From contig JABHBK010000042.1 in assembly GCA_018673915.1 (NCBI GenBank), positions 47,063 to 111,062 on the forward strand: 64,000 nt of DNA. Direction: 5' to 3'. The DNA comes from Nitrospina sp. (lineage in GTDB: Bacteria > Nitrospinota > Nitrospinia > Nitrospinales > VA-1). Under the pieces are notes generated by a model, which was not told the DNA's origin, did no database searches, and saw only the letters and a list, made by a program, of their open reading frames with translations. The translations under genes were made by a program, and so were the position numbers. Below are positions 1 to 64,000 of this stretch, in pieces. Position 1 is the first letter of the stretch. Each line of letters opens with the position of its first letter.

Positions 1-1089
1 CGACGGCTTATCGATCAGCGCTATCGCGCAAATGCCCTCAACGCCCACCTCCGGGCGACTAGCATCTTCTCTCACCTGGATGATAAAGATCTCCAGGAAG
101 TGGCTGATGCAACTCTCTTTGAAACCTATGGCAAGTTTGATTGGCACCTGACTTATAACAAACTTCAGACGAAGGAAAAAACCCTTGGCATAAAAGATGA
201 GCCCATTATTGCCCAGCAGGGGGATTATTCCGACGGGATACTATTAGTGCGTACTGGATTTGCAAGAGTGTCGATAGATCGAGGCAACGGTCAACAGACT
301 CTGACCTATCTGGGGACCGGAGATTTTTATGGAGCGGATGAAATTTTCCGAGCTTGGCAGGGGGATTCCAATGTCAGTTTAAGGGTGACCATTACCGCAC
401 TCGGTTATGCAGAAATGCTTCGGGTTCCCAGTAAGATTGTTGAGAAGCATTTGTTTGCTTATTGGTCGTCAGGAAGGGAAGGATTCAGAAAAGGAGCTTT
501 ACAATCTTCCGTAGAATCAAGGCGGATGCAGGATTATATTGATCGAACACTGACTGATGGTGCCTTGCTGGAGTGGGCAGTTGAAGAGCGTTTTGTAAAT
601 GGAACCCAGGCGATGCTGATTAATATGGACCGTTGTGTGCGTTGCGATGACTGTGTTCGAGCCTGTTCTGCGGCGCATGATGGCAATCCTAGATTTATCA
701 GGCATGGCAAAACTTTTGAAAACTGGATGGTGGCCAACGCATGTATGCATTGTGCGGATCCTGTTTGCATGATCGGTTGTCCCACCGGGGCAATCCATCG
801 ATCCATGTCCGGAGGTATGGTCATTATCAATGATGATACTTGTATTGGTTGCGAAACTTGTGCCAACTCCTGTCCCTATTCCAATATCAGAATGGTTTCC
901 ATCCGGGATGATGTGGGAAATTTTATTACTGATCCGCAAAACCAGAAACCTATCTTAAAAGCAACGAAGTGTGATCTGTGTGCAGATCAGATTAGCGGGC
1001 CGGCTTGCGTGTTTGCCTGCCCACATGACGCAATGAGAAGGGTGGATTTTAGAGAGACAGAGTTAGATGAAAATACAACAGGGTTTTAG
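1..1089 (+). CDS. cNMP-binding domain / four-cluster ferredoxin protein (5' end outside window)
   Basis: The frame is open to the first base, so the N-terminus is missing; an internal GTG at 100 is not the true start. Numbering from the first visible codon, residues about 15-140 look like a cyclic-nucleotide-binding (CRP-type) beta-roll. They are followed by four 4Fe-4S motifs in the order found in HybA/DmsB-type electron-transfer subunits: Cys212/215/218/222, Cys248/251/256/260, Cys281/284/287/291 and Cys324/327/336/340. It probably passes electrons on the cytoplasmic side and may be tuned by a ligand in the cNMP fold. The 3' end overlaps the next gene, a membrane heme b protein, by 23 bases, so the two are translationally linked. 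What precedes the cNMP fold cannot be seen. Confidence 0.85.
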   Translation, partial: RRLIDQRYRANALNAHLRATSIFSHLDDKDLQEVADATLFETYGKFDWHLTYNKLQTKEKTLGIKDEPIIAQQGDYSDGILLVRTGFARVSIDRGNGQQTLTYLGTGDFYGADEIFRAWQGDSNVSLRVTITALGYAEMLRVPSKIVEKHLFAYWSSGREGFRKGALQSSVESRRMQDYIDRTLTDGALLEWAVEERFVNGTQAMLINMDRCVRCDDCVRACSAAHDGNPRFIRHGKTFENWMVANACMHCADPVCMIGCPTGAIHRSMSGGMVIINDDTCIGCETCANSCPYSNIRMVSIRDDVGNFITDPQNQKPILKATKCDLCADQISGPACVFACPHDAMRRVDFRETELDENTTGF

Positions 1090-1894
1090 CCTAGTCCAAG
1101 TTTGGCGCTATGTGGGTTTAGCGTCTCTTCTGCTTTTGGTGACTTGGCAATGGACCATCCAGATTGATAGTTCTCTTGGCATTTCAGCCCTTGCCAGTGG
1201 TTGGGTATTATTTGGAGTGCTAGCTTTTCTCGCTCTTTTCAGTATTCGCAAGCGCCTGCCGTTCATGCCTCTGGCTCCCTCTGCCATTTGGTTTATGCTT
1301 CATACTGTTGGCGGGTTTCTGGCGCTATTTCTGTTTTGGCTCCATACCGACGCAATGGGATCCAAGGGGTTTTATGGTCAAGTTTTGACGATTCTTTTTT
1401 ATATAACTTCGATTTCCGGGGTGATTGGTCTCTTTATGGAAAAAGTTATTCCGCGCCAGCTCACATGCAGTGGAGTAGAAATTATTTATGAGCGGATTCC
1501 TGGTGAGATTGCTGCAATAAGGGAAGAGGTTGAGTCCCTGATTTTGAAATGCACCGAAGAGGTTGGAACCAGTACCCTGGCTGAGCACTACCTTGAGACC
1601 TTGAACTGGTATTTTCAAAAGCCTAGATTTTTCCTGAATAATGTTTTTGGCGGTCACCTGAGTCAGCATTGGGTGCGTCAGCAATGCATGATTTTGGAAC
1701 GTTTCTTAAGTGAAAAGGAACGTGAGTTTTTGGACAAGGTGTATTCGCTTGCGGAAAAAAAAAGAAAGATAGATTTTCATTATGCACTTCAAACATTGCT
1801 TAAAACCTGGCTTCTAGTTCATATTCCTATGGCGGCGGCAGTGACGGCAATGGTGATCTGGCATTTAATCCTTATTATGGTGTTCTTTGTGTGA
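1067..1894 (+). CDS. Membrane protein with two HX13H pairs, probable bis-heme cytochrome b subunit
   Basis: This 275-residue protein has hydrophobic segments at about 12-30, 42-60, 74-92, 104-125 and 248-275. Two HX13H pairs, His79/His93 and His252/His266, sit in membrane segments. That is the spacing of bis-heme ligands in bc1-type cytochrome b. A charged loop of about 115 residues (130-245) separates the fourth and fifth segments. It starts inside the ferredoxin gene and its stop overlaps the start of the decaheme cytochrome gene, so the three are one transcription unit. The inferred role is a transmembrane electron path between the ferredoxin and the periplasmic cytochrome. I do not recognise a named family; a ferric-reductase-like or cytochrome b561-like fold is possible. 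Confidence 0.75.
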   Translation: MKIQQGFSLVQVWRYVGLASLLLLVTWQWTIQIDSSLGISALASGWVLFGVLAFLALFSIRKRLPFMPLAPSAIWFMLHTVGGFLALFLFWLHTDAMGSKGFYGQVLTILFYITSISGVIGLFMEKVIPRQLTCSGVEIIYERIPGEIAAIREEVESLILKCTEEVGTSTLAEHYLETLNWYFQKPRFFLNNVFGGHLSQHWVRQQCMILERFLSEKEREFLDKVYSLAEKKRKIDFHYALQTLLKTWLLVHIPMAAAVTAMVIWHLILIMVFFV

Positions 1895-3786
1895 TGGATG
1901 AAAATAAGTTTGGTCATGACCAGAGCCAATATGAAAGGCCCAATTTACCCTATCGTTGTGGGCGGGCTTCTTTGTGGCAAACTCCCTGTAATAATGGCCC
2001 AGAAACGAATGGGACCTGTGGAGGAATTCAGGAATGTACCCCATTCCTGAAAAATGATCGCTGGGAGTGCAGGAGGGATAAGAGATTTGGCGGCCCCTGT
2101 GAAGAAGGCCCTGGATCGCGCGGTGAGTGTTCCATTCAAAGACCCCCATGCGCCCCTCGAAGTACTTTGCGGACTATCCGGGGAAGGCTGGTGGTTCTTG
2201 CTGTTGGTGTAGTTCTGGCCTTGATCGGCTCTTCATTAGCGCTAGATCCGAGTGTTGGAAGCATGATTAGTATTTCCAACGCGGGGCCTTTGTCTAAATC
2301 CCATGCAAAATTTACTGAAAAGGTGGGTTGTTCATCGTGTCATGCGGCTCATGGCACAGGGCCGATAGGATGGATAAAAGCAGTGTTCAACGACTCTGAT
2401 CTGTCCTCTCAATGTGTGAACTGCCATAGTTTTGGAGGCCCCAGTTTTAAGGCGCATAATGCTAACATGTCTCCCGAGAGAAAGGTTGCTGATACACAAT
2501 GTGTCATGTGTCATTTGGAGCATAGCGGTTCAACTGTGAGCACGAAATCCCTAACACCAGAACAGTGTAATTCTTGCCATAAAAAGGATTTTGAAAGTTT
2601 TGAGCATGGGCATCCTGAGTTTTCTGGAAAGTATCCTTATTTCAACCGGAACTCCATCAAATTTGATCATAGTTCCCATTTGAATAAGCATTTTGAGAAC
2701 CCAAAATTTTCTGATAAATCTCCCAAATCTTGCATAGGTTGCCATACTATAACGTTGTCGGATCGAGAAGTCCGGCCTAATATTTATGAAGTAATTTGCG
2801 CCTCTTGCCATGACTCACAGATTAAGAAAAAAGAACTTATTCTCCTTAGGCTCCCGGAGCTGATGCAAAACCTGATTGACCAAAAGTCATTGGTGCAGGC
2901 GTGCAACTTTCCGAATGCACATGCCAAAATGGAAGAGGAATTTCTTAGCATCTCCACCGAACAACCGGCCTTAGTGAGTGCCTTTCTTTTGAATATTCCC
3001 GATGATGATCCAGAAGCCTATGAACAGCCCCTTCAGGATCTAATTCTTGCCATGGCTGAAGAAAGTAGTGTTCCTTTCACAGAGCTCATTGATAGCCAGA
3101 CTGAAACTTCAATGTCGAAAAGGCTGTTGGCGGGTTTAAATCCTGAGGTGCTTAAGCGGGCTGCTTGTTCATGGGGCCTGAATCAGGAATATGAGTCTCC
3201 TTCAGAAGCAAAGTTTGGAGGCTGGTACGCCGATATGTTGGAAGTTCGTTACAAGACGGCGGGACACGGCGACCCCGTAGCTAAAAGTTGGGTGGAGTTT
3301 GCTTTGGCAGTCTCAAAACAACAAGACGATGAGGACAAGGCCTCAAGAGCTGTTGCCATGCGGGATCAAATTCTTTCTGTTAAAGATGGAGTGGGGGGAT
3401 GCGTCAAATGCCATGCGATTACTGAGGTTAAAGAATCAAGTGGAGGTACCCGTCTGGTGGTGGATTGGGGTTATAAAAATGAAGATGGTCGTCCATATGT
3501 AACTTATAAGCATGATGATCATATAGAAATACTGGGGGCAAAAAATTCTTGTTCGACTTGCCATATCGTAAATAAGGAAGTGGATTATATGGCTTCTTAT
3601 AAGGAATTCGATGCAGGTAAATGGGTCAGTAATTTTGATCCTATCAGGAAGAAGACATGTATGCAGTGCCATTCAGAGACTCAAATTAATCTGGAATGCC
3701 AGAATTGCCATAAGTATCATTTTAAACCGAGTTTTAAAAAAGATATGCTAACCGTGAAGGCCGAACATCCTTCATCAACGCTTTAG
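1891..3786 (+). CDS. Decaheme c-type cytochrome with duplicated cysteine-rich N-terminal domain
   Basis: The start is GTG 1891 or ATG 1894; the latter overlaps the previous stop as TGATG. The 631-residue product has three parts. Residues 1-98 hold eight cysteines in two copies of one pattern: Cys23/33/43/49 and Cys60/70/80/87. A basic stretch and a single hydrophobic segment (about 100-118) then act as a signal anchor, placing the cysteine domain in the cytoplasm. The rest is periplasmic and carries ten CXXCH heme c sites (CSSCH, CVNCH, CVMCH, CNSCH, CIGCH, CASCH, CVKCH, CSTCH, CMQCH, CQNCH), with a heme-free helical stretch between the sixth and seventh. It is the likely periplasmic electron carrier of the redox module. 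The cysteine domain could bind Zn or Fe-S; its role is unknown. Confidence 0.9.
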   Translation: MMDENKFGHDQSQYERPNLPYRCGRASLWQTPCNNGPETNGTCGGIQECTPFLKNDRWECRRDKRFGGPCEEGPGSRGECSIQRPPCAPRSTLRTIRGRLVVLAVGVVLALIGSSLALDPSVGSMISISNAGPLSKSHAKFTEKVGCSSCHAAHGTGPIGWIKAVFNDSDLSSQCVNCHSFGGPSFKAHNANMSPERKVADTQCVMCHLEHSGSTVSTKSLTPEQCNSCHKKDFESFEHGHPEFSGKYPYFNRNSIKFDHSSHLNKHFENPKFSDKSPKSCIGCHTITLSDREVRPNIYEVICASCHDSQIKKKELILLRLPELMQNLIDQKSLVQACNFPNAHAKMEEEFLSISTEQPALVSAFLLNIPDDDPEAYEQPLQDLILAMAEESSVPFTELIDSQTETSMSKRLLAGLNPEVLKRAACSWGLNQEYESPSEAKFGGWYADMLEVRYKTAGHGDPVAKSWVEFALAVSKQQDDEDKASRAVAMRDQILSVKDGVGGCVKCHAITEVKESSGGTRLVVDWGYKNEDGRPYVTYKHDDHIEILGAKNSCSTCHIVNKEVDYMASYKEFDAGKWVSNFDPIRKKTCMQCHSETQINLECQNCHKYHFKPSFKKDMLTVKAEHPSSTL

Positions 3787-3825
3787 AAAGCCAATGACGG
3801 AAGGCTATATCTTTAAGGAGGGGTT

Positions 3826-5091
3826 TTGCTGAACATTATTTTCAGTTTTGTCGCGTTGGTATTTTTATTGGGTCTGGTGGCTTATGTATTGGTGCTTATG
3901 GCTAATAACTCGCGGATTCTTTCTATTAGTCAGGAGAAAGCTAAGCTCGAAGCGGAGTTGTTTCAAGTAAAGATAAAAAGCATAATGGATAGGCGGGAAC
4001 TAGAAGCTAAACAGGTGAAACTGGCCTGGAATGGTTTTCGAAAATTTCAGGTTGTTTCCAAAGTCCAGGAAACGAAAGATATCACGTCGTTTTATCTTGC
4101 CCCGCATGATGGTAAGGAGTTGCCAGGATTTTTACCGGGTCAATTCTTGACTTTTCAGATTACTTTACCCGGTCAGTCTCAGCCGGTCATTCGTTGTTAT
4201 TCCCTGTCAGACAGCCCCTATCATCCAGATCGCTACCGGGTGTCGATCAAGAGGGTGCCAGCACCGAGAGACAATCCTTCTGCACCCCCAGGGCTGATAT
4301 CTAACTACTTTCATGATTCTTTGCACGAAAACGATATTGTGGATGTTAAAGCCCCTAGTGGACACTTTTATTTGCCAATGACTAAGAAAACCCCAGTGGT
4401 TCTTCTAGCAGGAGGAGTGGGTATAACTCCCGTACTTAGCATGTTAAATGCTATCACGGAAATGGGGTCGCAACGTGAGGTCTGGTTTTTCCTGGGTGTT
4501 AGAAATAAGACAGAGCATGTGATGAAGGAGCACCTGGAAATGGTGGCAAGAGAAAATGAAAATGTTCACCTGAAGGTTTTTTATAGCGCCCCCTCAGAAA
4601 CGGATGTGTTGAATGGCGATTACCATGTCAAAGGCCGTGTCAATGTTGAAAACTTTAAACCCATCCTTCCTTCCAGTAATTTTGATTTTTATATCTGCGC
4701 TCCCCCTCCTATGGTTAAAGATTTAAGGACGGATTTGGCTGGCTGGGGGGTTCCTAAAAAGAATATTCATTTTGAGGCTTTTGGTCCGGCTACTGTTAAA
4801 AAATGTAAGGCCGATACGGGCACGGAAAGTAATGTTAAGCTTAGTATACAGTTTGAGAAATCGGGAAAAACTCTAGAGTGGGATACTAAATCCGCATCCT
4901 TGCTGGATTTTGCGGAGTCAAATGGAATCCCTATCGATTCAGGTTGTCGTGCCGGCAATTGCGGTACCTGCCTCACCGCAATTAAGAGCGGCAAGGTAGA
5001 TTTAGTGGGGGAGCCTGGTTCAGAACCAGAAGCGGGATCTTGTCTGGCTTGCATCAGTATCCCTAAAGAAAATATCACTCTGGATGCTTGA
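3826..5091 (+). CDS. Membrane-anchored FAD/NAD(P)H oxidoreductase with C-terminal 2Fe-2S domain
   Basis: An N-terminal membrane helix (about 3-25) and a short coiled stretch lead into a ferredoxin-reductase FAD domain with the RCYSLSDS flavin motif (about 125). An NAD(P)-binding domain with AGGVGITPVLSM (about 196) and a plant-type 2Fe-2S domain with CRAGNCGTC and a distal Cys (from about 372) follow. The order FAD-NAD-2Fe-2S matches phthalate dioxygenase reductase-type proteins. NqrF, also membrane-anchored, has the 2Fe-2S domain first. The start is TTG 3826, or CTG 3829, behind AAGGAGG at 3815; no ATG fits. It follows the decaheme gene by 39 bases and probably feeds NAD(P)H electrons into the upstream ferredoxin/heme b/cytochrome c module, or accepts them in reverse electron flow. 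Direction cannot be read from sequence. Confidence 0.85.
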   Translation: MLNIIFSFVALVFLLGLVAYVLVLMANNSRILSISQEKAKLEAELFQVKIKSIMDRRELEAKQVKLAWNGFRKFQVVSKVQETKDITSFYLAPHDGKELPGFLPGQFLTFQITLPGQSQPVIRCYSLSDSPYHPDRYRVSIKRVPAPRDNPSAPPGLISNYFHDSLHENDIVDVKAPSGHFYLPMTKKTPVVLLAGGVGITPVLSMLNAITEMGSQREVWFFLGVRNKTEHVMKEHLEMVARENENVHLKVFYSAPSETDVLNGDYHVKGRVNVENFKPILPSSNFDFYICAPPPMVKDLRTDLAGWGVPKKNIHFEAFGPATVKKCKADTGTESNVKLSIQFEKSGKTLEWDTKSASLLDFAESNGIPIDSGCRAGNCGTCLTAIKSGKVDLVGEPGSEPEAGSCLACISIPKENITLDA

Positions 5092-5131
5092 TTTTAATAG
5101 AACGATTTGCGTGTGGTGAAATGTTTTCTGT

Positions 5132-5410
5132 TTAAACTCCGCGCTTTCTTCTGAAGGAGCCCTTTATCATACGATAAGCCCAGCGCCCTCCCTTTGGAGC
5201 CATGGCTAGTCCAATCCGGTTGCCACAGTCCACGCAGGCCAATGTTGGAAGATCTGACTTGGTGGAAACGGATTTTAACCGCGAAAGAGAATCGGGTTCG
5301 GTAACTTTATCTAGGTAAAGCCTTATCAACTGACCGGCTCCTTTTTTCTGATACCGAATCATGAAGGCTCCGCACTTACCGCATAGAATATCTATAGTTT
5401 GGCTTGCCAT
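5132..5410 (-). CDS. Small zinc-ribbon protein
   Basis: A 92-residue protein with two CXXC pairs (CGKC near residue 10 and CVDC near 58), a four-cysteine zinc-ribbon arrangement, and a very basic C-terminus (RMIKGSFRRKRGV). It converges on the redox module, with 40 bases between the stops. The function is unknown. A nucleic-acid or ribosome-associated role would suit the basic tail, but that is a guess. Confidence 0.7.
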   Translation of the reverse strand: MASQTIDILCGKCGAFMIRYQKKGAGQLIRLYLDKVTEPDSLSRLKSVSTKSDLPTLACVDCGNRIGLAMAPKGGRWAYRMIKGSFRRKRGV

Positions 5411-5502
5411 GAATCCTTCCGATCAAATTTCTTAACATACACGAAATAGGTTGGGAAAATAGGGAGGTTATTAAAGCGCTTATTCTTGAGTCAAAGGGTG
5501 CC

Positions 5503-5742
5503 ATGAAAGAGATTTACGAGAAGGGCTTGGTGGAATATAAAAAAGCGGTGAAAAAGAATCCGCAGGATGCCAACGCCTATTTTAATATGAGTAAGGCCTA
5601 TGACGGTCTGAATAACGGCCACAAGGCGATTCTGTCGGCGCGCAAAGCTCAACAAATTTGGGAATTGAAAAAGGACTCTGAAAATAGTGCCAAGGCCCGA
5701 AAGCGTTTACGCGAGCTTAATAAAAATTACCCCCATGCTTAG
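5503..5742 (+). CDS. Single TPR-like small protein
   Basis: A 79-residue helical protein. Residues about 5-52 fit one tetratricopeptide unit plus part of another (KNPQDANAYFNMSKAYDGL, then an alanine-rich helix). There is no signal peptide, so it is probably a cytoplasmic adaptor. It lies between the zinc-ribbon gene and arsM (which converges, 6 bases apart). Partner unknown. Confidence 0.65.
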   Translation: MKEIYEKGLVEYKKAVKKNPQDANAYFNMSKAYDGLNNGHKAILSARKAQQIWELKKDSENSAKARKRLRELNKNYPHA

Positions 5743-5748
5743 TTGGGG

Positions 5749-6804
5749 CTAGCAACAGGCACCGTTGCCATTTGCTGGGATGCCTTCCTGCGCTTGGGGA
5801 GTACTACAGTCAAAAGGTCCGTAGTGTGTTGAGAAATCTCCAGTGACATTAAAATGTTCGCTAAACCGCGTTTCGCTCAGCATCTTGCTGGTATTGCCAC
5901 AAACCGGTATAGGAATTCCGGCTGGAAAATAATGATGGTCATCGAGAGTGAGCCCATGTGGAAACTCTGGAATACTGCCTTTGTAATAGGCAACATGACC
6001 GAAGTTTTCGCAGATGTCTTCAAAGTCACATTTGAAGCTACGCACCGTCATGGAATAAAAATCGATCATACCTGCCTTACGTTGAATGTCTTCGCTGTCG
6101 AGAGTGATTGGGTTTTTGGAAACGACTCGATAGTCGAGACATCCCACTTTCTTCAGTATTCGACGGAAGTCTTCAATGTACAGGGCACCCCCCAGGCATT
6201 CGCCAAGTAAAACCGGATCAGTGGTCAAAGGCTCCGGTACCCGACGCCCTGAAAAAACATCTGAGAGATACAATTCACCACCAGGTTTAAGAACCCGGAA
6301 GATTTCACGAAACACACTTTCTTTGTCAGGAGACAGGTTGATCACGCAGTTAGAAATAACAATATCTACGGAATTATCTTCAAGGTTTGCGGATGTAAGA
6401 TCTTCAATCCAGCCTTTGCGAAAATCAACGTTGGGTTTTTCCAGGTTGAATTTTTGGGTGTGGAAATCAACATGTTTTCGTGCGACGGCTAGTTGCTCAT
6501 CGGTCATGTCGATGCCAATGACCATTCCACTAGGGCCTACAACCTGTGCTAGAAGGTAGCAATCGCGTCCAGAACCACAGCCGAGGTCCACCACGGTTTT
6601 CCCATTAAGGCTTGCAGGAAATGTGGAAGCGCAACCATAAAACCTGGATTGTACTTCTTCATGTATGTTCTTCAAGTAGGGGCGCAAGTAACCGGGCATG
6701 GAATCTGCTGCGCAACAAGCACTGGTTTGAAGGTCATTCTTGGTCTTAAGAATTTTCCCGTAATAGTTCTGAACATCCTGAAGAATTTTGGAGCGGGTAT
6801 TCAC
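5749..6804 (-). CDS. arsM: Arsenite S-adenosylmethionine methyltransferase
   Basis: Class I methyltransferase with SAM motif VVDLGCGSGRD. It has the three cysteines that define ArsM: with GTG 6804 as codon 1 these are Cys58 (FYGCA), Cys153 (SNCVINL) and Cys203 (GECLGG). An extra CC pair lies at 30-31 and a terminal ACC ends the protein. It methylates As(III) using SAM, giving volatile or excretable methylarsenicals. The frame could open at TTG 6882, but AGGAGA lies six bases upstream of GTG 6804. The resulting 351-residue protein also starts where family members usually do, just before the DVQNYYGK segment, so GTG is preferred. No arsR or ars efflux gene is adjacent. Confidence 0.9.
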   Translation of the reverse strand: MNTRSKILQDVQNYYGKILKTKNDLQTSACCAADSMPGYLRPYLKNIHEEVQSRFYGCASTFPASLNGKTVVDLGCGSGRDCYLLAQVVGPSGMVIGIDMTDEQLAVARKHVDFHTQKFNLEKPNVDFRKGWIEDLTSANLEDNSVDIVISNCVINLSPDKESVFREIFRVLKPGGELYLSDVFSGRRVPEPLTTDPVLLGECLGGALYIEDFRRILKKVGCLDYRVVSKNPITLDSEDIQRKAGMIDFYSMTVRSFKCDFEDICENFGHVAYYKGSIPEFPHGLTLDDHHYFPAGIPIPVCGNTSKMLSETRFSEHFNVTGDFSTHYGPFDCSTPQAQEGIPANGNGACC

Positions 6805-6810
6805 TATCAA

Positions 6811-6816
6811 TCTCCT
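6811..6816 (-). promoter_or_regulatory. Shine-Dalgarno that fixes the arsM start
   Basis: AGGAGA on the minus strand, six bases before GTG 6804. The longer TTG 6882 start has no such site, so this decides the arsM N-terminus. Confidence 0.7.
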
Positions 6817-6945
6817 GAAAATTTCTGAGGGCAGAGAGCCATCCTTGCTGAGATTTTGGAGGCCTTGCCAATTTGAACCCAACTTATGTGAACTATTCTA
6901 TATAAAACCCTGTATATATTGAAATTTATGTCGATACCTATGAAA

Positions 6946-6974
6946 AAACCTTACAAAAAGGTTTGGTTTTTTTT
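6946..6974 (+). terminator. Hairpin plus T-run between arsM and the ydcF-like gene
   Basis: AAACCTT (6946-6952), loop ACAAA, AAGGTTT (6958-6964), then GG and eight T. This has the form of an intrinsic terminator on the + strand, and a weaker T-run follows on the minus strand. No + gene ends nearby, so it may be an attenuator in the leader of the downstream + gene or an insulator between the divergent genes. Confidence 0.5.
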
Positions 6975-7052
6975 ACAAGAGTGGTAGTGTAACTTATTGA
7001 TATCATGTGGTTTATTTTATAGGTCGCTGTTTGCCACCATTACTACATATTT

Positions 7053-7062
7053 GGAGGTGATC
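7053..7062 (+). promoter_or_regulatory. Extended Shine-Dalgarno of the ydcF-like gene
   Basis: GGAGGTGATC would pair over ten bases with the usual 16S rRNA 3' tail. It ends ten bases before ATG 7073, so the start is well supported despite the long gap from the GGAGG core. Confidence 0.6.
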
Positions 7063-7072
7063 CCCCCCGATA

Positions 7073-7876
7073 ATGGATACTATTACCTGGATTATTTCAA
7101 AAGTTATTTGGACGCTAATAAACCTTGATAGCGTGTTGTTGATTTTATTGATATTGGGCACGATCTTTTTGTTTTCAGGTCGTGAAAACCTTGGCCGCAG
7201 ATTGGTTGCCATTGCATCTTTTTCTCTCTTGATTTTTACAACAATTCCTTTCGCTGACATGGTAGTCCTACCATTAGAAAACCGTTTTCCCATTCCCGAA
7301 CCCCTTCCAAAATCCATTGATGGAATCATAGTTCTAGGAGGGGCCGAGAATGCAAAAATTTCTCAAGCGCGTGGGCAGGTTGTAATACATGGTTCGGCAG
7401 AACGTTTAACCCAATTTGTTGGCTTATCGCGTCGGTATCCCAAGGCAAAACTTGTTTTTACGGGAGGGGCTGGAGCATTGAATAAGCAACAGTTTGTATT
7501 AGCTGATACCGCTAGAATTTTATTTGAACAATTGGGGCTTTCTGAAGACCGTGTTCAATTTGAAAGCAAATCTCGCAATACTATTGAAAATGCTCGCCTC
7601 TCATTTGATATCGCGAAACCGCAAAAGGGTGAAAGCTGGGTCTTGGTAACCTCTGCTAGCCATATGCCCCGAGCTGTGGGAGTGTTTAGAAAAATTGGAT
7701 GGCCAGTGATTCCTTACCCGGTGGATTTTAACACTACAGGCAAAATAGAGTTTCGAATATCACTTGATGGATTAAGAAACATTTCTTCACTTTCATGGGC
7801 GTTACATGAATGGGCCGGAATAGTAGCGTACAGGTTGATGGGACGTACCTCTGAATTATTCCCGGGACCAGAATGA
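7073..7876 (+). CDS. YdcF/ElyC/SanA family (DUF218) membrane protein
   Basis: A 267-residue protein with two N-terminal membrane helices (about 18-36 and 42-62) and a DUF218 domain. The domain begins at IDGIIVLGG (about 82) and includes LVFTGG (about 125), the SRNT.ENA segment and LVTSASHMPRA (about 200). That is the typical ElyC/YdcF layout. ElyC acts in envelope integrity and undecaprenyl-phosphate metabolism in E. coli; the exact reaction of the domain is not settled. It stands alone on + between arsM and a minus-strand response regulator. Confidence 0.85.
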   Translation: MDTITWIISKVIWTLINLDSVLLILLILGTIFLFSGRENLGRRLVAIASFSLLIFTTIPFADMVVLPLENRFPIPEPLPKSIDGIIVLGGAENAKISQARGQVVIHGSAERLTQFVGLSRRYPKAKLVFTGGAGALNKQQFVLADTARILFEQLGLSEDRVQFESKSRNTIENARLSFDIAKPQKGESWVLVTSASHMPRAVGVFRKIGWPVIPYPVDFNTTGKIEFRISLDGLRNISSLSWALHEWAGIVAYRLMGRTSELFPGPE

Positions 7877-7969
7877 AACGGGGCGTTTATTATATTTTGG
7901 TTGGGGTATTTTTGTTTGAGAGTTTATAGGTGAAGCAAAGCTAGAGTTCTATTTGATAACTTATAAGCA

Positions 7970-8959
7970 TCAATATGTTTGAATCAGAACCACCAAGTGA
8001 AAGGTCTCATCCTTTATTTTAAATGGGACATGAAATTTGGGGGCTCCGTTGAGCTTCATATCCAAAGAATGATTTTCCCCCATCTTGGATTCTGGAAGTC
8101 CCAGGTTCCAAGTGATTTCGTTTTCATTCGCTGGCAACTCACTTTCTTCATGGACTAATTGTTTAATTTCTTTTGCGAACTCTAAAATCTTGGGTTTAAC
8201 TATTCCACCAATAATATTTACCAATTCCTGAACCACACCTCCTACCTGTTCTATATCGACTTCCCCAAATATTCCCTCATAAATGCCGCAAGCAGCGTTT
8301 TTGGGAAAATTAATAAGCAACGTTATCTGGATTCGATTGTCAGAATCAAGAAGATCCACCCAAGCGCTGAAATACCCGTCTAATTCAACTGAACCATTTG
8401 AGTCATCAGGAATCGCCTCAGCCATATATTGTTCCATGGCTTCAATTGTGCTCTCTGTAAATACGCTAACAATTGGTAAAGGAACTTCCACAGGGGACTC
8501 TTTCCATTGAGTGCTTGGGGCAGCGGGCGGTGCTGGAGATTCTACCTCCGCAGCCTGATCAGTATGGTTAAGCATACTGCCAATCATGTTTTGGAATTGG
8601 TCATGAGTGAAAGGTTTTCTTAAATAATCACTGCCTTGGAACTCATCGAGTTTTTCCTGATAAATATCTTTTTCTTCAGAACTGATAATCAAAAAAGGGG
8701 TTTTCTTTTGATCATCATCATTTTTTTCGCGGACTTCTTTAAGTAGGTCGATTCCTGTTGAGTCTTTCAGGTGTATCCCTGAGGTGACAATGTCAAATTT
8801 TTCTAGTTCGAACATCATCATGGCTTGATTCCTGTCGTGGGCAACAAAAATATTATTTTTGTCAAAACCAGATTTAATGAGGAAATTTTTAATGATCTTG
8901 GTAATGATTGAAGAGTTGTCAATCACTAACGCTTTTTGGCTTTGGGCTGATGAGTTCAT
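7970..8959 (-). CDS. Pseudo-receiver / CheX-like protein
   Basis: With ATG 8959 the product is 329 residues. Residues 9-125 form a CheY-like receiver, but the phosphoacceptor Asp is replaced by Gly61 (FDIVTSGIHL) and the acidic pair is Asp14-Asn15; the switch Lys in YLRKPF is kept. After a proline-rich linker, residues about 190-329 resemble CheX/CheC phosphatase domains, including an ELVNIIGG helix that fits the ExxN catalytic signature. It may be a phosphatase or docking module steered by a non-phosphorylated receiver. Translation seems coupled to a 12-codon mini-ORF upstream. A TTG at 8986 also opens the frame but lacks a well-spaced ribosome site. Confidence 0.8.
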   Translation of the reverse strand: MNSSAQSQKALVIDNSSIITKIIKNFLIKSGFDKNNIFVAHDRNQAMMMFELEKFDIVTSGIHLKDSTGIDLLKEVREKNDDDQKKTPFLIISSEEKDIYQEKLDEFQGSDYLRKPFTHDQFQNMIGSMLNHTDQAAEVESPAPPAAPSTQWKESPVEVPLPIVSVFTESTIEAMEQYMAEAIPDDSNGSVELDGYFSAWVDLLDSDNRIQITLLINFPKNAACGIYEGIFGEVDIEQVGGVVQELVNIIGGIVKPKILEFAKEIKQLVHEESELPANENEITWNLGLPESKMGENHSLDMKLNGAPKFHVPFKIKDETFHLVVLIQTY

Positions 8960-8994
8960 GGAGCAAGTGTAACGGAATTCAGACAAAAGGTCAT
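8956..8994 (-). CDS. 12-codon leader ORF coupled to the receiver/CheX gene
   Basis: On the minus strand a strong AGGAGG (9002-9007) stands seven bases before ATG 8994. This opens a 12-residue ORF (MTFCLNSVTLAP) whose TGA overlaps the ATG of the receiver/CheX gene as ATGA. The main gene has no ribosome site of its own, so the ribosome would reach it by stop-start coupling. The peptide itself may have no function. Confidence 0.5.
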   Translation of the reverse strand: MTFCLNSVTLAP

Positions 8995-9182
8995 GTGTTT
9001 TCCTCCTTTTAATTGTTACAAATGCGTTAAGTTTTCTGTGATATAAACTTGGGAATTTTATGGGTTGAAAAAATTAAGAGTAACTGGGGGAAAGAAGTAT
9101 GAAAATTTATGTCAACTGAGATTAGAATTTAAAGAGGGGCAAAAAATCAATATTATCATGCGTCCGGTAATGGAACGAGTTA

Positions 9183-9205
9183 CTTCAAAATAAAAATTTT
9201 TGAAG
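9183..9205. terminator. Inverted repeat downstream of the small acidic gene
   Basis: CTTCAAAA (9183-9190) and TTTTGAAG (9198-9205) form an 8-bp stem with a 7-base loop, 41 bases past the stop of the minus-strand acidic ORF. There is no T-run after the stem, so a terminator role is only possible. Confidence 0.3.
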
Positions 9206-9245
9206 CTAAATGAATAAAAATTAAGGCATATTCAAAAGAATGCTG

Positions 9246-9452
9246 TTACTCAATTTCATTTTCTTCAAGCAAACCTTCTTCGATTCCGCGTTCTATTATT
9301 TCATCGGCAAGATCTCCATATCCTCCAGAATTATAGTCGCCAACATTTTGTTCGTCAAAGTCATCAAAGTAGATAGAATAGTCGCCTTCACACCATTCAC
9401 GTGTAGAAGTGCTAAATCTCAAAACTTTCTGAACAGCTTCTAGTTTTTCCAT
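9246..9452 (-). CDS. Small acidic hypothetical protein
   Basis: A 68-residue ORF of very acidic composition (EGDYSIYFDDFDEQN, C-terminal EEGLLEENEIE). No family is recognised and no clear ribosome site is seen. The overlapping + ORF is basic and hydrophobic without domain features, so the minus frame is the more plausible gene. Confidence 0.45.
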   Translation of the reverse strand: MEKLEAVQKVLRFSTSTREWCEGDYSIYFDDFDEQNVGDYNSGGYGDLADEIIERGIEEGLLEENEIE

Positions 9453-9494
9453 GAGTAAGAAGTCTTAAAGGTTATGGACTCAATGAGGAGGGGT

Positions 9495-9680
9495 TTAGTT
9501 TAAGGCCATTAAAATTTGGTTGTTATTGGCCAGCTTGTGTTTTAGGTAGGGGTAGGCTGAGTCTGGGGCCTTGCAGATACTCATTCCATCCCTTAACCGA
9601 AGAACTTCTTTAAGGGTGAGAGGTCGAGCTCTTAATTTAAAACAATCATTTTGCTTGAAAGAATTTGCCGAAGCGCCCAT
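9495..9680 (-). CDS. Small hypothetical protein
   Basis: A 61-residue ORF starting ATG 9680, with a weak CAGG ribosome site about six bases upstream. It has basic and leucine-rich stretches (LTLKEVLRLRDGM) and two cysteines. No family is recognised. It sits in a run of three small minus-strand genes. Confidence 0.4.
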   Translation of the reverse strand: MGASANSFKQNDCFKLRARPLTLKEVLRLRDGMSICKAPDSAYPYLKHKLANNNQILMALN

Positions 9681-9802
9681 TTTTTAGACCTGCTTTTGTT
9701 TTTTAATATCAAATTTAGATGCAAAATATACCTCAAAGTATTAAAAATTTAGAAAGAAAATTAAAAAATCAGGTGGGTCGAGATGAGGCAGGGGCTAATC
9801 TC

Positions 9803-10162
9803 TTAATGAGGGCAGGTATCCGTTTTTACTCGCCCGTTCTTGGCGATAACAAAGCAAATATGGGGGTCTCCGCCTCCCACCTTCCAATTCTTCTGATTAT
9901 GGCGGACGGCCCAAACCCGAACTCCCCTTCCCGTGGAAATGGTCGCACGGGTTGCAGCTCTACGGTTAAAGCGAGTGAATAACTTTGGAATCCCTTTCCA
10001 ACCTATAATCAGGCTCTTTCCTTCCACCCGATACCATTCTACTTCTGGGACATCATCCAAAAATTTTACCCCTTCAATCATGGAATTTTCTAAGGCATTG
10101 GCATGCGCTAAAGAAAGAGAGGTTAGAAAAATTAAACTGGCTAAAAGGGCAGGTTTGAGCAT
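9803..10162 (-). CDS. Small secreted hypothetical protein
   Basis: A 119-residue protein with a clear Sec signal peptide (MLKPALLASLIFLTSLSLA, cleavage likely after AHA). The mature part of about 97 residues contains a WYRVEGKSLIIGWKG segment and two cysteines (near CFVIAK and DTCPH) that could form a disulfide. It is likely periplasmic. No family is recognised. A + ORF (9719-9982) over the same DNA is low-complexity and lacks any domain. Confidence 0.65.
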   Translation of the reverse strand: MLKPALLASLIFLTSLSLAHANALENSMIEGVKFLDDVPEVEWYRVEGKSLIIGWKGIPKLFTRFNRRAATRATISTGRGVRVWAVRHNQKNWKVGGGDPHICFVIAKNGRVKTDTCPH

Positions 10163-10372
10163 AGATTGGTTTAAATTTGCATTGTAATTATTAATGAAAT
10201 TGTTTAATTAGAAGTAAACGATTTTATATTAAGAGTCAAAGCCAAAACGCTCAATAAGGATAACAAAATTTTTACAAAATATGGGGTTTGTGGGAATGTG
10301 GATTAACAATAAGGCGGGATTAACTATTATACGAATACCGGAAAAATATTTAATTGATTGGTTGTTAAGGGA

Positions 10373-11899
10373 TTAGGCTTTAATTCCAATAGCTCCCTGA
10401 AACTGCGTATCTGTGGTGTCTGCAGAGTCCATATTGGTTCCTGTCAAGTCTGCATCGATGAACAGGCCTTCACTCATTTTAGCCCCAGTAAAGTTTGCTG
10501 AACTCAAATTTGCTTTAGAGAAGTTTGCGTGTTCTAAATCAGTTCTCCGTAAATCTACTTGTTTCAAGTTGGCGTTCTGTAGTTTTGCACTTCTCAATTT
10601 TGCGCCTGCCATGTCTGCGCCTTCCAAGTTGACACCTTCCATCTCTGCTTTTTGAATATTTGCCCCTACCAGGAAAGTGTTTTTCATGTTGGCATCTTTC
10701 AAAATAGCTTCTGTCAGGTTTGCTCGGCTGAGATCAGCTCCTTCTAGAATGGCTGAGTTTAGCTCTGCTCCAGTTAGGTTTGCTCCGCTTAAATCTGCCT
10801 GCGTTAAATCGACCTGGGATAATTTGGCCTTGGTCATTCGTGCACCACTCAATTGGGCACCATTTAATTTTGCCTGGTTTAGTTTAATGCGGTCCAAATT
10901 TGCGCCAGCTAATTTTGCGCCAATTAGGTTGGCCCCGGTCAGATCTGCGAGATTTAAATCGGCTTCAGACAAATCGCTGTCTTTGAGGTCTGTTCTTCTT
11001 AGTATTGCACCATTTAATTTGCATCGACTCAAGTCTGAGTTGTGAAACTTGGCATCGGTGAGGTCGGCTCCTGTGATATCCGCGCGAGGGAGACGGGCAT
11101 CTGTGAAATTTCCTCCAGCGAGCTTAGCTCCCTTGATCAAGGCACGGTTGAGATTTGCAGATTTAAAATTAGATTCGAAAAAGACCCCCATGCTCATGCG
11201 GGAATCCGTGAGATCGGCTTTTTCAAAATCAGCACCATTGAACCGTGCTCGGCTCAGGTCGCTTTCAGTAATTTTGGCGTCCTGCAAGTTAGCTCGTGAA
11301 AAATCGGAATTGCTGAAATCGGTTTCATTGAGATTGCATTTGACCAGTTTGGTTTCCATGGACTTGGACTTCCTGAAGTTTGCTCTTTCCAAGTTGGATT
11401 CGCTAAAATCAGTTCCCAGAAGCTTGGCACCTTGAAGGTTCGTGGATTCCATATTGGCATGAGTCATCAATCCTTCCAGACAACTGATGTTCTCAAGGTT
11501 CGCATTGCTGAGGTTGGCCTGATCCAGGTTGGCCTGGTCCAGGTTAGATTCCACGAGATTGCAATCTGACAAATTAGTATTTGTTAAATTTGTACCTCTC
11601 AGACTTATGCCATGGAAATGGAGCTCTGAAAGGTCCAGTCCAGAAAGATCTTTCCCATCAAAAAAATTTTCAAGACTTGGTTCTTCTTCCTCTTCGACTT
11701 CAACGACTTCATCGCTATCTTCAGAAGTTTCTTCTTCAGATTCCTCACCTTCTGACGCTTCCTCGTTGTCCTCGATTTCAAGAACTTCACTCTCTTCGTC
11801 AGGTTCGTCTATGAACTCGTCTTCTTCTTCCCGGGATGCTATCAACTCTGCGTATTCCGCCAACTTCTCTTCAATTTCTTCTCGTGTAAAATCAGCCAT
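10373..11899 (-). CDS. Large pentapeptide-repeat protein with acidic N-terminus
   Basis: 508 residues. Residues 1-20 form a charged helix, and about 18-82 are strongly acidic (Glu/Asp/Ser-rich). From about 85 to the end the sequence is an almost unbroken run of A(D/N)LXX pentapeptides (around 80 units), which fold as a right-handed square beta-helix. No signal peptide or membrane segment is seen, so it is probably cytoplasmic. Some such proteins mimic DNA and protect gyrase, but most have no known role; the acidic N-terminus is unusual. It stands alone, with 262 bases to the divergent downstream gene. Confidence 0.9.
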   Translation of the reverse strand: MADFTREEIEEKLAEYAELIASREEEDEFIDEPDEESEVLEIEDNEEASEGEESEEETSEDSDEVVEVEEEEEPSLENFFDGKDLSGLDLSELHFHGISLRGTNLTNTNLSDCNLVESNLDQANLDQANLSNANLENISCLEGLMTHANMESTNLQGAKLLGTDFSESNLERANFRKSKSMETKLVKCNLNETDFSNSDFSRANLQDAKITESDLSRARFNGADFEKADLTDSRMSMGVFFESNFKSANLNRALIKGAKLAGGNFTDARLPRADITGADLTDAKFHNSDLSRCKLNGAILRRTDLKDSDLSEADLNLADLTGANLIGAKLAGANLDRIKLNQAKLNGAQLSGARMTKAKLSQVDLTQADLSGANLTGAELNSAILEGADLSRANLTEAILKDANMKNTFLVGANIQKAEMEGVNLEGADMAGAKLRSAKLQNANLKQVDLRRTDLEHANFSKANLSSANFTGAKMSEGLFIDADLTGTNMDSADTTDTQFQGAIGIKA

Positions 11900-12161
11900 T
11901 GAATCCTTCCTGGAAAGATCAAAGTTATTCTAATATGGAAAGGTGAACCGACCCTTTCCGTCCATAGGTAAAACACTGAAACTATCGCAGGTTAGCCCGG
12001 AACGCAAGCCTGAACCGCCCATTTTTGAAAATACTTTTAGGGAAATGAAGAGATGCTCTGGCCATCCGGGCAAATGGGCCGTTTTAGTGGTGAAAATGAG
12101 CCAAAGGTTATAATAAAGTTTCTGGTACCCTAAATATAGAATTTTTCTCTGGAATCAATTT

Positions 12162-14009
12162 ATGGACAATCTGTCTCAAAAAGACAAGAAACCCGTTTTG
12201 ATCTATGACGGTGATTGTGGGTTTTGCCGTTTATGGATAACCCGCTGGAGTCCTCTAACGAAAGCGCAGGTGGATTACCATACTTCTCAGGAAGTGGGCA
12301 AAAATTATCCGCAAATTTCTCTCGAGGACTTTGAATCCTCTGTCTATTTCGTTGACTCTGATGGGAGTTTTTATTCGGGTGCCAAAGCTGCTTTCAAGGC
12401 TCTGGCTTATGCTTCAAGTGGGAAATGGTTTCTCAGGGCTTATGAGAAAATACCCGGATTCGCCCCAACTTCAGAATGGGGTTACCGACAGGTTGCACAA
12501 AATAGAAAACTCTTCAGCGTACTCACTCAATGGGTTTGGGGTGGATCATTAGAAACACCCACTTGGTTCCTGACCCGGCGTGTGTTTCTCTTTCTCCTTG
12601 GCCTGGTTTATCTGCTGGCCTTTTTGTCCCTTTGGACTCAGATCGAGGGATTGGTGGGGCAGAAAGGTATTCTCCCGGTCGAGATATTCTTAAAAGATGC
12701 GCAAGCGTATTGGGGGCCAGACCGGTTTTGGAAGCAGCCCACCTTGTTTTGGTTCCATGCGGGAGATGGGTTTTTGCAGACGATTTGCCTGCTGGGCGCA
12801 GGTGCTGCCCTGTTGGTACTGTTCAACCGAATGGTGGCTTTGAGTCTTTTGATGTTGTGGGGATTTTATCTTTCCCTTTTTCATGTGGCTCAACCCTTTT
12901 TAGGATTCCAATGGGACACCCTCCTTCTTGAAACAGGATTTCTCGCTCTTTTCCTGGTTCCTTGGAGCAGACAAAGGGCCACATCCCAGGAGTCTCCCCC
13001 TTCACCGCTAATCCTTTTTCTGTTTCGATTTTTGTTGTTCCGTGTTGTTTTTTCTTCTGGATTGGTCAAAATTTTAAGCCAGGACCCCACTTGGAATGAC
13101 TTCACTGCACTCTATTACCATTATGAAACTCAGCCTCTTCCAACCTGGATAGGTTGGCACGCGCACCAATTGCCGCACGGGTTCCAGGAGTTTTCAGTGG
13201 TCTGTGTTTTTATCATCCAACTTGGGGCGGTGTTCTTGATCTTTGGTCCCAAACGCATTCGATACATGGGTTGTGCCGTGCTGATATTTCATGAGTGTTT
13301 GATTTTCCTGACCGGCAACTATTGTTTCTTTAACTTACTGACGATTGCTTTATGCCTACTGTTGTTGGATGACGCCGCGCTTGCAAGATGGATTCCCGGT
13401 AAAAGGAAAACTTCCAGGACAGAAGAAACAACGCGGGTTTCTGTCTGGGAAAACAGGCTCTCTGCCGGCATGGGAGCCGGGGCACTAGGGATAAGCATCA
13501 TGCTTTATGCCGTTCCAATACTCGTCACTTCCGGCAATTACCCATTTTTATATGTTGCTATCGCGAACACGATACGTCCTCTGCATATATTTAACTCTTA
13601 TGGCTTGTTCGCGGTGATGACGACTTCGAGGCCGGAAATTATTATTCAGGGAAGTGATGATCGAGAAAACTGGTTTCCCTATGAATTTAAATGGAAACCT
13701 GGCCTCGTAGCGAAAAAGCCGGAATTTGTCGCCCCGCACCAACCTCGATTGGATTGGCAAATGTGGTTTGCCGCTCTCAGTAATTACGAGAAAAATCCTT
13801 GGTTGATTCGGTTCATGATCCGTTTGTTGCAAGGTTCACCACCGGTGATTGCACTGCTGGAGAACAATCCCTTCCCCGATCGTCCCCCTAAATACCTACA
13901 AGCGCTGGTCTACGATTACCGATTTTCGGACTCTGAAACTCGTAGCCGCGATGGCTCCTGGTGGACCCGAAAACTGAGACCCTATACGCCTATTTTGCAA
14001 TTGCCTTAA
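12162..14009 (+). CDS. DCC-type thiol oxidoreductase fused to lipase maturation factor domain
   Basis: A 615-residue fusion. Residues about 10-115 are a DCC (DUF393) domain with the YDGDCGFCR thioredoxin-like CXXC motif. Residues about 140-600 match lipase maturation factor (LMF1-like): several membrane helices, the motif region DPTWNDFTALYYHYETQPLP, and a C-terminal soluble part with NPWLIRFMIRLLQ and PPKYLQALVYDYRFSD. LMF1 aids folding of secreted lipases, so an attached dithiol domain suggests a folding role at the membrane. It is a single-gene unit before nirA. No lipase gene is adjacent. Confidence 0.85.
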   Translation: MDNLSQKDKKPVLIYDGDCGFCRLWITRWSPLTKAQVDYHTSQEVGKNYPQISLEDFESSVYFVDSDGSFYSGAKAAFKALAYASSGKWFLRAYEKIPGFAPTSEWGYRQVAQNRKLFSVLTQWVWGGSLETPTWFLTRRVFLFLLGLVYLLAFLSLWTQIEGLVGQKGILPVEIFLKDAQAYWGPDRFWKQPTLFWFHAGDGFLQTICLLGAGAALLVLFNRMVALSLLMLWGFYLSLFHVAQPFLGFQWDTLLLETGFLALFLVPWSRQRATSQESPPSPLILFLFRFLLFRVVFSSGLVKILSQDPTWNDFTALYYHYETQPLPTWIGWHAHQLPHGFQEFSVVCVFIIQLGAVFLIFGPKRIRYMGCAVLIFHECLIFLTGNYCFFNLLTIALCLLLLDDAALARWIPGKRKTSRTEETTRVSVWENRLSAGMGAGALGISIMLYAVPILVTSGNYPFLYVAIANTIRPLHIFNSYGLFAVMTTSRPEIIIQGSDDRENWFPYEFKWKPGLVAKKPEFVAPHQPRLDWQMWFAALSNYEKNPWLIRFMIRLLQGSPPVIALLENNPFPDRPPKYLQALVYDYRFSDSETRSRDGSWWTRKLRPYTPILQLP

Positions 14010-14158
14010 AAGGGAGCACTCTCTAGGTTTGAAAGTGGCGCTTTATTGGGCAATAAAAAACTGCTTTGATGGGTTATGGAGCATTTCTTATTCCTCAAAC
14101 CAACCCTATACACGCATAACTCACCATAAATAGAAGCTTTAAGCAATTATTAGCGGTC

Positions 14159-14174
14159 TGGCACGTTACTTGTA
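14159..14174 (+). promoter_or_regulatory. Sigma-54 (-24/-12) promoter candidate for nirA-FNT
   Basis: TGGCACG (14159-14165), four bases, then TTGTA (14170-14174). This matches the RpoN consensus TGGCACGN4TTGCW except for one base (T for C in the -12 GC). It lies about 55 bases upstream of nirA, pointing the right way; +1 would fall near 14185. Nitrogen control by RpoN and an NtrC-type activator would fit nitrite assimilation. Confidence 0.6.
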
Positions 14175-14228
14175 ATTCAATAGTTCATTGTTTCGAAAAA
14201 TTGTACCCCTTTTTAATATTGAGAAATC

Positions 14229-15827
14229 ATGAATAAAATTGAACTAATCAAAACTGAAAGAGATGGCTTAAAGATCAAAGACGATATTCATCGTTTTGCC
14301 AAAGAAGGTTGGGAGTCAATCAGTGAAGAGGACATCCAGCGTCTCAAATGGTATGGTTTGTTTCTGCGCAATCCAACACCGGGATATTTTATGTTGCGGG
14401 TGAGAATTCCTAACGGATTTTCTTTTTCTCATCAGGTCAAGGCTCTTTCACTCATTGCTGAAACTTATGGCAATGGATTGATCGATATCACTACTCGCCA
14501 GCAGGTGCAATTGCGGCATTTAAAAATTGAAAGTATTCCACAGGTTTTTCAATTGCTTGAAGAGGTGGGGCTGACATCATCTCAAACTGGAATGGACAAT
14601 GTCCGAAATATCATGGGATGTCCGGTGGCCGGATTGAATCCGAAGGAGAAGGTGGATGCCTACTCATTAGTCAAGGCTTTGAATGAACATATAATTGGTA
14701 ACCCGGAATTTTCCAATTTGCCAAGGAAGTTCAACATAACGCTGAGCGGTTGCCCGGATGACTGTGTTCATGCGGAAACCCAGGACCTGGCATTGGTGCC
14801 GGCAGTTGAGGAAAAAGGCGGCAACATGGCTTATGGTTTCAATGTTCTGGTGGGAGGAAAATTGGGGTCTGGAGGCTATCGCATTGCAACTCCCTTGAAT
14901 GTTTTCCTTTGCCCGGAGGAAGTCGTCGAGGTGTGCTCGGCGTTGATCCTTTTGTATCGCGATCATGGGAGTCGGGATGTAAGAAGTAAAAACCGCTTAG
15001 CTTTTCTGATAGAAGAATGGGGGGAAGAAAAATTTCGTTCTGCGTTGGAAGAAAGAGTGGGAAGGCCGTTGACTCCCGCGGGTGCGGATTTGAGAAGAAA
15101 TGAAAAATCGGAACATATAGGGTCCTACCGTCAGAAGCAGGCACTGATGAACTATGTCGGCTTGAAGATTCCTGTCGGACGAATTCATGCGGATAAATTG
15201 CAGGGGCTGGCAGGCTTGGCGGAAAAATATGGAAATGGAGAGATACGATTTTCCCATTCCAACTCTCTGGTTATCCCCAATGTTTCTGACCAGAAATTGG
15301 GCGATATGCTGGAAGAGGGATTGGTGAAAGAGTTTACTTACAATCCATCCAGTGTGCTTAAGGGATTGGTCAGTTGTGTGGGAAGTGATTATTGTAATCT
15401 GGCAGCGATTGAAACCAAGTCGATGGCCTTAAAAGTTGCTGCACAATTGGAGGGTAAGCTCCCTGATACTGCACCGATAAATATGCATTGGTCGGGTTGC
15501 CCGGCGGCGTGTGGTAATCACCTGGTGGCGGATATTGGGTTGCTGGGAAAAAAAATGCGCCGTGGTACTGAAGTGATTGAAGCGGTGGATATTTATATGG
15601 GAGGCAGAACGGGTATCGACTCCAAATTGGCTGTCAAGGTTATGGAAGATGTTCCTTGTGATCAGTTGGCGCAAGTTTTGGAGTTTGTGGTTCCTTATCA
15701 TACGCGAGAAAAAATGCACCCCATTAAAGGCAAAAAATATTCAAGAAGGCGCGAAATGCCTTTGCTCAAAAAATCGGAAGGACAAGTAGAAGATAATACA
15801 TTGAAAGAAATAAAAACTTCTCATTAG
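14229..15827 (+). CDS. nirA: Ferredoxin-type assimilatory nitrite reductase
   Basis: A 532-residue siroheme/4Fe-4S reductase with the duplicated ferrodoxin-like half-domains of the nitrite/sulfite reductase family. Siroheme-cluster cysteines are Cys383, Cys389, Cys424 and Cys428 (CVGSDYC and GCPAACG; CX5C and CX3C). It contains the SGCPDDCVHAETQDL stretch typical of NirA-like enzymes. It reduces nitrite to ammonium with six electrons from ferredoxin. A nitrite channel gene follows after 22 bases, which supports nitrite rather than sulfite as substrate. A sigma-54-like promoter lies upstream. Confidence 0.88.
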   Translation: MNKIELIKTERDGLKIKDDIHRFAKEGWESISEEDIQRLKWYGLFLRNPTPGYFMLRVRIPNGFSFSHQVKALSLIAETYGNGLIDITTRQQVQLRHLKIESIPQVFQLLEEVGLTSSQTGMDNVRNIMGCPVAGLNPKEKVDAYSLVKALNEHIIGNPEFSNLPRKFNITLSGCPDDCVHAETQDLALVPAVEEKGGNMAYGFNVLVGGKLGSGGYRIATPLNVFLCPEEVVEVCSALILLYRDHGSRDVRSKNRLAFLIEEWGEEKFRSALEERVGRPLTPAGADLRRNEKSEHIGSYRQKQALMNYVGLKIPVGRIHADKLQGLAGLAEKYGNGEIRFSHSNSLVIPNVSDQKLGDMLEEGLVKEFTYNPSSVLKGLVSCVGSDYCNLAAIETKSMALKVAAQLEGKLPDTAPINMHWSGCPAACGNHLVADIGLLGKKMRRGTEVIEAVDIYMGGRTGIDSKLAVKVMEDVPCDQLAQVLEFVVPYHTREKMHPIKGKKYSRRREMPLLKKSEGQVEDNTLKEIKTSH

Positions 15828-15849
15828 GAATTGGCTGATAAAAAGGAGA

Positions 15850-16686
15850 TTGGAAATGTTTGATAACGACATCGAAAAACTGGCCTGTGCTGCAGAAAAA
15901 AAAATCAAGGCCATGAATGATTTTCCTCTGGGATATATAGCCTTGTCTGCTTTGGCGGGCGCTTATCTGGGATTCGGAATTGTTTTGATTTTCTCAGTCG
16001 GCGCTCCTCTTGCTGGAACACAATTTGCCCCATTCATGAAGTTGATCATGGGAGCCAGTTTTGGAGTGGCTTTGAGCCTGGTTATTTTTTCTGGCTCGGA
16101 ATTGTTTACCGGCAACAATATGGTTTTTGCCGTGGGAAAACTGAAAAACAGGGTAGGTATCTCAGCGATTTTAAAATTATTCGCATTGTGTTTTATTGGC
16201 AACCTTCTGGGTTCTGTTTTTTTTGCGTGGTTAGTCGTGCAGGGGGGAAGCTTGTCTGCGGAGGCTCAGGCTTTGATTGTTAAAGTAGCAGGAATGAAAA
16301 TGGCCCTCGGTGCTAAAGAGGCTTTTTTCAGAGGGCTTTTGTGTAACTGGCTGGTATGCCTGGCAGTTTGGGTTGCCAATCGAAACGGGGATGAGACGGC
16401 TAAACTAATAATGATATTCTGGTGTTTATTTGCTTTTATCGGTAGTGGATACGAGCATAGTATTGCTAATCAGTCCTTGATGGGGTTGGCACTATTGCTT
16501 CCACATGGACCAGAAGTATCACTGGCAGGTTTCGTTCATAACCAGGTTTTTGTAACGGCCGGAAACATGGTGGGGGGAGGCGTGATGGTAGGGATGGTTT
16601 ATGTCTTTTCTTCTGCCGGGCCATTTTCCCAAGACCGGAAATCTCAATTGCAGAATCTGGCGCCGGTTGAGCAGAAGGAGGGGTGA
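15850..16686 (+). CDS. Formate/nitrite transporter family channel
   Basis: A 278-residue FNT protein with about six membrane helices. It shows family features such as SGSELFTGNNMVF (about 80-90) and the GLLCNWLVCLAVW segment (about 160-172). An N-terminal cytoplasmic helix and a short tail flank the pore. The ribosome site AAGGAGA is well placed. Pairing with nirA in one unit points to nitrite uptake (NirC-like) rather than formate export. Confidence 0.9.
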   Translation: MEMFDNDIEKLACAAEKKIKAMNDFPLGYIALSALAGAYLGFGIVLIFSVGAPLAGTQFAPFMKLIMGASFGVALSLVIFSGSELFTGNNMVFAVGKLKNRVGISAILKLFALCFIGNLLGSVFFAWLVVQGGSLSAEAQALIVKVAGMKMALGAKEAFFRGLLCNWLVCLAVWVANRNGDETAKLIMIFWCLFAFIGSGYEHSIANQSLMGLALLLPHGPEVSLAGFVHNQVFVTAGNMVGGGVMVGMVYVFSSAGPFSQDRKSQLQNLAPVEQKEG

Positions 16687-16743
16687 AGGAAATCCGTTTA
16701 GCTGAGTAGATAATTTAGTATAATTCTCCAAAAGGGGGATTTT

Positions 16744-17589
16744 ATGTCAGGTTCTTTAGAAGATGAGTTAGGGGATGTGCTGGAAAAATCCAGGGATGGC
16801 AAAGGCTGGACACAGTCTGACCTGGCTCAAGCATCAGGGATGAGTGTGAGTGATATTTCCCGGATGGAGCGTTATGAGTTTGTGCCGGATGATAGTGTTT
16901 TAAAAAAACTTGCGGAGGTTCTTGATCTGCATGTTCCTTCATTGATTGCGGTGGCGAAAGGAACTTGGGCCCCCAAAGCCATAGAGCCGGACCCCGGTCC
17001 CTTCGAAATCATCTGTCTGGATTTATTTGTTGGGACCTATCCCGTTAAATGTTACCTGCTAATTTGCAAAGCCACCAAAACCTCTGCTGTCATTGATACG
17101 GGGGGGAATCCGGAAGCAATTATAAAGAAAGCCAAAGAGCTGAATATTAAACCAGAAAAAATTCTTTTAACCCATGCCCACTTTGATCACGCCGGAGGAT
17201 TGGAGCTTCTGGACAAAACCTATAATTGTCCTGCCTGGATCGATAAAAAGGAGCCTCGTCCCTCGGGGAGCCGAGATTTAAGACTATTGAAGGATGGGGA
17301 AACGATATCTCTGGGAAACTTAAATATAGAAGTTCTTTTCACACCGGGTCATACCTCGGGTGGAGTTTCTTATAAAATCCATGACTCGGTTTTTTCCGGG
17401 GATGCCATTTTTGCGGGCTCCATGGGCCGGGCCAATTCCTCCTGGTCTGAGTTGTACAATTCCATTACCCAAAGGTTATTGACTCTGCCAGACCACACGC
17501 GCCTACTACCTGGGCACGGTCCTGCTACCACTGTAGGCGAAGAAAAACGCCACAACCCCTTTTTCTCCATTAGCCGTGGGAACAACTAG
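16744..17589 (+). CDS. XRE-type HTH fused to metallo-beta-lactamase-fold hydrolase
   Basis: 281 residues. Residues about 8-68 are a Cro/C1-type helix-turn-helix (TQSDLAQASGMSVSDISRMER). Residues about 85-270 are a metallo-beta-lactamase fold with the metal motif THAHFDHAGG (about 140), FTPGHTSGG (about 200), the bridging Asp in FSGDAIF (about 220) and LPGHGP (about 258). This is a glyoxalase II-like layout. It may be a DNA-binding sensor whose hydrolase domain reads a thioester or similar metabolite; the substrate is unknown. It follows the FNT gene by 57 bases on the same strand. Confidence 0.85.
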   Translation: MSGSLEDELGDVLEKSRDGKGWTQSDLAQASGMSVSDISRMERYEFVPDDSVLKKLAEVLDLHVPSLIAVAKGTWAPKAIEPDPGPFEIICLDLFVGTYPVKCYLLICKATKTSAVIDTGGNPEAIIKKAKELNIKPEKILLTHAHFDHAGGLELLDKTYNCPAWIDKKEPRPSGSRDLRLLKDGETISLGNLNIEVLFTPGHTSGGVSYKIHDSVFSGDAIFAGSMGRANSSWSELYNSITQRLLTLPDHTRLLPGHGPATTVGEEKRHNPFFSISRGNN

Positions 17590-17703
17590 CAATAGCTTAA
17601 TTGGGCCGAATAGCCGGTTGAAAGCAATTTAAAGATATTTCAATTTGTGAGCGGAGGTACCCCGCCGGGTTGCGAAACCTGAGTTTTGGAATATATTTCA
17701 GGT

Positions 17704-19230
17704 ATGGATCCTGAAAAGGTCAACTATCACTATTGTGATGATCTTCCCACCTGTCCCTGGCCGGAAGGAACTCGGGTTCTTGTTACCGGGGCGACCGGCT
17801 ATGTAGCACACAGGTTGATACCTGAACTGGTTTCAAGAGGCTATATCGTTCGGTGCATGTATAGGAATATAAGTTGCCCGGCGCTTTTGACTCATCCTCG
17901 TATTGAGCATGTTTACGCAGATTGTCTGAACATGGAGGAACTTCTTCCTGCTTTGAAAGATGTTGACTACGCCTATTACCTGATTCATAGCATGAGATTG
18001 AAAAAGGAAGAGTTTATCGAAAACGACCAGAAGGCTGCGAAAAACTTCAGGGAATCGGCGGAACAACATGGAGTAAAACGGATCATTTACCTGGGTGGCC
18101 TGGGAGAAAAAATCGACCGCATGTCGCCGCATTTGAGGAGCAGAAGAGAAGTTGGGAATATATTGTCACAGGGCAATGTTCCAGCTATTCGGGTTCGCGC
18201 GGCCATCATTGTTGGTGCCGGAAGCGCGTCTTATGAATTGATGAAGTCACTGATCTTGAACCACCGCTTTATTCCTTTTTTACCGGAATTCAATTCCGTG
18301 TGCCAGCCTGTAGCGATCCGGGATGTAATCAAATACCTGGTCGGTGTCATGGAAACCCCGGGTCTGAGTGCGCGTGTTTTTCAAATTGGTGGCAAGGATG
18401 TGCTGACTTATAAGGAAATGATTTTAAGCTTTGCAAAAATCTTGAATCGCCGCATCCGTTTCGTTGATGTTTCATGGGTACCCATTCCCGTTGACTGGAT
18501 GTGCCGACTCTATGCTTACTGGCTTCATTGTTTTATTTCAATTCCGGTAAATATTACTTCGCTTTTGCTAAGCAGTCTTAAAACGGATGTGATTTGTGCG
18601 GATAACGAAGTCTCAACAATCCTTCCCTTTGAACCGTTAGACTTTGTAACAGCTGTGAAATGGGCTCTAGAGAAGGAGAAGAGTTCGAGAGTGTTCTCGC
18701 ATTGGAGCGATGTTCCTCCTGAAGGTATGAGTGATTTATTGCCTCTATGCCAGTTTGAGTCTTCCGAGTTTATCATTGAAGAACATGGAATAGATATTCC
18801 AGCTACTCCTGAACATGTATTTCCGATTGTATGTCAAATTGGAGGCAAGCATGGCTGGAATCATGCAAACATTCTTTGGGAGATTCGTGGTCTGATTGAC
18901 CGGCTCCTGGGAGGAGTGGGGTTGCAACGGGGTCGGCGAGACTTGACTCATCTTCGCGTTGGAGATTCGGTAGATTTCTGGCGAGTTGAAAAATTGGAAC
19001 CCAACCGGGAACTGCTCTTGAGAGCAGAGATGATTACTCCAGGCTTATCCTGGCTTGAGTTTCAGCTCAGTCCGGATGAAAAAGGAGGAACCCATTTGAC
19101 ACTAAAAGCACATTTTATTCCTAAACCATTTTGGGGAAATCTTTATTGGATGGTGTTGTCAAATTTTCACTCTTATATATTTAAAGGGATGCTGGAGTTT
19201 TTCAGGAAAAAGAGTTTGGAAGCCAATTAA
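17704..19230 (+). CDS. NAD(P)-binding SDR with C-terminal DUF2867-like domain
   Basis: An atypical short-chain dehydrogenase. The Rossmann motif VLVTGATGYV (about 27) is followed by DVDYAYYLIHSM and an IRVRAAIIVGAGSASYELM region. About 140 C-terminal residues resemble the DUF2867/START-like module often fused to such proteins (W..VGD.VDFWRVE.). ATG 17704 is preferred over TTG 17686; neither has a good ribosome site, and a stop at 17680 rules out earlier starts. It is followed after 18 bases by a geranylgeranyl-reductase-like flavoprotein. The pair may act on a quinone or isoprenoid lipid, but this is inference. Confidence 0.8.
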   Translation: MDPEKVNYHYCDDLPTCPWPEGTRVLVTGATGYVAHRLIPELVSRGYIVRCMYRNISCPALLTHPRIEHVYADCLNMEELLPALKDVDYAYYLIHSMRLKKEEFIENDQKAAKNFRESAEQHGVKRIIYLGGLGEKIDRMSPHLRSRREVGNILSQGNVPAIRVRAAIIVGAGSASYELMKSLILNHRFIPFLPEFNSVCQPVAIRDVIKYLVGVMETPGLSARVFQIGGKDVLTYKEMILSFAKILNRRIRFVDVSWVPIPVDWMCRLYAYWLHCFISIPVNITSLLLSSLKTDVICADNEVSTILPFEPLDFVTAVKWALEKEKSSRVFSHWSDVPPEGMSDLLPLCQFESSEFIIEEHGIDIPATPEHVFPIVCQIGGKHGWNHANILWEIRGLIDRLLGGVGLQRGRRDLTHLRVGDSVDFWRVEKLEPNRELLLRAEMITPGLSWLEFQLSPDEKGGTHLTLKAHFIPKPFWGNLYWMVLSNFHSYIFKGMLEFFRKKSLEAN

Positions 19231-19248
19231 ATCCGCAATGGAGACCCA

Positions 19249-20523
19249 ATGGTTATAAACGATGGAGATACGGTTTGTGTGGTAGGGGGAGGCCCTGGGG
19301 GATCGGCTTGTGCTATGGGTCTGCTAAGGGAAGCTCAGCAGTTGGGTAAGAAGATAGATGTGGTTGTACTTGAGCATAAAAGATTCTCTGAGCACCGCCA
19401 TTACAATCAGTGTATTGGCGTTCTCTCCCCGCCTTTCGAGGATATCCTGAAAAATGAATTAGACTTGGTTTTACCGGATAATCTGGTGCTCAATGAAATT
19501 GAAGGCTATTGCCTGCATTCAGATTTGCTGAGCCTGGGTTTGGTTGGAGAAGAATCGGGTCGGTCGGTTTCCGTGAAACGCTCCAAGTTTGATGCCTTCA
19601 TGCTCGAGGAGGCGCAAAAGGCAGGGGCTCTGGTTGTTCAAAGCCGCGTGACAGGGGTCGAAGTAAACGCTGAAGGGATTTTGGTCTACAGTGAGGGCGA
19701 AAACTTTAAGGCTGCGGCTGTCGTGGGAGCATTTGGTCTGGATGATGGCACTTGCAGAGTCTTTGAGCAGGGAACCCCTTATCAGCAACCGGATTTCCTG
19801 AATACGGTGATCACGCGTCTTTATCCTGGAGATGAGTTTATTCAAGGCATGGAATCCACAATCCATGCTTTCCTGCTTTCCCACCCGGGTCTGGAGTTTG
19901 GAGCGGTTACTCCAAAGGGAGATCATCTTTCGATTAACATCGCCGGTCGGAATGTTTCCTCGCATATTATGATGGAGTTTCTGCGATCGGAGCCGGTGCA
20001 ACGATTCCTTCCTCCTCATCAACGGCGCGAAAAACCTCTGAATTATTTTAAAGGCAAGTTTCCCATTGCTCCAGCCCGGAATTTGTTTGGTAACCGTTAT
20101 GTGATGATCGGTGACGCGGCAGGACTCATGCGCCCTTTTAAGGGGAAAGGCATTAATTCCGCAATTAGTACTGGGATGTACGCTGCCCGTTCAATCATAA
20201 GGCATGGCATTTCAAAAGAATCTTTTGCTGAAAACTTTTATCAGGATTGCCATGAACTAACCGAAGACCTTCCTTACGGCCGGGCTGTCCGGGTTTTAAC
20301 CAACCTTGCGACAAAATTTAAATTCATGGATCACATGATTGCGGTGGCGGCAGAACGAACTGACTTTATGCAAGCCATGTTCAGTAGTGTTTCCGGACAT
20401 GACCCGTATAAAAAAATTATAATGGAAACGGCTAGTCTTCCTCTTGCTTTTAATTTTGCTCTTAGAATCCTGGGGCATTTTGTGTTGCGTCAGGATGCTC
20501 ACCTTCCTATAAAAGCCCAATAA
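19249..20523 (+). CDS. Geranylgeranyl reductase-like FAD-dependent oxidoreductase
   Basis: A 424-residue flavoprotein of the PHBH fold. It has an N-terminal GGGPGGSACA dinucleotide motif, a conserved Cys in HYNQCIGVLSP (about 63) and the second FAD motif YVMIGDAAGLMRPFKGKGIN (about 283-302), as in geranylgeranyl reductases and related enzymes that saturate isoprenoid chains. It is probably co-transcribed with the SDR gene before it. The substrate may be a quinone tail or polyprenyl lipid; no specific assignment is possible. Confidence 0.82.
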   Translation: MVINDGDTVCVVGGGPGGSACAMGLLREAQQLGKKIDVVVLEHKRFSEHRHYNQCIGVLSPPFEDILKNELDLVLPDNLVLNEIEGYCLHSDLLSLGLVGEESGRSVSVKRSKFDAFMLEEAQKAGALVVQSRVTGVEVNAEGILVYSEGENFKAAAVVGAFGLDDGTCRVFEQGTPYQQPDFLNTVITRLYPGDEFIQGMESTIHAFLLSHPGLEFGAVTPKGDHLSINIAGRNVSSHIMMEFLRSEPVQRFLPPHQRREKPLNYFKGKFPIAPARNLFGNRYVMIGDAAGLMRPFKGKGINSAISTGMYAARSIIRHGISKESFAENFYQDCHELTEDLPYGRAVRVLTNLATKFKFMDHMIAVAAERTDFMQAMFSSVSGHDPYKKIIMETASLPLAFNFALRILGHFVLRQDAHLPIKAQ

Positions 20524-20594
20524 TGTGAACGAGGCGCAGATATTGTCACCTGAGGGTTCCTGTGATATTCTTCCTGCTTTCTCATAGGATATCC

Positions 20595-21767
20595 ATGAAA
20601 AGACATTATTCAATATTCGCGTTCCTGATGGTTTTTGTTCTGCTGGGGTGTCCTCCGCCCAAGGCCAGAAAAAAGATGCCGCGTATTTTTGCCCTGAGCT
20701 ATTCCATGGAGACGGGGAAAGAACCTTCCTTCCTCATTGCCGATGATTTTAATCGCAATCATGTTCTGGATTTGGCCGTGGCTAATAGCGGCGAACATTC
20801 CTTTTCGTTTTACAAGGGAATTGGAGATGGAACATTTAATGACCAGCTTGTTTATAAGACAGGACGGGATCCCATTTGTCTGGTTTCAGCAGATTTTGAC
20901 GATGATGGTTACAAGGATATCGGGGTACTAAATTATGCCGACCAGTCCATCGAAATATTTTTGAACACCCGACTGGGAAGTTTCAAGAAAACAAGCCAGC
21001 TTATTAAGCCGGGGAAAATTCCGATCAATATGGCAACCGGAGATATTAATGGCGACAAAATAATGGACTTGGTTGTTACCATGCGTTTTTCTAATGTAAT
21101 TATGTTGTTGGGAAAAGGGAATGGTCATTTTTCTGAACCTGTTTCGATGGATGTTAAGGGGCAACCTACAGGCATTTTAGTCGGAGACTATAATCAGGAT
21201 GGCATGACAGATGTTGCGATGGCTTTGGCAGGCAACGGGAATAAAGGAGTCCAGCTTTTATGGGGCAAGGGCGATGGGGAATTTGAGAGTTCCAAGGTTT
21301 TTAAAGCCGGGAAACAGCCTCTAAGCATTGTCAGTCTTGATGCGAATAATGACGGCCTGATGGATTTTGTGACGTCCAGCAACTCTTTGCATTCTTTGAA
21401 TACCGTTGTGAACAAAGGAGACAAAACCTTCGATTCATTGCCGGAATTTGCGTCGGGGAATTTTCCGAAATTTGTTGTGGCCTCCGATTTTACCGGAGAT
21501 GGATTTCAGGATATTGCCGTATCCAATTCTACGGATGATGTGATTTCTGTTTCCCTCGGGAGGGGGGATGGAACTTTTACCTATCCTCCAATTTACCACA
21601 GGGTCGATGAGCATCCTCAAGGCATGGCGACGGGAGACTTTAATGGCGATGGGTTGATTGATATTGCTGTTTCTTGCAGGGATAAGAATCTCATTGATAT
21701 CCTAAGCAAGAAAAATATGATCAATCCCAAACCAAACCTTCCTCAGGCAGAACCCAAGTCGTCTTGA
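20595..21767 (+). CDS. FG-GAP/VCBS beta-propeller lipoprotein
   Basis: Starting at ATG 20595, a lipoprotein signal ends in VFVLLGC, so Cys is lipidated. The frame opens earlier, at 20562, but only ATG 20595 gives a clean signal peptide. The mature part has about seven FG-GAP/VCBS repeats with Ca-binding-like loops (DFDDDGYKDIGV, DINGDKIMDLVV, DYNQDGMTDVAM, DANNDGLMDFV, DFTGDGFQDIAV, DFNGDGLIDIAV), a seven-bladed beta-propeller. It is likely surface- or periplasm-facing; ligand unknown. Confidence 0.85.
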   Translation: MKRHYSIFAFLMVFVLLGCPPPKARKKMPRIFALSYSMETGKEPSFLIADDFNRNHVLDLAVANSGEHSFSFYKGIGDGTFNDQLVYKTGRDPICLVSADFDDDGYKDIGVLNYADQSIEIFLNTRLGSFKKTSQLIKPGKIPINMATGDINGDKIMDLVVTMRFSNVIMLLGKGNGHFSEPVSMDVKGQPTGILVGDYNQDGMTDVAMALAGNGNKGVQLLWGKGDGEFESSKVFKAGKQPLSIVSLDANNDGLMDFVTSSNSLHSLNTVVNKGDKTFDSLPEFASGNFPKFVVASDFTGDGFQDIAVSNSTDDVISVSLGRGDGTFTYPPIYHRVDEHPQGMATGDFNGDGLIDIAVSCRDKNLIDILSKKNMINPKPNLPQAEPKSS

Positions 21768-21873
21768 TCGGAGAACCTCCGCTGGTAACTTGCAAAGTCT
21801 TTATTTTACCCTGGCAGGGCATGAAGGATAAACCAGTATCATATGCGGCCAAACTTTGACCCACATTTAGTGG

Positions 21874-23637
21874 CTAAATTGTTACAGGCTGGGCGGGTTG
21901 CAGGTGGCCTTCGGGATAGACATACAAAATTTCTTTAGGGAGTATCGTTTCGGCGACCTCTAAAACATTCTGGTAACCTTGCAGATGGTTGTTTGCAACG
22001 GGGATCAGAACAAAATCGTATTGTTTATTTCTGAGTTTTTCAATCAACTCTAAAGGGATCGATTCCACTGAAAAGAATCCGCTGCCATAGGAATAGATTT
22101 GGTCCAGTCCATCCAAATCCTTTAGGTCTTTTGTCGAAACATTCTGCCCCAGTAAATCTACGCTGGCTTTTTTGTTCAAATTTTCAAGGGTCAGGCGGAT
22201 CATCCAGTTCCTGACGCATCGGAGTAACAGAACTCGCGCTCCATCAGGAATCAAGTTAAAGGAAGATTCCGCATTTTTTGAGAAAACGCGAGTTTGTGCT
22301 TCCTCTTTCCCGAAGTCAAATGCGGACAGGGCTTTGTTAAAGTTAGTCTGGATTTCCTCAGCAGGATAATGCGGGTAGTGGACTACAACCTGGCCGTTGC
22401 CATCGAACCCTTCCCAGTTGGTAGAATTGGATAGTAGCGATTCCTCCATACAGGTATTATAGAAATCTGTTCCCGGTTGTGGAGTGTTGATAGAAACCTG
22501 GATTTCATCCAGCCAGCCTTTAGAGGCCATTTCATAAACTAAATCCACAGTTTTCTGGTCCTCCTCCTGGTTGGAGCCGAGGCCTCCAATGCTGATGGTT
22601 CCATAAAACAGCATGCCGAGGCTTTTGCCAAATTTAACCATGGAGCGCAGTTTATCCAGATCGTGCTTTTTCCCCAAAGTCATTTTCTCAGCAACCTTGT
22701 CACTGCCGGTTTCGATCCCGAAACGGATTTTGTAATAACCTGCCGCACGCATTTCCTCCAGAGCTTCCTCATCCAGAGAGGCATACTCGCACATGGCTTC
22801 GTATTTGAGGTGATCCAGCCCGGCTGAGCGAATGGCCTTGGCGAGCGAAATATTGAAACTTTTTTTTATATTGTGGACTTCTTCGTCAAAGAACACTCCC
22901 TCCATACCCGGATATTTTTCATGCAGGGTGCGGATCTCTTCGACAACGCTGGCAACGTTTCTGGGTCGCCAGTTCAGTTCGTCGTAATAGAGGGTGGCTG
23001 CTGCGCAGAAATTACAACGCCGCGGGCAACCTCTTGAAGCGTACATCTGTATTTGTTTGTATCGACAGTTAGGTTCATGATAATCAATGCGCCTGACATC
23101 TTCGTCTTCAGGAAAAGGGAGGGCATTGATACCGATCAGTTGTCCTCGATCATTCGGATGAACGCCAGTGAGTTTTTTGGGGTCCTTTCCCCGAATCAAG
23201 TCGAGAACGGTGAACTCATATTCGCCGATGCATACATAGTCTGCAACTTTGAGGACCTCTTCCGGATGTGCCATGGGGTGTTGCCCGGTAAAGATAAGCT
23301 TGGTCCCAAAAGTTTCTTTGAGTGCGGCAGCCAGGCGCAGGTCTTCACGAAGTGTCCGAGTAGAACTTTCCATGATGAGCCAGTCGGGTTTTTCCGCACT
23401 GGCATGTGTGAAATAAGTTTCAAAATCCCATCCATTAAGAACCCCATCCATGAACTTTACATGGTGTTTGGTTTCTCGTTTTAAAAGAGATGAGGTGTAC
23501 GCCAGTTCCCAGGGGTAATATCCGCAATTGGTGAAATTTTTAACACCCAGAGACCAACGCGAGGGAACATGGACCATATGGTAACCATCCTGGTCAATTC
23601 CTACAGAGTTGGCGACAATAATGTTCATGGAATTCAT
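21874..23637 (-). CDS. B12-binding radical SAM protein with C-terminal Rossmann segment (paralogue B)
   Basis: 587 residues. The N-terminus (NSVGIDQDGYHMVHVPSRW) leads into a B12-binding-like Rossmann domain (about 60-150). A radical SAM core with the C-x3-C-x2-C cluster motif RGCPRRCNFC follows (about 205). Residues about 460-587 form an extra Rossmann-like segment starting VLLLRCVRNW that resembles the first half of GT9 heptosyltransferases and the neighbouring small protein. Its ATG overlaps the previous stop (TGATG); Met4 is the position homologous to the paralogue start. Such enzymes often methylate or rearrange unactivated carbons; substrate unknown. Confidence 0.85.
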   Translation of the reverse strand: MNSMNIIVANSVGIDQDGYHMVHVPSRWSLGVKNFTNCGYYPWELAYTSSLLKRETKHHVKFMDGVLNGWDFETYFTHASAEKPDWLIMESSTRTLREDLRLAAALKETFGTKLIFTGQHPMAHPEEVLKVADYVCIGEYEFTVLDLIRGKDPKKLTGVHPNDRGQLIGINALPFPEDEDVRRIDYHEPNCRYKQIQMYASRGCPRRCNFCAAATLYYDELNWRPRNVASVVEEIRTLHEKYPGMEGVFFDEEVHNIKKSFNISLAKAIRSAGLDHLKYEAMCEYASLDEEALEEMRAAGYYKIRFGIETGSDKVAEKMTLGKKHDLDKLRSMVKFGKSLGMLFYGTISIGGLGSNQEEDQKTVDLVYEMASKGWLDEIQVSINTPQPGTDFYNTCMEESLLSNSTNWEGFDGNGQVVVHYPHYPAEEIQTNFNKALSAFDFGKEEAQTRVFSKNAESSFNLIPDGARVLLLRCVRNWMIRLTLENLNKKASVDLLGQNVSTKDLKDLDGLDQIYSYGSGFFSVESIPLELIEKLRNKQYDFVLIPVANNHLQGYQNVLEVAETILPKEILYVYPEGHLQPAQPVTI

Positions 23638-24218
23638 CAGACTTGGGCCTTATCCGGTTCCCGTATTGGATTGTGGGAAGGCTGATAGGTTTTGTGAGAA
23701 ATAGAAGAGGCTTTTTTTCCGAACAGTTTGCGGAATCCCCACTCTCCGACCAAGGCCAGAGTGATGATCAAAAAAAGCAGGGCCGTGGTGGCATAATTAA
23801 TTCCCAGCCAGAAAAAGGTGGTTTTTTCCATGAAGGATTTCTTAATTGCCTTCGCAGAGTCTAGTTTAACGAAGGTGCCTTTGGAATTATAACCTCTGAC
23901 TTCTTTGGAATTTATGGCACAAGCTAACAGATCGATATTGGAGTATCCCAATCCGTGGTCGATATTATAAAGAGCGACCGCAAGATCAAAACTTCTTTCC
24001 CGTAAGCGAGCGATATTTTTCTTACCGTAGCTGGAAACACTCATTCTGCGCTGATCTATAATAGTAAGAACCTCATCAATGAGCGGATCTTGTTCCACAG
24101 CTTCGCGGGTTGATTCCGGGGCCAGGATGGTAATCCTGCATCCTGGAAATTCTTCTTTCAGGGAAAGCAGGGTTTGGTTGAGAATCCGGGTGGCGGAACG
24201 GATAACTAGAATATTCAC
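23637..24218 (-). CDS. GT9-like half-domain protein with membrane anchor
   Basis: 193 residues. The N-terminal 110 or so resemble the first Rossmann half of heptosyltransferases (ILVIRSATR at the start, ITILAPESTREAVEQDPLIDEV). One strong membrane helix (about 138-160) and a basic tail follow. It lacks the second Rossmann domain needed for glycosyl transfer, so it is probably not a transferase by itself. It lies between two paralogous radical SAM genes, overlapping the downstream one by one base and 20 bases after the upstream one, and shares the RS/R-containing segment with both. Confidence 0.7.
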   Translation of the reverse strand: MNILVIRSATRILNQTLLSLKEEFPGCRITILAPESTREAVEQDPLIDEVLTIIDQRRMSVSSYGKKNIARLRERSFDLAVALYNIDHGLGYSNIDLLACAINSKEVRGYNSKGTFVKLDSAKAIKKSFMEKTTFFWLGINYATTALLFLIITLALVGEWGFRKLFGKKASSISHKTYQPSHNPIREPDKAQV

Positions 24219-24238
24219 TAGGGTGCCTACCTTATAGA

Positions 24239-26026
24239 TTAGCTGGGAATATGAGCACGACCAAAGTCACCTGGGTTTTCCAGATCAAATACTTTGCCTT
24301 CGACATTTACGGCGACCAGTTTTTTGATTCCGGAACGCTTTGCAATGGCCTTGACTTCGGAGTAGCCGTTTCCTGAAATATTATTAAAAGGAATCACACC
24401 GAGTGAAAACGATTTCTTTTTCAGCGTACCCATTAAACTTTCGGGAAACGTTTTCTGGTTAAAATGTGAGTCCCCATAAAGAAGTACTTCATTAACATGA
24501 GGGTTTTTCCTCAACTCCTTTTCTACTCCAGATTGTGCCAGAACCGTTACTTCCTTATTGAACTGACCATGAATGGAATCCACGACATCGTTGATCTGCT
24601 TCATCCGTGAGCTGCGAAAAAGAAGAATCTCGCCATTGGAGTTGATCTGTAGATTTTTAAAATTTTCCTTGGCAGTGGCATTGTAGCGTTGGTTGAAACC
24701 CAATTCATAGAGTTTCTCCGCTTCTCTGAAATTAGCCATAATTTTTTCAGCTGGATATTCAGGGCGATTGACCACGACATGGTTCCCCCCGTCAAAATGT
24801 TTCCAGTCCATATCTTGGAGGTAACCCTGGGATTTCATACGATTGAAGAACGGGGTTCCCGGTTGAGGGGTGCTGATGGAAAGCTGGAAACGCCACAACA
24901 TTTCACGATCAATAAGCTCGCGAATGAGGTCGAGAGTTCTTTTATCGCAATCGTCGGTAGAGCCCTCTCCTCCAAAGGTAAACGTCCCATAGAACTTCAG
25001 GCCGATACTGGTGCCATGTTTCATGAGTTGTTTGAGGCGCGGAACATTGAATTTTCTCTGCAGTTCCATTCCCTTGGCCGCATGTTCCCCGGCGGTCTCA
25101 ATTCCTAACCGGACCATGTAATAGCCGGCACTTTTCATGTTGTCGAGAACTTCTTCGTCCATAGGCCATTGACCACACATGACATCATACTTCAGGTCAT
25201 CAAGTCCGTTTTCCCGGATGGCTTTGGTCAGTTCCAAAATATATTTTTTGCTTCCGTTATGAACCTCTTCATCAAAAAAGATTCCTTCCAGCTGCGGATA
25301 TTTAGAGCGCAGGGTCTGTAATTCGTAGATCACATTTTCCGGGTTTCTCGGGCGCCAATTGGGTCGCTGATAAGAAATATTTCCGCATACACAAAAAGTG
25401 CAGGATAAAGGGCAACCTCGTGACGCATAAGCTTGAATTTCCAAATATTCGCTGGAAGGTTCTCCGGGCATTCCGTAATGCAGACGGGATACATCGTCAT
25501 CTTCAGGAAGTGGTAAATTGTTCACATCAAGCGGAGGCCTGATATTGTTGTTGGGCCAGAGTCCCATAATATCTGCAAGGGCTTTGCCCTGTAAGATGTC
25601 AAGAACCACCATTTCATATTCGCGCAGGACGACATGATCGGCATACTCACTCACCTCTTCGGGGAAGGTGGTAGGGTGAGGTCCGCAGAAAATGAGCTTT
25701 GTTCCGAACCGTTTTTTAATTTCTTTAGCGAACCGGCTGTCAGCATCGATGGTACGCGTGGCACAGTCCATAATCAGATAATCAGGGCCAAATTCAGAGA
25801 CTTTTTCGACAAAGGTATTGTGATCCCATTTTTCCAGGCATCCATCAAAAAATTTGACTTCATGGTCGGTGTCCCGCTTCAGGATCGAAGAACAATAAGC
25901 CAGCTGCCAGGGATAATATGTGAAAATGCTGTGGTCTTTGGTGCTGTTAGTCCATCTGCTGGGAGAGTGGATCATGGCATAACCATCAGCGTCGATTCCA
26001 ACGGAGTTACAAACGGCAACTTTCAT
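24239..26026 (-). CDS. B12-binding radical SAM protein with C-terminal Rossmann segment (paralogue A)
   Basis: 595 residues, first gene of the trio, with AGAGGA six bases before its ATG. Same architecture as its neighbour: NSVGIDADGYAMIHSPSRW start, B12-binding-like domain, radical SAM motif RGCPLSCTFC (about 200) and EGIFFDEEVHNGSKK. The C-terminal segment starts ILLFRSSR (about 465) and resembles the GT9 N-terminal half. The two proteins are clearly paralogous (shared start, FFDEEVHN, GIETxG, STPQPGT), which suggests local duplication around the small middle gene. Function unknown; lipid or cell-surface modification is possible. Confidence 0.85.
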   Translation of the reverse strand: MKVAVCNSVGIDADGYAMIHSPSRWTNSTKDHSIFTYYPWQLAYCSSILKRDTDHEVKFFDGCLEKWDHNTFVEKVSEFGPDYLIMDCATRTIDADSRFAKEIKKRFGTKLIFCGPHPTTFPEEVSEYADHVVLREYEMVVLDILQGKALADIMGLWPNNNIRPPLDVNNLPLPEDDDVSRLHYGMPGEPSSEYLEIQAYASRGCPLSCTFCVCGNISYQRPNWRPRNPENVIYELQTLRSKYPQLEGIFFDEEVHNGSKKYILELTKAIRENGLDDLKYDVMCGQWPMDEEVLDNMKSAGYYMVRLGIETAGEHAAKGMELQRKFNVPRLKQLMKHGTSIGLKFYGTFTFGGEGSTDDCDKRTLDLIRELIDREMLWRFQLSISTPQPGTPFFNRMKSQGYLQDMDWKHFDGGNHVVVNRPEYPAEKIMANFREAEKLYELGFNQRYNATAKENFKNLQINSNGEILLFRSSRMKQINDVVDSIHGQFNKEVTVLAQSGVEKELRKNPHVNEVLLYGDSHFNQKTFPESLMGTLKKKSFSLGVIPFNNISGNGYSEVKAIAKRSGIKKLVAVNVEGKVFDLENPGDFGRAHIPS

Positions 26027-26363
26027 AGATTTCCTCTGCTAGGAGTGCGGTGTTTTTGTTATAGGATCATTGGTGTTGACGGCTTCCTATTTAGGCTCTT
26101 TTCCCGGAACCGGAAAAGGGTTCACCTTGAAGAAAGAGTCTAAAGCTCATAACGGTTGAAATCAATTAAAACTTTAACAATAAAGGGTTTACTGGGAAAC
26201 TACCTGATTGGTTTATTAGAGTTTATAAGAGACTGTAAGTCATTGCCACAGAGGCCTGATTTTAGGGATTCATCTTGACAAGAAAGGGCTGGCTTGCAAA
26301 GATACCGCTCCATTTTACAATATAATGGCGCATTGGTATTACCCCACTCAGCAGGAGATTTGA
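26027..26363. other. Divergent intergenic region between the radical SAM trio and ftsY
   Basis: No gene is seen in these 337 bases. It holds the ribosome site of the minus-strand radical SAM gene, a short inverted repeat (GAACC/GGTTC, about 26106-26122), and a -10-like TATAAT at 26321 ahead of ftsY. Confidence 0.6.
26294..26326 (+). promoter_or_regulatory. Possible ftsY promoter
   Basis: A perfect TATAAT lies at 26321-26326. The nearest -35-like elements are TTGCAA (26294, spacing 21) and TTGACA (26275, too far), so the -35 assignment is poor. The transcript would have a 5' leader of about 30 bases. Confidence 0.35.
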
Positions 26364-27314
26364 ATGGACAACGAACCTATGGCAGAAAATGAACCTAAAG
26401 CAGGATTTTTTGCCCGGCTGAAATCTGGATTGGCAAAAACTCGTTCGAATCTGGCAGGAGGTTTTGAAAACATTGTTCATGGCAAGGCAAAAGTTGGGCC
26501 AGAGTTGCTGGAAGAACTGGAAGAAAATCTCCTTATTGCCGATGTGGGTATGCAGACCACTTCCTTTATTCTGGAGGATTTAAAACGTGAAGTTTCTCAA
26601 AATCGGATACGTGAAAACGCGGAGGTGTTGGGCCAGTTGAAGCAACGCATGGTCCAAGTCCTGTCACAGAACCAGAAACCTCTGGCATTTTCAGAGCACC
26701 AGCCTTTTGTGGTTCTGGTTGTGGGAGTGAATGGTTCGGGTAAAACCACCACAATAGGAAAGTTGGCCCGGCATTGGAAACAGGAAGGTAAAAAAGTATT
26801 GCTGGCGGCAGGGGATACCTTTCGTGCGGCGGCCATTGATCAGTTACAGGCCTGGGCGGAAAGGTCAGATATTCCCTGTATCAGTCAGAAGAGCGGGGCT
26901 GATCCTTCGGCGGTTGCTTACGATGCGGTGCAGGCCGGGGTGGCTCGTGAGATGGATCTTATTATCATAGATACGGCAGGTCGGTTACAGACCAATACGA
27001 ACCTGATGGAAGAATTGAAAAAAATCAAGCGGGTGATTGGAAAAGTCCTGCCAGGAGCGCCCCATGAAACTTTGCTGGTTCTTGATGCTACCATCGGGCA
27101 AAACAGTATTTCTCAGGCGCGACTCTTTAACGAAGCGCTAGAAGTCGATGGGCTGGTAATGACCAAACTGGATGGAACGGCAAAGGGTGGAGTTCTCTTT
27201 AATATATCGGGTGATTTGAAACTCCCCATTCGATTTATAGGCGTTGGGGAGAAGCCTGAAGATTTACAGGAGTTTAATCCAGAAAATTTTGTGGAGGCGT
27301 TAATTCCCGGATAA
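26364..27314 (+). CDS. ftsY: Signal recognition particle receptor FtsY
   Basis: 316 residues with the SRP GTPase NG domain: P-loop GVNGSGKTTTIGKLA (about 116-130), DTFRAAAIDQLQAWA, IDTAGRLQTN and TKLDGTAKGG. The short acidic/basic N-terminal A region is much smaller than in E. coli FtsY. It docks SRP-ribosome complexes at the membrane. GGAG precedes the ATG. Its last 15 bases overlap the 3' end of a convergent PilZ gene. Confidence 0.95.
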   Translation: MDNEPMAENEPKAGFFARLKSGLAKTRSNLAGGFENIVHGKAKVGPELLEELEENLLIADVGMQTTSFILEDLKREVSQNRIRENAEVLGQLKQRMVQVLSQNQKPLAFSEHQPFVVLVVGVNGSGKTTTIGKLARHWKQEGKKVLLAAGDTFRAAAIDQLQAWAERSDIPCISQKSGADPSAVAYDAVQAGVAREMDLIIIDTAGRLQTNTNLMEELKKIKRVIGKVLPGAPHETLLVLDATIGQNSISQARLFNEALEVDGLVMTKLDGTAKGGVLFNISGDLKLPIRFIGVGEKPEDLQEFNPENFVEALIPG

Positions 27315-27842
27315 GGCTTCTGGATAAATCTCTTCATATTCTTCTATTGAGGTATCTGGGTTGTTTTTTTCCAGGGCCGCAAACTGTTGTTGCACGATGT
27401 ACCGATGAATCAAATCTCTATCCTCATCCTTAATTCCTTCAAAATACCGAAACCTGAAGATGTCACCGTTTACCTCATTCCCCTTTTTGACAGAGACCAG
27501 ATAAACTTCTGATTTGATGATAACAGGCTCTTCCAAGGGTAAGGCAAATATGGCGGTAACGGGTTGCCCCCCATGAATCTGCTTGAGTCCTTTGATATGA
27601 CAACCGAAGCCGCTGGCACTCATATCTAGAATGGTTGTGCAATATACATGTTCATCCTGCATGGTAAGGCAAAGATCCAGAGGTTGCTGTGGGTCAACTT
27701 CAAGTCTATAAAAGTCTCTGCGATCGACATTGGAGTCGATAAAAATCTCTCTGGATTTTAAGCGAAAAAGCTTTCTGAGCCAGCGTGCAATGGGCTGGTA
27801 TACAGATTCCCGTTTGGTGCTCGAGTCATATTTGCTAACCAT
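27300..27842 (-). CDS. PilZ domain protein
   Basis: 180 residues with a PilZ c-di-GMP-binding signature: the arginine motif DRRDFYRLEV (about 41) and DMSASGFG (about 74), the expected RxxxR and DxSxxG parts. No membrane helix or enzyme domain is seen, so it is likely a c-di-GMP effector or adaptor. It overlaps the ftsY 3' end by 15 bases. Diguanylate-cyclase-type genes lie nearby at 28.1 and 49.5 kb. Confidence 0.8.
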   Translation of the reverse strand: MVSKYDSSTKRESVYQPIARWLRKLFRLKSREIFIDSNVDRRDFYRLEVDPQQPLDLCLTMQDEHVYCTTILDMSASGFGCHIKGLKQIHGGQPVTAIFALPLEEPVIIKSEVYLVSVKKGNEVNGDIFRFRYFEGIKDEDRDLIHRYIVQQQFAALEKNNPDTSIEEYEEIYPEALSGN

Positions 27843-27890
27843 GAATCAACCTTCCTTTCAACAAATGCAAAGTCACAAAAGCTTGTTTCA

Positions 27891-27908
27891 ATAAATGTCG
27901 GCATTTAT
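27891..27908. repeat. Short perfect inverted repeat
   Basis: ATAAATG (27891-27897), TCGG, CATTTAT (27902-27908) upstream of the PilZ gene on the minus strand. It may be an operator or a small RNA hairpin; nothing else in 27843-28108 looks like a gene. Confidence 0.35.
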
Positions 27909-28108
27909 GCAAAAGAGCTTTAGCTTTGAATTTTTAAGAAAGAAAAATTGCGCAGGTCGAAGCTATTTAGGGGAAAGGGTAAGGAAAAGCGGCGAATGGG
28001 AACTTGTGATAAGGCGAGTCAAAATTTATGTTAATATATGATGGTCTAATATTAGGAATGCGGAATTATGAGCGCAGGATTCATTTGAACCTTTTGAGAT
28101 GTTAAATA

Positions 28109-29065
28109 ATGAAAACTGATAATGATGACCTTTCGGGGATGAAAGTCCTTCTAGTCGATGATGTTCCCGATAATATTGATATTCTTTTCCAAACACTTAA
28201 GTCCAAGAACTACCAAATTTCCATAGCAAATAGCGGAGCCAAGGCTTTAGATCTGGTCCTAAAATTGGGACCCGATTTGATATTGCTGGATATCATGATG
28301 CCAGAGATGGATGGGTACGAAGTCTGCAAAAGGCTTAAAGCCGATGCATCGACCCGGGATATTCCGGTCCTCTTTATTACTGCCAAAACGGAGACAAAAG
28401 ATGTGATAAAAGGCTTTAGGGTGGGTGGTCTCGACTATATTACCAAACCCTTTCGTCTGGAAGAAGTGCTGGCCCGTGTGGAGACGCATTTGAGATTGAG
28501 AAAGACTTTGAGAGATAAAGATAACCTGATTTCTGAATTGAGGGACACTCAGGAGATCTTGATGAACTCAGCTCGTATGGATTTGTTAACCGGCCTCCTT
28601 AGTCGACCAGGTCTGGAAGATAAGCTGGTTCAGGAGCAGTCCAAGAGCCAAATTATGGGAAAAGCATTCTCGGTGATTCTGGCTGATATCGATCATATCG
28701 GCGAGATAAATAGTAAATTCGGGATGAAAATGGGAGATCAAATAATCATTCGTACTGGATCTATCCTGAAAGAGAGTGTTGCAAACCAGGAGTTGGTAGG
28801 CCGATGGAGCAGTGAAGAGTTTTTGATTCTTCTTCCTGAAACAACGTTGGAGGAAGCCAAAGCACTGGCGGAAAAAATTCGTTCCCGCATAGAGAAAGAA
28901 AGTTTGAATTTCAACCAGAATCAAATTTCTTTAACTCTCAGTATGGGAGTCAATCATTGTTTGCCAGATATGGAATGGGATAAATGCATTGCCGAAGCTC
29001 AAGAGTGTATGCATCAGGCAAAAGCACTGGGACGAAACAGGCTGGTGGCTATAGATATGGACTAG
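28109..29065 (+). CDS. Response regulator with degenerate GGDEF domain
   Basis: 318 residues. The receiver (about 9-128) is intact, with the phosphoacceptor Asp in LILLDIMMPEMDG and Lys in ITKPFR. A GGDEF-type domain (about 155-315) has SSEEF instead of GGEEF and no RxxD inhibitory site. Its metal/substrate segment is partly altered (ADIDHIGEINSKFGMKMGD). It is therefore probably inactive as a cyclase and may act as a c-di-GMP or GTP sensor or protein-interaction domain. A close relative with an intact motif is encoded at 49510-50427. cheR follows on the same strand after 62 bases. Confidence 0.88.
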   Translation: MKTDNDDLSGMKVLLVDDVPDNIDILFQTLKSKNYQISIANSGAKALDLVLKLGPDLILLDIMMPEMDGYEVCKRLKADASTRDIPVLFITAKTETKDVIKGFRVGGLDYITKPFRLEEVLARVETHLRLRKTLRDKDNLISELRDTQEILMNSARMDLLTGLLSRPGLEDKLVQEQSKSQIMGKAFSVILADIDHIGEINSKFGMKMGDQIIIRTGSILKESVANQELVGRWSSEEFLILLPETTLEEAKALAEKIRSRIEKESLNFNQNQISLTLSMGVNHCLPDMEWDKCIAEAQECMHQAKALGRNRLVAIDMD

Positions 29066-29127
29066 GCCAGTAAACTTGATTACAAAGCTTTTATCACTTT
29101 CTCATTTCCTTCCCGAGAGGTATAAGT

Positions 29128-29952
29128 TTGTCTATCAGTGCTGACGACTTTCAAATAGTTCAAAAATTTCTATTAGAAAATTCTGGTATTTCTCTTGCTC
29201 CTGGAAAGGAATATTTGGTCGAAGGGCGACTGCAACCCTTGGTTTACAGTGAAGGGTTTGACGATATACACGTGCTAGTTGTTGCGCTGAACAAGAACTC
29301 TGAAAGTGATTTGGGTAAAAAAGTCATAGAGGCTTTGACCACCAATGAGACCTCATTTTTTCGTGACAAGCACCCCTTTGAGACTTTAAAGACAGCGATT
29401 ATTCCGGAGCTTTTAAAAAAAACACAGGCCAATAAAAAGATTCAAATTTGGTCAGCGGCCTCTTCCAGCGGTCAGGAGCCTTATTCGCTGGCCATGCTTT
29501 TAGCTGACTCTTTTTCATGGGTAAAGGACTGGGATATCCGGATTGTGGCCAGTGATATTTCTGAAGAGATGTTGGAAAAATGCCGGTCCGGGTTGTACAG
29601 CCAGTTCGAAATATCACGAGGGCTTCCGGCGCATTATCTTCCCCGGTTTTTTCAGAGAGCCCAGTCCAAATGGCAGATCAATTCGGAAATCAGGGAGCGC
29701 ATTGATTTTTGCTACCTGAATCTCTATGAAGATTGGGTGGGCCTGCCACCTCTGGACATTATCTTCATGAGAAATGTTTTGATTTATTTTGACAAAGATA
29801 CTAAAAAAACAATCCTCGAAAAAGTGATCAAGGTGTTAAAGCCAGGCGGGTACCTGTTCATGGGTTCTGGAGAGAAGCCTGATGGGCTGGAGGAGCATTT
29901 TCAGACGACAGACTTTTCCACCTCCGCCTGCTTCAAGCTTGTGTCCGCCTGA
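29128..29952 (+). CDS. cheR: CheR-type chemotaxis receptor methyltransferase
   Basis: 274 residues. An N-terminal helical domain is followed by the SAM-dependent methyltransferase with IWSAASSSGQEPYSLAM (about 110), DISEEML and FMRNVLIYFD (about 213). It methylates glutamates on chemoreceptor signalling domains. The start is TTG 29128 with GAGAGG seven bases upstream. The chemoreceptor gene lies convergent just downstream and is a plausible substrate. Confidence 0.9.
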   Translation: MSISADDFQIVQKFLLENSGISLAPGKEYLVEGRLQPLVYSEGFDDIHVLVVALNKNSESDLGKKVIEALTTNETSFFRDKHPFETLKTAIIPELLKKTQANKKIQIWSAASSSGQEPYSLAMLLADSFSWVKDWDIRIVASDISEEMLEKCRSGLYSQFEISRGLPAHYLPRFFQRAQSKWQINSEIRERIDFCYLNLYEDWVGLPPLDIIFMRNVLIYFDKDTKKTILEKVIKVLKPGGYLFMGSGEKPDGLEEHFQTTDFSTSACFKLVSA

Positions 29953-30081
29953 AACCCACCTCTGGGCGTGGGGCTCATTGCGAAATAAATTCCTTGAGCA
30001 TCGTAAAAAGTTACCCTTGTTTCGAGCCAAGGTTTTCCGTCCCCACCCAAAGATTTATCAGGATGGCAGCAGCTTTAATTT

Positions 30082-30945
30082 TTAATGGTTGAGCACATCG
30101 TTCTTTGTTGATAGCGCGATAGCGGCGGCTTCCTGGATCATCTCATTCGGAACATTTAATTCTCGCAATGTACTTCCAAGTTGTTCCATGACTTTGTTGA
30201 AATGGGATTCTTTTAGCCCCTTCGCCACAAGGCGTTGATGGGCTTCTCTCATACTTTTTCCTGAATAGTTTTGAGCACCGCCAAAAGCATAAGTTAAGAA
30301 TACTTTCATCTTACCTTTTTGACGATTCATATCGACCCCATCGAAGAAGGGTTTTAAACTACTGTCGTTCATAACCTTGTCATAAAAAACTCCCACGGCT
30401 GCATCCACTGCCCCTTTTCCTCCTATGCGATCAAAGAGAGGTTCTTTGTGAGTAGTTTTGTTTCCTGACTTTTTTTCATATTCTCTGACCAGGTTTTGCA
30501 TAACCATAGACATTTTAGAGAGTTCCTTGGAGGCCATGCCAGTGTCATCGGCACCCTGTTTTGTGCTCCCTGCCGCTTTCGCCACCTCAGCCGTGTTTTC
30601 GGCGATCTGGATGCTTCCCGTTGCCGCTTCTTGGACATTTCGACTCATCTCATTCGTGGTTGCTGTTTGTTCTTCCACCATACTGGCGATGCTGGTGGCG
30701 ATATCATTGATTCGACTGACAACCTGGGTAATGTCCGCAATGGAATCCACCGCTTCTCCGGTATCGGTTTGAATGGCCTGGATCTTGGTGCTAATGTCTT
30801 CGGTGGCCTTGGCGGTCTGGTTTGCCAGTTCCTTGACTTCGTTGGCGACTACAGCAAAACCTTTACCTGCTTCTCCAGCACGAGCCGCTTCGATGGTCGC
30901 ATTTAAGGCGAGCAGGTTGGTTTGTTCGGCAATGGAGGTGATCAC
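30082..30945 (-). CDS. Chemoreceptor, 3' part: signalling hairpin plus truncated haemoglobin
   Basis: The first 160 residues contain the conserved chemoreceptor tip ([19 protein letters not shown]...). The GTG at 30945 is internal, not a real start. Residues about 168-287 match group 1 truncated haemoglobins (GlbN): [17 protein letters not shown], the B10-type Tyr in [15 protein letters not shown], and the proximal-His stretch MREAHQRLV. The distal His of cyanobacterial GlbN is replaced by Lys. A C-terminal heme globin would make the receptor a cytoplasmic O2 or NO sensor. Confidence 0.85.
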
Positions 30946-33560
30946 TTTAATGACATCACCAATTTCCTGGCTGCTGTCTCCCAGTTTACTGACGATTTGG
31001 TTGGCCTTTTTGGCACCCTCAACGGCATCGGCGGTGACCTTCGGGCTTCACTGGAATTGCCGGAAATTTCCTTGATGCTGGCACTCATTTCTTCTGTGCC
31101 CGTGGCAACGGTCTGGACGTTTTGACTGATTATATCTGCCAAGGAAGAAACCTCGTTAGCCTGGTCGGCAGTAGCTTGCGAATTATTGCCCATTTCAGTA
31201 CTGACCGCAGCCAGTTCTTCGGATGAGGCCCCAAGGGTCTGCACCACCTCAGTGATTTGCATCATGACTGAACGCATTTCATCTGTTTGTTCCCGCTCCT
31301 TTTTTTCCATTTCCAGTTTTTGCGTGATGATTTCCCAGGTCAGCATGGGTCCCAGATAGTTCTGGCTCTCATCAAACAGAGGGCTCACTAAAAGATCGAG
31401 GATTTCTGGCCCTACTTGAATTTGTGCTGTATGCGGAAGGTTTTTAGGGTCGGAAAGAATCTTGCGTTGGTGTGCCGGGTTTTTGTGAAAAATATCGATG
31501 CTTTGGCCGATCATGTCGTCGACCTTGGTTGGAAGATATTGCTCAAGGGTCTTCAGGGTTTTGGCTGATTCCGGATTCATAAATTGCATTGTTAAATCGG
31601 TGTCGGCATACAAAACGTTGGTAGGCATTTGCTTCATTAACGATTCTGACCTGGCCATTTCGGTTGTGGCAACCCGCAAATTTTTCACCATGGTTGACAT
31701 CGAATCACCCAGAGTACCGTTCGTGTCATCTTTCAGGTTGGAGTTGTAGAGATCATTGGTGGCTATATAGCCTGCTTGCCCCGCTACCCACTTCATTTTT
31801 TCTGTCATTTTGGTGAATGCTTCACCCAAATCACCGGTGAGACTCGTATCTAGAATTTGGTTGTTCAGATCGTCATTCGCGATAAGATTTGCCTGCACTG
31901 CCAGCTTTCTCATTTGAGAGTTGAGGTTATCCAATGCATCTGCCAAATCCCCTTTAGTAACTTGATATTTATTTCTTATAAAGCCTGTGGCCTGGTCCAG
32001 GTTTTGTCCTTGTTTAATATTTTCCAACACCTCTTGGGTATCGAGTTGTCCCGCGGCTATTTCCTGAGTTTGTTCCTGCAACAGTTGTAAAGTGGCGAGC
32101 ATTTGATTGGATGATCTTGTTAGATCTCCTATTTCATCAGAACTGGAGTTGTTAAGAGGTTGTTGCTTCAAATCGCCATTTGCAATTTTTTCCACTACGG
32201 TTACTACCCCTTTAATCCTCCTGGAAGTTAAACCTGCTATATATATGGCGATAATTAAAATCACCACTCCCAGACCGATACTGATATATAGACTCATATC
32301 TTTAATAAGGTCTTGAGTGATGAAGGCTTCTGCTTCATCTAATTCTGCCAGGATTCCCCATTTCAACCCCAGTATATCTACAGGACCGTAGGAGCTGAGA
32401 ACTGGAACACTGCGGTAATCCGGGAAGATTTGAAACCCGGATTGCCCCTGAAGGGCTGCTTTCGACCCAAGTGATCGGACTTCAGCAATACCAATGGTGG
32501 TTCCCAAAGCTTTTTGTTTTTCGATGGATTTGGGGTCGACTCCGAGCTTTTCGATGGTGCTGAAATACTCCTTTGGGGTTTCTACAAAAAACCGGGAATT
32601 GTTTCTGAGTTTAAAATCGGGACCCACCATATAGACTTCCCCTGAATCTCCCAGCCCGACTTTTTTCCATTGCTTGTTACTGGTCATGATCGCGTCAATG
32701 CGATCTACCGGTGCCTGAAAAATGAGGACTCCTATCATTTCTCCTACATCGTAAACAGGTGAGGCGATGAAAGACGCAGCGGCATTGTAGGAAGGTTCAT
32801 AGGGAGAAAAATCATCTATCGCTACGAAATCAGGAGCATTGCCGGCAATGGCGGCATTGAACGCACGTCCAATTCCCGAATTACTGTAGGGTCCCGTTTT
32901 TAAATTTGTTGCGTAGTCGATTTCCTTAAAAACAGAGTAAACGATAAATCCCGTATCAGCATCAACCAGGAAAATGTCGTAGTAGCCGAATTTTTCCAGG
33001 TACTGGCGAAACATTGGATGAAATTGTTCATGAACCTGAGTGTAGGAGCTGTAGTCCCCGGCTGTATCCAGCTTTTCTTTTTCTCCGATAGGATGGGTGT
33101 TTTCAGAGATATAGAGAGATTGTAATATTTGAGTCGACTTTTGTTTGGGGAACCAGCGGGTTGCAGCGTCTGATGAAACGCCTGGGGTGTTTTCCATCTG
33201 GTACTTGTAGCGATCCATCAATTTTGAATTCTGGGTATCCCCATGCTTACTTTGCATTTGGTCCTCTACCTGGGAAAATGCGGTGCTGAATCTTCCAAGG
33301 GCATCGACCGTCATGGTGTTTGTGGAAAAAGTGATAACCTGATTGCCAATTTGTTTGAAATAATTTTCGATCTGTAGTTTTTTACTTTCCCTGAGGGAAG
33401 TCAGTCGGCTCTTATTGAGCTCCAGGATATTTTCATGAACGACTTTGGAGGTGGCGACGAAAGACAGGATTAACGGAATCAACCCGGTTAAAATCATTAA
33501 AACGATTAACTTCTTTTTGATATCCCAATTCCCGCCAGTACTGTTCCCAGAATTTTCCAT
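30942..33560 (-). CDS. Chemoreceptor, 5' part (cache sensor, HAMP, PAS, start of signalling domain)
   Basis: GGGGAGGA precedes the ATG. Membrane helices at about 16-37 and 430-452 enclose a periplasmic domain of about 390 residues of the double-cache type. HAMP follows (about 455-510), then a helical HAMP-like array and a PAS-like domain (about 655-770, [18 protein letters not shown]). The methyl-accepting domain starts at about 775. The last 25 residues, after GNSSEAR, are out-of-frame translation caused by the missing base near 31040. The true protein continues in the frame of the 30082-30945 ORF. Confidence 0.85.
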
Positions 33561-33830
33561 TTTAAGTTCCTCCCCAAGGACTTTTTTTCTATTTTTTAAC
33601 CTGTATTGAATTGGTCATTGGATTTTGCAAATTTCTCTTTAGTATAGGCTGCAAACTCTGCCGAGGCAACGTCACAAGTAATATCTATGTTTATTAAATT
33701 TACTGTAAATTTTTACACTTGTCTGTTTGTCTTTATTAGAGAAGCTATGGGAGTAGCTAGATAAGAAATAAAGCTTTTAAAGTCAAATGGTTGAGGGAAA
33801 GGTCCAATGGGGGGGGGAGAAGGGGGAGGG

Positions 33831-34433
33831 TTAGCAGGCGAGAGCATCTTGGTAGCTGATTTTGGGAAAACCTTCAAGGGTTGAAATGGGACTGCAGTTG
33901 TATACTTCGACGTCGCTGGAGGCCAGGGTATTTGCACCAAAACTCAGCATTTTCTGCATTTTAGGAAACTCGGTTTGCTCATGGTTTACGGTTTGTGGGT
34001 CCTGACCAAAGAAATGGGTTTTGGGTCCTTCATGTTTTAAGTCCAGACCCAGGAAAAATATTTTTTTAAAACCCATATATACCGCTGCTTGCAAGGCGAA
34101 ATAAGAAATCGTATAACCTGAGTATATTCCTTTCTCCAGGTCGAAACTGAAGCCTTCTCCCCCCAGCAATTTTAAAGGTAACCCTAGAGGTCGTCCTTCA
34201 AGCGTAAATAACTGACGAACCTTTTTATAATCCTCCTGGTAGAGATCAAAGAGGCGGTAATCGAATACACATTGGTAATAAGGGGTTGGATAAATCAGGG
34301 TAGACCGGTTCAATCCCATTGCGATTTTGTTTTTCAATAAAGATAGGTCCAATTCTGCCAGAGATGGACCTGAGGAGAGGATGAAAAGTTTTTTCCCCAA
34401 ATGCAGGTTTTTAAATTCGGATATCTGTTGCAT
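33831..34433 (-). CDS. DUF115/GT42-like protein, possible sialyltransferase-type
   Basis: About 200 residues, taking the ATG four bases after the upstream stop (TAAAATTATG); the frame opens further upstream, within the sialidase-like gene. It has LFILSSGPSLAELD (N-terminal GPS motif), a GLNRSTLIYP stretch, SGYTISYFALQAAVYMGFKKIFFLGLD and CSPISTL. These features resemble both DUF115 (MptE-like) proteins and GT42 sialyltransferases such as Cst-II. The CMP-sialic acid site cannot be confirmed from sequence. It is translationally linked to the sialidase-like gene before it. Confidence 0.65.
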   Translation of the reverse strand: MQQISEFKNLHLGKKLFILSSGPSLAELDLSLLKNKIAMGLNRSTLIYPTPYYQCVFDYRLFDLYQEDYKKVRQLFTLEGRPLGLPLKLLGGEGFSFDLEKGIYSGYTISYFALQAAVYMGFKKIFFLGLDLKHEGPKTHFFGQDPQTVNHEQTEFPKMQKMLSFGANTLASSDVEVYNCSPISTLEGFPKISYQDALAC

Positions 34434-34437
34434 AATT

Positions 34438-35388
34438 TTATTTAAATGAATCCTTTCCATACATGACATACTTAATATTACGGCGATTGTAAGTATAGAC
34501 ACCATGTACCCTATCTTTTATTCCAACAATAAAGCTAGGATAGGAAACTTCTAGTGTTACTTCATCCAGATGTTGGGCATTCTCCCAGTTTTTTCCACCA
34601 TCCTGGCTCCACGATGCGCTCAATGGCCATCGTTGGTGCTCTTCAGTATGGTTGTAGACCACCACCAGATTATTGTTAGCTGAAAAGGCTGAAATTCCTG
34701 ATAGAGGGTTAGGTAGAGAGGTCATTTCAGGATGAGTCCATGTTTCCCCCTGGTCCGTTGAATGACTGATGCGGATTTTTCTGGGATCAGTGGATGGTCT
34801 GAAAAACAGGGTCAATCTTCCACTATCTTCTTTAACGATTGTAGACTGAATAACATCCGGGACTTCAAACCGATAATCTGCTTGCCATTCGGAATAGGGT
34901 GGATTGCTGGAAAGCAGGATGGATTGCCGAGCTCCTTCGTCATAAGCGGGTAATAAATAGGTACCCGAATCCAATAAAACCGGTGGGTGTCGGATCATCA
35001 TCCCTGGCAATTGCCAAAGCTGAGCAGGTTGGGACCATGTAATACCTTTATCATCGGACCAGACTCCCTGCAAAAAAGCATCGTTCCAATAGTGCCCCTT
35101 CAAGATGACATAAAGAAGATGGATGCGTCCGCCCGGGTCTTGAAAGAGTACCGGGTTGCCGGCAGAATATTTTCCTGTATCCAGAATAGTCTCGCTGATA
35201 CTCCAATTATTTTGGTTTGGATATTTTTTTGCAAGGGCAAGAGTAGCACCGGTATGTTCCTTTTCTGGATAGACATACCAAGCAACCATAAGGGTTCCTG
35301 ATTGGGTTTCCAATATGGAAGGACAATGGCAAAACATGCCTTTGTCGGGCGGGTTATGTATAAAATCAGCTTCAACCAGGAAGGCCAT
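34438..35388 (-). CDS. BNR/sialidase-family protein
   Basis: 316 residues forming a beta-propeller with at least three Asp-box-like motifs (SDDKGITW, STDQGETW, SQDGGKNW). N-terminal HCPSILETQSGTLMVAWY matches the exo-sialidase-like family. No signal peptide is seen, so it may be cytoplasmic. Catalytic Tyr/Glu and the Arg triad could not be confirmed. It is linked to the downstream DUF115/GT42-like gene, which suggests a role with nonulosonic-acid or similar glycans. Confidence 0.75.
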   Translation of the reverse strand: MAFLVEADFIHNPPDKGMFCHCPSILETQSGTLMVAWYVYPEKEHTGATLALAKKYPNQNNWSISETILDTGKYSAGNPVLFQDPGGRIHLLYVILKGHYWNDAFLQGVWSDDKGITWSQPAQLWQLPGMMIRHPPVLLDSGTYLLPAYDEGARQSILLSSNPPYSEWQADYRFEVPDVIQSTIVKEDSGRLTLFFRPSTDPRKIRISHSTDQGETWTHPEMTSLPNPLSGISAFSANNNLVVVYNHTEEHQRWPLSASWSQDGGKNWENAQHLDEVTLEVSYPSFIVGIKDRVHGVYTYNRRNIKYVMYGKDSFK

Positions 35389-35419
35389 TTTTTAAATGCC
35401 GAAAACTTTTTAGGGATAT

Positions 35420-35455
35420 CCTTTTATTGTAAAAGGAATAACAGTCGTTTACGAC
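35420..35455 (-). repeat. Two short inverted repeats upstream of the sialidase-like gene
   Basis: CCTTTT-ATTGT-AAAAGG (35420-35436) and GTCGT-TT-ACGAC (35444-35455) lie between the tRNA pair and the sialidase-like start. They could be operator sites or leader hairpins. Confidence 0.35.
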
Positions 35456-35524
35456 AATATAATTTTTATGGCGTTTGGAAACTGCGGGCTGCGTTTTTCT
35501 AGTTGGAGGGGGAAATTAAAAAAA

Positions 35525-35598
35525 TGGAGGCGCCGGGCGGACTCGAACCGCCGATAGAGATTTTGCAGACCTCTGCCTTACCACTTGGCGACGGCGCC
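35525..35598 (-). tRNA. tRNA-Cys(GCA)
   Basis: The complement shows a 7-bp acceptor stem (GGCGCCG/CGGCGCC), a T loop (TTCGAGT between GGCGG and CCGCC), anticodon GCA in CTGCAAA, and an encoded CCA after discriminator T. A run of T follows directly and may end transcription. It is second in a pair with tRNA-Gly. Confidence 0.93.
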
Positions 35599-35623
35599 CT
35601 GCTGGTTACCATGAATGAAAAAA

Positions 35624-35698
<75 letters not shown>

Positions 35699-35734
35699 TG
35701 ATTTAAATGTACTGGGGTGAGATACCCGAGCCCA

Positions 35735-35762
35735 ATTATATTTCTTCAAACCTGATTGTCAA
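35735..35762 (-). promoter_or_regulatory. Promoter of the tRNA-Gly/tRNA-Cys pair
   Basis: Minus strand TTGACA (35762-35757), 16-base spacer, TATAAT (35740-35735), both perfect. It is followed by a G/C-rich discriminator (TGGGCTCGGG), typical of stringently controlled stable-RNA promoters. The -35 overlaps the last bases of the region just past the plsY stop. Confidence 0.8.
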
Positions 35763-35765
35763 ATT

Positions 35766-36356
35766 CTATTTTTTCAGGAACTTTGTTTCGGCTCCTTCGA
35801 TCAGGCGAAGAATGTTGCCATGGTGCCTCTGTAAGGTGAATAGGCCGACAATAACAGCAAGATATATATAGGGAAGAGGCAGTTTGAAATAAATCGCAAA
35901 CAGGGGAAGGGAGATCGCCGCCATGATCGATCCTATGGAGACATAACCTGAAATCCACAGACAGGAAGCAAACACCCCAACTGCACAAAGGGTGGCCCAG
36001 GGCATAATATAAGAAAATAGGCCCAGACTGGTTGCTACTCCCTTTCCACCTTGAAATTTTAAGAAAATGGAAAAGAGGTGACCGAGAAATACCATGAGTC
36101 CTGCCAGGGCGATCAGAAGCGGCTTGTCATAAAATTGGCTGGCCCCTAAAACAACTAGTAGCCCTTTTACCACATCCCCCAGCAGGGTAAGAAGTCCGGA
36201 TTTTTTACCCAATACTCGTGCTACGTTGGTGGCACCAATATTTCCGCTACCCTGTTTGCGGATGTCTACATGCTGGACTTTTGCCAAAATAACGCCGAAA
36301 GGTATTGATCCGACAAGATAAGATATCAGGCACAGGACAGAAATTTCAGTCAGCAT
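35766..36356 (-). CDS. plsY: Glycerol-3-phosphate acyltransferase PlsY
   Basis: 196 residues, with five or so membrane helices and the PlsY motifs SIPFGV (about 17), GSGNIGATNVAR (about 36), GGKGVATS (about 103) and a C-terminal RHHGNILRLI stretch. It transfers acyl from acyl-phosphate to glycerol-3-phosphate, the first step in phospholipid synthesis. It is the last gene of the bamD-sigma factor-plsY run, 21 bases after the sigma gene. Confidence 0.94.
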   Translation of the reverse strand: MLTEISVLCLISYLVGSIPFGVILAKVQHVDIRKQGSGNIGATNVARVLGKKSGLLTLLGDVVKGLLVVLGASQFYDKPLLIALAGLMVFLGHLFSIFLKFQGGKGVATSLGLFSYIMPWATLCAVGVFASCLWISGYVSIGSIMAAISLPLFAIYFKLPLPYIYLAVIVGLFTLQRHHGNILRLIEGAETKFLKK

Positions 36357-36377
36357 GATGGGTGAGTTTGAGGTCTA

Positions 36378-37268
36378 TCATTCGGTTTCGTCTACCCAGG
36401 ATTCGTTCTGTAGTTTGGTCTTCAGTTTTAACTTGGCTCTTTTTTCAATTTGCCGCACTCGCTCCCGGGAGAGGCCGATCTCTTTTCCTATTTCCTCCAG
36501 CGTTTTGACTTCTCCGAAAAAACCAAAACGCATTTTTAAGATTTTGGCTTCTCTCTCTGAAAGATCTTCTAATAATTGGTCTACCTTATTGTTGAGTAAT
36601 TCCTGCATAAGTTGGTCATCGTATGGAATGAAGTCCTGATTTTCCAGAAGATCGAGGTAGGGGGTGTTTTCATCATCTTTTAAAGGTGAATCAAGCGATA
36701 AGTGAGTTCGGTACGCACGCATGATGGAGTTGATTTCCTCATCGCCAAATCCCAGGCTTTTGGCAATTTCGGACTGAGTCGGTTCACGCTCCAGGTCCTG
36801 CGTCATCTGCTGGCTTCTTTTATTGATTTTATTTACTTTGCCAGCTTGTTTAACGGGAAGCTTCACGGTTCCCGATTGTTCGGCAAGGGAATGCATGATG
36901 GCCTGCTTGATCCACCATACCGCATAGGTGATAAATTTCACATTTCTGGAAACGTCAAAACGCTTGGCAGCCTGGATCAGCCCTATATTTCCTTCTTCGA
37001 TTAAATCTTGCAAGGAAATACCCAATCCCCGGTATTTGTTGGCTACGGTCACAACATATTTTAGATTTCTGCGAACCATTTCCTGAATAGCTTTTGGGTC
37101 GCCAGCTTTAATGGCTTTCGCTAAATTGATTTCTTCCTCTCGCGTGAGAATCTTGATCCGGCTGATCTCCTCCATATATTGGGTGAGTGGATCATGGCCG
37201 CCCCCTTTTCCCTTTGAAGGTGAAGAACCTTTACTGGTAGTGGGTTTGCGTTCGGGCGGCTTTGGCAT
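36378..37268 (-). CDS. Group 2 sigma-70 family RNA polymerase sigma factor (RpoS/RpoD-like)
   Basis: 296 residues. The N-terminus is short and Pro/Lys/Ser-rich, followed by sigma region 1.2 (DPLTQYMEEISRIKILTREEE), region 2 (NLKYVVTVANKYRGLGISLQDLIEEGNIGLIQAAKRFD, then the -10-reading FITYAVWWIKQAI), region 3 and region 4 (TLEEIGKEIGLSRERVRQIEKRA). It lacks the large non-conserved region of RpoD, so an alternative (RpoS-like) sigma is likely. It sits between bamD and plsY. Confidence 0.92.
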   Translation of the reverse strand: MPKPPERKPTTSKGSSPSKGKGGGHDPLTQYMEEISRIKILTREEEINLAKAIKAGDPKAIQEMVRRNLKYVVTVANKYRGLGISLQDLIEEGNIGLIQAAKRFDVSRNVKFITYAVWWIKQAIMHSLAEQSGTVKLPVKQAGKVNKINKRSQQMTQDLEREPTQSEIAKSLGFGDEEINSIMRAYRTHLSLDSPLKDDENTPYLDLLENQDFIPYDDQLMQELLNNKVDQLLEDLSEREAKILKMRFGFFGEVKTLEEIGKEIGLSRERVRQIEKRAKLKLKTKLQNESWVDETE

Positions 37269-37280
37269 AATTTTTAAGTT

Positions 37281-38042
37281 TTAACGCATGGCTCTCAAGC
37301 GTAGTCGTGCCTCTTTCGCGAACTCGCTTCGGGGAGAATTTTTAATTACGGATTTAAAATATGTAGAGGCTTCTGGAAAATTCTGTTCATGATAATAGGA
37401 TTCACCTAACAGGAATTCGGCTTCGAGAATATAAGAATGGTTGGGATATTCCACTTTCAAACGCTTAAGTCGGAGAATCGCTGCTTGATAAGAGCCCGTG
37501 CGGTAATAGAATTTACCGATTTCAAATATGTTCTGGGCAAGAATATCGAGACACTGGGAAATTTTTTCTTTTGCTTTCTTAGTATATGAACTTTTTGGGA
37601 AATCTTTTGTGAAACGCTCAAACCCTTCCAACGATAAGTTTACGGGAGTTAAGTCTCGAGATGCCAGGTCGGTCAGTTTAAAACTGGACATGGCTTTGTA
37701 GAAATGTGCCCTGTCCACAAATTGATGGGCTGGGTAGAGTTCGATAAATTTCTGGTAATGAAATTTAGCCTCTTCATATTCCTCGCCGGAAAAATGAATG
37801 TCTGCCAGCAACATGGTTGCCGCTGTTCGTTCTTTGCTATCCGGGTAATCCTCTAATAAAAGCTGAATTTTGGCTTTTGCTTCCACCGTCTCCTTTTTTT
37901 TAGCCAGACTTTTGCCTTGTTGGAGTAGTTGACCAGGACTATAGGTTTTTTCTTTAGTGGTGTAACAAGCTGAGAATAGCCCCAGCGTAAACACCAGAAT
38001 ACAAAAAGGAGCAAATTTGGAGAATGAAGAGAGGGTAAACAT
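37281..38042 (-). CDS. bamD: Outer membrane assembly lipoprotein BamD
   Basis: 253 residues with a lipoprotein signal ending in LGLFSAC. Helical TPR-like repeats follow, with the BamD YxxAxxxY-type pattern (EEYEEAKFHYQKFIELYPAHQFVDRAHFYKAMS, FERFTKDFPKSSYTKKA, GKFYYRTGSYQAAILRLK). It is part of the BAM complex that folds outer membrane proteins. It leads an operon with a sigma factor gene 12 bases downstream. Confidence 0.9.
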   Translation of the reverse strand: MFTLSSFSKFAPFCILVFTLGLFSACYTTKEKTYSPGQLLQQGKSLAKKKETVEAKAKIQLLLEDYPDSKERTAATMLLADIHFSGEEYEEAKFHYQKFIELYPAHQFVDRAHFYKAMSSFKLTDLASRDLTPVNLSLEGFERFTKDFPKSSYTKKAKEKISQCLDILAQNIFEIGKFYYRTGSYQAAILRLKRLKVEYPNHSYILEAEFLLGESYYHEQNFPEASTYFKSVIKNSPRSEFAKEARLRLRAMR

Positions 38043-38119
38043 TTAGACACTTAAAAATTGAAAGTTGCTCTCGAATATATACTAAAAATCCTTATGTTTA
38101 AAGAGCTTAATCATTTCAC

Positions 38120-38135
38120 GGAGCTTTAAAGCTCC
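38120..38135. repeat. Perfect 16-bp palindrome upstream of tolQ-like gene
   Basis: GGAGCTTTAAAGCTCC, fully self-complementary, in the region between divergent bamD and the tolQ-like gene. A dimeric regulator operator is possible. Confidence 0.45.
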
Positions 38136-38177
38136 TTGCTTCTAAAGAAAACTTCGTGCTATAACTTCAACAATATT

Positions 38178-38194
38178 CTCATCTTTAAGATGAG
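38178..38194 (+). promoter_or_regulatory. Hairpin overlapping the tolQ-like ribosome site
   Basis: CTCATCTT-T-AAGATGAG forms an 8-bp palindrome whose right arm runs into GAGGG (38192-38196), the only purine-rich ribosome-site candidate before ATG 38210. In RNA the stem could mask it. Confidence 0.4.
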
Positions 38195-38209
38195 GGATCT
38201 CACCAAAAA

Positions 38210-38998
38210 ATGGTTATTATGAAACGGGCAATCAAGATAGGACTGTTAACCCTGTTGGTCGGATGGTACCCCGGGCTGGTTGATCCTGTTTTTGCCGCTG
38301 ACTCCGCCGAAACCTGGGAACTTCTTTCCGTCTTCGAAAAAGGTGGGTTCATGATGTACCCCATTCTTTTTGCCTCTGTACTGATGCTCGGAATCGCGCT
38401 GGAACGGTCTTATAATCTGAGAAGAAAAAATATCATCAACTCTGATTTTCTCCAGAATGTCCGGGACCAATGGGATTGGAAAGATATTCAAAAAACTCTT
38501 AGGTTGCTTAGTTCCTACGACAATGCGCTCTCGCGGATTTTGAAGGTCGGATTATTACGGGCAGGAGGTAAGCTCGATGAAATTGAGAGAGCGATTGAAG
38601 GTGCAGGTCAGCATGAGGCATCCTTGATGAACTCGAATCTTCGGGTGCTGGGTGCGGTGGCAAACATCACGCCTATGATGGGCCTCTTGGGAACTGTCTT
38701 TGGAATGATTAAAGCCTTCAATGTGATTTCTCTCAGCGGTACCGGAAATCCAGGCCTTGTCGCCAGCGGTATTTCAGAAGCACTGATCACTACTGCTGCG
38801 GGAATGGTGGTCGGAATCCCCGCGTTGGCTTTTTATCATTATTTCCGGGGAAAAATTGATCGCTATGTTTTTGAAATGGAGGAAATTTCATTTCAGCTTG
38901 TAGAAGAGCTTTCTTACGACGGCCTCAGAAAAGCCAAACCTGCAACTCCAGGATCGTCCCGGGAAAAATCTAAAAAAACTTCAACCGTTGGTGGTTGA
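38210..38998 (+). CDS. MotA/TolQ/ExbB family proton channel protein
   Basis: 262 residues with a signal-peptide-like N-terminus (cleavage after VFA), which ExbB often has, then three membrane helices. The TolQ/ExbB core contains LGAVANITPMMGLLGTVFGMIKAF (about 146-170) and ISEALITTAAGMVVGIPALAFYHYF (about 188-212). With the TolR/ExbD gene that follows after 46 bases it forms a proton-driven energy transducer for the outer membrane. No tolA, tonB or pal gene is adjacent. Confidence 0.9.
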   Translation: MVIMKRAIKIGLLTLLVGWYPGLVDPVFAADSAETWELLSVFEKGGFMMYPILFASVLMLGIALERSYNLRRKNIINSDFLQNVRDQWDWKDIQKTLRLLSSYDNALSRILKVGLLRAGGKLDEIERAIEGAGQHEASLMNSNLRVLGAVANITPMMGLLGTVFGMIKAFNVISLSGTGNPGLVASGISEALITTAAGMVVGIPALAFYHYFRGKIDRYVFEMEEISFQLVEELSYDGLRKAKPATPGSSREKSKKTSTVGG

Positions 38999-39044
38999 TC
39001 ATTGACTGTTTGCTTTTTTCGTTTGGAAGGAACCTGATTTAACG

Positions 39045-39443
39045 ATGCAATTCAGGAGAGAAGAGGAAGATAATTTCGCCTTGGATATGACACCCATGAT
39101 TGATGTGGTGTTCCTGCTTATTATTTTCTTCATGGTGTCCACGGTCTTTGTAGATTTCAGTCGACGGATGGATATAAATCTTCCCACCTCCAAGTCTTCA
39201 GTTATCGATGAAACGGTTAAGAGCCTCGAGATTGAAATGTCGAAAGACAAAAAAATCCTTATGGGGGGCAAGCCACTCACGCTATTGGGATTGGAAACGA
39301 CTCTCGCCAAAATGGAATTCAAGGGCAAAAAACAAAGTGCTATCATTCGAGCCGATAAAACCCTCCCCTATGGAGATGTCATCCATGTCATGGGCCTTTT
39401 GCAAAAAAAGGGCATTCCTGATATCAGCGTTGCGGTAAAATAA
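39045..39443 (+). CDS. ExbD/TolR biopolymer transport protein
   Basis: 132 residues. A single N-terminal membrane helix carries the essential Asp (DMTPMIDVVFLLIIFFMV, about 14-31). A periplasmic domain follows, ending with ADKTLPYGDVIHVMGLLQKKGI, the usual ExbD/TolR C-terminal part. It partners the upstream TolQ/ExbB-like channel. Confidence 0.92.
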   Translation: MQFRREEEDNFALDMTPMIDVVFLLIIFFMVSTVFVDFSRRMDINLPTSKSSVIDETVKSLEIEMSKDKKILMGGKPLTLLGLETTLAKMEFKGKKQSAIIRADKTLPYGDVIHVMGLLQKKGIPDISVAVK

Positions 39444-39525
39444 GGTATACTTCCCCCTATTCAAGTTAAAATTATAAACAGCGTCCGGTTTAAGAACTGG
39501 GCTCTTTAATGTTCGGAGATTTTGG

Positions 39526-40203
39526 ATGGCAACCTATACCAAGGACAAAGATGTTGAAACTGAATTAGAAGACGATGCCCAGGCACGGACAGCAATGCAG
39601 GAAGTTTTTTCAAACACTGCCCGATGGCCAGCTGGATTCGGTGGTTTTACTGCGGATGCAACGGCAAATATAAACGGTGTTGAACATAAGGGGTCTGTAA
39701 CGGTTAAAGGACCCAAAGAAATCGAAACCGATATCAGCGATGAAAAAGCCAAAGGTTTTCTCACAGAAAATCTGGCTTCTATTGCCATGCACCGGGGCCC
39801 ACGTTCATTTGATGAGTCCGATGGTAAATACAAACTGAGATTCGGTGATGAAGGCACGCACCCGCTAGGAAGAAAGCTCATCATGGGCGGAGATGGCATG
39901 AGTTCCTTTTACCGTATCAAAGATGGCAGAATTCAGCAGATCAACCGACAAACTCCGCGCTTTTCTTTTTCCATCAATATTGAAGAGAGCCGGAAAAACC
40001 AGGACGGAAAATTCCTGACCCATAAATACTCGGTGTTTTATTTCAATCCCGAAACCAAAGGCTTGAAAGATGTGGAAAGCTACACCGATGAGTATACAAG
40101 AGTGGGCGAGGCCGACCTGCCCGAAGTACGCCGAATCATAAATTGCGAAGAAGGTGCGATCTCTGTATCGACCATGACCTTGAGCAATCACAAAACTCTG
40201 TAA
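39526..40203 (+). CDS. DUF3386-like protein
   Basis: 225 residues, no signal peptide or membrane helix. The pattern (ARTAMQEVFSNTARWPAGFGGFTADATANINGVEHKGSV at the start, then NLASIAMHRGPRSFDES) resembles DUF3386 proteins of cyanobacteria and plants, whose function is unknown. It follows the TolR gene by 82 bases on the same strand and ends at a strong hairpin. Confidence 0.7.
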   Translation: MATYTKDKDVETELEDDAQARTAMQEVFSNTARWPAGFGGFTADATANINGVEHKGSVTVKGPKEIETDISDEKAKGFLTENLASIAMHRGPRSFDESDGKYKLRFGDEGTHPLGRKLIMGGDGMSSFYRIKDGRIQQINRQTPRFSFSINIEESRKNQDGKFLTHKYSVFYFNPETKGLKDVESYTDEYTRVGEADLPEVRRIINCEEGAISVSTMTLSNHKTL

Positions 40204-40205
40204 GT

Positions 40206-40247
40206 AACCCCCCTCAGTCCCCCCTTATCCGGGGGGCTAGAGGGGTT
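40206..40247. terminator. Strong bidirectional hairpin between convergent genes
   Basis: A C6/G6 stem with a TTATCC loop inside a second stem (AACCCC...CTC against GAGGGGTT) fills the 54-base gap between the DUF3386-like gene and the convergent nucleotidyltransferase. T-runs are short, but the stem is very stable. Confidence 0.7.
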
Positions 40248-40257
40248 AGTAGTTTTC

Positions 40258-41259
40258 TCAGCTTGTAGATGATAGTGAGTTATCCATCACTTTTGCTCCA
40301 TTTTCTACAACGACTTCTTTCCCAATAATAGAATTCTGCACGGTGGCATCGGAGCCGATGGTTGCTCCATCCCAAAGGATAGAATTTTCCACTACGGTGC
40401 CGGAACGGATTCGGCATCCATCCCCCAGCACAGCATGGGGCCCTATTTGTGCGTCTTGAGAGATTTCGCAATCTTTGCCAATAAGAACCGGTGGAATCAC
40501 CAGAGGGCCTTCGGGATTTCTCGACGGCGAAGTTTTCAACGCTAATTTTCCATTGAGTGCGTCAGCCTGCGCCTGAATATACGTTTCTCGTGTTCCCATG
40601 TCGATCCAGTATTTTTCATGCAAGGTTCCAAATACTGGAAGCCCTTCTTCGATCATCTTCGGAAACACATCTTCTGCTGTGCCAAAAAATTTTTCTGAAG
40701 GGATGCGGGAAAATATCTCTGGTTCCATGATCTGGATTCCCGTGAACATAACGCGCTGAGTTGTTGTGGGCGGGTTTTTAATGGATGCATCCACAAATCG
40801 AGTGATGCGACCATCATTGGCTAACTCTATAGGTTTATATTTTTCCGGTTGGGAATCTTTGCGAACCACCAATGTCAGGCAGGATTTTTTTTCTTTGTGA
40901 AAACTGAGAACATTTTTCAGGTCAATATCCGCGAGCACGTCGCTGTTGATCACCAAAAATGTTTCTTCTTCAAGGAAGGACTGGGTTTTTTTGAGTCCTC
41001 CGGCGGTTCCTAGAATTTCTTCTTCCTGGGAAAACTGCAGACGCACTCCGAAATCAGAACCGTTACCGAAATAGTCGATAATTTTTTCGGGCAGATGGTG
41101 CACATTGACGATGATGTCCTGAATGCCCTGGGAACTTAACAAGTTCAGCGTGTGTTCCAGAAGAGGCCGGTTTAATACCGGGAACATGGGTTTGGGAAGA
41201 CTAAGGGTCAGAGGTTTAAGGCGCGTGCCAAAACCAGCTGCGAGGATCATGGCCCTCAT
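40258..41259 (-). CDS. NDP-sugar nucleotidyltransferase with left-handed beta-helix tail
   Basis: 333 residues. The N-terminal nucleotidyltransferase domain has the signature MILAAGFGTRLKPLTLSLPK. Sugar-binding parts include LVINSDVLADID (about 104), and the C-terminal hexapeptide repeat region (about 250-325) is of the mannose-1-phosphate guanylyltransferase type. It makes an NDP-hexose for glycan synthesis; the exact sugar cannot be read. It overlaps mtnA by four bases. Confidence 0.88.
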   Translation of the reverse strand: MRAMILAAGFGTRLKPLTLSLPKPMFPVLNRPLLEHTLNLLSSQGIQDIIVNVHHLPEKIIDYFGNGSDFGVRLQFSQEEEILGTAGGLKKTQSFLEEETFLVINSDVLADIDLKNVLSFHKEKKSCLTLVVRKDSQPEKYKPIELANDGRITRFVDASIKNPPTTTQRVMFTGIQIMEPEIFSRIPSEKFFGTAEDVFPKMIEEGLPVFGTLHEKYWIDMGTRETYIQAQADALNGKLALKTSPSRNPEGPLVIPPVLIGKDCEISQDAQIGPHAVLGDGCRIRSGTVVENSILWDGATIGSDATVQNSIIGKEVVVENGAKVMDNSLSSTS

Positions 41260-42296
41260 TTTTTTTGAGCCATGGCTTTAAGCGATTCGGTGAATGGAGG
41301 TCTTGCGATTCCTTCTTCGGTGATTATTGCTGTTACCAGTTTGTTGGGGGTGATATCAAATGCGGGATGAGCCACCTCAATGCCATCGGGGGCAATTCTT
41401 TTATTGTTGATGTTCACCACTTCCTCAGCTGAACGTTCTTCAATAGGGATTTCATCACCGGATGCGAGGGAAAGATCGAGTGTCGAGACGGGGGCCGCGA
41501 CATAAAACGGAATATTATTTTCCTTGGCAAGTACGGCAACCATATAGGTGCCAATTTTGTTAGCGACATCACCATTTCCAGCGATGCGGTCCGCTCCGAC
41601 AACGACCAGATCAACGTCCTGATTTTTCATAAAGAAACCGCACATGCTATCAGTGATCAGCTTTACGGGAATGTTGTCTTCCTTGAGTTCCCAGGCAGTC
41701 AGCCGTGCCCCTTGCAGAAAAGGCCGTGTTTCGTTAGCCAGTACACGGATGTTTTTTCCGGCATTGACCGAAGCCCGAACCACTCCCAGCGCTGTTCCAA
41801 ATCCTGCTGTTGCCAAAGCCCCGGCGTTACAATGAGTCAAAATGACATTTCCATTTTCAACCAGGGACTGCCCGTGTTGCCCCATAGACTGATTGATACT
41901 GATATCTTCTGTCAGGATAGTAAGAGCTTCTTCCTTCAACCGGGTTTTCAACTCTGGAATAGGAAGGTTTTTTGAATCTGTGGCTACCTGTTTCATTCTG
42001 TTGATAGCCCAGGCAAGGTTCACTGCTGTAGGCCGGGATTTGCCAAGGTGCTCGCATTGCTGTTCCATTTCTTTAAAGAAATCGTCGAAGCTGGAAGCGG
42101 ATATGGTATCGGCACCCAGGCTGACTCCCATGGCCGCCGCTACACCAATTGCCGGTGCTCCCCGGATAATCATAGTTTTAATAGCCTGCCCAACCTCTTC
42201 AATGGTTTTACAATCTACAAAAACTTTTTCTGTTGGAAGACGGGTTTGATCGATCATTCTTACTACTCCGTCTACGTATTCTATGGTTTTGATCAT
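41256..42296 (-). CDS. mtnA: S-methyl-5-thioribose-1-phosphate isomerase
   Basis: 346 residues with the MtnA motifs RGAPAIGVAAA (about 45), ILTHCNAGALATAGFGTALGV containing the catalytic Cys (about 152-172), ETRPFLQGARLTAWEL, and VVGADRIAGNGDVANKIGTY with the catalytic Asp (about 232-250). It interconverts MTR-1-P and MTRu-1-P in methionine salvage. It overlaps both neighbours by four bases. It is an aldose-ketose isomerase homologous to eIF2B, but the motifs favour MtnA. Confidence 0.93.
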   Translation of the reverse strand: MIKTIEYVDGVVRMIDQTRLPTEKVFVDCKTIEEVGQAIKTMIIRGAPAIGVAAAMGVSLGADTISASSFDDFFKEMEQQCEHLGKSRPTAVNLAWAINRMKQVATDSKNLPIPELKTRLKEEALTILTEDISINQSMGQHGQSLVENGNVILTHCNAGALATAGFGTALGVVRASVNAGKNIRVLANETRPFLQGARLTAWELKEDNIPVKLITDSMCGFFMKNQDVDLVVVGADRIAGNGDVANKIGTYMVAVLAKENNIPFYVAAPVSTLDLSLASGDEIPIEERSAEEVVNINNKRIAPDGIEVAHPAFDITPNKLVTAIITEEGIARPPFTESLKAMAQKK

Positions 42297-42625
42297 GATG
42301 CGCTTTCTTTGAAAAGACTGGGGATTTTAGCGGTTAGCTTGTCTCGAAAAACCGATTCATCTATGCCGTTAATTTCAATAATTTTATTTTTACTACTGAG
42401 CCCTGAAACAATGCGAACTTTGGAGGGACTCACCCCCAGGCACTTGGCCAGGAACTTGACACAGATTTTGTTTGCGGCTCCATCAACCGGTGGTGAGGTC
42501 AGTCGAATTTTCAAGGAATTGTTGTAAATCCCTGAAATTTCGTTTTTGGATGATCTGGGTTGAATGACGGCTGAAAACCGGATTCCATTTTCGCAGGGAT
42601 TAACCTTGATCTGAGTTTCCGGCAT
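42293..42625 (-). CDS. YggU/DUF167 family protein
   Basis: 110 residues with the DUF167 core: FSAVIQPRSSKNEISG, LKIRLTSPPVDGAANK, and FLAKCLGVSPSKVRIVSGLSSKNKIIEI. A small alpha/beta fold of unknown function, often found next to yggT and divIVA as here. It overlaps mtnA by four and divIVA by 26 bases. Confidence 0.92.
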   Translation of the reverse strand: MPETQIKVNPCENGIRFSAVIQPRSSKNEISGIYNNSLKIRLTSPPVDGAANKICVKFLAKCLGVSPSKVRIVSGLSSKNKIIEINGIDESVFRDKLTAKIPSLFKESAS

Positions 42626-43178
42626 TGCCGGTCCCCGCTTTAAATTTATTTAAATGTTCCATAGCAGTGCTTCGGATATTATCCATCAACTGTTGCTTTT
42701 GTTTTTTTAGTTTTTGGATATCTATTTGTAAAGAGTCCAACTCTTTTGCGGCATCGGCCTTGTGTTGTTCTGCATATTGCTTTGCGGTGTTGATGATTTT
42801 TTTGGCCTTTTCTTTCAACATTTCAGGGGTCAGTTGAGAAAATGAATTGCTTCCATTTGACTGGTCTGCATCTGCTTTTTTCATTTCCTCAATCAAAATA
42901 TTTTTTTGTTCCAGCTCATTTCGCAGGTTCTGCAGCTCTTCTTCCAACTCTGGCGGGACACTGGTTTCTGCGTCCTGTAGTTTTTCCAGGTCTTGCTTGA
43001 GCTCTCGAGTTTCTTCATTTTTGAGATCTATAGCCCGTTCCTTATCCTTGAGCTCTTCAGCCATGGCTTTGAAGTCATCGGCCACAAGGTGAAGGAATGT
43101 GTCAACTTCCTGCTTGTTATAACCACGAAACTTGTCGTGGAAGCATTGCTCTAAAATGTCAAGATAAGTTAAGCGCAT
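42600..43178 (-). CDS. DivIVA-domain protein
   Basis: 192 residues. The DivIVA N-terminal segment (LTYLDILEQCFHDKFRGYNKQEVDTFLHLVADDF) leads into long coiled coils (about 35-95 and 120-185). It probably forms a pole or septum scaffold. Its place next to yggT and yggU matches the usual division-linked cluster. Confidence 0.9.
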   Translation of the reverse strand: MRLTYLDILEQCFHDKFRGYNKQEVDTFLHLVADDFKAMAEELKDKERAIDLKNEETRELKQDLEKLQDAETSVPPELEEELQNLRNELEQKNILIEEMKKADADQSNGSNSFSQLTPEMLKEKAKKIINTAKQYAEQHKADAAKELDSLQIDIQKLKKQKQQLMDNIRSTAMEHLNKFKAGTGNAGNSDQG

Positions 43179-43184
43179 AACGGG

Positions 43185-43484
43185 TCACTGTAGTTGCATC
43201 GCCATGGTTGCGAGCGAGTGAACTACAAATTCTTCTATGAAAACTATTGCCAGCAAGACAATGATCGGTGAAAAATCTATTCCTATGCCAGACATGGGAA
43301 CTAATTGTCGCACTCGAAGCAAAACCGGTTCTGTGATACTGTATAAAAACTGAACGATGGGATTATAAGGGTCTGGGTTCACCCAGGACAACAAGGCGCG
43401 GATAATTATGATCCACATATAAAGTTTTAAAACAATGCTTAGAACCTGGGCGGTTGCGCTTAGTAAGTTTCCTAAAATAAACAC
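43185..43484 (-). CDS. YggT family membrane protein
   Basis: 99 residues with two or three membrane helices and YggT features (IRALLSWVNPDPYNPIVQFLYSITEPVLLRVRQLVP, about 28-63). First gene of the yggT-divIVA-yggU-mtnA-nucleotidyltransferase run. It is linked with osmotic tolerance and septum assembly in other bacteria. Confidence 0.9.
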   Translation of the reverse strand: MFILGNLLSATAQVLSIVLKLYMWIIIIRALLSWVNPDPYNPIVQFLYSITEPVLLRVRQLVPMSGIGIDFSPIIVLLAIVFIEEFVVHSLATMAMQLQ

Positions 43485-43634
43485 GAAGTATGGGGTGTGG
43501 GTTTTCCTCAGTTAATTCCATTTGAATACTGGGGAAAATCATTACTAACTGCCCTCTAAAATATCTGAAAACTCCTTTATTGTCAATGAGAAGAGCCTCT
43601 TTAAAGGCCACTCAAATTAGGATATACCCTACTT

Positions 43635-45017
43635 ATGAAACGAACAAAAATTAAGGACCTCCTTCATGGCAAGGAAGGCGAAGTGCTGGTCAAGGGGTGG
43701 GTGAGAACCCGGCGGGACTCCAAGGGAGGTTTTTCCTTCCTGGAAATAAATGACGGTTCCTGCCTTAGCAATATTCAAGTTGTGGCAGATCATTCACTTC
43801 CGGGCTATTCCGCCATGGAAAAACAAATGACCACAGGTAGTTGTATCTCGGTGCATGGCAAACTGGTAGTGTCTCAAGGTAAAGGTCAATCTAATGAAGT
43901 TCAGGCTAGCGAAATTGAGGTTTACGGTTCTGCGCCTGTTGACTACCCTTTGCAGAAGAAGCGGCACTCCTTCGAGTTTTTACGCGAGATCGCCCACCTT
44001 CGCCCGCGCACTAATACTTTTGGCGCAGTTATGCGGGTTCGAAACCAACTGGCTTTTTCCATCCACCGGTTTTTTCAGGACCGTGGTTTTGTCTACCTGA
44101 ACACGCCTATTGTGACCACTAGTGATTGCGAAGGCGCGGGGGAAATGTTCCAGGTGACCACGTTGGATCCATCCAATCCACCGCGAGTGGATGGGGAAAT
44201 TGATTATGCCTCGGACTTCTTCGGAGAAAAAACCTTTCTCACGGTCAGCGGACAATTGGAAGGTGAAATCTTTGCAATGGCCCTTTCAGATATTTATACA
44301 TTTGGTCCTACATTTCGAGCAGAAAATTCCAACACCAGCCGGCACCTTGCAGAATTTTGGATGGTGGAACCGGAAATGGCCTTTTATGATCTGGATGACA
44401 ATATGGATCTTGCTGAGGAATTCATTAAATATTTATTGTCGGAAGTGATGGAGCACTGTGCTGAGGATATGGAATTTTTTAACAAGCGCATTGACACCAC
44501 CAAACTCGAGACTCTTAAAAATATTATTGATAGCCGATTTGAAAGGTTGACATATAGTGATGCCATTCACCAACTGCAAAAATCAACGGAGACTTTCGTC
44601 TATCCTGTAGAATGGGGTTTTGCCCTTCAGGCGGAGCATGAGCGTTACCTTAGTGAAAAAGTTTTTAAAAAGCCGGTCGTCGTATTCAACTATCCCGAGA
44701 AGATCAAATCCTTTTATATGAAACTCAATGAAGGTGGCGAGACAGTGCGGGCTATGGATGTTCTGCTTCCCAACCTTGGGGAAATTATAGGTGGTAGCCA
44801 GCGTGAAGAAAATTATGAAGTGCTACTACAGCGTATGAAGGATAAAGACCTTGACCCAAAAGAATACTGGTGGTATCTCGATCTTAGAAAATTTGGGTCG
44901 GCGCCTCACTCAGGGTTCGGGTTAGGATTCGAAAGACTGGTTCAGTTCGTCACCGGGATGGAAAATATCCGCGATGTAATCCCCTTTCCCCGAACTCCTA
45001 AACACGCAAAATTCTAG
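43635..45017 (+). CDS. asnS: Asparaginyl-tRNA synthetase
   Basis: 460 residues: an OB-fold anticodon-binding domain ([24 protein letters not shown], about 19-42) and a class II core with [44 protein letters not shown] (motif 2) and [15 protein letters not shown] (motif 3). It charges tRNA-Asn with asparagine. AsnS rather than AspS is shown by the [16 protein letters not shown] stretch. Confidence 0.95.
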
Positions 45018-45042
45018 CCTCCAAGGCAAGGCTGACTAAGAG

Positions 45043-46149
45043 TTATGCGGGTAGGGTGAAATGGAAGGTAGTTCCTTTTCCTGATTCAGTTTCAAACCAT
45101 AGCTTTCCCTGGTGGTTTTCTTCAATAATGCCTTTGCAGGAAAGCAGGCCTAATCCGTTTCCATCCTTCTTGGTGGTTAGCGTATCTTTGAAAAGATATC
45201 CTTGAACATCCTCCGGAATTCCAGAACCTTTATCCGTAATGCTGACCTGTAGGAACCCATTGTCGCGGATGACCCGGACATCTACCTTGCCATCTTCTTC
45301 TGTGACGTACCCAGCATTGATGATCAGGTTTTGCAGGACACGTTGGATATCCAATGGATTAAAAACTGCATCCAGGGAATCCCCTTCGGGAAGAATATTG
45401 ATGGTTTTATTTTGTAATTGTTGGTGTGTGGTGAGCCCCGCTACGGTTTCTTTTATGACCGGCAAAATGGGATGTTTTGACTTCACATATTCGGTCTTTA
45501 TCTTTTTTATATGATTCAAACTGGAATCGAGAAGCTCCATAAGATTTGTCCGAACTGTTTCGACAACATGCTGACATTGCTCCATGTCTTCCAGCCCATC
45601 TCGCTTTGCATGCTTGGGATCGGTTCCTTGAAACATTTCGATCGAATCTTCAATGGTTAATTCAGCCAGTCCCAGTGTGCTGAGAAAATTGCGGATATCG
45701 TGTGTAAAAATACTCAATTTGCGCAGATCCTTCATCATTGTTTCGAGGTCGCTGCGAACGCGGCTCGATAAGGTACGCATGATGGAAAGGAGTGCCTGAG
45801 GCTCAGATGCCAGATAAGTGTGGAAATGTTCTTCATTTATTTCCATGAGCAAGGCATTCTCTTGTGCTCTGGCCGAAGCGGATCGTGCTTTGGACTCAAT
45901 CAGCGACATTTCACCGAGGTATTGGCCGGGACCTAAAATCGCTATTTGTTTGGGGCCCTTGAAGACTTCGAGTTCTCCCTCAAGGATGAGATACATGGCA
46001 TTTTCTAAGTCATCCTCATTGAAAAGAACTTCTTTAGGAGAAAGAGAAATTTCTCGGCAATGTTCTACCAATTGGGCCAAGGTAGACTCATCAAAAAAAC
46101 TGAGCAGGTCAGTCTCTTTTAAAAGTTGGGTTTTTTTACTTATATCCAT
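45043..46149 (-). CDS. cNMP-binding domain histidine kinase
   Basis: 368 residues. A cyclic-nucleotide-binding domain (about 8-125; YLILEGELEVFKG, PGQYLGEMSLIESKARSASARA) precedes a kinase with the phospho-His in FTHDIRNFLS (about 150). The ATPase domain has N box LQNLIINAGYV, G1 TDKGSGIPED and GNGLGLLSCKGII. No membrane helix is seen, so it senses a cytoplasmic signal. No cognate regulator is adjacent. Its cNMP domain echoes that of the first gene in the window. Confidence 0.9.
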   Translation of the reverse strand: MDISKKTQLLKETDLLSFFDESTLAQLVEHCREISLSPKEVLFNEDDLENAMYLILEGELEVFKGPKQIAILGPGQYLGEMSLIESKARSASARAQENALLMEINEEHFHTYLASEPQALLSIMRTLSSRVRSDLETMMKDLRKLSIFTHDIRNFLSTLGLAELTIEDSIEMFQGTDPKHAKRDGLEDMEQCQHVVETVRTNLMELLDSSLNHIKKIKTEYVKSKHPILPVIKETVAGLTTHQQLQNKTINILPEGDSLDAVFNPLDIQRVLQNLIINAGYVTEEDGKVDVRVIRDNGFLQVSITDKGSGIPEDVQGYLFKDTLTTKKDGNGLGLLSCKGIIEENHQGKLWFETESGKGTTFHFTLPA

Positions 46150-46228
46150 CTTGCAGGTATACCATCAATTACCCTCTAAGACAACATTGAGCGTTAAGAA
46201 GCGCCAACTTTTTATACAGCGCTTCTAA

Positions 46229-47599
46229 TTAAAGTCGAGTGGCGAGGATGGCGGTTTCTATATGCTGGGTTTGAGGGAACATATCTATCACGCGGATTTC
46301 CTCAATTTTGTATCCCTCGAGGCGTTCGAGATCACGGGCGAGTGTCGATGGATTGCATGAAATATAAACTATTTGTTTGGGCTTGGACTTTAACAAAGTT
46401 TGAATAACCGCTTCTGAGCAACCTTTACGCGGGGGATCCACGATGAAAGTGTGAATGGGTTTATCTAAAGTAATGGCATGTTCTTCCACCGTTCCAGTAA
46501 GAAACTGGCAATTAGAAAGCCCGTTATTTTCAGCGCTCAACTTTGCATCTTCCATTGCGGGTTCATACTTTTCGATTCCGATAACATTTCTACCTTGTTT
46601 TGCCAACCATAGGGCAATGCCTCCCGACCCGCTATATGCATCGATTATGGTTTGGTCTTCAGCTTTCTCGGTCCATTGACTGATCAGGCTGTAAAGTTTT
46701 TCAGCCTGTTTGGAATGGATTTGAAAAAAGGAGCCAAGGGAAAGGTGAAAGGTCAGCTCTCCCAGTTTTTCGGTAAAATGGTTTTTGCCCCATAACACTC
46801 GGTTTTCGTTACCAAGGATCACATTGGTGTTTTTCAGGTTGGTATTTTGAATCATTCCGACAATGCCTAACTGCTTTAATACCTTCTCCTGAGTCAAGTC
46901 GGTTAGGAAACCTCTTGGAAACCTTCCTTTATATGTGACCAGCCCTACCAGAGTTTCCCCGGTGGATGTGGAATGGCGAATGATCAGTCCACGCAGAAGC
47001 CCTCGGTAATTACTTTCGTTATAGATGGAGATGTCATGCTTAATCAAAAGCTGACGAATCCATTCCTTGGTATCATTAATTGCTGGCAGGAGAATGTCAC
47101 AGGTGGTTGAGTCTGCAATATTATGGGAGCCTTCGGCGTAAAACCCGATTGCAGGTTTTCCACCTTTCCCCTGTATGGCAAAACTACCTTTATTACGATA
47201 TTCGTATCCAGAGTCCGCTGGGATGGTTTTGATATTTTCGGGAGTATCAAGACCGGCAATGCGTTGCAGACTGTCTTTGACAACTTGCACCTTGAACTGC
47301 AATTGTTTTTCATAATTCAGGTCTTGAAATTTACAGCCGCCGCATTTGAAAAAGACTGGGCAGGGCGGGTCGATACGGTCTTTTGACAATTCAATTCTTT
47401 TAAGTACATCTACTACGCCAAATCGCGGAGTGATTTTGATGACTTTTCCCAAGACCTTGTCTCCGGGAACTCCCCCAGGCGTGAACAGGGTGTAGCCCTC
47501 GTGTCGACACAGTCCGTCTCCACTGGAGGCAAGAGTTTCAACATCCAGCTCAAGCCGGTCTCCTCTTTTGACGGGAATATTCAGTTTCAGTTTTGCCAT
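46229..47599 (-). CDS. RlmD/RumA-type 23S rRNA (uracil-5)-methyltransferase
   Basis: 456 residues: an N-terminal TRAM domain (about 1-65), 4Fe-4S cysteines CPVFFKCGGC (about 79-88), SAM motif DAYSGSGGIALWLA (about 321), and C-terminal FIVDPPRKGCSEAV and YISCNPSTLARDL, where the second Cys is the catalytic nucleophile. It modifies uridine in 23S rRNA (RlmD) or tRNA/rRNA (RlmCD); which one is not fixed. Confidence 0.93.
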   Translation of the reverse strand: MAKLKLNIPVKRGDRLELDVETLASSGDGLCRHEGYTLFTPGGVPGDKVLGKVIKITPRFGVVDVLKRIELSKDRIDPPCPVFFKCGGCKFQDLNYEKQLQFKVQVVKDSLQRIAGLDTPENIKTIPADSGYEYRNKGSFAIQGKGGKPAIGFYAEGSHNIADSTTCDILLPAINDTKEWIRQLLIKHDISIYNESNYRGLLRGLIIRHSTSTGETLVGLVTYKGRFPRGFLTDLTQEKVLKQLGIVGMIQNTNLKNTNVILGNENRVLWGKNHFTEKLGELTFHLSLGSFFQIHSKQAEKLYSLISQWTEKAEDQTIIDAYSGSGGIALWLAKQGRNVIGIEKYEPAMEDAKLSAENNGLSNCQFLTGTVEEHAITLDKPIHTFIVDPPRKGCSEAVIQTLLKSKPKQIVYISCNPSTLARDLERLEGYKIEEIRVIDMFPQTQHIETAILATRL

Positions 47600-47732
47600 G
47601 GGCTAAAGATATCTCTTGAATTGTAGGAAGTGAAGAACCATAGCACCCAGCGGTTTGGTAAGCAAATGCTAATATGGTTGCAGGTCAAGTGGGGCAGTAA
47701 AGAGAGGGTATTGGGATAAAGGTGTTTTTAAG

Positions 47733-48629
47733 CTACTCGGCTTTCTGCCAGGCTTCAAGAATTTTTATTGCCCTGTCCTCATTGTGAAATTGATCGGCCT
47801 CTAGATCGTATCGAAGTATTAGCGTACCCAAAAACACATTGGGCACATTAAGTTGACGCGGAACGATGAGCACCGGAGTTACATTATTTCGGTTATGGCG
47901 CTCGATTAAATAATTTCGATAGGCCAGGGCCATTTGTTCCACTTCAGGTAAAGCTTGTTTTAAATCGTCTCGCAACCGAAAATATCGAATTTCTATAACG
48001 TAATGATGGTATGGGCTGATTAACAGAGCGTCCATAGTCAACTGGGTAAACCTGTCAGAGATGGTAATTTCTTCTTTCAGTTCATGGGGGCCGAAAGGCC
48101 CTTTTCCAGATTGCAGGGCTCGATGAACAGCCACATGAAACTTATGAGCTTCTTCCAATAAAAGGCGATTAGGGTCTTGGGGTTTATTATAAACGTCCCA
48201 AGGTTCGTGTTGTCCGTAAAGAGACTGAGTTTCGCCTTTCATCTCCTCTTCTTTGATTTTTAACTCACTCTTGCGTTTATTTTCAACTTCATCGGCGGTT
48301 GCTTTTTGGATTAAATATTGGTGGTGCTCCTTCCTGCGCCAAAGAAGTGCTCCGAGTTTTTCAATAAAGTGCAATTCGGTGATGAGAGCCGCAATGATGA
48401 AAATGCTCAGTCCATAAATAATCGGGTGATTGGCACCGAAGGACAATGAAATAACCATGAGACTGCCAAGTAACTTTATAGATAGGGCATCTCGGCGGGG
48501 TCGGTAAATGATGCGCAGTGTCACAATCAATACCGCTATGGCAAAAATCATTGCCAGAAGAGACTCACCCGTGGCGAACCATCTTGCCATGGATTCCATC
48601 ATTCCCGAATCTGCTATCGATTTTTCCAT
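47733..48629 (-). CDS. Membrane protein with possible nuclease-like cytoplasmic domain
   Basis: 298 residues from ATG 48629, set by AAGGAG seven bases upstream; the frame opens earlier (48665) without support. Hydrophobic segments lie at about 16-37 and 50-82, followed by a charged coiled stretch and a C-terminal domain. The latter has strands with MDALLISPYHHYVIEIRYF, which could be a PD-(D/E)xK-type D...ExK/R motif, then VTPVLIVPRQLNVP. No family is recognised. It is divergent from the nucleosidase gene. Confidence 0.7.
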   Translation of the reverse strand: MEKSIADSGMMESMARWFATGESLLAMIFAIAVLIVTLRIIYRPRRDALSIKLLGSLMVISLSFGANHPIIYGLSIFIIAALITELHFIEKLGALLWRRKEHHQYLIQKATADEVENKRKSELKIKEEEMKGETQSLYGQHEPWDVYNKPQDPNRLLLEEAHKFHVAVHRALQSGKGPFGPHELKEEITISDRFTQLTMDALLISPYHHYVIEIRYFRLRDDLKQALPEVEQMALAYRNYLIERHNRNNVTPVLIVPRQLNVPNVFLGTLILRYDLEADQFHNEDRAIKILEAWQKAE

Positions 48630-48636
48630 GGCTGCG

Positions 48637-48642
48637 CTCCTT
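48637..48642 (-). promoter_or_regulatory. Shine-Dalgarno that fixes the membrane-protein start
   Basis: AAGGAG on the minus strand, seven bases before ATG 48629, with no comparable site before the longer 48665 start. Confidence 0.65.
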
Positions 48643-48755
48643 TTTTCCAAGACATGGGAAACCAAATAAAATTAAGCTTATTATAATGTCATTTACCAAT
48701 ATGCGAAGGGTATTTTAAACAGCCGGGCTGAAAGAGGGTGGTATACTTCTGAGCC

Positions 48756-49496
48756 ATGAATGATTGCATTGCCATATTTGGAGCGATAAAAGAAGAAATT
48801 GCTGGCATCAAAGGGGCAATGAATATTTCAGATCGTGTACGTCTGGGTAAAACCGATGCCTGGCCCGGAAGGTGGGGGCAGCAGAATATTGTCCTGATCC
48901 GGTCCGGCGTGGGCAAGCAAAGAGCAGAGGATTCTGCTCTTCAAGTCATCGATCGTTTTCAGCCTAAGGCCTTGATCAGTACCGGCTATGCGGGTGCTGT
49001 CCAACCGGAACTGAATGTCGGCGACCTGATGATTGCTGATTCTATTAGGGAGGCGAATGCGGAAGAGGACAGGAAATATTTCCCTGATCCCAATTGGTTG
49101 GATCGTGCTCGAAGTGTTGTCTCTCCTGATGGAGTCAAGAAGGTTGTCGGCGGATTGCTTACCGTTAGTAATGTGATTCATGACCCCGCAATCAAGCGTG
49201 AACTTGGAAGGAATTATAGCGTTCAAGCAGTGGAAATGGAAACTTCGGCGATTGCCAGAGTGGCTGAAGATAAGAGCCTGCCTTGGTTATCTGTGCGGGT
49301 GATATCTGATAGTATTGACCAGGAACTCTTGGACAGCTCTTCGTTTTTGGGGAGTGATGGAGAAGTTTCAACTCTCAAGGCGGGATGGTATGTGTTGACG
49401 CACCCTGGTTCTCTCAAAAGTGCTTTGTCGCTTCGTACCCAAACTCAATTTGCGACACAGACCATAACAAAATTTTTATCTGACTTGTTAGGATAA
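48756..49496 (+). CDS. Nucleoside phosphorylase/nucleosidase family protein
   Basis: 246 residues of the PNP/UDP superfamily: GAIKEEIAGI at the N-terminus, RSGVGKQRAEDSA (about 50), STGYAGAVQPELNVGDLMI and the substrate-site stretch VEMETSAIA (about 163). It is MTA/SAH nucleosidase-like, and a hopanoid-type phosphorylase (HpnG) or futalosine hydrolase is also possible. With mtnA in the window, a methionine-salvage link can be imagined but is not shown. Confidence 0.85.
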   Translation: MNDCIAIFGAIKEEIAGIKGAMNISDRVRLGKTDAWPGRWGQQNIVLIRSGVGKQRAEDSALQVIDRFQPKALISTGYAGAVQPELNVGDLMIADSIREANAEEDRKYFPDPNWLDRARSVVSPDGVKKVVGGLLTVSNVIHDPAIKRELGRNYSVQAVEMETSAIARVAEDKSLPWLSVRVISDSIDQELLDSSSFLGSDGEVSTLKAGWYVLTHPGSLKSALSLRTQTQFATQTITKFLSDLLG

Positions 49497-49509
49497 TTTT
49501 AAAATAGCT

Positions 49510-50427
49510 TCACGCATCTTCTGCGACGACTTTATTTCTGCCAGATTCTTTTGCCAGATAAAGTCTTTTGTCGGCGAGATCGATAGTTTTATCGATAGGA
49601 GCTTCGCCATTATATTTGCTGACCCCGAAACTCATGGTTACGTGAATTTCTTTTCCCTCATGCATGATGGATTGCGCGGAAATTTTTTCCCGGATTTTAT
49701 TGCCAAGCTGGACCGCCCCCTTTATATCTGTTTCAGGAAGTAAAATTAGAAACTCCTCCCCTCCCCATCTTGAAATCTGGTCTATTTCTCGCTTTTCTGT
49801 ATCCAGGAGTTTACTGATACTTACCAAAACAGCGTCACCCGCAGCATGACCAAAGGTGTCATTTATTTTTTTAAAAAAATCAATATCACCAAAAAGTATT
49901 GAAAAAGGCTTCTGACTTCGTTTGAAACGTGCGGCTTCATTATCAATCCGTTTCAAAAAGGTTCGCCGGTTAAACAGGCCGGTCAGCGGGTCTGTTTCGC
50001 TATCCTGGATTAATTTTTTGAGTGCGGCAGATAAAGTTAGGTGGGTTCTGACTCTTGCCAGGACTTCTTCCTGCCTGAAAGGCTTCATGATGAAGTCAAC
50101 GGCTCCAGCCTCAAACCCCTTTACCACATCCTCGATATCTCCCTTGGCGGTAATAAAGATAACAGGTATGTTTTTTGACTCCTCGTCTTCTTTTAAGCGC
50201 TTGCACACTTCATACCCATCCATTTCGGGCATCATGACATCCAGCAATATCAAATCGGGTTTTAGTTTTGGGATTAAATCGAGGGCCATTTTTCCGTTGA
50301 GGGCCACTGAAATTTTGGCCCCAACTAGTGTGAGAGTTTTTCGTAAAACATTAATATTTTCTTTAGTATCGTCAACAATCATTATTGTCATGGAATCCGC
50401 TGGAAACCATTTTTCCATATGGAACAT
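49510..50427 (-). CDS. Response regulator diguanylate cyclase (intact GGDEF)
   Basis: 305 residues. The receiver has the phospho-Asp in LILLDVMMPEMDG and Lys in IMKPFR. A full GGDEF domain follows: GDIDFFKKINDTFGHAAGD, active site RWGGEEF, and an RxxD inhibitory site (REID) five residues before it. It should make c-di-GMP with product inhibition. The ATG at 50427 is only two bases from GGAG; ATG 50418 is an alternative. It is a close relative of the degenerate version at 28109. Confidence 0.9.
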   Translation of the reverse strand: MFHMEKWFPADSMTIMIVDDTKENINVLRKTLTLVGAKISVALNGKMALDLIPKLKPDLILLDVMMPEMDGYEVCKRLKEDEESKNIPVIFITAKGDIEDVVKGFEAGAVDFIMKPFRQEEVLARVRTHLTLSAALKKLIQDSETDPLTGLFNRRTFLKRIDNEAARFKRSQKPFSILFGDIDFFKKINDTFGHAAGDAVLVSISKLLDTEKREIDQISRWGGEEFLILLPETDIKGAVQLGNKIREKISAQSIMHEGKEIHVTMSFGVSKYNGEAPIDKTIDLADKRLYLAKESGRNKVVAEDA

Positions 50428-50712
50428 TCATCTCTCCTGCGTACTTTGCCACAGTTTTTTTTAAATGGGAATTATAATGGACAAAGCGCGACTTAGTGGT
50501 AGGGGGTTTTCATGACATGTGGGCAAAAATTGACGGAAAGTAGGGATAAACTGCACAAACCGAGAGGAAATTTGACTCAAAGAGCTATTGGTGGAGAATT
50601 GGTAGAGTGTTTATTTGGAATGACTTATGGGGTTTCTGCTGTTGGGAAAACAAAATGGCATAGAGATTGCTTTATATATTATTGAAGATTCGAACTGGCA
50701 CTGCCACCTCCA

Positions 50713-50747
50713 ACGGATTGGGTTTACCTCCAAGTGGCCCAATCCGT
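50713..50747. repeat. Perfect 10-bp inverted repeat
   Basis: ACGGATTGGG (50713-50722) and CCCAATCCGT (50738-50747), separated by 15 bases. It could be an operator or hairpin. Confidence 0.5.
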
Positions 50748-50783
50748 GGCGTGCCAAATCGATGGCTAACAAGTTTTTCTCTC

Positions 50784-50805
50784 CGGCTCCCTACCAAGGG
50801 AGCCG
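50784..50805. repeat. Perfect 9-bp hairpin
   Basis: CGGCTCCCT-ACCA-AGGGAGCCG, 35 bases past the stop of the Kelch gene on the minus strand. It may act as a terminator or mRNA 3' end, although no T-run follows. Confidence 0.5.
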
Positions 50806-50840
50806 CCCTCCCCCCCTCTTTCTTTCCGCAATAGCTCAAA

Positions 50841-51785
50841 TCAATTCAGTTTAAAGACATAATGCGTGTCACTTCCACTTCCACCTGGCCTGGGTCCACC
50901 TGTCAAAATATGGATTTCATCTTTCCATAAAACCGATGCTAATCCGTGTCGACCTGATGGCATGGGTTTAAAGGTTTTCCATTTATTTGTAGAGGGATCA
51001 TATGCTTCATTTTCAACAAAGGTTCCTTGTCCAGATTCTCCACCGAATACATGGATCAAACCATTTAGAACCTGTGATGTGATACCGCTTCGGGCTGTAG
51101 GAAGAGGGGGGTGGCGATTCCACTTACCTGTTTTAATATCATAGGATTCATTAGCATCCAGATTATTGTTGTAGTCGACATCTACTCTTCCTCCAATGGC
51201 AAATAGTTTTTTGCCTGTCACGGAGACAGTAAGGTGGTCGCGTGCAGTGGGCATGGGAGAAAGAGTTTCCCAGGTATCTGTTTTTGGGTCATAGACTTCA
51301 TGCGCAGGCGTATTGACCAAAGTCAGTAGTTTTCGGTGCGCGCCTCCAACCAAATGAATTTTCCCTTCAATCACTCCGGCTGAATGCGCTCCACGCTCCG
51401 TGGGCATGGGAGCTTTGGGTGTCCAGCGATGGATTTCTGGATCATACTCATAGTTAACATTTACGGGTCTCCATGTACCGGAATCAAATCCGCCTATGAC
51501 ATACAGTTTGCCGTTCACAACAGAAGCCGTTGTATGGTGCAGACCTCGAGGAAGGGGAATGATTCGACTCCATACCCCAGATTTAGGATTCCATACGTCT
51601 ACATTTTTGGAAATTCCTTTTGGGGTGAATCCTCCGAACAAATAAATTTTATTATCGACAAGGGCGGAAGAAGACTCAGTTCTTTTTAAGGGAGTGGAAG
51701 CAAGCTCAACCCAAGTGCCATCGGCTTTTGAGGTAAGGGGGAAAAGAAAAATTCCGGCAAGGATAATGATGGAAATCTTTTTCAT
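50841..51785 (-). CDS. Secreted Kelch-repeat protein
   Basis: 314 residues from ATG 51785 (a GTG at 51797 also opens the frame). The signal peptide ends about LTSKA. Five or six Kelch units follow with the GG-Tyr-Trp pattern (NKIYLFGGF, KLYVIGGF, KIHLVGGAH, KLFAIGGR, LIHVFGGE, EIHILTGG), a single beta-propeller. It is likely periplasmic or exported. Ligand unknown. Adjacent to kdsA, 73 bases away. Confidence 0.88.
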   Translation of the reverse strand: MKKISIIILAGIFLFPLTSKADGTWVELASTPLKRTESSSALVDNKIYLFGGFTPKGISKNVDVWNPKSGVWSRIIPLPRGLHHTTASVVNGKLYVIGGFDSGTWRPVNVNYEYDPEIHRWTPKAPMPTERGAHSAGVIEGKIHLVGGAHRKLLTLVNTPAHEVYDPKTDTWETLSPMPTARDHLTVSVTGKKLFAIGGRVDVDYNNNLDANESYDIKTGKWNRHPPLPTARSGITSQVLNGLIHVFGGESGQGTFVENEAYDPSTNKWKTFKPMPSGRHGLASVLWKDEIHILTGGPRPGGSGSDTHYVFKLN

Positions 51786-51858
51786 GGTTTCTTCCACTAA
51801 GCGTGGGGCCGGTCTGCTATTGCTTTATTTGGCGAGCAAAAAGTTGTTTCGGCTCAAA

Positions 51859-52728
51859 TTAGTCTTTGCTAGTTGCCTTCCCTGCCAAGGGGCCTCGTAC
51901 TATTTGATCCAGAGTGATTAACTGTTCCAGAAGTTCAGGCAGTAAATCGAGTTTCAACATATTAGGCCCATCCGATAATGCTTGATCAGGATCAGGATGG
52001 ATTTCCATAAACAGGGCATCACACCCTACTGCTACGGCACCACGAGCCAGGTCGGGGATCATCTCTCTCTGCCCGCCACTCTTGGTGCCCTGACCACCTG
52101 GTTGTTGCAGGCTGTGAGTGGAATCAAAAATGACCGGATAGCCATACTCCCGCATCAAAACAAGGGAACGCATATCTACTACGAGATTATTGTAACCAAA
52201 TGTTGCACCTCGTTCTGTAAGAAGAATATTTTTACTTCCGCTTTCTTCAAGTTTGTTTACGACATTTTTCATGTCCCAGGGCGCCATGAACTGCCCTTTT
52301 TTAACATTGATTGGTTTGCCAGTGCTGGCTGCTTTCACCAGAAGGTCCGTTTGACGGCAAAGAAAAGCGGGGATCTGCAAAACATCAAGCACTTCTGCCG
52401 CAGGCTCGACTTCTTCTTCCTTGTGAACATCAGACAAAATGGGAAGACTTAAATCAGTCTTGATCTTTTGCAGTATTTTTAATCCCTCTGTCATTCCTGG
52501 GCCACGAAACGATTGAATGGAAGACCGGTTGGCTTTGTCGTACGAAGCTTTAAAAATGAAAGGCACTCCCATATCTTCTGTAATGCGTTTGAGTTTTTCA
52601 GCAATGTCCCGGGTAATCTTTTCAGACTCAATTACGCAGGGGCCTGCGATCAATGCTAGCGGATTCTGCCCGCCAATATTAAAGGCACCTGTTGGAACAG
52701 GGTGAGTAATTTTAGGTGTGTTATTCAT
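51859..52728 (-). CDS. kdsA: 3-deoxy-8-phosphooctulonate synthase
   Basis: 289 residues, close to the usual length. KdsA motifs: LIAGPCVIES (about 26), KASYDKANRSS (about 60), LSDVHKEEEV, CRQTDLLVKAA, GQFMAPWDMKN, DSTHSLQQPGGQGTKSGGQRE and MEIHPDPDQALSDGPNML. The Cys in GPC suggests the metal-dependent type, although this is not certain. It makes Kdo-8-P for lipopolysaccharide. It overlaps a pseudo-receiver gene by eight bases. Confidence 0.95.
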   Translation of the reverse strand: MNNTPKITHPVPTGAFNIGGQNPLALIAGPCVIESEKITRDIAEKLKRITEDMGVPFIFKASYDKANRSSIQSFRGPGMTEGLKILQKIKTDLSLPILSDVHKEEEVEPAAEVLDVLQIPAFLCRQTDLLVKAASTGKPINVKKGQFMAPWDMKNVVNKLEESGSKNILLTERGATFGYNNLVVDMRSLVLMREYGYPVIFDSTHSLQQPGGQGTKSGGQREMIPDLARGAVAVGCDALFMEIHPDPDQALSDGPNMLKLDLLPELLEQLITLDQIVRGPLAGKATSKD

Positions 52729-53170
52729 TCGCCGCCTCTATAAGGGCATCCTGTACTTCCTTTGAAATTGGAACGGGGTGAGGTACTTCAGAGCGGGGGG
52801 GTAGCCCCTCCTCAGCAAGAAGGCCCAGCAATATTTCGCGCACCTTTTCGTTATTGGAGGCCTTGTACACATTGGGGAACCCATTTGCAGTTATTTCAGC
52901 CAAATTGATATCTGGAAAATCATCGTTGAGAATAAAGATCAAGGGAATTTTCCGGAATTTTTTCTTTAAATTCATCAGGTGTTTGATCTCGTTTTTTTCC
53001 TTCCGCGGAACAAACACGATCAAGTCGCAATTTATCAATTCGGGTTTTTTGAAACAATCGTTGGGAGAGATGAATGTCATGACGGTGAAAACCTCTTCAC
53101 TGAGAAATTTCGCCAATTGAATACGCTCACTCCTTATTGGATCAACAATAAATATGGTCTTGTAATCCAT
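52721..53170 (-). CDS. Degenerate receiver-domain protein
   Basis: 149 residues with the alpha/beta pattern of a CheY receiver. The phosphoacceptor position is Val (CDLIVFVPRKEK) and the acidic pair is reduced to one Asp (IVDPIRSE), so it cannot be phosphorylated in the usual way. A 25-residue proline-rich tail follows. It overlaps the kdsA start by eight bases, so the two are coupled. It may be a protein-interaction module. Confidence 0.7.
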   Translation of the reverse strand: MDYKTIFIVDPIRSERIQLAKFLSEEVFTVMTFISPNDCFKKPELINCDLIVFVPRKEKNEIKHLMNLKKKFRKIPLIFILNDDFPDINLAEITANGFPNVYKASNNEKVREILLGLLAEEGLPPRSEVPHPVPISKEVQDALIEAANE

Positions 53171-53192
53171 AAAACCTTTCTGAAATTGAAAC

Positions 53193-53319
53193 CACTTGGC
53201 GTGGTGCCAAAGTGAAATAACTATTACCCCTTCGGGGCGCTAAGGTTAAATATCAGGTCCAAGAGCAACCGCGTGCTCGGCTAAATGGGTTATTGCCAGT
53301 CGCTACCCTCTCTAGAGGG
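53193..53319. repeat. Three short hairpins in the kdsA/NfeD intergenic region
   Basis: CACTTGGC...GCCAAAGTG (53193-53214), a UUCG-type CCCC-TTCG-GGG (53226-53236) and CCCTC-TCTA-GAGGG (53306-53319). No gene is seen in this gap. Confidence 0.45.
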
Positions 53320-53454
53320 ACATTCTATCATTAAACGGATCAGCGGTAACTTAAAATCAGTCCCAGCTTGGTTGTGGGGTTTGCTTTATTTATTTCCCTG
53401 TGAAACAATAATATTAAGCTTAGACGGAAAACTTCCGACACTTTGGTTAGCCTG

Positions 53455-54738
53455 ATGAAAAAACAAATTGGTTTCCTGCTACTGATTTGGTTTCTGATTG
53501 TTTCTCCCGCCCATTCTAAAGACCTTGTGATTGTTGTTAAAATTTCAGGGGCGATCAACCCCGCAGTTGCCGAATATGTTTCCCATGAAATCAGCCAGGC
53601 TAACGCCGATCAGGAAGCATTGATCGTCTTGCATATGGATACGCCCGGTGGCTTGGACACCTCCATGCGACAGATCATCAAGAAAATTCAGGGATCCCAG
53701 GTTCCCGTGGCCTCATTCGTTGCGCCGAGTGGATCGAGGGCAGCTTCAGCAGGAACGTTTATTACCATTGCTTCTCATATTGCTGCTATGGCACCCGGTA
53801 CTAATATTGGTGCTGCCCATCCGGTAAATATGATGGGTGGGGAACAGGCGAAGACCATGGAGCAAAAAGTGGTCAACGATGCTGCCGCCTACATTCGTTC
53901 CTTGGCAGAACTCAGAAAACGCAACGCCCGCTGGGCGGAATTGGCAGTGGTCAAAAGCGTTTCCATATCAGCGGAAGAGGCCAAGCGGCTTAATGTAATT
54001 GATTTTATTGCTGGCGATGTGAAGGCACTGGCTCTTGCCGTTGATGGTAGGGAGATACAAGTTGCATCGGGCTCTGTCACGCTCAAGACGGGAGATCTCC
54101 CAATCGTTTATCACGAGATGAACCCTCGGCAAAGATTTCTGGATATTATTTCGAATCCCAACGTCGCATACATACTCATGATGCTTGGGCTAGTCGGTCT
54201 TTATTTTGAGTTATCCAGTCCCGGATTGATTCTGCCTGGTGTGATAGGCGCGATCAGTCTTATTCTCGCGCTCTATGCCATGCAGACTTTGCCTATCAAT
54301 TATGCCGGACTTTTACTGATTCTTTTTGGAGTGATTCTGTTTATTGCTGAAATTAATATCATGAGCTATGGCCTGTTGTCGGTGTCCGGAGTGATCTCGA
54401 TTTTTCTTGGGTCCACCATGCTGATAGATAGTGACGACCCTGCCTTGCAGATTTCCCGCGCCATCCTCTATCCTACGCTTGGCATGACTGTTGTTTTGTC
54501 TATAGGGATTATTGTCTTTGCTACCCGGACGCGGAACTTGAAAAAGCAGGGAGGGATAGAAGGAATGCTTGGAGAAACCGGATTGGTCAAAGAATCCCTG
54601 AATCCGCATGGACGTGTTCTGATCCACGGTGAGTTGTGGGAAGCCGAGTGTGAAGGTGAGATCGCAGAAGGGGAAAATGTTTCGGTCGATTCGGTAGAAG
54701 GGCTCAAAATAAAAGTCTCTAGAACGCAAAACTGCTAA
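53455..54738 (+). CDS. NfeD family ClpP-like membrane protease
   Basis: 427 residues from ATG 53455 (TTG 53443 is earlier, unsupported). Signal peptide (IVSPAHS), a ClpP-class serine protease domain with HMDTPGGL and the Ser of SGSRAASAGT (about 98), then four or so membrane helices (about 235-345) and a C-terminal NfeD OB-fold (about 355-427, GRVLIHGELWEAECEGEI). Long-type NfeD. It often pairs with SPFH/stomatin genes, but none is adjacent. Confidence 0.9.
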   Translation: MKKQIGFLLLIWFLIVSPAHSKDLVIVVKISGAINPAVAEYVSHEISQANADQEALIVLHMDTPGGLDTSMRQIIKKIQGSQVPVASFVAPSGSRAASAGTFITIASHIAAMAPGTNIGAAHPVNMMGGEQAKTMEQKVVNDAAAYIRSLAELRKRNARWAELAVVKSVSISAEEAKRLNVIDFIAGDVKALALAVDGREIQVASGSVTLKTGDLPIVYHEMNPRQRFLDIISNPNVAYILMMLGLVGLYFELSSPGLILPGVIGAISLILALYAMQTLPINYAGLLLILFGVILFIAEINIMSYGLLSVSGVISIFLGSTMLIDSDDPALQISRAILYPTLGMTVVLSIGIIVFATRTRNLKKQGGIEGMLGETGLVKESLNPHGRVLIHGELWEAECEGEIAEGENVSVDSVEGLKIKVSRTQNC

Positions 54739-54778
54739 TCATAAAAAAACAGATTATGTCATATTATTCTTCCTGTCT

Positions 54779-55648
54779 TTGCCAACAAATTTTTCTTGGA
54801 CTAAAAAGGTGACATGGATTCAGTCTGCCGGCTTTCTGGTTGCCGCGATAGTGGTCTATATTGTATTTCTGCTCCTGTTTGAAAATAAAATAATTTTCCA
54901 CCCCTCCCGCTATCCGGAAGGTTATTGGGATCCCGCCTCTGTTGGTGTTCCGGCACAGGACATTTATTTTACTTCTGAAGATGGGGTGAAACTGCATGGT
55001 TGGTTCATTCCAGCCCCGAAGGCAGTCGCAACCGTGCTATGGTTTCATGGTAACGCCGGAAATATCAGTCATAGGCTGGATAATATTCAGCGATTGGCAC
55101 CGCTCAATTTGAATATTTTTATTTTTGATTACCGGGGCTACGGGCGCAGTGAAGGCGAACCGGATGAACAGGGAATCTACAAAGACTCAAAGGCCGCCTA
55201 CAAGACTGTAATAGGACTGAACTCAGTTTCTGTAGACACTTTGTTTTTGTTTGGTCGTTCATTAGGGGGCATTTGTGCGGTGGAAACGGCTTTGAATCAC
55301 CCCGCGCGCGGCCTGATTCTGGAGTCGGTATTTACTTCTGCATCGGATATGTCGAGAAAGGTGTTTCCGTTGATTCCTCTTGGCTGGGGGATCCGATCCA
55401 AGTTGGATGCTATCGGAAACGTTCCTAACCTGAAGCTCCCCAAGCTGATCCTGCATGGCACGCGCGATGAAATCGTCCCCTACGATCTTGGGCGTAAATT
55501 ATTTGACCATGCAGGTGAGCCGAAAAAGTTTTATCCCATCGAAGGGGCCGGGCATAATGATACATATACTATCGGCGGGCGCGACTATTTTGATACTTTG
55601 AACCGCTTTATCACCGAAACTCTGACAAACTCCAACAATAGGGGATGA
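54779..55648 (+). CDS. Membrane-anchored alpha/beta hydrolase
   Basis: 289 residues. An N-terminal membrane anchor (about 14-35) precedes an alpha/beta-hydrolase with WFHGNAGN (oxyanion part, about 82), nucleophile GRSLGG (about 160), Asp in GTRDEIVP (about 228) and His in GAGHND (about 257). BEM46/YqkD-like; substrate unknown. TTG 54779 is the only upstream start and has no strong ribosome site, so the start is uncertain. Confidence 0.82.
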   Translation: MPTNFSWTKKVTWIQSAGFLVAAIVVYIVFLLLFENKIIFHPSRYPEGYWDPASVGVPAQDIYFTSEDGVKLHGWFIPAPKAVATVLWFHGNAGNISHRLDNIQRLAPLNLNIFIFDYRGYGRSEGEPDEQGIYKDSKAAYKTVIGLNSVSVDTLFLFGRSLGGICAVETALNHPARGLILESVFTSASDMSRKVFPLIPLGWGIRSKLDAIGNVPNLKLPKLILHGTRDEIVPYDLGRKLFDHAGEPKKFYPIEGAGHNDTYTIGGRDYFDTLNRFITETLTNSNNRG

Positions 55649-55725
55649 CCTCGCTGGAAATTTAGGTTACATTTTCCTTTGCAGAAAATTTTATTTAAAA
55701 AAACTTATCAGACATATATGGGAAC

Positions 55726-56889
55726 ATGACAGTTCGCGCAGACATTTTAAAGAATATCAAACGTGTGGTGATCAAAATTGGAAGCAGTGTCATTTCCAAT
55801 CGAGATAAAGGCCGGTCTCCGTTGGAATGTGGATTGAGCAAGGACTGGGTGCGCCACTATGCGCGGAAAATAAAGGCCATCCGAGACAAAGGCTACGAGG
55901 TGGTGCTTGTTTCGTCGGGCGCCATCATGGCAGGACGGGAACGCCTGGAATTTGGCCGGACCGATTTAACTATTCCGGAAAAGCAGGCCTGTGCCGCCAT
56001 TGGTCAGAGTTTCCTGATGCATACCTATGAAAAGGCTTTCGAGAAAAAGGGGCTGATGGTTGCCCAGATTCTTTTGAGCCACGATGACCTGGGAAACCGA
56101 AGGCGCTACCTGAATGCCAAACATACCATTGAGGCGCTTTTGGAGAAGGGCGTCATTCCTATTATCAATGAAAATGATTCGGTAACTGTTGAGGAGATAA
56201 AGATTGGCGATAACGATTCCCTTTCTGCCACCGTGTCCTGTCTGGTGGATGCACAATTATTGATTATTCTTTCTGATGTGGATGGCTTGTATGACAGAGA
56301 CCCTTCTTTAAAAAATAAATCCAGCGCTGAAAAAGCGCAACTGATTTCACATGTCTCCCGGGTTAATGAAGACATCGAGAAAATTGCAGGAAAAAGCAAT
56401 AATCGTTTGACGGTTGGGGGGATGCTCACCAAAGTTCGGGCCGCAAAAAAAACCATGAGTTTTGGCATTCCCGCATTGGTCGTCAACGGGCTGGACGAGA
56501 AGGTAGTCGAAAATATTTTTGCCGGTAAAGATGTGGGTACATTGTTCTGGTCTGGGAAAGGCAAGATTCGCGATCGTAAGCACTGGATCGCTCATACTCT
56601 GAAATCAACCGGAACACTGACTATAGATGAGGGAGCCCGGAAAGCCTTGGTGGAAAGAGGAAAAAGCCTCCTGCCTGCAGGACTGGTAAAGGTGAAAGGC
56701 AATTTTGAGTTTGGCAACGCTCTCACCCTCATAGATGAATCGGGCAAAGAAATTGGCCGTGGGTTGGTAAACTATAATTCCCGTGATCTTGAGCGTATTA
56801 AAGGTATGAAAACCTCTGCTGTGCGTAAACTGATGGAGGAATCCTTTTACGAAGAAGTTATCCACCGTGACGACCTTGTCATCTTTTAA
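55726..56889 (+). CDS. proB: Glutamate 5-kinase
   Basis: 387 residues: amino-acid kinase domain (VVIKIGSSVIS, LVSSGAIMAGRERL, PIINENDSVTVEEIKIGDNDSLSATV, GGMLTKVRAA) and a C-terminal PUA domain (about 290-375). It phosphorylates glutamate, first step of proline synthesis. proA is not in the window. A YkgJ-like gene follows after 29 bases. Confidence 0.95.
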   Translation: MTVRADILKNIKRVVIKIGSSVISNRDKGRSPLECGLSKDWVRHYARKIKAIRDKGYEVVLVSSGAIMAGRERLEFGRTDLTIPEKQACAAIGQSFLMHTYEKAFEKKGLMVAQILLSHDDLGNRRRYLNAKHTIEALLEKGVIPIINENDSVTVEEIKIGDNDSLSATVSCLVDAQLLIILSDVDGLYDRDPSLKNKSSAEKAQLISHVSRVNEDIEKIAGKSNNRLTVGGMLTKVRAAKKTMSFGIPALVVNGLDEKVVENIFAGKDVGTLFWSGKGKIRDRKHWIAHTLKSTGTLTIDEGARKALVERGKSLLPAGLVKVKGNFEFGNALTLIDESGKEIGRGLVNYNSRDLERIKGMKTSAVRKLMEESFYEEVIHRDDLVIF

Positions 56890-56890
56890 T

Positions 56891-56909
56891 CCACTCCCTC
56901 TAGTGGGAG
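56891..56909. repeat. CTAG-centred palindrome after proB
   Basis: CCACT-CCCTCT-AGTGG, alternatively CTCCC-TCTAGT-GGGAG, directly after the proB stop and before the YkgJ-like gene. Confidence 0.45.
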
Positions 56910-56918
56910 GTTCTTCGC

Positions 56919-57329
56919 ATGACTAAATGGTGGGAAAAGGAACCGATTCGGTTCGAATGTCAGGCCGATTGTTTCAAGTGTTGCGTTAAGCCGGGAATCG
57001 TACATTTTGATCGTGAAGATATTCGCAAAGCCGCTGACTTTATGAAAACCTCCCCGGCGGAATTTAAAAAAACCTACCTCACCCGTGATGAGGACTATTG
57101 GGTTCTCGAAGTGGGTGAAGAAGGCGAACCCTGTACCTTTTTGACCGATCAGGGATGCGGTATCCATTCTGCCAAACCCAAACAATGCCAGTCTTATCCG
57201 TTCTGGAGAGAAAATATGGACTCCAAACCCATGTGGAAGCTGGTTGGCGGATTCTGTCCCGGCATAGATATAGGACCCATGATCCCTCTGGGAACAATAA
57301 AATCCTTCCTCAAAAAATTCACTCACTAG
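56919..57329 (+). CDS. YkgJ family cysteine-cluster protein
   Basis: 136 residues with the YkgJ/CxxCxxxxxxC pattern: FECQADCFKCCVKPG (about 8-22), CTFLTDQGCGIHSAKPKQCQSYPFW, and a Cys near the end (GGFCPG). It is a putative metal-binding protein of unknown role. It lies between proB and purA. The stop is inside a short palindrome (57322-57335). Confidence 0.9.
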   Translation: MTKWWEKEPIRFECQADCFKCCVKPGIVHFDREDIRKAADFMKTSPAEFKKTYLTRDEDYWVLEVGEEGEPCTFLTDQGCGIHSAKPKQCQSYPFWRENMDSKPMWKLVGGFCPGIDIGPMIPLGTIKSFLKKFTH

Positions 57330-57335
57330 CGTGAG
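57322..57335. repeat. CTAG-containing palindrome over the YkgJ stop
   Basis: CTCAC-TAGC-GTGAG spans the TAG stop of the YkgJ-like gene. A short hairpin. Confidence 0.4.
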
Positions 57336-57457
57336 AGGCTGTGATACTGCCTCATTAACTTCATGCCTCGAATGGGTAAACCGGGCAAGAGTTTATTGGG
57401 CCGAGACAACTCTTTTCTTGCCAAATAAAGATATTGCATCTTGCCTCCGGTCGCTGA

Positions 57458-58828
<1,371 letters not shown>

Positions 58829-58913
58829 TCCTGATAAACTCCTAAACGTTCCTGCTCCGTACCCTTGTTATTTTTGATATAATTATTGGTGTACCCTATT
58901 TGAAGGTTTGCTT

Positions 58914-60632
58914 ATGTTGACCATTGTCATATTGGTTTTTGCCTGCCTGTTTTTTTATTTCGTGGGTTACCGTTCCTATGCCACAAGGCTGGATCGGGAA
59001 TTGATTCGGCCTGAAGCCAATCGGGAAACCCCCGCCATAAAACAAAACGATGGGGTGGACTATGTACCCAGCAAACCCTTAGTCTTGTTTGGTCATAACT
59101 TTGCGTCCATCGCTGGAGCGGGTCCAGTTATTGGCCCGATCATTGCCATGCACCATTTTGGCTGGGCGGTTACGCTGGTATGGATCATGCTGGGCAGTGT
59201 CTTCATCGGTGCGGTTCACGATTACCTGACCCTGATGGTCTCAGTGCGCAATCGTGGCAGTTCCATTGCCGATATTGCGGAGACCACCATGGGATTCCGG
59301 GCCAAAGCCGTGTTCGCCATTTTCCTTATTCTGGCCATGTTGTTGGTGATCGCCGTCTTTGGTGTGGTGGCCGCCAAAACTCTCATCGCACAACCCGAAA
59401 TGGTGTTCCCCACTTTCGCCATCATTCCCGTTTCAATGATCCTCGGCTGGTGCATTTACAAAAAGAATTGCGATCTTAAAATAGCCTCCGCCCTTGCGGT
59501 GCTGGCGATCATTGTAAATATATTTATTGGATTCAAAATCCCACTCCCCTTGCCGGATGAAGGAGTGATGGGACTCTCCCCGCTTTTATTCTGGTTCGTT
59601 ATATTGATGATCTATGCGGGGGTGGCCTCGATCTTGCCGGTGCAAACGCTTTTGCAACCGCGCGATTATTTGTCGACTTATATTTTGTTTGGCTCCATGT
59701 CACTGGGAATCATTGCACTGTTATGGGTTGCACCTGGATTGAACACACCGGTTTGGCGGGGCACAATGTCTGAAGTACAGGGGCCGGTCTGGCCGATGTT
59801 GTTCGTGTTGGTGGCTTGTGGCGCGGTTTCCGGATTCCACTCTCTCGTTGCGGGGGGAACCACTTCAAAGCAATTGGCTAATGAAACTCAGGGCAAGCCC
59901 ATTGCTTACGGCGGCATGCTCACCGAGGGGGTGGTCGCGGTCGTTACCGTCCTCATGGTGGGTGGCGGACTTTATTGGGTCGCTCCGGAAGGTGGAGGAG
60001 TCGATATGGCCCAGTTGGGATTCCGCGAGACTCTGCAATCCGGCGGATGGATTCTGGCTTTTGGCAACGGATACGGTAACGTGGTGCACCAGATGTTGCC
60101 GGTTTTGAGTTTTACTTTTGCCTCGATGATCGCGGTGTTGGCTTTGAACACTTTTGTACTGACCACTCTCGATACAGCCGTGCGTATTACACGTTTTCTG
60201 GTGCAGGAGGCTTTGGGCAATCAGATGCCGGTATTTCGTAATAAATATGGGGTGACGGTAGTCGTGGTGTTTGTCGCCTACCTGATTGGAGCCACCGATG
60301 GCTGGCAGAAAATCTGGCCCATTTTTGGCGCGACCAACCAGCTGATAGCTGCGGTGGCCCTGTTTGTAGTGGCTACCTGGTTGATGGCGGTCAAGCGGCC
60401 CACACATTATGTGCTTTACCCCGCCGTGTTCATGGTGGTGACTACCATCGCCGCGCTGGGTTGGCAGGCCTACCAGTTTTTTACCGCTCCAGAGCCCAAT
60501 GTGTTTCTGGGTACGGCGTCGGTGGTGCTTATCGGACTGGCTGTATTTGTCGCCTACGAGGCCATGCAGTCCCTAAAGGGAAGAAGGGTAATCACTATCC
60601 AGACTACGGAGATTCCTTCCAGCGCTGAATAA
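58914..60632 (+). CDS. CstA family carbon-starvation transporter
   Basis: 572 residues from ATG 58914 (GAAGG seven bases upstream; TTG 58908 is an alternative). About 14-16 membrane helices and CstA motifs: FGHNFASIAGAGPVIGPIIA (about 58-77), GAVHDYLTLMVSVRNRGSSI, CGAVSGFHSLVAGGTTSKQL, then TLDTAVRITRF and GATNQLIAAVAL. Family members import peptides or pyruvate. Shorter than E. coli CstA (about 700). Confidence 0.92.
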   Translation: MLTIVILVFACLFFYFVGYRSYATRLDRELIRPEANRETPAIKQNDGVDYVPSKPLVLFGHNFASIAGAGPVIGPIIAMHHFGWAVTLVWIMLGSVFIGAVHDYLTLMVSVRNRGSSIADIAETTMGFRAKAVFAIFLILAMLLVIAVFGVVAAKTLIAQPEMVFPTFAIIPVSMILGWCIYKKNCDLKIASALAVLAIIVNIFIGFKIPLPLPDEGVMGLSPLLFWFVILMIYAGVASILPVQTLLQPRDYLSTYILFGSMSLGIIALLWVAPGLNTPVWRGTMSEVQGPVWPMLFVLVACGAVSGFHSLVAGGTTSKQLANETQGKPIAYGGMLTEGVVAVVTVLMVGGGLYWVAPEGGGVDMAQLGFRETLQSGGWILAFGNGYGNVVHQMLPVLSFTFASMIAVLALNTFVLTTLDTAVRITRFLVQEALGNQMPVFRNKYGVTVVVVFVAYLIGATDGWQKIWPIFGATNQLIAAVALFVVATWLMAVKRPTHYVLYPAVFMVVTTIAALGWQAYQFFTAPEPNVFLGTASVVLIGLAVFVAYEAMQSLKGRRVITIQTTEIPSSAE

Positions 60633-60709
60633 CCCAGATAATATTTGGCACCCGTAATTGAATAGTTTAATATGATGCTTATCCATTAAAGCATAGGAGT
60701 TTCTTTGTT

Positions 60710-61372
60710 GTGAAGATCAGTGAAGTCCTGGCCATTCAGGCAAAAATGAATGATAAAAAAGCACCGGCTAAAAAACCCAAGCCCAAAGCAAAACCCAACC
60801 TTAAAAAAGCTTTGAAAGTGGTGCGCACGAAAGAAACTCCGAATCCTAATGCTTTGCAGTTTGTCATCAACGGAGTGATTCTTGATGACGGCAATATTTC
60901 TTTTGCCAACAAAAAAGAAGCGGAAGGGGACAAAATGGGGACCGCCTTGTTCGAGCGACCCGGTGTGATCAACGTGTTTGTCATGGATAACTTTGTTACC
61001 GTGACGAAAGACGATAAGACCAGTTGGGTACCCCTCAAAGACAGAATTTGGAAAACCATTGAAGAGACGGTGACCTTCTATCAGGCCGAAGGTAAGATTC
61101 AATTGAGCGAGGTCGATGTGGTCAACTTCGCCAACCTCGATAACGAGAAGAAGCTTCAGGGAATCGAAATGGTGCTCAACCGTTCGATTCGCACTAACCT
61201 TGCGCAGGATGGTGGCGGAGTGGAACTCAAAGGTATAGACGGTGACGAGGTCAGCATCCATTACCAGGGAGCCTGCGGCAGTTGCCCGACTTCGACCAGT
61301 GGAACCCTGCAATACATCCAAACCCAACTGCGCCAGCAGTTGCACCCCAAACTTACTGTTAAATCGGTCTAA
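60710..61372 (+). CDS. NifU-like iron-sulfur scaffold protein
   Basis: 220 residues. A Lys/Pro/Ala-rich linker (about 15-35) follows the N-terminus, then the Nfu N-terminal domain (ETPNPNALQFVINGVIL, about 42), and a NifU C-terminal domain with CGSCPTSTSGT (about 188), whose two cysteines bind the Fe-S cluster. It delivers Fe-S clusters to client enzymes. GTG start; AGGAG lies ten bases upstream. It ends at an ACCAGC/GCTGGT hairpin. Confidence 0.9.
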   Translation: MKISEVLAIQAKMNDKKAPAKKPKPKAKPNLKKALKVVRTKETPNPNALQFVINGVILDDGNISFANKKEAEGDKMGTALFERPGVINVFVMDNFVTVTKDDKTSWVPLKDRIWKTIEETVTFYQAEGKIQLSEVDVVNFANLDNEKKLQGIEMVLNRSIRTNLAQDGGGVELKGIDGDEVSIHYQGACGSCPTSTSGTLQYIQTQLRQQLHPKLTVKSV

Positions 61373-61388
61373 CCAGCGAGCCGCTGGT
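61372..61388 (+). terminator. Hairpin after the NifU-like gene
   Basis: ACCAGC-GAGCC-GCTGGT begins on the last base of the stop codon. Perfect 6-bp stem, no T-run; may stabilise or end the transcript. Confidence 0.4.
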
Positions 61389-61460
61389 GGCAGTGGGAAC
61401 TAGTATTAATGATCTGTCATGCCTCTATAACTCCTTTCCTCTTCATTTGTCGGTGAATGC

Positions 61461-61814
61461 ATGAGCAAAAAAGACATCCATATACTTATCAAACTTTCCA
61501 GGAAATGTGGGGAGAGTATTTGTGATGCAGGGACTTTTGAAGAATGGCAAACAAAATTTCTTGTTATGAAATGGAAATATAAAGGCAATGCGTTTGCCCA
61601 TAAATTTCCAGGCTCACAAAAAACATCCACCATCAATCACCAGTATTCCCAAATGCGCAAAAACTTGCGGGCAAGCGGTTTAGGTCCCCCCAACGAGTAT
61701 GCTACAGAATTTACGGGTTCTGATGAACAACGGGAATTGCTGGAAGAACTTTGGCTTCACCTCGGCACGGATGACGAAGGTGAAACCCCCTATGGCGGCG
61801 ATGTGGGTAGATGA
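61461..61814 (+). CDS. Hypothetical protein
   Basis: 117 residues, no signal peptide or membrane helix, moderately acidic C-terminus (GTDDEGETPYGGD), a Cys pair (RKCGESICDAG). No family recognised. It lies between the NifU-like gene and the convergent BCCT transporter, 125 bases from its end. Confidence 0.6.
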   Translation: MSKKDIHILIKLSRKCGESICDAGTFEEWQTKFLVMKWKYKGNAFAHKFPGSQKTSTINHQYSQMRKNLRASGLGPPNEYATEFTGSDEQRELLEELWLHLGTDDEGETPYGGDVGR

Positions 61815-61939
61815 TGAATAATTCCCCGCAATGTAATTGCATCATTGTGCAAATTTAGTCCAGATTGTAACCTTTACCCAATCCCCAGTTAACACAAGTC
61901 TTTTTAGATAGAAAACAGGGTTTAAAGGTAAACATGCTG

Positions 61940-63448
61940 TTAAAGTTCATTGCGCAATTCCTTAAACAAGGCAAAGCACATCCCTATCATTATTAGCGCG
62001 AAGGGGAGTCCAGAAGCTATGGCGGCAGTTTGTAAGGCTTGTAAACCACCGGCCAATAGCAATACTGATGCAATCACACCTTCGGTCACTGCCCAGAAAA
62101 CTCTCTGGTTTCTAGGTGGGTCCTGTTCGCCTCCAGCAGTCAATATGTCGATCACCAAACTACCTGAATCTGACGAAGTCACAAAAAAAGTTACGATGAC
62201 TAATGTGGACAAGGCCGCGGTAAATTTTTCCATGGGGAGGTAGGCCAAAGTTTCAAACAGGGCGGTGCTGACGTTTGCAGAAACGGCTTTGGCAATAGGG
62301 GCACCTTCAAATATTTCCAAATAGAGAGCGGTGCCGCCGAAAACGCTCAACCAAATAAATGTAGCAAGCACTGGAGCGAAGAATCCTCCTATAATAAATT
62401 CGCGGAGGGTCCGTCCTCTGGAAATACGTGCGATGAACATTCCCACAAACGGTGCCCAGGCTATCCACCAGCCCCAGTAGAAAATAGTCCAGCTGGCCTG
62501 CCAGTTCGGTTTTGCGACCCATTCGCTCCAATAACTGAAATAAAAAACATTGCTGACATAATCTTTCATTCCATTTCCAAAAGTTTGCAAGATAAACTTT
62601 GTTGGACCGAGGATAAATATAAAGGCAACCAGAATTATGCTTAAGCAAATATTGAAATAACTGAGTCGACTGATGCCTTTCTCAAGTCCTAGCACCACTG
62701 ACCCAGTGGCGCATGCGGTGATGAGGCCAATCAAAACAATCTGTGTCATTTTGGTTTCGGGGCAGTCACCCAGAAAGTTTAGGCCGGAATTAACTTGCAT
62801 GGCTCCCAACCCCAGAGAGGTGGCTACGCCAAACATCGTTCCTACAACGGCGAATATATCGATAGCATGTCCCCATGGCCCATAAATTTTATTTCCCAGT
62901 AAAGGATAGAAACAGGATCGAATGGTTAAAGGCAGGCCTTTTCTAAAAGAAAAGTAGGCGAGGGAAAGCCCGACGACCATGAAAACGGCCCAGGCGTGCA
63001 GTCCCCAGTGAAAATATGTGATTCCTATAGCTAGATTGGCAGGAGATAGCGGTGAATCGGCGATGGGAGGATTGGTGAAATGCTTGATCGGCTCGGCGAT
63101 GCTCCAAAATACTAGTCCGATCCCCATTCCTGCGCTGAACATCATGGCAAACCAGGTTGTATAGCCAAATTCAGGTTTGTCATCGGGTTGCCCTAAACGA
63201 ATGCGGCCAAATCGACTGAAGAGAAGAAACAATATAAAAAGAAGGAACAGGGTGGTGGAAATTGTGAACACCCAACTAAAATCCTTCACAATGGTGGACT
63301 GAACCATATCAAAAATCTTTTTGGATGATTCGGCAAACCAGATTGCGATCAAAGTAAAACCCAACATGATGATAGCCGATATAACAAATACTGTAGGATT
63401 GGTTTTTTTAAAAAACAGAACCGGTTGGATTTTTATTTTAGATTCCAT
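61940..63448 (-). CDS. BCCT family betaine/choline/carnitine transporter
   Basis: 502 residues with 12 membrane helices and BCCT features: FAMMFSAGMGIGLVFWSIAEP (about 102-122) and FYWGWWIAWAPFVGMFIARISRGRTLREFI (about 326-355). It is a sodium- or proton-coupled uptake system for glycine betaine or related osmolytes. The ATG is preceded by CCTCCTCCCCC instead of a ribosome site. It is divergent from a sarcosine/glycine methyltransferase gene. Confidence 0.92.
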   Translation of the reverse strand: MESKIKIQPVLFFKKTNPTVFVISAIIMLGFTLIAIWFAESSKKIFDMVQSTIVKDFSWVFTISTTLFLLFILFLLFSRFGRIRLGQPDDKPEFGYTTWFAMMFSAGMGIGLVFWSIAEPIKHFTNPPIADSPLSPANLAIGITYFHWGLHAWAVFMVVGLSLAYFSFRKGLPLTIRSCFYPLLGNKIYGPWGHAIDIFAVVGTMFGVATSLGLGAMQVNSGLNFLGDCPETKMTQIVLIGLITACATGSVVLGLEKGISRLSYFNICLSIILVAFIFILGPTKFILQTFGNGMKDYVSNVFYFSYWSEWVAKPNWQASWTIFYWGWWIAWAPFVGMFIARISRGRTLREFIIGGFFAPVLATFIWLSVFGGTALYLEIFEGAPIAKAVSANVSTALFETLAYLPMEKFTAALSTLVIVTFFVTSSDSGSLVIDILTAGGEQDPPRNQRVFWAVTEGVIASVLLLAGGLQALQTAAIASGLPFALIMIGMCFALFKELRNEL

Positions 63449-63539
63449 GGGGGAGGAGGAACTCTGGTTGGAAACAGGGTTGATAATGAAGTTTTTTTAA
63501 ATCTATAAGTGAAATTTTTAGAAAAATAAATTTTTCATC

Positions 63540-63585
63540 ATCTTTTAACCATATCACCTAAGATCTTTTAACCATATCACCTAAG
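63540..63585. repeat. Perfect 23-bp tandem direct repeat
   Basis: Two adjacent identical units, 63540-63562 and 63563-63585, each beginning ATCTTTTAACC and ending CACCTAAG. A candidate paired operator, about 77 bases upstream of the methyltransferase -35. Confidence 0.9.
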
Positions 63586-63661
63586 CATCTAAAAATAAAA
63601 CGGGTAGGCTGATTTATTTTGCACAATGCATGTTAATTTATTTTTTTAAAAAAGTGATGCC

Positions 63662-63690
63662 TTGCCCATCCCGCTATTTTAGTGTATATT
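63662..63690 (+). promoter_or_regulatory. Sigma-70 promoter of the methyltransferase gene
   Basis: TTGCCC (63662-63667), 17-base spacer, TATATT (63685-63690). Predicted +1 near 63697, giving a leader of about 140 bases. Confidence 0.7.
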
Positions 63691-63713
63691 GTAGCCCTAC
63701 AATGAAATTCCAA

Positions 63714-63755
63714 AAGGGTCAACCCTTATTATATAAATCCAAATAGTTTATTTGG
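63714..63755 (+). promoter_or_regulatory. Two hairpins in the methyltransferase leader
   Basis: AAGGG-TCAA-CCCTT (63714-63727) and CCAAATA-GTT-TATTTGG (63739-63755) lie between the promoter and the coding start. An additional AGGAGG at 63779 is too close to an ATG (63786) that opens only an eight-codon ORF. Confidence 0.5.
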
Positions 63756-63835
63756 GCGTTTGTTATTGTTTCTAATACAGGAGGAATGATTGCATCTGAA
63801 TGCTATCCCTGAAAGCAATTTATGAGGAGGCATTC

Positions 63836-64000
63836 ATGAGTACTACTACTGAAAAAACGGCTGTTGATAAAGCTGGAGAATATTACAATAGCACTCCCGC
63901 TGATGAATTTTATTTTAAAATTTGGGGCGGTGACCACATCCACGTAGGAATTTACAATCACTCCAAAGAGCCCATCAAAGATGCCAGCCCAAGAATTGTA
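63836..64000 (+). CDS. Sarcosine/glycine N-methyltransferase (3' end outside window)
   Basis: Only 55 codons are visible. The start (TTTEKTAVDKAGEYYNSTPADEFYFKIWGGDHIHVGIYN, then DASPRI) matches bacterial glycine/sarcosine/dimethylglycine N-methyltransferases that build glycine betaine from glycine with SAM. ATG 63836 follows GAGGAGG. The divergent BCCT transporter supports an osmoprotection role. The SAM motif and substrate determinants are outside the window. Confidence 0.75.
   Translation, partial: MSTTTEKTAVDKAGEYYNSTPADEFYFKIWGGDHIHVGIYNHSKEPIKDASPRIV

Follow-up and report, generated by a model that had tools for sequence, protein, structure and literature searches.

An Aer2-like chemoreceptor of the Nitrospinaceae carries a C-terminal truncated haemoglobin of group 1 with predicted heme binding

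A chemoreceptor locus split over two reading frames

We analysed a 64,000-nucleotide stretch of DNA (the window) from a member of the Nitrospinaceae, in which a chemoreceptor locus occupies positions 30082–33560 on the minus strand. Although the first-pass annotation had treated this locus as one gene in one frame, the list of open reading frames resolved it into two. Comparison by tblastn with the protein of an orthologue (L037) bounded the change of frame at 31036–31046 and placed a net one-base slip at 31038–31041, inside the methyl-accepting hairpin. The orthologue is open across this site and is 96% identical to the window from 31041 to the end of the globin. The upstream frame (30942–33560, minus strand; receptor residues 1–872) stays open to 30942, and the receptor part that it contributes (31041–33560) contains a membrane and periplasmic region recognized by eye, a HAMP domain, a PAS domain and the start of the hairpin. 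The C-terminal part is a single open frame of 287 residues (30082–30945, minus strand), in which Pfam finds MCPsignal and Bac_globin. The MCPsignal match (PF00015, 1e-28) spans residues 2–125 of this frame, and the hairpin portion that it encodes lies at 30571–31041.

The receptor adjoins a convergent gene for a CheR methyltransferase (29128–29952, plus strand; PF01739, 1e-61), beside which lies a PleD-like gene encoding a response regulator with a GGDEF domain (28109–29065, plus strand; PF00072, 2e-28; PF00990, 1e-32). The same genome encodes FliG and another methyl-accepting chemotaxis protein (MCP) that carries a C-terminal hemerythrin (PF01814, 4e-12), the arrangement of DcrH.

In the sensory half of the receptor, the periplasmic cache domain named in the first-pass annotation was recovered as a dCache_1 match (32622–32987, minus strand; PF02743, 5e-6), which at 26.7 bits falls below the Pfam cut-off of 45. 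Aer2 receptors have HAMP repeats flanking the PAS; here Pfam identified one HAMP domain (32085–32240, minus strand; PF00672, 7e-11), and the stretch from HAMP to PAS looks HAMP-like by eye only. The PAS domain (31338–31634, minus strand), which had been named without its type, had no Pfam match at 0.001 but matched the heme-PAS structures of Aer2 (6ceq, 1.1e-17; 3vol, 3.7e-14; 4hi4, 6.9e-14). It also matched the NCBIfam Aer2 model at 1.3e-26, far under that model's curated cut-off. The match includes the heme-ligand histidine region, with an FHKNPAHQR motif, and the conserved distal tryptophan of Aer2 PAS. This PAS domain is thus predicted to bind heme and, because it is of the Aer2 type, the receptor may hold two hemes. 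Among globin-bearing MCPs from protein searches, the Aer2-type PAS motif was present in 11 of 15 forms with a C-terminal globin and 25 of 36 with an N-terminal globin. We also found it in three of nine non-globin MCPs of the window's genome, a set that includes two incomplete frames; this control is too small for us to regard the motif as peculiar to globin receptors.

The receptor tail matches group 1 truncated haemoglobins

The last 122 codons of the receptor (30085–30450, minus strand) encode a globin domain. A globin profile search, a check suggested in the first-pass annotation, gave a strong match to Bac_globin (PF01152, 2.7e-14) at residues 170–278 of the C-terminal frame, scoring 53.8 bits where the cut-off is 21. 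When the domain was compared with PDB sequences by phmmer, all 31 matches were globins, and those named by type were truncated haemoglobins. The top matches were Synechocystis GlbN (4e-31), Chlamydomonas THB1 (2e-26) and Mycobacterium tuberculosis HbN (about 1e-17). The best 25 of the 31 were THB, GlbN or HbN entries, entries named as group 1, or ciliate and algal globins, which we take to be group 1 as well; group 2 HbO entries ranked lower, at about 2e-4. By sequence, the receptor tail resembles group 1 more than it does groups 2 and 3, in line with the assignment first proposed for it. The proximal histidine and B10 tyrosine reported earlier are both present in our alignment, as are the Gly-Gly motifs of group 1. 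With helix-position labels that we take to apply to this globin, the codons on the minus strand are Tyr B10 at 30382–30384, Gln E7 at 30319–30321, Met E11 at 30307–30309 and the proximal His F8 at 30238–30240. A Foldseek search with the predicted structure of the domain returned truncated haemoglobins, the best being 1dly (4e-7, TM-score to target 0.76), and the modelled window and CheA globins (see below) both show the 2-on-2 fold.

The globin starts about 45 residues past the Pfam hairpin match; counted from the predicted end of the hairpin C-helix, the distance is about 10 residues. The linker between that helix and the globin (30445–30471, minus strand) is predicted to be flexible, with pLDDT below 50 at residues 159–167; the model of the whole 287-residue frame is of low confidence (pLDDT 69, pTM 0.35). 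An A7 run at 30470–30476 on the minus strand touches the start of the linker and is in frame in the window gene. Because hairpin and globin share one unbroken frame in the window and in five relatives from the phylum (L036, L037, L038, L043 and L046), a chance match or a separate adjacent globin gene can be ruled out. So can a protoglobin of the globin-coupled sensor type: the domain is a C-terminal PF01152 globin and the window pieces had no match to Protoglobin (PF11563) at 0.001, which bears out the contrast with N-terminal globin-coupled sensors drawn in the first-pass annotation.

The heme-pocket residues are nearly invariant. In an alignment whose rows include near-copies (for example L034/P0022, L036/P0016 and P0052/P0053), His F8 occurs in all 24 C-terminal MCP, all 38 CheA and all 36 N-terminal MCP globins, and Tyr B10 in 24 of 24, 37 of 38 and 36 of 36, respectively. 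The window globin and its counterpart in G008 differ by a dS of 0.68 and a dN of 0.03. Among 45 globin pairs, 35 had saturated dS; in the five pairs with dS of at most 1.5, four of which pair out-of-frame globins, dN/dS was 0.04–0.12. These values indicate that the receptor globins are under purifying selection.

Related globins on receptors and inside CheA

Of the 77 genomes that we examined from the phylum, 17 contain globins of this type that reach 110 bits. They contain 19 such loci, of which 11 are associated with an MCP, six with CheA and two with neither; 17 of the 19 globins are fused to, or lie directly 3′ of, MCP or CheA genes. The fusion is thus not private to the window's genome. 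The proteins of L046 (in G038, 240 residues) and L043 (in G050, 242 residues) have only MCPsignal and Bac_globin matches in Pfam at 0.001, which leaves the globin as the sole recognizable input of these mini-receptors. These two relatives, each a hairpin followed by a C-terminal globin, favour a sensor role for the tail. Short globin frames made up most of the 80 matches listed, of 546 confirmed, in a contig scan; among those listed, only one locus (L055) belonged to a frame of more than 420 residues.

The window's genome also encodes one CheA with a related globin in its P1–P3 linker. Profile searches of 34 CheA–globin proteins placed the globin between P1 and P3 in 31, and the other three had no P1 match; these counts replace an earlier 21 of 34 from a motif regular expression. 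Two of the proteins (P0036 and P0104) lack any P1 match. The predicted model of the CheA globin matched 6cii (Foldseek, 1e-6, TM-score to target 0.93). Leu occupies E7 in 25 of the 38 CheA globin rows, as opposed to the Gln E7 of receptor globins. With Pfam at 0.001, in a search that had no P2-positive control, we found no P2 domain in the P1–P3 interval of L034, L035, L039, L040, L041, P0038 or P0044. P2 was likewise not found in the two globin-free CheAs of the window's genome (L051 and L050, the latter carrying two Hpt domains), so its absence gives no support to a replacement of P2 by the globin, an idea that we rejected. We found no haemoglobin within CheA in the published literature searched.

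A quick tree of the globins required several changes per class, and we therefore rejected a single origin of the fusions: nine changes for CheA (at least four forced by starred branches), eight for N-terminal MCPs (four) and five for C-terminal MCPs (two). We use this tree only loosely because the globin is a short domain, 78 of the 171 inner branches are left open, no branch separates the chosen outgroup from the rest and L041 sits on a long branch. The tree left out multi-globin or eukaryotic-looking proteins (P0001–P0005, P0020, P0021 and P0043), the duplicate P0006, P0067, P0099, P0101, the CheA protein at L040, the broken locus L044 and, among the scan results, L053–L055 and frames longer than 175 residues.

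Frame breaks at A runs

At four MCP/globin junctions, each with an A8–A9 run, receptor and globin lie in different frames, although the globins are under purifying selection. Out-of-frame junctions, which include L053 and L054, occur in G032, G035 and G060. Two species separated by a dS of 1.10 share an A9 in the same position; an A9 also lies at the junction of a different receptor in G060, an A8 in G035 and an A10 in G022. A runs of at least nine number 11 in 490 kb of strand-bases, and four of these are at MCP/globin junctions. The slip in the window, which is not in a homopolymer, is not one of these sites. Two in-frame relatives (P0013 and P0014) fall inside the out-of-frame clade. The globin in G022 is broken and contig C31 of G032 carries the degraded remnant of another, indicating that the tail can be lost.

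The A-run junctions could reflect slippage, phase switching or assembly error. It is possible, if somewhat short of even odds, that the window slip and the homopolymer breaks are all assembly errors and that every gene is a plain in-frame fusion. The assemblies are drafts, two of the three genomes concerned (G032 and G060) belong to the same project, judging by their names (OFTM181 and OFTM191), the window slip is outside a homopolymer where the orthologue is open, and in-frame proteins sit within the out-of-frame clade. Recurrence of the runs, in a shared position in two species and again in other genomes, and their rarity elsewhere argue against this explanation.

Comparison with known systems

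In the portions of the cited papers used here, DcrH of Desulfovibrio vulgaris is an MCP with a C-terminal hemerythrin and a proposed role in O2 taxis (PMC9388753, PMC13401364). The window receptor shares with DcrH, as there described, a periplasmic part, HAMP and MCP hairpin followed by a C-terminal O2-binding domain (here predicted, and placed by Pfam), but has a heme truncated globin and an Aer2-type PAS where DcrH has a diiron hemerythrin. The same portions describe globin-coupled sensors such as HemAT, in which a globin also controls an MCP; their globin is N-terminal and of the 3/3 type (PMC13401364, PMC7082302), whereas that of the window is a C-terminal 2/2 globin of group 1.

The combination of PAS, Bac_globin and MCPsignal was reported in 2018 for seven proteins, Cc_4972 of Corallococcus coralloides and six others, for which aerotaxis was predicted; the sections seen also mention gammaproteobacterial relatives with Bac_globin but without PAS, and mention no CheA–globin (PMC6194562). 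The window locus has all three domains, with the same Pfam globin family, split over two frames and with a PAS that has no Pfam match at 0.001. Unlike the window receptor, Cc_4972 is described as cytosolic (PMC6194562); we compared it by this text description, and its globin may also be C-terminal. One of our proteins (P0083), whose globin is N-terminal, is presumably the Phenylobacterium zucineum protein listed in that class.

Aer2 of Pseudomonas and Vibrio resembles the window receptor in its PAS, with the FHKNPAHQR region and Trp, and in HAMP and MCP, but lacks a globin; the window receptor has in addition a likely periplasmic region. Synechocystis GlbN and M. tuberculosis HbN share the fold, His F8 and Tyr B10, and the receptor globins have a GlbN-like Gln E7; GlbN and HbN differ in being free-standing proteins, and most CheA globin rows (25 of 38) show Leu in place of that Gln.

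A proposed tethered gas sensor on the chemotaxis machinery

We favour, with a probability of roughly 0.58, an Aer2-like chemoreceptor ending in a group 1 truncated haemoglobin that is predicted to bind heme and would likely serve as a tethered O2 or NO sensor tuning CheA. Domain order, heme-pocket residues, purifying selection, the hairpin-plus-globin relatives and the CheA–globin of the same genome all speak for this reading, as do the globin matches, the association of most high-scoring loci with MCP or CheA, the usual placement of the CheA globin between P1 and P3, the Aer2-type PAS, the hemerythrin MCP of the genome and the presence of FliG. Several points weigh against it: a slip interrupts the window gene, loss of the tail is possible, as G022 and G032 show, this globin type reaches 110 bits in only 17 of the 77 genomes, a truncated haemoglobin pocket also suits NO detoxification and the model of the C-terminal frame is of low confidence; for the CheA part, the P1-less P0036 and P0104 are unexplained unless they are incomplete proteins.

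A short flexible tether would attach one heme globin to each receptor monomer and keep it near the base of the signalling bundle, beside PAS and HAMP. Rigid coiled-coil transmission is unlikely because the linker is short and predicted to be disordered. Ligand binding may alter how the globin docks on the bundle or on neighbours, which would in turn bias kinase activity or methylation, much as proposed for the C-terminal hemerythrin of DcrH. The heme-PAS could cover a second range of affinities, and the CheA globin, whose distal pocket differs (Leu for Gln at E7), could add gas control at the kinase itself. The swimming-control circuit is thus predicted to bind heme and would likely sense O2 or NO at two levels, receptor and CheA.

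An unlikely alternative is that the tail is a tethered, non-signalling enzyme, either an HbN-like NO dioxygenase or an O2 buffer, that shields the Aer2-type heme PAS and the array from NO or O2. The linkers are predicted to be flexible, the PAS motif accompanies many globin MCPs, and group 1 pockets in which Tyr B10 is paired with Gln E11, and with Leu E7 in many CheA rows, resemble that of HbN, which detoxifies NO. Yet the mini-receptors of G038 and G050 have no recognizable PAS to shield, four of 15 C-terminal forms lack the Aer2-type motif, non-globin MCPs of the genome also carry it, and the P1–P3 linker of CheA is an odd site for a scavenger. It is more improbable still that the tail is a captured, largely neutral appendage being lost through frame slips. 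The window slip, the broken and degraded globins and the out-of-frame junctions would fit such decay; the low dN/dS, the near-invariant pocket and the recurrent joining of globins to MCP and CheA across several lineages argue against it.

More speculatively, Nitrospinota may have a two-tier haemoglobin chemosensing system, with a GlbN-like receptor tail and an HbN-like globin in the CheA linker, in which the A8–A9 runs set the tailed fraction; we consider this doubtful. If RNA polymerase or the ribosome slips at these runs, or the DNA switches phase, then in several species only some receptors would bear a tail, and the junction could let cells adjust how many receptors are plain and how many carry the haemoglobin.

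The first-pass annotation was therefore partly right in what it saw and partly supported in how it read it; it missed the frame slip, the Aer2 type of the PAS and the wider pattern of a CheA–haemoglobin in the same genome, hairpin-plus-globin mini-receptors and N-terminal forms elsewhere. Direct heme sensing in chemotaxis through a receptor's N-terminal globin or PAS is already known, and the seven PAS and Bac_globin MCPs are already published in the account cited above. Here the same small haemoglobin occurs behind the hairpin, before PAS arrays and inside CheA in several lineages. The CheA globin, if it senses, would shift gas sensing from receptor to kinase. The mini-receptors, at 240 residues and without membrane segments, would make the question raised by DcrH, how a C-terminal O2-binding domain signals, open to experiment.

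Gene structure and globin of the receptor

The receptor is encoded on the minus strand in two frames. The upstream frame (872 aa, 33560 to 30942) contains an N-terminal region in which hydrophobic segments are visible by eye and dCache_1 matches weakly, together with a HAMP domain, an Aer2-like PAS domain and the first part of the MCP hairpin. The remainder of the hairpin and the truncated globin lie in a second frame of 287 aa, which runs from a GTG at 30945 to 30082 and whose upstream reading is open to about 31047. In tblastn, the orthologous protein of another genome of the phylum (G008, locus L037) crosses both frames, switching at 31038–31041, which places an interruption of one net base within the hairpin coding sequence. 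The L037 gene is uninterrupted from the switch point to the end of the globin, and its own upstream PAS region crosses stops. In this assembly (G000), a 75-contig draft that is 92% complete, we regard the window copy as broken.

The globin matches PF01152 at 2.7e-14 and, by phmmer, Synechocystis GlbN at 4e-31. All 31 PDB sequences that phmmer matched at 0.001 are globins, and those named by type are all truncated; HbO-type group 2 proteins match at about 2e-4. The model predicted for the 287-aa frame (pLDDT 69, pTM 0.35; globin ten-residue blocks 54–82) has its best PDB structure matches among group 1 truncated haemoglobins. In alignment A1 of truncated globins, the window codons on the minus strand are B10 Tyr at 30382–30384, E7 Gln at 30319–30321, E11 Met at 30307–30309 and F8 His at 30238–30240. 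Position E11 is Met in the window globin, as in 4 of 24 C-terminal MCP rows, and Gln in 20. Because the window and L037 globins differ by dS 0.68 and dN 0.03, the tail has been strongly constrained since the two species split, although a recent break in one copy would escape notice.

In the upstream frame, residues 643–741 match the chemoreceptor PAS structure 6ceq at 1.1e-17, and also the Aer2 structures 3vol and 4hi4. The listing gives 6ceq as a methyl-accepting chemotaxis protein, which we take to be V. cholerae Aer2. The motif FHKNPAHQR is common to the window PAS and the matched structures, and a Trp near the end is shared with the Aer2 entries. By residue count from the construct, we assume that the His of FHK is H234 of P. 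aeruginosa Aer2. A 2026 aerotaxis review describes coordination of the P. aeruginosa Aer2 heme via H234 (PMC13401364). Given an Aer2-like PAS with this shared heme-region motif, the receptor is predicted to carry two different hemes.

Globins behind chemoreceptors across the phylum

Searching 77 genomes of the phylum with A1 yielded 19 loci of at least 110 bits in 17 genomes; the remaining matches, apart from the second piece of the broken G022 globin, score no more than 70.9 bits and occupy frames no longer than 270 aa. Eleven loci are associated with an MCP, six with a CheA and two with neither (a 138-aa frame in G021, and in G061 a 164-aa ORF comprising a short helical-looking stretch and the globin). 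A complete globin and the hairpin share a single frame in five MCP loci (G008, G028, G038, G050 and G013, which is of the same genus as the window). The window is counted among the eleven, its hairpin and globin sharing a frame and its gene having slipped upstream. In G022 (L044:5035–5396, G022:C15), MCP and globin are in frame across an A10 run and the globin is broken inside, near a second A run. At four loci (G032, G035 and G060 twice), the globin lies directly behind the MCP in another frame. A degraded globin remnant follows another G032 MCP (L166:4661–4934, G032:C31), and G000 encodes an MCP with a C-terminal hemerythrin in a DcrH-like arrangement (L191:1503–3782, G000:C39).

The proteins of G038 (L046:4009–4728, 240 aa) and G050 (L043:4931–5656, 242 aa) are mini-receptors that match MCPsignal and Bac_globin, with no further Pfam match at 0.001. 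The C-terminal globin is their sole recognisable input, and this is the best evidence in this analysis for a sensory role of the globin.

A truncated globin inside CheA

One of the three CheA genes of G000 (L034:4549–7215, G000:C22:112548–115214) has the order Hpt–globin–P3–HATPase–CheW–CheW, which is identical in locus L035. The L034 gene is preceded by an MCP that has PAS domains as well as two Aer2-type motifs, and a CheW gene lies downstream of it. The CheA assignments in G000, G024, G036, G044 and G046 are Pfam-based, and that in G016 covers only the Hpt–globin part, by eye, after which masked bases follow. The AlphaFold model of the L034 protein places P1 and following helices up to residue 140, disorder at 141–152, the globin at 154–272 (ten-residue blocks 69–93, mostly at least 84), disorder at 276–333 and then P3. 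The modelled globin matches THB1 at a TM-score of 0.93 to the target.

In enteric CheA, P2 occupies the linker corresponding to the globin-bearing one. The seven CheA–globin proteins scanned matched no P2 family, and neither did the two globin-free CheAs of G000, so replacement of P2 by the globin is not claimed. A 954-aa CheA of G000 (L050:313–3177, G000:C25) carries a pair of Hpt domains ahead of P3 and lacks a P2 match.

In protein searches, the globin lay between P1 and P3 in 31 of 34 CheA–globin proteins, and P0036, P0101 and P0104 had no P1 match; P0036 and P0104 are either incomplete or truly P1-less. P0044 is a CheA whose P1–P3 interval holds three truncated globins in tandem. With near-copies included, 25 of 38 CheA globin rows have Leu at E7; among MCP rows, Gln occupies E7 in all 24 with a C-terminal globin and in 33 of 36 with an N-terminal one. 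Since E7 Leu prevails in CheA and Gln in MCPs, the globins of kinase and receptor tend to differ in their pockets.

Adenine runs at the receptor–globin junction

The linker carries a run of at least seven A at 7 of the 11 MCP loci (seven in the window and G013, eight in G035, nine in G032 and at both G060 loci, ten in G022); G008, G028, G038 and G050 have no such run. Runs of A8–A9 with a conserved globin out of frame lie at L168:6090–6140, L167:6220–6270, L165:6380–6410 and L045:1495–1520. At the G032 and both G060 junctions, the MCP frame terminates 1–5 codons past the run; the globin, read in the -1 frame, lies immediately behind its own stop. The first ATG, GTG or TTG of the globin frame falls in the mid B helix (both G060 loci) or the E-helix region (G032). 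Because the first usual start thus lies inside the globin, making a complete G032 or G060 globin would require either a frameshift or an unusual start codon. G035 is shifted in the opposite direction, and a globin-frame start is available 99 codons upstream.

Despite the out-of-frame junctions, comparison of the G032 globin with the C64 globin of G060 gives dS 1.10 and dN 0.09. Across these loci, 490,086 strand-bases contain 11 runs of at least nine A; four are these junctions, which are partly homologous and not independent. One possible explanation for the out-of-frame A8–A9 junctions is slippage; poly-A slippage yielding two products is established for Citrobacter tssM with A11 (PMC4256274). 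The junctions may also be assembly errors or may reflect phase switching in the DNA. The A7 run of the window is in frame, and a slip in either direction would bring a stop within 20 codons.

The globin tail as a proposed tethered sensor

The reading that we adopt for the tail is that of a tethered sensor. The C-helix of the MCP hairpin terminates at the base of the signalling bundle, beside PAS and HAMP, so a globin on a linker of roughly ten residues would be held there. Ligand at the globin could alter docking on the bundle, the PAS domain or a neighbour. A comparable, likewise hypothetical, route has been proposed for the C-terminal hemerythrin of DcrH, which is described in PMC9388753 and PMC13401364. 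Transmission by a rigid lever seems disfavoured because the linker is flexible. The tail could instead act as a scavenger, which would account for the frequent co-occurrence of heme-type PAS domains but leaves both the mini-receptors and the CheA site of the globin unexplained.

PMC6194562 reports PAS, Bac_globin and MCPsignal together in seven proteins among 8,075 complete genomes, with aerotaxis predicted. These proteins are a real precedent as far as domain content goes; their domain order is given in figures of that paper. Such a fusion was not found in the accessible parts of PMC7082302, PMC4720485, PMC1592074, PMC3770913 and PMC3711429. Within the portions of the open-licence literature covered by the searches, no haemoglobin inside CheA is described and no C-terminal truncated globin on an MCP is stated.

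Distribution and origin of the globin module

The tree set includes 36 rows of N-terminal globin–PAS–MCP proteins, of which only five are named by organism: an alphaproteobacterial MAG, two Phenylobacterium, Paracrocinitomix and a Fulvivirgaceae bacterium, the last two presumably Bacteroidota. C-terminal forms also occur outside the phylum, in a Rhodospirillales MAG (P0073) and Candidatus Thiodiazotropha (P0086), and receiver-bearing CheA–globin proteins include two from named Alphaproteobacteria (P0064, P0081). With free-standing globins counted, an A1-type globin was found at 1e-25 in 32 of 385 sampled genomes from the class of an alphaproteobacterial MAG and in 6 of 295 from the phylum of a Nitrospirota MAG. 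Truncated globins are also fused to a cytochrome c554-type domain (PF13435) in P0045–P0050, P0069, P0071, P0074 and P0078, with one globin toward each end in P0045–P0050; in P0106, a truncated globin forms the C-terminus of a hybrid GAF histidine kinase that also has two receiver matches.

In a quick, weakly resolved tree of 176 rows, one starred clade unites 17 CheA globins of the L034/L035 kind, and another, made up of 11 C-terminal forms, includes the window globin. A further starred set, of 33, comprises 18 N-terminal MCP, 10 CheA, 4 free-standing and 1 C-terminal MCP globins, and other N-terminal and CheA rows are placed elsewhere. Because MCP and CheA rows are scattered and mixed across the tree, the globin module has probably been attached to MCPs and to CheA more than once.
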